This document shows, in pieces, positions 1 to 10,370 of a stretch of DNA of 10,370 nucleotides; within the stretch, counting starts at the first letter, position 1, and every line of letters begins with the position of its first letter. The translations under genes and the position numbers were made by a program. The stretch comes from Gemmatimonadota bacterium (GTDB lineage Bacteria; Gemmatimonadota; Gemmatimonadetes; Gemmatimonadales; Gemmatimonadaceae): assembly GCA_028287205.1 (NCBI GenBank), contig JAQBQC010000330.1:1-10370 (forward strand), read 5' to 3'. The notes under the pieces were generated by a model. It worked only from the letters and a program-made list of their open reading frames with translations, did no database searches and was not told the DNA's origin.

Positions 1-585
1 CGTGCTGAGCGGATCGAGCGACGCGGTGGGCTCATCGAGCAGCAGCACGGTCGGCTCCGTCGCGAGCGCGCGCGCGATGCACAGGCGCTGCTGCTGGCCG
101 CCCGACAATCCGGTGGCGCTCGTGGACAGACGATCCTTCACCTCGTTCCACAGCGCGGCGCGCACGAGCGCCCGCTCCACGATCTCGTCCGTCTCCTTCC
201 GTGAGGGGCGAGCCGAGTCCAGCACGCGAAGGCCCGCGGCGACGTTGTCGCGGATCGACATGGTGGGGAAGGGAGTCGGGCGCTGGAAGACCATCCCGAT
301 GTGCTTGCGCACCGCGATCGCGTTCACGCCGCGGGCGTAGATGTCGCGCCCGTCGAGCTCGACCTCGCCCTCCACGCGCGCGGTGGGCACCGTCTCGTGC
401 ATGCGGTTGAGGCAGCGCAGGAACGTCGACTTGCCGCACCCCGACGGGCCAATGATCGCGGTCACCTGCCGGTCATGAATGCGCATCGCGACGCCCTTCA
501 CGGCGTGGACGCTGCCGAAGTACGCGTCGAGGGAGCTGACGCGTATGCGGGGCACGACTTCGGGCGACACCGCGGGACGACTCAT
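1..585 (-). CDS. pstB: PstB, phosphate ABC transporter ATP-binding protein (partial, C-terminus cut by window edge)
   Basis: ATPase subunit of the PstSCAB phosphate importer; it sits on the cytoplasmic face and drives transport by ATP hydrolysis. Reading leftward from ATG at 585, 195 codons stay open to the window edge. Visible motifs are Walker [10 protein letters not shown] (residues 46-54), the Q-loop in FQRPTPFP (Q101, close to the FQKPNPFP typical of PstB), the ABC signature LSGGQQQR (160-167) and Walker B VLLLDEPT (180-187). PstB is usually about 250-260 residues, so roughly the last 60, including the switch histidine, lie outside. It begins 31 bases after the pstA stop, so it belongs to the pstSCAB operon. 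No strong Shine-Dalgarno sequence is seen; translation coupling is plausible. The PstB assignment rests on motifs plus its position after pstA and is very secure. Confidence 0.97.
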
Positions 586-616
586 GAGCGACACGTCGTC
601 CCGGAGGTTCGAGCGC

Positions 617-1543
617 TCAGTCGCCACCACCGGTCGAGAAACGGGCGCGCGTTGCGAAACGCGCGATGAGGCTGATGATGAAGATGAGCGCGATGAGGAC
701 GAGCGCTCCGGCCCAAGCGAGGGAATGCCATGCGTCATAGGGACTGATCGCGTAGGAGAAGACCTGCAACGGAAGTGCGGCGATAGGCTGTTTGAGAGAG
801 AGCGACCAGAACTGGTTGCCGAAGGCAGTGAAGAGGAGCGGCGCCGTCTCGCCGGCGATGCGCGCGATCGCGACCAGCGCGCCCGTGACGATGCCCGCGC
901 TCGCCGTGCGAAGCACCACCGAGAGCGAGGTGCGCCAGCGTGTATAGCCGAGGGCAAGTGCTGCCTCGCGCAGCGACACGGGAACGATTCCGACCATCTC
1001 TTCGGTCGTGCGCGCGACCATCGGGATCATCATCGCGCCGAGCGCGACGCCGCCCGCGAGCGCGGAGAAGTGGCCCACCGGCCGCACGAGAAACTGCCAG
1101 GCGAAGATGCCCATCACGATCGACGGCAGCCCGTTCAACACATCGGAGAGGAAGCGCACGGTGTTCGCGAGCTTCGTCCCTTTCTGCTCCGCCAGATAGA
1201 GTCCGGCGCCCACGCCCACGGGCAGGCCGAGCGCGCTGGCGATCCCGATCAGGATGAGCGTGCCGACGATCGCGTTCGCGAGCCCGCCACCGGCCTCGCC
1301 CACAGGCTGCGGCATCTTCGTGAAGAAGTCCCACGAGAGCGATCCGATGCCGAGCTCGAGCAGATGCCCGAAGATGAAGATCAGCGGCAGCACCGCGAGC
1401 ACCGCGGCGCAGATGAGCACCGCGAGCATGATGCCGCTCACAATCCTCCGGCGCTTGAGCGTGCGCACGGTGCGCTCGCTGAATGCGCGCTGTCGCAGCG
1501 TCGGGCGCAGCGGAGGCGCGATGGGAGGCGTCATCGTACTCAT
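617..1543 (-). CDS. pstA: PstA, phosphate ABC transporter permease
   Basis: One of the two inner-membrane permease subunits that form the phosphate channel with PstC. The protein is 308 residues from ATG at 1543. The reading frame is open further upstream, but this start is chosen because its ATG overlaps the pstC stop as ATGA and gives a normal PstA length. A basic, Pro-rich cytoplasmic N-terminus (1-34) is followed by about six hydrophobic segments (near 35-58, 88-112, 128-152, 160-178, 216-235 and 277-296). The EAA loop that docks onto the ATPase is visible as [11 protein letters not shown] (193-203), followed by the conserved [11 protein letters not shown] (227-237). Met4 is a possible alternative start. 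It is followed by pstB after 31 bases. Confidence 0.96.
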
Positions 1544-2535
1544 GCGGTTTTGCCGCTCGAGTTGCGGGACACCTGCCACACGAGCCAGCGCGCGATGGCG
1601 TTCACGATCAGGGTGATCACGAAGAGCACGAAGGCCACCGCCATGAGCGCCGAGAGGTGCGCGTCGCTCGATGCTTCGCTGAACTCGTTCGCGAGCAGCG
1701 ATGCCATCGTGTATCCGGGAGCGAACAGCGATGCAGCGATCTCGGGGCGATTGCCGATAAGCATCGTCACCGCCATCGTCTCGCCGAGCGCGCGGCCGAG
1801 CCCCAGGATCACGCCGCCCACGATGCCGGAGCGCGCGTAGGGGAGCACCGCGCCCCAGATCGCTTCCCAGCGCGTCGCACCCAGCGCGAGCGCGGCCTCG
1901 CGCTGCGAGCGCGGGACGGCGAGAAGCACCTCGCGCGAGACGGACGCGATGTAGGGAAGGACCATGATCGCGAGAATGATCCCCGCCGCCAGCATGCTCG
2001 GCCCGTACGCGGGACCGGTGAACAGTCCGGTCTTCCCGAGATGCAGCGTGTCGCGCAGAAAGGGCATCACCGGGTCGCGCAGCACCGGGAGGAGCACGAA
2101 GATGCCCCACAATCCGTACACGACGCTCGGAATCGCCGCGAGCAGGTCCACGAGAAAGCCGACGGGCTGTCGCAGCCATCGCGGCGCCAGTTCGGAGAGG
2201 AAGAGCGAGACGCCGATCGCCAGCGGGGTCGCGAGCACGAGCGCGATGATCGAGGAGACGATCGTGCCGTAGATCGCCGGTGCGGCGCCGAACTCGCCCT
2301 TCACCGGATCCCACTCGCTGGATGTCAGAAACCCGAAGCCGAACTTGTGCAGCGTCGGCCAGCCGGCCACGCCGATCTCCCACGCGATGGCGAGAAGGAG
2401 CAGCGGCACGCAGAGCGCGAAGAAGGTGATCGCGCTCGAGTAGATGCGGTCGCCGATTGCCGCGCCATGAATGCGCAGCGCCGCGCCGTCACCCTCGCGG
2501 GCTTCGACGACGGCGCGCCCATCGGGAGCGGTCAC
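1540..2535 (-). CDS. pstC: PstC, phosphate ABC transporter permease
   Basis: Second permease subunit of the Pst importer. The frame is open far into pstS1, but no ATG occurs between the pstS1 stop and the first membrane segment. The GTG at 2535 overlaps the pstS1 stop as GTGA and gives 331 residues, the usual PstC size. Visible features are a first membrane segment near 33-53, the family-typical FGFLTSSEWDPV (66-77, PstC proteins carry a similar W-P motif), hydrophobic segments near 88-115, 128-150, 182-197, 236-260 and 295-315, and the EAA loop [21 protein letters not shown] (212-232, split here only by naming its ends) followed by LGETMAV. Its own Shine-Dalgarno is not evident, so it is probably translationally coupled to pstS1. 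pstA overlaps its stop codon by four bases. Confidence 0.96.
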   Translation of the reverse strand: MTAPDGRAVVEAREGDGAALRIHGAAIGDRIYSSAITFFALCVPLLLLAIAWEIGVAGWPTLHKFGFGFLTSSEWDPVKGEFGAAPAIYGTIVSSIIALVLATPLAIGVSLFLSELAPRWLRQPVGFLVDLLAAIPSVVYGLWGIFVLLPVLRDPVMPFLRDTLHLGKTGLFTGPAYGPSMLAAGIILAIMVLPYIASVSREVLLAVPRSQREAALALGATRWEAIWGAVLPYARSGIVGGVILGLGRALGETMAVTMLIGNRPEIAASLFAPGYTMASLLANEFSEASSDAHLSALMAVAFVLFVITLIVNAIARWLVWQVSRNSSGKTA

Positions 2536-3614
2536 TTCGCGGTGCCCGCGGAGATCGAGTCGATGCGCGCGGTGAGCGTCGAGATAATCGGCTGCGGGAG
2601 CGGCGCGTAGTCGAGCGTCGCGGCGCTGGCCTCGCCCTTGGTCAAGTACCAGCGCAGGAAGTCCGTGAGCTGTTTGTGTTTCTTCGCATTCGGGATCGTC
2701 TTCGGAATCAGCAGCCACGTGAACGACGAGATCGGATACGCTCCCGCGCCCGGGGCGTTCACGATAGAGATACGGAAGTCCGTGTTGGGCGGAAGCTTCG
2801 AGGTGATGCCCGCGGCAGCGGCCGTCGCGGACTCGATCGACGGCTCGACATACTCGCCCGCCTGGTTCGCAATCGCTGCCGTGGCGAGATGGTTCTGCTT
2901 CGCGTACGCCAGCTCGGTGTAGCCGATCGCGCCTTCCGTCTGCTTCACCTGGCCGGCGACGCCTTCATTGCCCTTCGCGCCAATGCCTACGGGCCACGAC
3001 AGCTCCTTTCCTTTGCCCGGAGCCGCGGCCCACGCGGGGCTCACCGCGCTGAGATAGTCGGAGAAGATGTACGTGGTGCCGCTGCCGTCGGAGCGATGCA
3101 CCACCAGAATGTCCTTGGCTGGCAGCTTCACGCCCGGATTGAGCGACGCAATTCGCGAGTCGCTCCACTTCGTGATCTTGCCGGCGAATATCTGGGCGAT
3201 GACATCGCCGTTGAGCTTCAGAGGCTTCGTCACGCCCGGCAGGTTGTACGTGACGACCACGGCGCCGAGCACGGTGGGGAAGTGCAGAATCGGCCCCTTT
3301 GCCTTCGCGAGCTCAGCGTCCGTCATTGGCGCGTCCGACGCGCCGAAGTCGACGGTGCCCTCGACGAGCTGCCGAATGCCGCCGCCCGAGCCGATCGACT
3401 GGTAGTTGATCTTGACTCCCGTCTCCGCGGCGAAGTCGGCGAACCACTTGCTGTAGATCGGATATGGGAAGGTCGCGCCAGCGCCCGTGAGATCGGCGCC
3501 GCTGCTCGTGGACTGCGCCGTGGCCGCGCTCGAATCGGCGCCGCCGGCCTTCTTGTCGCCGCCGCAAGCGACCGCGGCGGCGAGGGGGATTGCGAGGAGA
3601 ATACGTAAGTTCAC
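2532..3614 (-). CDS. pstS: PstS1, phosphate-binding lipoprotein
   Basis: Periplasmic phosphate receptor that hands phosphate to PstC/PstA. It has 360 residues from a GTG at 3614 with GGAG six bases upstream. The N-terminus MNLRILLAIPLAAAVAC is a lipoprotein signal with lipobox AVAC and lipidated Cys17, so the mature protein is membrane-tethered, followed by a Gly/Ser/Ala/Thr linker (18-40). Phosphate ligands align with E. coli PstS at the same spacings: T48 and F49 (GATFPYP), S76 (SIGSGGG), D94 (GASDAPM), and R174, S178, G179, T180 (HRSDGSGTT). It is closely similar to PstS2 (5042-6076) over the whole mature region. Preceded by its own Pho-box array and directly coupled to pstC, it is the canonical receptor of this operon. 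Confidence 0.97.
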   Translation of the reverse strand: MNLRILLAIPLAAAVACGGDKKAGGADSSAATAQSTSSGADLTGAGATFPYPIYSKWFADFAAETGVKINYQSIGSGGGIRQLVEGTVDFGASDAPMTDAELAKAKGPILHFPTVLGAVVVTYNLPGVTKPLKLNGDVIAQIFAGKITKWSDSRIASLNPGVKLPAKDILVVHRSDGSGTTYIFSDYLSAVSPAWAAAPGKGKELSWPVGIGAKGNEGVAGQVKQTEGAIGYTELAYAKQNHLATAAIANQAGEYVEPSIESATAAAAGITSKLPPNTDFRISIVNAPGAGAYPISSFTWLLIPKTIPNAKKHKQLTDFLRWYLTKGEASAATLDYAPLPQPIISTLTARIDSISAGTAK

Positions 3615-3620
3615 GTCTGG

Positions 3621-3624
3621 CTCC
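3621..3624 (-). promoter_or_regulatory. Ribosome binding site of pstS1
   Basis: On the minus strand GGAG lies six bases before the GTG at 3614. It supports this GTG, rather than a later codon, as the translation start; the resulting lipoprotein signal peptide is complete. Confidence 0.6.
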
Positions 3625-3667
3625 GGGTGGACGGGAATCGTTACCAGGAGAAAGATGCTGGCCTGTG

Positions 3668-3707
3668 TTCACAGAAAGAGGCCAGGCCTGTAACAGCATC
3701 GTCACAG
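3668..3707 (-). promoter_or_regulatory. Tandem Pho boxes (PhoB binding sites) of the pstS1-pstCAB promoter
   Basis: Read on the minus strand, 7-bp repeats recur every 11 bases: CTGTGAC (3707-3701), CTGTTAC (3696-3690), a weak CTGGCCT (3685-3679) and CTGTGAA (3674-3668). The 7-bp repeat with 4-bp spacer is the known architecture of PhoB boxes (consensus half-site CTGTCAT/C). The array ends 53 bases before the pstS1 GTG. A clear -10 box is not seen; CATCTT around 3656-3651 is the nearest candidate. The match to the array upstream of pstS2 (same phase, same weak third unit) supports it. PhoB binding itself is inferred. Confidence 0.72.
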
Positions 3708-3710
3708 GCC
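3685..3710 (-). terminator. Stem-loop after the porin gene, overlapping the pstS1 Pho boxes
   Basis: On the transcribed strand GGCCTGTGAC pairs with GTTACAGGCC (10 bp with one G-U pair) around the 6-base loop GATGCT, 34 bases after the porin stop codon. It is followed by TGGCCTCTTTC, which has only a short T run, so it would be at best a weak intrinsic terminator. A second possible stem (CTGGCCT 3685-3679 with AGGCCAG 3664-3658) shares one base with it. The first two Pho-box repeats lie inside the arms, so the symmetry could also be a by-product of the binding sites. A terminator or attenuator role is inferred. Confidence 0.4.
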
Positions 3711-3743
3711 CGGCCGAGGTGCTTCGCGTTACGGAATCGCGTA

Positions 3744-4961
3744 CTAGAAGACGAGATTCCAGTGCAGGAAGATCGAGGACGACTTCGCGCCCGAAAGGCC
3801 GTTCTTCGGGGTCTGTTCCTGGTAGTCGAGTGCAAGCGTCGCCTTGCGCGTGGGCTCCCAGAAGACACCCGCCACGAGGAACTGGGCGTAGCCGCTCACG
3901 TCCTTGTTCGGCTTCCAGTGATCGTACCGCGCGACCACACCGAACGACTGCTTCGTATCGGGATTCGAGAACTCGAGCGGACGCACGACTACGAATCCGT
4001 CGAACAGCTGACCGGTGTTCTGCACGATCTGATCGAGCGTCGCATCCGTCGTGTTGTTATCGACGCCGTCCTTCCGCTCGGCGTAGTCGGCGCCGAAGGT
4101 GAAGCGACGGTCCTTGTTGCCGACGAAGATGCCGTAGCGGTCTTTCTTGAGGCGATCCGTGATCGGATTCGTGGGGCTCGTGAGGAATACGCTCGCGTTT
4201 CCTCCGTACGAATACCACGGCGAGATCGTCAGCGTCTTCAGAATCGACGTCGTCTTTGCGAGCGGTGTGATCGTGAGGCGCGCCTGAAAATCCTTGTACT
4301 TGTTGTTCTCGGGATTGTCGTAGCCCGTCCCGTTGACGACATCGACGTAGATCTCACCGATCTTGTTCGGCAGCGTGATCTGCGTCGCGACACCGAGATC
4401 CGCCGAGGAGAAGAAGCCGTTCTTCTCGACGCCGGTCTGCGCGAGATAGCGCGGCCAGAAGTTCTCCTCGTGATCGACGACCACCGTGTGCAGCACGCCG
4501 AGTCGCGCGAATGCAGATGCGCCATCTGCGTTGGGCTTCATGTAGTCGTACTGCAGGAACGCGTACTTGAGGCGCACGAACCAGCCCTTGTACGAGTCCG
4601 TTCCGGCGCCCTGCTTGATGTCCGTGGTCACGCGGTACGAGACGCGATCGCCGAGCGGGCCCTTGAACGTGAGGTAGGCGCGGCCGATGTCGAACTTGTT
4701 CGGATGCGAGCCACCGTTCGCCGCCTTCGCCGCGTCGTCGGTCTGATATTGAAAGTCGCCGAACACCCAGGCGGAGAAGTCGAGCCCCGGCGTCGCAGGC
4801 TTCACCGCGGGTGGCGGCGGAGCGGGCTTCGGCGAATCGGGCGACTTCGCGGTGTCTGTCTTTGTCGTGTCAGGCGTGGTGTACTGCGCGCGTGCCGCGA
4901 GCGGCGCAGCCACGAGCGATACGACGACGAGCGCGGACCAATACGAATTGGCACGGGTCAT
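3744..4961 (-). CDS. Outer-membrane beta-barrel porin, probably phosphate-selective
   Basis: The protein has 405 residues from ATG at 4961. The frame is open upstream into pstS2, but that part is pstS2 read in another frame. Residues 1-25 form a signal peptide (hydrophobic core SALVVVSLVAAPLA, AxA-type site ARA before Q26). A Thr/Asp/Lys and Pro-rich linker (26-59, with KPAPPPPAVKP) follows, then alternating amphipathic strands with many aromatic residues, starting DFSAWVFGDFQYQ and containing FDIGRAYLTFKG. The last residue is Phe (HWNLVF), the standard C-terminal signal for insertion by the BAM machinery. The overall layout resembles phosphate-selective porins O and P (OprO/OprP-like) and related general porins. 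Specificity for phosphate is inferred mainly from its place between two pstS genes and behind a Pho promoter. Confidence 0.82.
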   Translation of the reverse strand: MTRANSYWSALVVVSLVAAPLAARAQYTTPDTTKTDTAKSPDSPKPAPPPPAVKPATPGLDFSAWVFGDFQYQTDDAAKAANGGSHPNKFDIGRAYLTFKGPLGDRVSYRVTTDIKQGAGTDSYKGWFVRLKYAFLQYDYMKPNADGASAFARLGVLHTVVVDHEENFWPRYLAQTGVEKNGFFSSADLGVATQITLPNKIGEIYVDVVNGTGYDNPENNKYKDFQARLTITPLAKTTSILKTLTISPWYSYGGNASVFLTSPTNPITDRLKKDRYGIFVGNKDRRFTFGADYAERKDGVDNNTTDATLDQIVQNTGQLFDGFVVVRPLEFSNPDTKQSFGVVARYDHWKPNKDVSGYAQFLVAGVFWEPTRKATLALDYQEQTPKNGLSGAKSSSIFLHWNLVF

Positions 4962-4997
4962 TCGAGTCTCGGTGGTTGATGTTGGGAGCACGCGAAA

Positions 4998-5026
4998 CGG
5001 TGAAGCGACGATATGTCGCTCCACCG
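4998..5026 (-). promoter_or_regulatory. Intergenic stem-loop between pstS2 and the porin
   Basis: In the pstS2-porin transcript CGGTGGAGCGAC pairs with GTCGCTTCACCG: a 12-bp stem with one G-U pair and the 5-base loop ATATC. It begins 15 bases after the pstS2 stop. Only TTT follows, so it looks less like a strong terminator than an attenuator or an RNA-stability hairpin that lets more PstS2 than porin be made. No Pho box is visible in the 80-base gap, so the porin probably depends on readthrough from the pstS2 promoter. The stem is seen; the role is inferred. Confidence 0.55.
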
Positions 5027-5041
5027 CTCGGTGCAATTCTG

Positions 5042-6076
5042 TTATCGCGAAGCCATCTGGATGGTGCCCAGGCGCTTCTCGAGCTGCGCGACCATGCTCG
5101 CGGGGAGCGGCGCGTAGTCGAGCGACGCGGCGGTCTTCTCGCCGTTGCGCAGATACCAGCGCAGGAAGTCGACGAGCTTCTTGCCCTTCGCTGCATCCGG
5201 CTGCGTCTGATAGACGAGCAGGAAGGTAAAGGAAGAGATCGGGTACGCGCCCTTGCCGGCCGCGTTCACGATCGAGATGCGATAATCGGTGTTCTCGGGA
5301 AGCTTCGCCGAGGCCGCTGCGGCCGCCGTCGTCACCGACTCGATCGTCGGTGTGACGAACTCGCCGTTGGCGTTCTGCAGGTCCGCGAACGGGAGCGAAT
5401 TCTGCTTCGCGTACGCGAGCTCGACGTAGCCGATGGCGCCCGGCGTCTGCTTCACCTGCCCAGCCACGCCCTCGTTGCCCTTGCCGCCAAGACCAACGGG
5501 CCACGCGAGCTCCTTCCCCTTGCCCGGCGCCTGCGCCCACGACGGGCTCACGCTCGAGAGATAGTCCGAGAAGATGTACGTGGTGCCGCTGCCGTCGGAG
5601 CGGTGCACGACGAGAATGTCGCTCGCGGGAAGCTTGAGCCCCTTGTTGAGCGACGCGATCTTCTCGTCGTTCCACTTGGTGATCTTGCCCGCGAAGATGT
5701 CCGCGACCACCGGACCGGTGAGCTTGATCGCCTTGGTGACGCCCGGAATGTTGTACGTGATCACGACTGCGCCGAGCACGGTCGGGAAGTGCAGCACTGG
5801 CGATTTGAGCTTCGCCATCTCGGCGTCGCTCATCGGCGCATCGGAGGCGCCGAAGTCCACGGTGCCTTCGGTGAGCTGACGAATGCCGCCGCCGGACCCG
5901 ATCGACTGATAGTTGATCTTCACGCCCGACGACGTCGCGTAGTCGGCGAACCACTTGCTGTAGATCGGATACGGAAAAGTGGCGCCGGCGCCGTTCAGAT
6001 CCTGCGCCATCAGATTGCCGGCGAAGGTGCCGGCAAGTGCACTCGCCACAGCGAGCATGCGTACACGAGAGTTCAC
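5042..6076 (-). CDS. pstS: PstS2, soluble periplasmic phosphate-binding protein
   Basis: Second phosphate receptor, 344 residues from a GTG at 6076 that has GGAG seven bases upstream; Met7 is an alternative start. Unlike PstS1 it has no lipobox: the N-terminus MNSRVRMLAVASALAGTFAG ends in NLMAQ, an ordinary signal peptidase I site near residue 24, so the mature protein should be free in the periplasm. Phosphate ligands are intact at the same spacing as in PstS1 and E. coli PstS: T33, F34, S61, D79, R159, S163, G164, T165. Similarity to PstS1 is high along the mature chain, and parts of the two genes are identical in DNA, pointing to duplication. It is the first gene after the 6125-6164 Pho boxes and is followed by the porin. 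A difference in affinity from PstS1 is possible but cannot be read from the sequence. Confidence 0.96.
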   Translation of the reverse strand: MNSRVRMLAVASALAGTFAGNLMAQDLNGAGATFPYPIYSKWFADYATSSGVKINYQSIGSGGGIRQLTEGTVDFGASDAPMSDAEMAKLKSPVLHFPTVLGAVVITYNIPGVTKAIKLTGPVVADIFAGKITKWNDEKIASLNKGLKLPASDILVVHRSDGSGTTYIFSDYLSSVSPSWAQAPGKGKELAWPVGLGGKGNEGVAGQVKQTPGAIGYVELAYAKQNSLPFADLQNANGEFVTPTIESVTTAAAAASAKLPENTDYRISIVNAAGKGAYPISSFTFLLVYQTQPDAAKGKKLVDFLRWYLRNGEKTAASLDYAPLPASMVAQLEKRLGTIQMASR

Positions 6077-6083
6077 AAAGATT

Positions 6084-6087
6084 CTCC
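6084..6087 (-). promoter_or_regulatory. Ribosome binding site of pstS2
   Basis: On the minus strand GGAG lies seven bases before the GTG at 6076. It favours this start over the in-frame ATG six codons later and adds the basic residues expected at the head of a signal peptide. Confidence 0.55.
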
Positions 6088-6124
6088 GCGAGGGTTGTTC
6101 GTACGCGGATATTGTGGATCGCTC

Positions 6125-6164
6125 GTAACCGGCACTTCGTTACGGAGTAACGCTCGTGTCACGG
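6125..6164 (-). promoter_or_regulatory. Tandem Pho boxes of the pstS2-porin promoter
   Basis: On the minus strand the units are CCGTGAC (6164-6158), GCGTTAC (6153-6147), a weak TAACGAA (6142-6136) and CGGTTAC (6131-6125), all 11 bases apart. The strong-strong-weak-strong pattern repeats that of the pstS1 promoter, and the array ends 48 bases before the GTG start there. Eight bases further on, CACAAT (6116-6111) matches the -10 hexamer at four of six positions; PhoB-activated promoters have the boxes in place of a -35. An extra out-of-phase CCGTAAC (6145-6139) overlaps the weak unit. Binding is inferred from pattern and context. Confidence 0.68.
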
Positions 6165-6193
6165 CGGTGTGGAGCGGTTAAACGGCCAACGGC

Positions 6194-6229
6194 TGGGCAC
6201 GAATCAAACCAATTGGACGAATCGAATCG
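6194..6229 (+). repeat. Left arm of 36-bp inverted repeat flanking the GxxExxY gene
   Basis: The arm starts TGGGCACGAATCAAACCAAT and ends GACGAATCGAATCG. Its reverse complement recurs at 6724-6759 with 34 of 36 matches; the two differences are adjacent, at 6214-6215. The inner end touches the stop codon of the GxxExxY gene (6230-6232). It contains GAATC three times (6201, 6219, 6224) and the palindrome CCAATTGG (6209-6216). Confidence 0.9.
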
Positions 6230-6652
6230 TCACGCGGGCGGCGCGCTGATGCGCCAGGCCGGGTGTGCCGTTCGTTTTGGGTGATCGATGTAGCGTTCGA
6301 ATCGGGGAGCGGGTCCGAAATTGAGAAGGACACCCACTTCGAACGTCGTCGTTCGCAGGTAGCTGATGAGTTGCATTCGGTCAGCCGAGAAAATCTTTTC
6401 CGCCGCTTTGTTCTCGACTATCACCCGATCGTCGATGACCATGTCGAGTCGTTGCCAAGCCGCGTGCCGGCCCTTGTACCGGACATCGATGACCAACTCG
6501 CGAACGACTATGTGGCCCCGATCGCGGAGCTCATGCGCGAGTGCACCGGCATAGACACGCTCGCTCAAGCCGTAACCGTAGTAGTTGTACACGTCAAAAA
6601 AACCGCCGACAATGGAACGGACTCGCTCGGCCTCGAGCAGCTCTCCTTGCAT
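6230..6652 (-). CDS. GxxExxY family protein (PD-(D/E)XK nuclease-like, function unknown)
   Basis: A 140-residue protein from ATG at 6652. The family-defining motif is GLSERVY (G28, E31, Y34), followed by ALAHEL, then RYKGRHAAWQRLDMVIDDRVIVENKA. D70 and E80-x-K82 there sit where the PD-(D/E)XK nuclease fold has its acidic and lysine residues. The conserved QLISYLRTTTFEVGVLLNFG (94-113) completes the family pattern. Length is normal (about 125-140). It is cytoplasmic, with no signal or membrane segment. Biochemical function is not established for the family, which is often multi-copy in genomes. It has lower GC than its neighbours and lies between inverted repeats. No clear Shine-Dalgarno is seen. 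It has no evident link to phosphate and is probably an insertion. Confidence 0.88.
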   Translation of the reverse strand: MQGELLEAERVRSIVGGFFDVYNYYGYGLSERVYAGALAHELRDRGHIVVRELVIDVRYKGRHAAWQRLDMVIDDRVIVENKAAEKIFSADRMQLISYLRTTTFEVGVLLNFGPAPRFERYIDHPKRTAHPAWRISAPPA

Positions 6653-6665
6653 TCAGCAAACGTTC

Positions 6666-6690
6666 GTCACATGCCTTTGTGAGGCGTGAC
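6666..6690 (-). other. Imperfect stem-loop just upstream of the GxxExxY gene
   Basis: On the minus strand GTCAC-GCCT and AGGC-AT-GTGAC form a 9-bp stem with a 2-base bulge and 5-base loop, 13 bases before the ATG. It could be a leader hairpin or an operator; the sequence alone does not decide. Confidence 0.3.
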
Positions 6691-6723
6691 CCGACCATTT
6701 CACACCGTGGCATCTTCCCGCAC

Positions 6724-6759
6724 CGATTCGATTCGTCGCATTGGTTTGATTCGTGCCCA
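6724..6759 (-). repeat. Right arm of 36-bp inverted repeat flanking the GxxExxY gene
   Basis: Reverse complement of the 6194-6229 arm at 34 of 36 positions. It lies 71 bases upstream of the GxxExxY start and 21 bases past the phoR stop codon, so a phoR readthrough transcript would contain both arms and could fold them into a long duplex. Confidence 0.9.
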
Positions 6760-6780
6760 ATCAGTTGAACTCTTCCCTCC

Positions 6781-8487
6781 TCACCCCGCGTCCGGAAAAA
6801 ACGCGGACACCGTCGTCCCCTGTCCCACCACGCTCGTCACCTGCACCCGGCCGCGATGCGCCTCGACGAGATGGCGCACGATCGCGAGTCCGAGCCCCGT
6901 ACCGCCGGAGTCGCGCGCCCGCCCGGAGTCCGCGCGGTAGAAGCGCTCGAAGATGCGCGACAGATGCTCGGCCGCGATGCCCACGCCGCTGTCGCGCACG
7001 CCGATCGTCGTGCCGCGCCCACTGCGCTCGCTGAACATCACGATGGTGCCACCCGCGTTCGTGTGACGAATCGCGTTGTCCGCGAGATTCGCATATACCT
7101 GCCGAATCGCGGTCGGATCCGCGAACGCGGTCTCCGCGCCCGCGCAGATCTCGACTGTGAGGCGCACCCCTTTCTCGAGTGCCGCGCGCAGCCGGCCCGC
7201 ACTCACCTCGCTCGCGACCGCACGCAGATCCACCGCGACGGGATTCGGCACCCAGCCGCCCGACTCGATGCGCGAGAGATCGAGCAGGTCGTCGACGATC
7301 TGCTGCATCCGCTGCGCATTCGACTGAATCGCCTCGACGAAGCGCATCCCCTGCGCCGGCGGCACGTCGCCCGCGGCGAGCGTCTCGGCGAAACCCAGGA
7401 TCACCGTGAGCGGCGTCTTGAGCTCGTGTGACACGTTGGCGACGAAGTCTCTACGCACCGCTTCGACACGCCGCGATGCGGTGAGATCGAACACCGCGAG
7501 CACCACGCCGCCGTCGCCGAGCGCGCGCGCGGTGAGCATCATGCTCTGTCCGTCGACGGTGATCTCGATGGGCTCCGTCGACTCGCCCGACAACGCCGCG
7601 GCGAGGGATTCCCGCAGCGTGCGGTCGCGCGGAAGAAGATCGGCAGAGAACGGAACTGTGTCCTGCAGCCTCAGCATCCGCCGGCCGCTCTCGTTCACGC
7701 GCACCACTTGTCGTCGCGCATCCACCGCGATCACTCCCTCCTGGAGCGACTCGATGACCGCGTTCATGTGCATGTCGTCGTCCTCGAGTGCCTTGAGACG
7801 GCTGGTGAGCTGTTCGGCCATTCGATGCACCGCTGCCGCCAGATCGCCGACCTCTCCTGGTGCAGAGAGCGCGGGGCGGCGCGAGAGGTCGCCCGCCGCG
7901 AGTGCCTGCGCGACGTCGCGCAGCTCGACGACGGGGTTCGAAACCGCGCGCGAGAATGCGGCGGCGAGCAGCAGCGCGGCCACGAGCGCGACGAGTCCCG
8001 AGAGCAGAACGTCGCGCTGTCCGCGCGCGACGATCGCGTCCAGACTCGAGGTCGAGATCGAGACGCGCGTCACGCCGAGCTCCGACCTGACCGCCACATA
8101 GAGCTCGTGATCGCCCGCCGACGGGCTCGTGCGGTCGGCACTCCCCACACTGTCGCGCAGCGCGGCGATCACCTCGGGGCGATTGCTGTGATTTTCGAGC
8201 CGATTCTTCGATTCTCCCTGAAACTCGGAGTCGCCGACCACACGGCCCTGGTGATCGATGAGCGTGACGCGATGTCCGATGGCGGCGCCAGCGCTCGCCG
8301 CCAGCGCATCGGGATCCGCCGCGGCCGTCCAGTCGCGCGCGACCAGCCGCGCCTCGCGCGTCAGCTGCGCGATCTCGAGCTCCTCGAGCTGGCGGCGCAG
8401 GCGCACGCCGCTCAGAAGCACGAGCAGCACGATGAGCACGGTAACGACGAGCACCACACCCAGAAGGAGGCGGTGCGCCAGCCTCAC
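6781..8487 (-). CDS. phoR: PhoR, phosphate-responsive sensor histidine kinase
   Basis: Membrane kinase that controls PhoB. It has 568 residues from a GTG at 8487 overlapping the phoB stop as GTGA; frame upstream of this is only phoB in another frame. Order of domains: membrane segment 1 (about 7-25), extracytoplasmic region of about 130 residues with HRVTLIDHQGRVVGDSEF and ENHSNRPEV (about 72-105), membrane segment 2 (about 160-177), HAMP linker (about 178-232), PAS domain (about 243-335, VIESLQEGVIAVDA), HisKA with phospho-acceptor His354 in SHELKTPL, and HATPase with N-box NLADNAIRH (467-475), G1 DSGVGI (499-504), FERFYR and G2 GTGLGL. The periplasmic domain is the layout of Gram-positive-type PhoR rather than the short enterobacterial form. 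Assignment as PhoR rests on architecture and on sitting beside phoB and pst genes. Confidence 0.93.
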   Translation of the reverse strand: MRLAHRLLLGVVLVVTVLIVLLVLLSGVRLRRQLEELEIAQLTREARLVARDWTAAADPDALAASAGAAIGHRVTLIDHQGRVVGDSEFQGESKNRLENHSNRPEVIAALRDSVGSADRTSPSAGDHELYVAVRSELGVTRVSISTSSLDAIVARGQRDVLLSGLVALVAALLLAAAFSRAVSNPVVELRDVAQALAAGDLSRRPALSAPGEVGDLAAAVHRMAEQLTSRLKALEDDDMHMNAVIESLQEGVIAVDARRQVVRVNESGRRMLRLQDTVPFSADLLPRDRTLRESLAAALSGESTEPIEITVDGQSMMLTARALGDGGVVLAVFDLTASRRVEAVRRDFVANVSHELKTPLTVILGFAETLAAGDVPPAQGMRFVEAIQSNAQRMQQIVDDLLDLSRIESGGWVPNPVAVDLRAVASEVSAGRLRAALEKGVRLTVEICAGAETAFADPTAIRQVYANLADNAIRHTNAGGTIVMFSERSGRGTTIGVRDSGVGIAAEHLSRIFERFYRADSGRARDSGGTGLGLAIVRHLVEAHRGRVQVTSVVGQGTTVSAFFPDAG

Positions 8488-9200
8488 GACGCTCGCGCCG
8501 ACGGTGAGCGCAGTCGGTAGCCGAATCCGCGCACCGTCTCGATGAGATCGGACGCGACACCGAGCTTGGTGCGGAGCCGCTGAATGTGCATGTCGACGGT
8601 GCGCGTCTGGATGTCCGGCGCGGCGTCCCACACCGTTTCGAGCAGATGCGCGCGCCCCTGCACGCGCCCTCGTCGCTCGGCGAGTGTGAGCAGCAGCTTG
8701 AACTCCGTGGCCGTGAGCTCGATCTCCGCGCCGTCGATCTTCACGCGGTGTGCCGAACGGTCGATCTCGATCGGCCCGATGGTGAGTGCGTCGCTCGCAG
8801 CAGTGCCGGCAGCCGCGAGGCGCCTGAGTATCGCGCCGACGCGCAGCACGAGCTCCTGCGGACTGAACGGCTTCGAGAGATAGTCGTCGGCACCGAGCGA
8901 GAGGCCGCGGATCCGATCGGCCTCCTCACGGCGCGCCGTGAGCATCAGCACCGCGACCTCGCGCGTATTCTCGGCCGCGCGCAGCTGCTCGAGTACGTCG
9001 AAGCCGGACATCCCCGGAAGCATGAGATCGAGCACGACGAGGGCGGGGCGCTCCTCGCGCGCCGCCTGCAGCGCCTCGGCGCCCGTGGACGCCGTCGACA
9101 CGCGGTAACCGCCCTTCGCGAGATGATAGGCGACGAGCGCGACGATGTCCTTCTCGTCGTCGACGACGAGCACGCGCTCGCCGCCCGCGGGCGCGCTCAC
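8484..9200 (-). CDS. phoB: PhoB, OmpR-family response regulator of the Pho regulon
   Basis: Transcription factor that, when phosphorylated by PhoR, binds Pho boxes. It has 238 residues from a GTG at 9200 that overlaps the udk stop as GTGA. The receiver domain (1-125) has acidic pair D14/D15, phospho-acceptor D58 in VVLDLMLPG, T88 and K110 in LSKPF. The C-terminal winged-helix domain (about 138-232) shows LTATEFKLLLTLAERRGRV, then the recognition-helix region TRTVDMHIQRLRTKLG and the wing IETVRGFGYRL, all typical of PhoB/PhoP. The likely targets inside this window are the boxes at 3668-3707, 6125-6164 and 9882-9899. phoR follows with a four-base overlap. Confidence 0.95.
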   Translation of the reverse strand: MSAPAGGERVLVVDDEKDIVALVAYHLAKGGYRVSTASTGAEALQAAREERPALVVLDLMLPGMSGFDVLEQLRAAENTREVAVLMLTARREEADRIRGLSLGADDYLSKPFSPQELVLRVGAILRRLAAAGTAASDALTIGPIEIDRSAHRVKIDGAEIELTATEFKLLLTLAERRGRVQGRAHLLETVWDAAPDIQTRTVDMHIQRLRTKLGVASDLIETVRGFGYRLRSPSARAS

Positions 9201-9823
9201 GCGGTCACCATGCGAAGACGTTCCTGAATGCGCGCGGCGATCATCTCGATCGCGACCTCGTTCCGGCCGCCGTGCGGCACGATGATGTCTGCGAATTGCT
9301 TCGTAGGCTCAACGAACTCCTCGTGCATGGGTCGAACGGTGGCCAGGTACTGATCGAGAATGTCCTTCAGCTGCCGTCCGCGAATGCGCATGTCGCGGCC
9401 GATGCGGCGAATGAGCCTGATGTCGGCCTCGACATCCACGAAGATCCGGATGTCACACAGCGCGCGCACACGTGGATCCCAGTACAACAGAATGCCGTCC
9501 ACGATCACGACATCCGCTGCGGCCACCGCCTCCGTGCGCGCCACGCGAAGATGCGTCACGAAGTCGTACACCGGCTTGTCGATCGCCGCGCCGCTCGCAA
9601 GCGCCTCGAGCTGATCGCCCAGCAGCTCCATGTCCACCACATCTGGATGGTCCCAATTGAGCTGCTTTCGCTCGTCGAGCGTGAGGTGATGCATGTTGCG
9701 ATAGTATGCATCCATGCTCACCGACGCGACGGAAATATCCGTCAGCAGCTCCGCCACCTTTCGTGCAACGGTGGACTTTCCCGAACCGGAACCGCCGGCG
9801 ACACCGACGATCAACGACGGCAT
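9197..9823 (-). CDS. udk: Uridine kinase
   Basis: Cytoplasmic enzyme that phosphorylates uridine (and cytidine) to the monophosphate with ATP or GTP, in pyrimidine salvage. Its 208 residues are close to E. coli Udk. Visible are the P-loop GGSGSGKST (10-18), SMDAYYR (36-42, equivalent to the D-S-YY of the family), the strongly conserved NWDHPDVVD (56-64), KPVYDFVTHLR (83-93) and the lid-region basic stretch RRIGRDMRIRGR (139-150). It starts at ATG 9823 and ends in GTGA overlapping phoB, so the three genes udk-phoB-phoR should share one transcript. A uridine kinase in front of phoBR is not the common arrangement; with the nucleotide-degrading CpdB on the other side it may link nucleoside recovery to phosphate recovery (inference). 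Confidence 0.95.
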   Translation of the reverse strand: MPSLIVGVAGGSGSGKSTVARKVAELLTDISVASVSMDAYYRNMHHLTLDERKQLNWDHPDVVDMELLGDQLEALASGAAIDKPVYDFVTHLRVARTEAVAAADVVIVDGILLYWDPRVRALCDIRIFVDVEADIRLIRRIGRDMRIRGRQLKDILDQYLATVRPMHEEFVEPTKQFADIIVPHGGRNEVAIEMIAARIQERLRMVTA

Positions 9824-9881
9824 CGCGTACTCTCTGCGGATGGATGTTCACTCACTCGCATTCGAATGAGAAGCGCGGAGG

Positions 9882-9899
9882 CCGTCACGATCGTGTAAC
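9882..9899 (+). promoter_or_regulatory. Candidate Pho box between udk and cpdB
   Basis: On the plus strand CCGTCAC (9882-9888) and GTGTAAC (9893-9899) are 11 bases apart, each matching CTGTnAC at five of six fixed positions. Units at the next two phases (9904 GCTTCGA, 9915 GGGTACG) are weak. It lies 88 bases upstream of cpdB. Because the GTnAC core is symmetric, the same site reads GGGTTAC-ACGA-TCGTGAC on the minus strand, towards udk-phoB-phoR, so it could serve either or both. It is weaker than the two pst arrays, and no good -10 box was found on either side. Confidence 0.45.
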
Positions 9900-9987
9900 C
9901 CATGCTTCGAAGTTGGGTACGGCGCGGGCGGTGGTCAACGGCGGGGCCGTACTCGCACCACCATTGGGGGCCCGCTAGCTTTTCGCG

Positions 9988-10370
9988 ATGCGAATTCCAT
10001 CGCGTGCCGCTCTCGTTCTAATGCCGCTAGCCTCACTCGTGGTTGCAGCGAGCGCACGGGCGCGCGCGCCCCGCGACCTGACGCTGCTCGTCGCGGCAAC
10101 CACGGACGTGCACGGCCACCTCGTGGGCTGGGACTACTACGCGAATCGCCCGGACACGGCTCGCGGTCTCGCGCGCGCGGCGACCATCGTCGACTCGCTG
10201 CGCGCCGCGGCGCCGGGCCGCGTGGTGCTGATCGATGCGGGCGACGTGCTCCAGGGCACGCCGCTGACGTATGTCGCCGCGCGTCGCGAGCGCTTCTCCG
10301 TGCATCCCGTGTTCGCCGCGATGAACGCGATGCACTACGACGCGGCAGCCGTCGGAAACCACGAGTTCAA
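9988..10370 (+). CDS. cpdB: CpdB-like periplasmic 2',3'-cyclic-nucleotide phosphodiesterase / 3'-nucleotidase (partial, 5' end only)
   Basis: The first 127 codons of a two-domain metallophosphoesterase; the rest lies beyond the right edge. Residues 1 to about 27 form a signal peptide (MRIPSR, hydrophobic ALVLMPLASLVVAA, then ARARA). The metal-binding motifs follow in order: TTDVHGHL (D and H of DxH), LIDAGDVLQGTPL (GDxxQG) and GNHEF at the very end. WDYY after the first motif and HPVFAAMNAMHYDAAAVGNHE match CpdB better than UshA, as far as I recall these families. Such enzymes release phosphate and nucleosides from nucleotides in the periplasm. It is divergent from udk, with a candidate Pho box between them. 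No clear Shine-Dalgarno; an in-frame ATG at 10021 would shorten the signal peptide and is less likely. Confidence 0.88.
   Translation, partial: MRIPSRAALVLMPLASLVVAASARARAPRDLTLLVAATTDVHGHLVGWDYYANRPDTARGLARAATIVDSLRAAAPGRVVLIDAGDVLQGTPLTYVAARRERFSVHPVFAAMNAMHYDAAAVGNHEF

Follow-up and report, generated by a model that had tools for sequence, protein, structure and literature searches.

The stretch of DNA analysed here (the window, 10,370 nt) belongs to a Gemmatimonadaceae MAG, G000, which is 68% complete and consists of 574 contigs. A small gene lies here between the genes of a PhoR-like histidine kinase, whose homologues in four congeners are 81-87% identical, and a PstS-like phosphate-binding protein (pstS2), all three being on the minus strand (Table 1). 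The sequence-only reading of the window had placed a GxxExxY gene in a Pho locus, and the family assignment agrees with this: the product passes the cut-offs of both NCBIfam TIGR04256 GxxExxY (E 2.2e-28, 98.9 bits, cut-off 35) and PF13366 PDDEXK_3 (E 5.5e-30, 104.6 bits, cut-off 22).

The gene is boxed by two inverted arms that pair at 34 of 36 positions and were recovered at the same coordinates as in that reading. The left arm directly abuts the stop codon TGA (6230-6232), and 71 nt separate the ATG at 6652 from the right arm. The top ungapped inverted score in 1.4 kb around the unit is 30, while none of 60 Markov shuffles exceeded 16. The lower GC content of the unit, also claimed before, was reproduced (0.572 in the unit and 0.589 in the GxxExxY gene, against 0.691 in the histidine kinase gene and 0.643 in pstS2). 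A feature absent from the earlier description is the composition of the arms, which are built of the 9-nt words ACGAATCAA ACCAATTGG ACGAATCGA. The only other frame of at least 80 aa lying largely inside the unit is antisense to the gene (6263-6682, plus strand) and matches no Pfam family; hence, as previously stated, the unit shows no transposase. It thus lacks the recognised transposase of an insertion sequence, as judged by Pfam in both frames. No Rfam match was obtained for the window.

Table 1. Coordinates of the unit and of its neighbours in the window
Feature	Position	Strand	Description
Left arm (3' of gene)	6194..6229	+	TGGGC, three 9-nt words, ATCG; same arm at G000 C180, C244, C409
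Left-arm words	ACGAATCAA 6199-6207; ACCAATTGG 6208-6216; ACGAATCGA 6217-6225	+	
GxxExxY gene	6230..6652	-	140 aa; predicted PD-(D/E)XK nuclease, RecB/Cas4-like type
Leader, right arm to start codon	6653..6723	-	71 nt
Right arm (5' of gene)	6724..6759	-	Inverted copy, 34/36 identical to left arm
PhoR-like histidine kinase, upstream in transcription order	6781..8631 (ORF start unrefined)	-	HAMP, HisKA, HATPase_c
PstS-like phosphate-binding protein (pstS2), downstream neighbour	5042..6076	-	

In the alignment of 25 GxxExxY proteins, G28 and E31 (of the GxxExxY motif), D70, E80, K82 and Q94 are invariant, and Y98 is nearly invariant. The predicted structure (pLDDT 91.2) matches SSO0001 and other nucleases in its fold. 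As judged from the D...ExK residues and the matching predicted fold, the protein is a member of the PD-(D/E)XK superfamily, differing from Cas4/RecB-type members in its size (about 120 residues in the GxxExxY family) and in being boxed by arms. PADLOC models of anti-phage defence give no strong match: the window protein shows only weak Cas4 matches (E >= 0.0022), and the Bacteroides protein from locus L198, described below, none. In the open-access papers searched, we found no function or biochemistry for the GxxExxY family and no paper connecting it with repeats.

Arms across the GxxExxY family

The arm score was defined as the best ungapped inverted match between the 300 nt that precede the conserved domain and the region from 60 nt before the stop codon to 250 nt after it. 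Three sets of loci were analysed: 69 loci from 60 genomes around and including the window's own; 80 loci from the genome_contigs collection, whose record titles name Gemmatimonadota, Bacteroidota, Chloroflexota, Acidobacteriota, Desulfuromonadales and others; and 30 Bacteroides loci from 60 genomes. GxxExxY genes are present in 28/60 genomes around the window's own (included) and in 23/60 Bacteroides genomes.

Scores of at least 14 were obtained for 26/69, 41/80 and 27/30 loci of these sets (the Bacteroides count being given before de-duplication), and scores of at least 18 for 21/69, 29/80 and 25/30. After removal of duplicates, 91 of 170 distinct loci from several phyla are boxed by inverted arms at the lower threshold, and thus the question, raised by the sequence-only reading, whether arms flank other GxxExxY genes is answered positively. 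The controls at this threshold yielded 0/334 for equally spaced placements within the loci of the first two sets, 7/1035 for mismatched pairs of upstream and downstream regions from the first set, and 6/2933 for placements drawn at random from 800 kb of Bacteroides sequence (0/334, 1/1035 and 0/2933, respectively, at the threshold of 18). The remaining 79/170 loci have no arm pair at threshold; in some of them (L013, L042) both arms are upstream of the gene, and others show none.

The period of the arms is 9, with the mean autocorrelation of 0.43 at lag 9 and 0.33 at lag 10, compared with about 0.27 in shuffles (measured on the 76 of 94 arms that are at least 24 nt long). The word of about 9 nt varies with the gene lineage (ACGAATC, ACGCGGATT, CACAGAGGA, CACAGATTA, AGAACAAA and others). 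Moreover, protein closeness correlates with arm similarity (rho 0.27, 0/999 permutations in a Mantel test on 93 loci with non-homologous flanks, two of which proved to be duplicates in a later check); host composition may add to this modest correlation. Armed loci are preferentially co-oriented with both neighbours (44 against 9, n=78), compared with 19 against 17 among unarmed loci.

Filled sites, empty sites and gene-less copies

In the window's own genome the arm occurs in three other places (Table 1) as gene-less palindromes with the arms facing each other, so it is not confined to the unit. In the congener G001, ACGAATC arm copies distant from any detected GxxExxY gene were found in at least eight places on seven contigs, yet the only detected gene of this genome carries ACGGAT arms; further copies distant from any detected gene are present in G004. 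The gap between phoR and pstS2 has no GxxExxY gene in 4/4 congeners examined. In one of them (G003, L092) a palindrome of another kind, gene-less and with a CACAGAGG-like word, is present instead.

Among the 25 aligned proteins, the closest to the window protein (69% identical) is encoded in G002, contig C61. Its gene has arms related to the window arms and resides in a locus other than phoR-pstS2. The syntenic site is without the unit in G000 and G003, contains another palindrome-like insert in G001 (judged by eye), and in G004 is cut by the contig end within an ACGAATC arm. Thus the window shows neither an arm confined to one place nor a gene conserved vertically between phoR and pstS2, the two observations that the sequence-only reading had set against itself: the arm recurs, the gap is gene-less in the congeners, and the G002 unit is elsewhere.

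G000 has a second GxxExxY gene, on C242, whose 9-nt word is different (ACGGATTAA ACGGATTGA) and whose arms are both upstream. Several GxxExxY genes are also found in G020 (L025, L063, L070, L079 and L085), with a different arm word for each. AACTGC motifs occur just outside the arms in several Gemmatimonadota copies (L096-L109, L011 3727-3820).

The relation between arm abundance and the matching gene was analysed in the 60 Bacteroides genomes with a CGGAT pattern of three words, allowing at most one mismatch and counting both strands, so that a palindrome can score twice. At least eight occurrences are present in 14/60 genomes; 12 of these 14 have a GxxExxY gene, compared with 11/46 of the others (Fisher test, 5e-5), and none of the 60 contained the reversed control pattern. 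When the arms of the genes themselves were classed by the CGGAT pattern (at most two mismatches, in the gene flanks), all nine genomes having a gene with CGGAT arms were found to hold 8-125 occurrences besides those at genes, while the median is 1 in the 14 genomes having a gene with another word and 0 in the 37 genomes without a gene. Among the exceptions there are G096, with 58 occurrences and no PF13366 gene, and three genomes that are rich in CGGAT though their gene has another word (G117, 48; G076, 20; G073, 11). Genomes with other-word genes also exceed gene-less ones (p 0.005), a result not expected under strict word matching. Since the suf unit, considered below, is missing from G117, the copies there may be orphans, although this is a guess. 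As the genomes share ancestry, the events are not independent, and all these tests are weaker than their p-values.

B. cellulosilyticus DSM 14838 (G060, L198) carries its unit in the sufC-sufD gap, with sufB lying upstream of the unit (NCBIfam assignments). A search of this genome with its own unit gave 52 matches, the unit included. Of 14 further places inspected, 13 have both arms and no gene between them (10 by the strict pattern; in 3, recognised by eye, the second arm has diverged), and the remaining one has masked N after the first arm.

The same site is empty in G117, with three bases in place of 444 in G060, while sufC and sufD of the two genomes are 98.7% and 94.6% identical in DNA. 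In G107, the flanks are 97% and 94% identical to those of G060, whereas the nuclease genes are only 58% identical and the arms differ. Conversely, the G060 gene is 86% identical to the one from G101, with flanks merely about 78% identical, and the G107 gene is 81% identical to the one from G066 (flanks 79% and 75%); a fragment of 47 codons in G099 matches the G107 gene at 89% identity. These contrasts between flank and gene identities imply that the suf spot has been filled by different lineages, or that the insert has been exchanged without its surroundings. In G096 the sufC-sufD gap (L228) is occupied by a AATTATGAA-type palindrome.

Similar differences were observed away from the suf site, when 400 kb of G060 were compared with 400 kb of G117 (alignment blocks longer than 800 nt covered 160 kb). 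Several gaps between genes have a palindrome only in G060 or only in G117 (e.g. G060 C62 near 1402394), and at least three contain different palindromes in the two genomes (G060 C62 near 1379046, 1400573 and 1470295 vs G117 C1), all judged by eye; the surroundings of these three are about 92-97% identical. Yet another class of repeated inverted words is seen at G060 C62 near 1559189 and G117 C1 near 1942301, with GTTTCA in one genome and TGCCA in the other. No target duplication was recognised at the filled and empty pairs compared, where divergence and A+T-rich edges weaken the comparison.

The gene-less copies in G117 group into families whose similarity, as seen by eye, reaches past the arms. 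In five G117 copies (L368-L372) the CGGAT-word palindromes are nested within an outer inverted pair TAAATGATAATTTA / TAAATTATCATTTA, which is exact there and similar in the G060 copies L252, L257, L258 and L262.

One reading of the filled and empty sites is a homing-type element, in which the nuclease would cut the empty site, such as the sufC-sufD gap, and host repair would copy the filled allele, the arms being a folding or terminator decoration or a by-product. As in the case of free-standing homing endonucleases, there are filled and empty alleles and diverged lineages at one site (G060, G107 and G117 at sufC-sufD), with near-identical surroundings; the suf site hosts 8/30 Bacteroides genes, and 9/30 directly precede one other conserved reading frame. 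However, homing leaves unexplained the arms on 27/30 Bacteroides genes and the same-word palindromes dispersed in genomes with the matching gene, and the window site differs from the G002 one. Unlike homing endonucleases, the GxxExxY units have arms and dispersed gene-less copies. Homing as the whole explanation seems to us rather unlikely.

Related elements and the proposed mechanism

The same 60 Bacteroides genomes contain TIGR02436 genes, which we take to encode four-helix-bundle proteins, the family to which S23 presumably belongs. Inverted arms box 26 of the 29 readable loci (L298-L327), here with the period of 7 (autocorrelation 0.76 at lag 7 and 0.74 at lag 14, 25 arms); CGGAT arms are also weakly associated with these genes (p 0.05-0.08). 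GxxExxY genes are therefore not alone in having inverted word arrays, and both kinds of genes may share a mover; on the other hand, a period specific to the gene family fits each protein reading its own arms.

A shared mover would make both kinds of genes tolerated cargo, that is, passengers in a palindrome moved by a third party, either a transposase or host replication and repair. The common architecture agrees with this, as do the arms persisting without a matching gene (G096, G117) and the G117 copies, which are similar beyond their arms, five of them within the TAAATGATAATTTA inverted pair. But a mover indifferent to its cargo is hard to reconcile with a word period that depends on the gene family (9 for GxxExxY vs 7 for four-helix-bundle genes), a word that tracks the gene lineage, an arm abundance that tracks the matching gene, and active-site residues invariant in 25 aligned proteins, needless for a passenger, and we assign this reading a low probability.

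It is still less probable that the unit acts at the RNA level, with the arms pairing in mRNA, RNase III excising the unit and the product having some other role. The preferred co-orientation with both neighbours (44 against 9) and the same kind of arms in the four-helix-bundle family of S23 are consistent with it. So is the parallel with rRNA IVS: in one account, these are described as selfish, with a single S23 ORF between terminal inverted repeats, and RNase III cuts them out, the ORF product having once been proposed to act in mobility (PMC4990558). GxxExxY units and their boxed four-helix-bundle counterparts in Bacteroides resemble the IVS of that account in having a single ORF between terminal inverted repeats, but GxxExxY is another protein family, found between protein genes rather than in 23S rRNA, and its period is 9, not 7. 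The window unit was rejected as an rRNA IVS, since it lies between protein genes, its ORF is PDDEXK_3, and the window has no Rfam match. RNA-level action would account for insertion tolerance and not for the dispersal of gene-less copies in many places; it is compatible with the mobile element preferred below, and both can hold.

Finally, a vertically inherited gene with terminator or regulator hairpins, for which speak the good folding of the hairpins and the shared position of similar proteins in several Bacteroides species, is hardly credible, being contradicted by the absence from the same gap in four congeners, the different G002 site, the gene-less recurrence of the arms, and the suf genes of 58% identity enclosed by 94-97% identical neighbours.

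The sequence-only reading had offered two alternatives, a minimal non-autonomous mobile unit and a self-sufficient element. Their common part, a mobile or exchangeable unit, is borne out. Of the two halves, arm abundance tracking the matching gene in Bacteroides favours the self-sufficient one, against which stand the four-helix-bundle genes, with the same architecture and no nuclease.

The closest parallel is provided by RAYT (TnpA-REP), a small gene bracketed by REP palindromes, with dispersed gene-less repeats matched to the gene; RAYT is an HUH (Y1) tyrosine transposase. The GxxExxY units share with it the single small gene between inverted palindromic repeats, the dispersed gene-less repeats and the repeats that accompany the matching gene. 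They differ in the enzyme, which is predicted to be a PD-(D/E)XK nuclease and not an HUH tyrosine enzyme, in the arms iterating lineage-specific words of about 9 nt, and in the recurrent intercistronic sites of Bacteroides units. Since no HUH enzyme was found in the unit, it is not a member of REP/RAYT. One end of REP repeats carries a conserved tag, GTAG or CGTC (PMC3733652); in the window arms GTAG is absent, and CGTC is found at 6228-6231, spanning the inner edge of the left arm. The gene-less copies also resemble MITEs, being short inverted-repeat elements in many copies, but the only coding relatives seen are GxxExxY units, and target duplication was not recognised at the compared sites.

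The comparison of genomes shows that arms are common in the family, that the word tracks the gene lineage, that gene-less copies are dispersed, that sites may be filled or empty, and that different gene lineages fill the same site; mobility of the gene together with its arms is well supported by these comparisons. The window unit is probably a selfish element similar to REP/RAYT, with a RecB/Cas4-like nuclease recognising its own arms. The unit (6194-6759) would then be one nuclease gene with two inverted arms of iterated words of about 9 nt. The GxxExxY protein probably binds the arm words, either as a duplex or as a hairpin formed by the arms, and its RecB/Cas4-like active site would cut or process the unit ends, which may lead to copying of the gene with its arms into tolerated intergenic gaps; word recognition, cutting and the copying step are what we infer for this protein. 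The protein would also spread gene-less palindromes in trans, much as REP sequences are considered to be spread by RAYT, and insertion tolerance is probably aided by running with both neighbours.

The gene with its arms and the scattered gene-less copies point to a tiny mobile element of a kind not described before. A broader proposal, to which we lean less than half-way, is that GxxExxY proteins are enzymes of an unrecognised class of mobile DNA in several phyla, with their own 9-nt word arrays, homing to fixed intercistronic sites and genome-wide gene-less palindromes, and that, together with the 7-nt four-helix-bundle branch, they form a general word-array class with the period set by the protein family.

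Tying GxxExxY to its own repeats would give the family a role and would also account for a visible type of palindrome between the genes of these bacteria. If true, it would add a nuclease-run counterpart to REP/RAYT, and the pairing of word and protein would naturally supply small DNA-recognition proteins whose specificity changes. The proposal is directly testable in a named isolate, B. cellulosilyticus DSM 14838, where the gene coexists with at least 13 gene-less palindromes that have the same arms.
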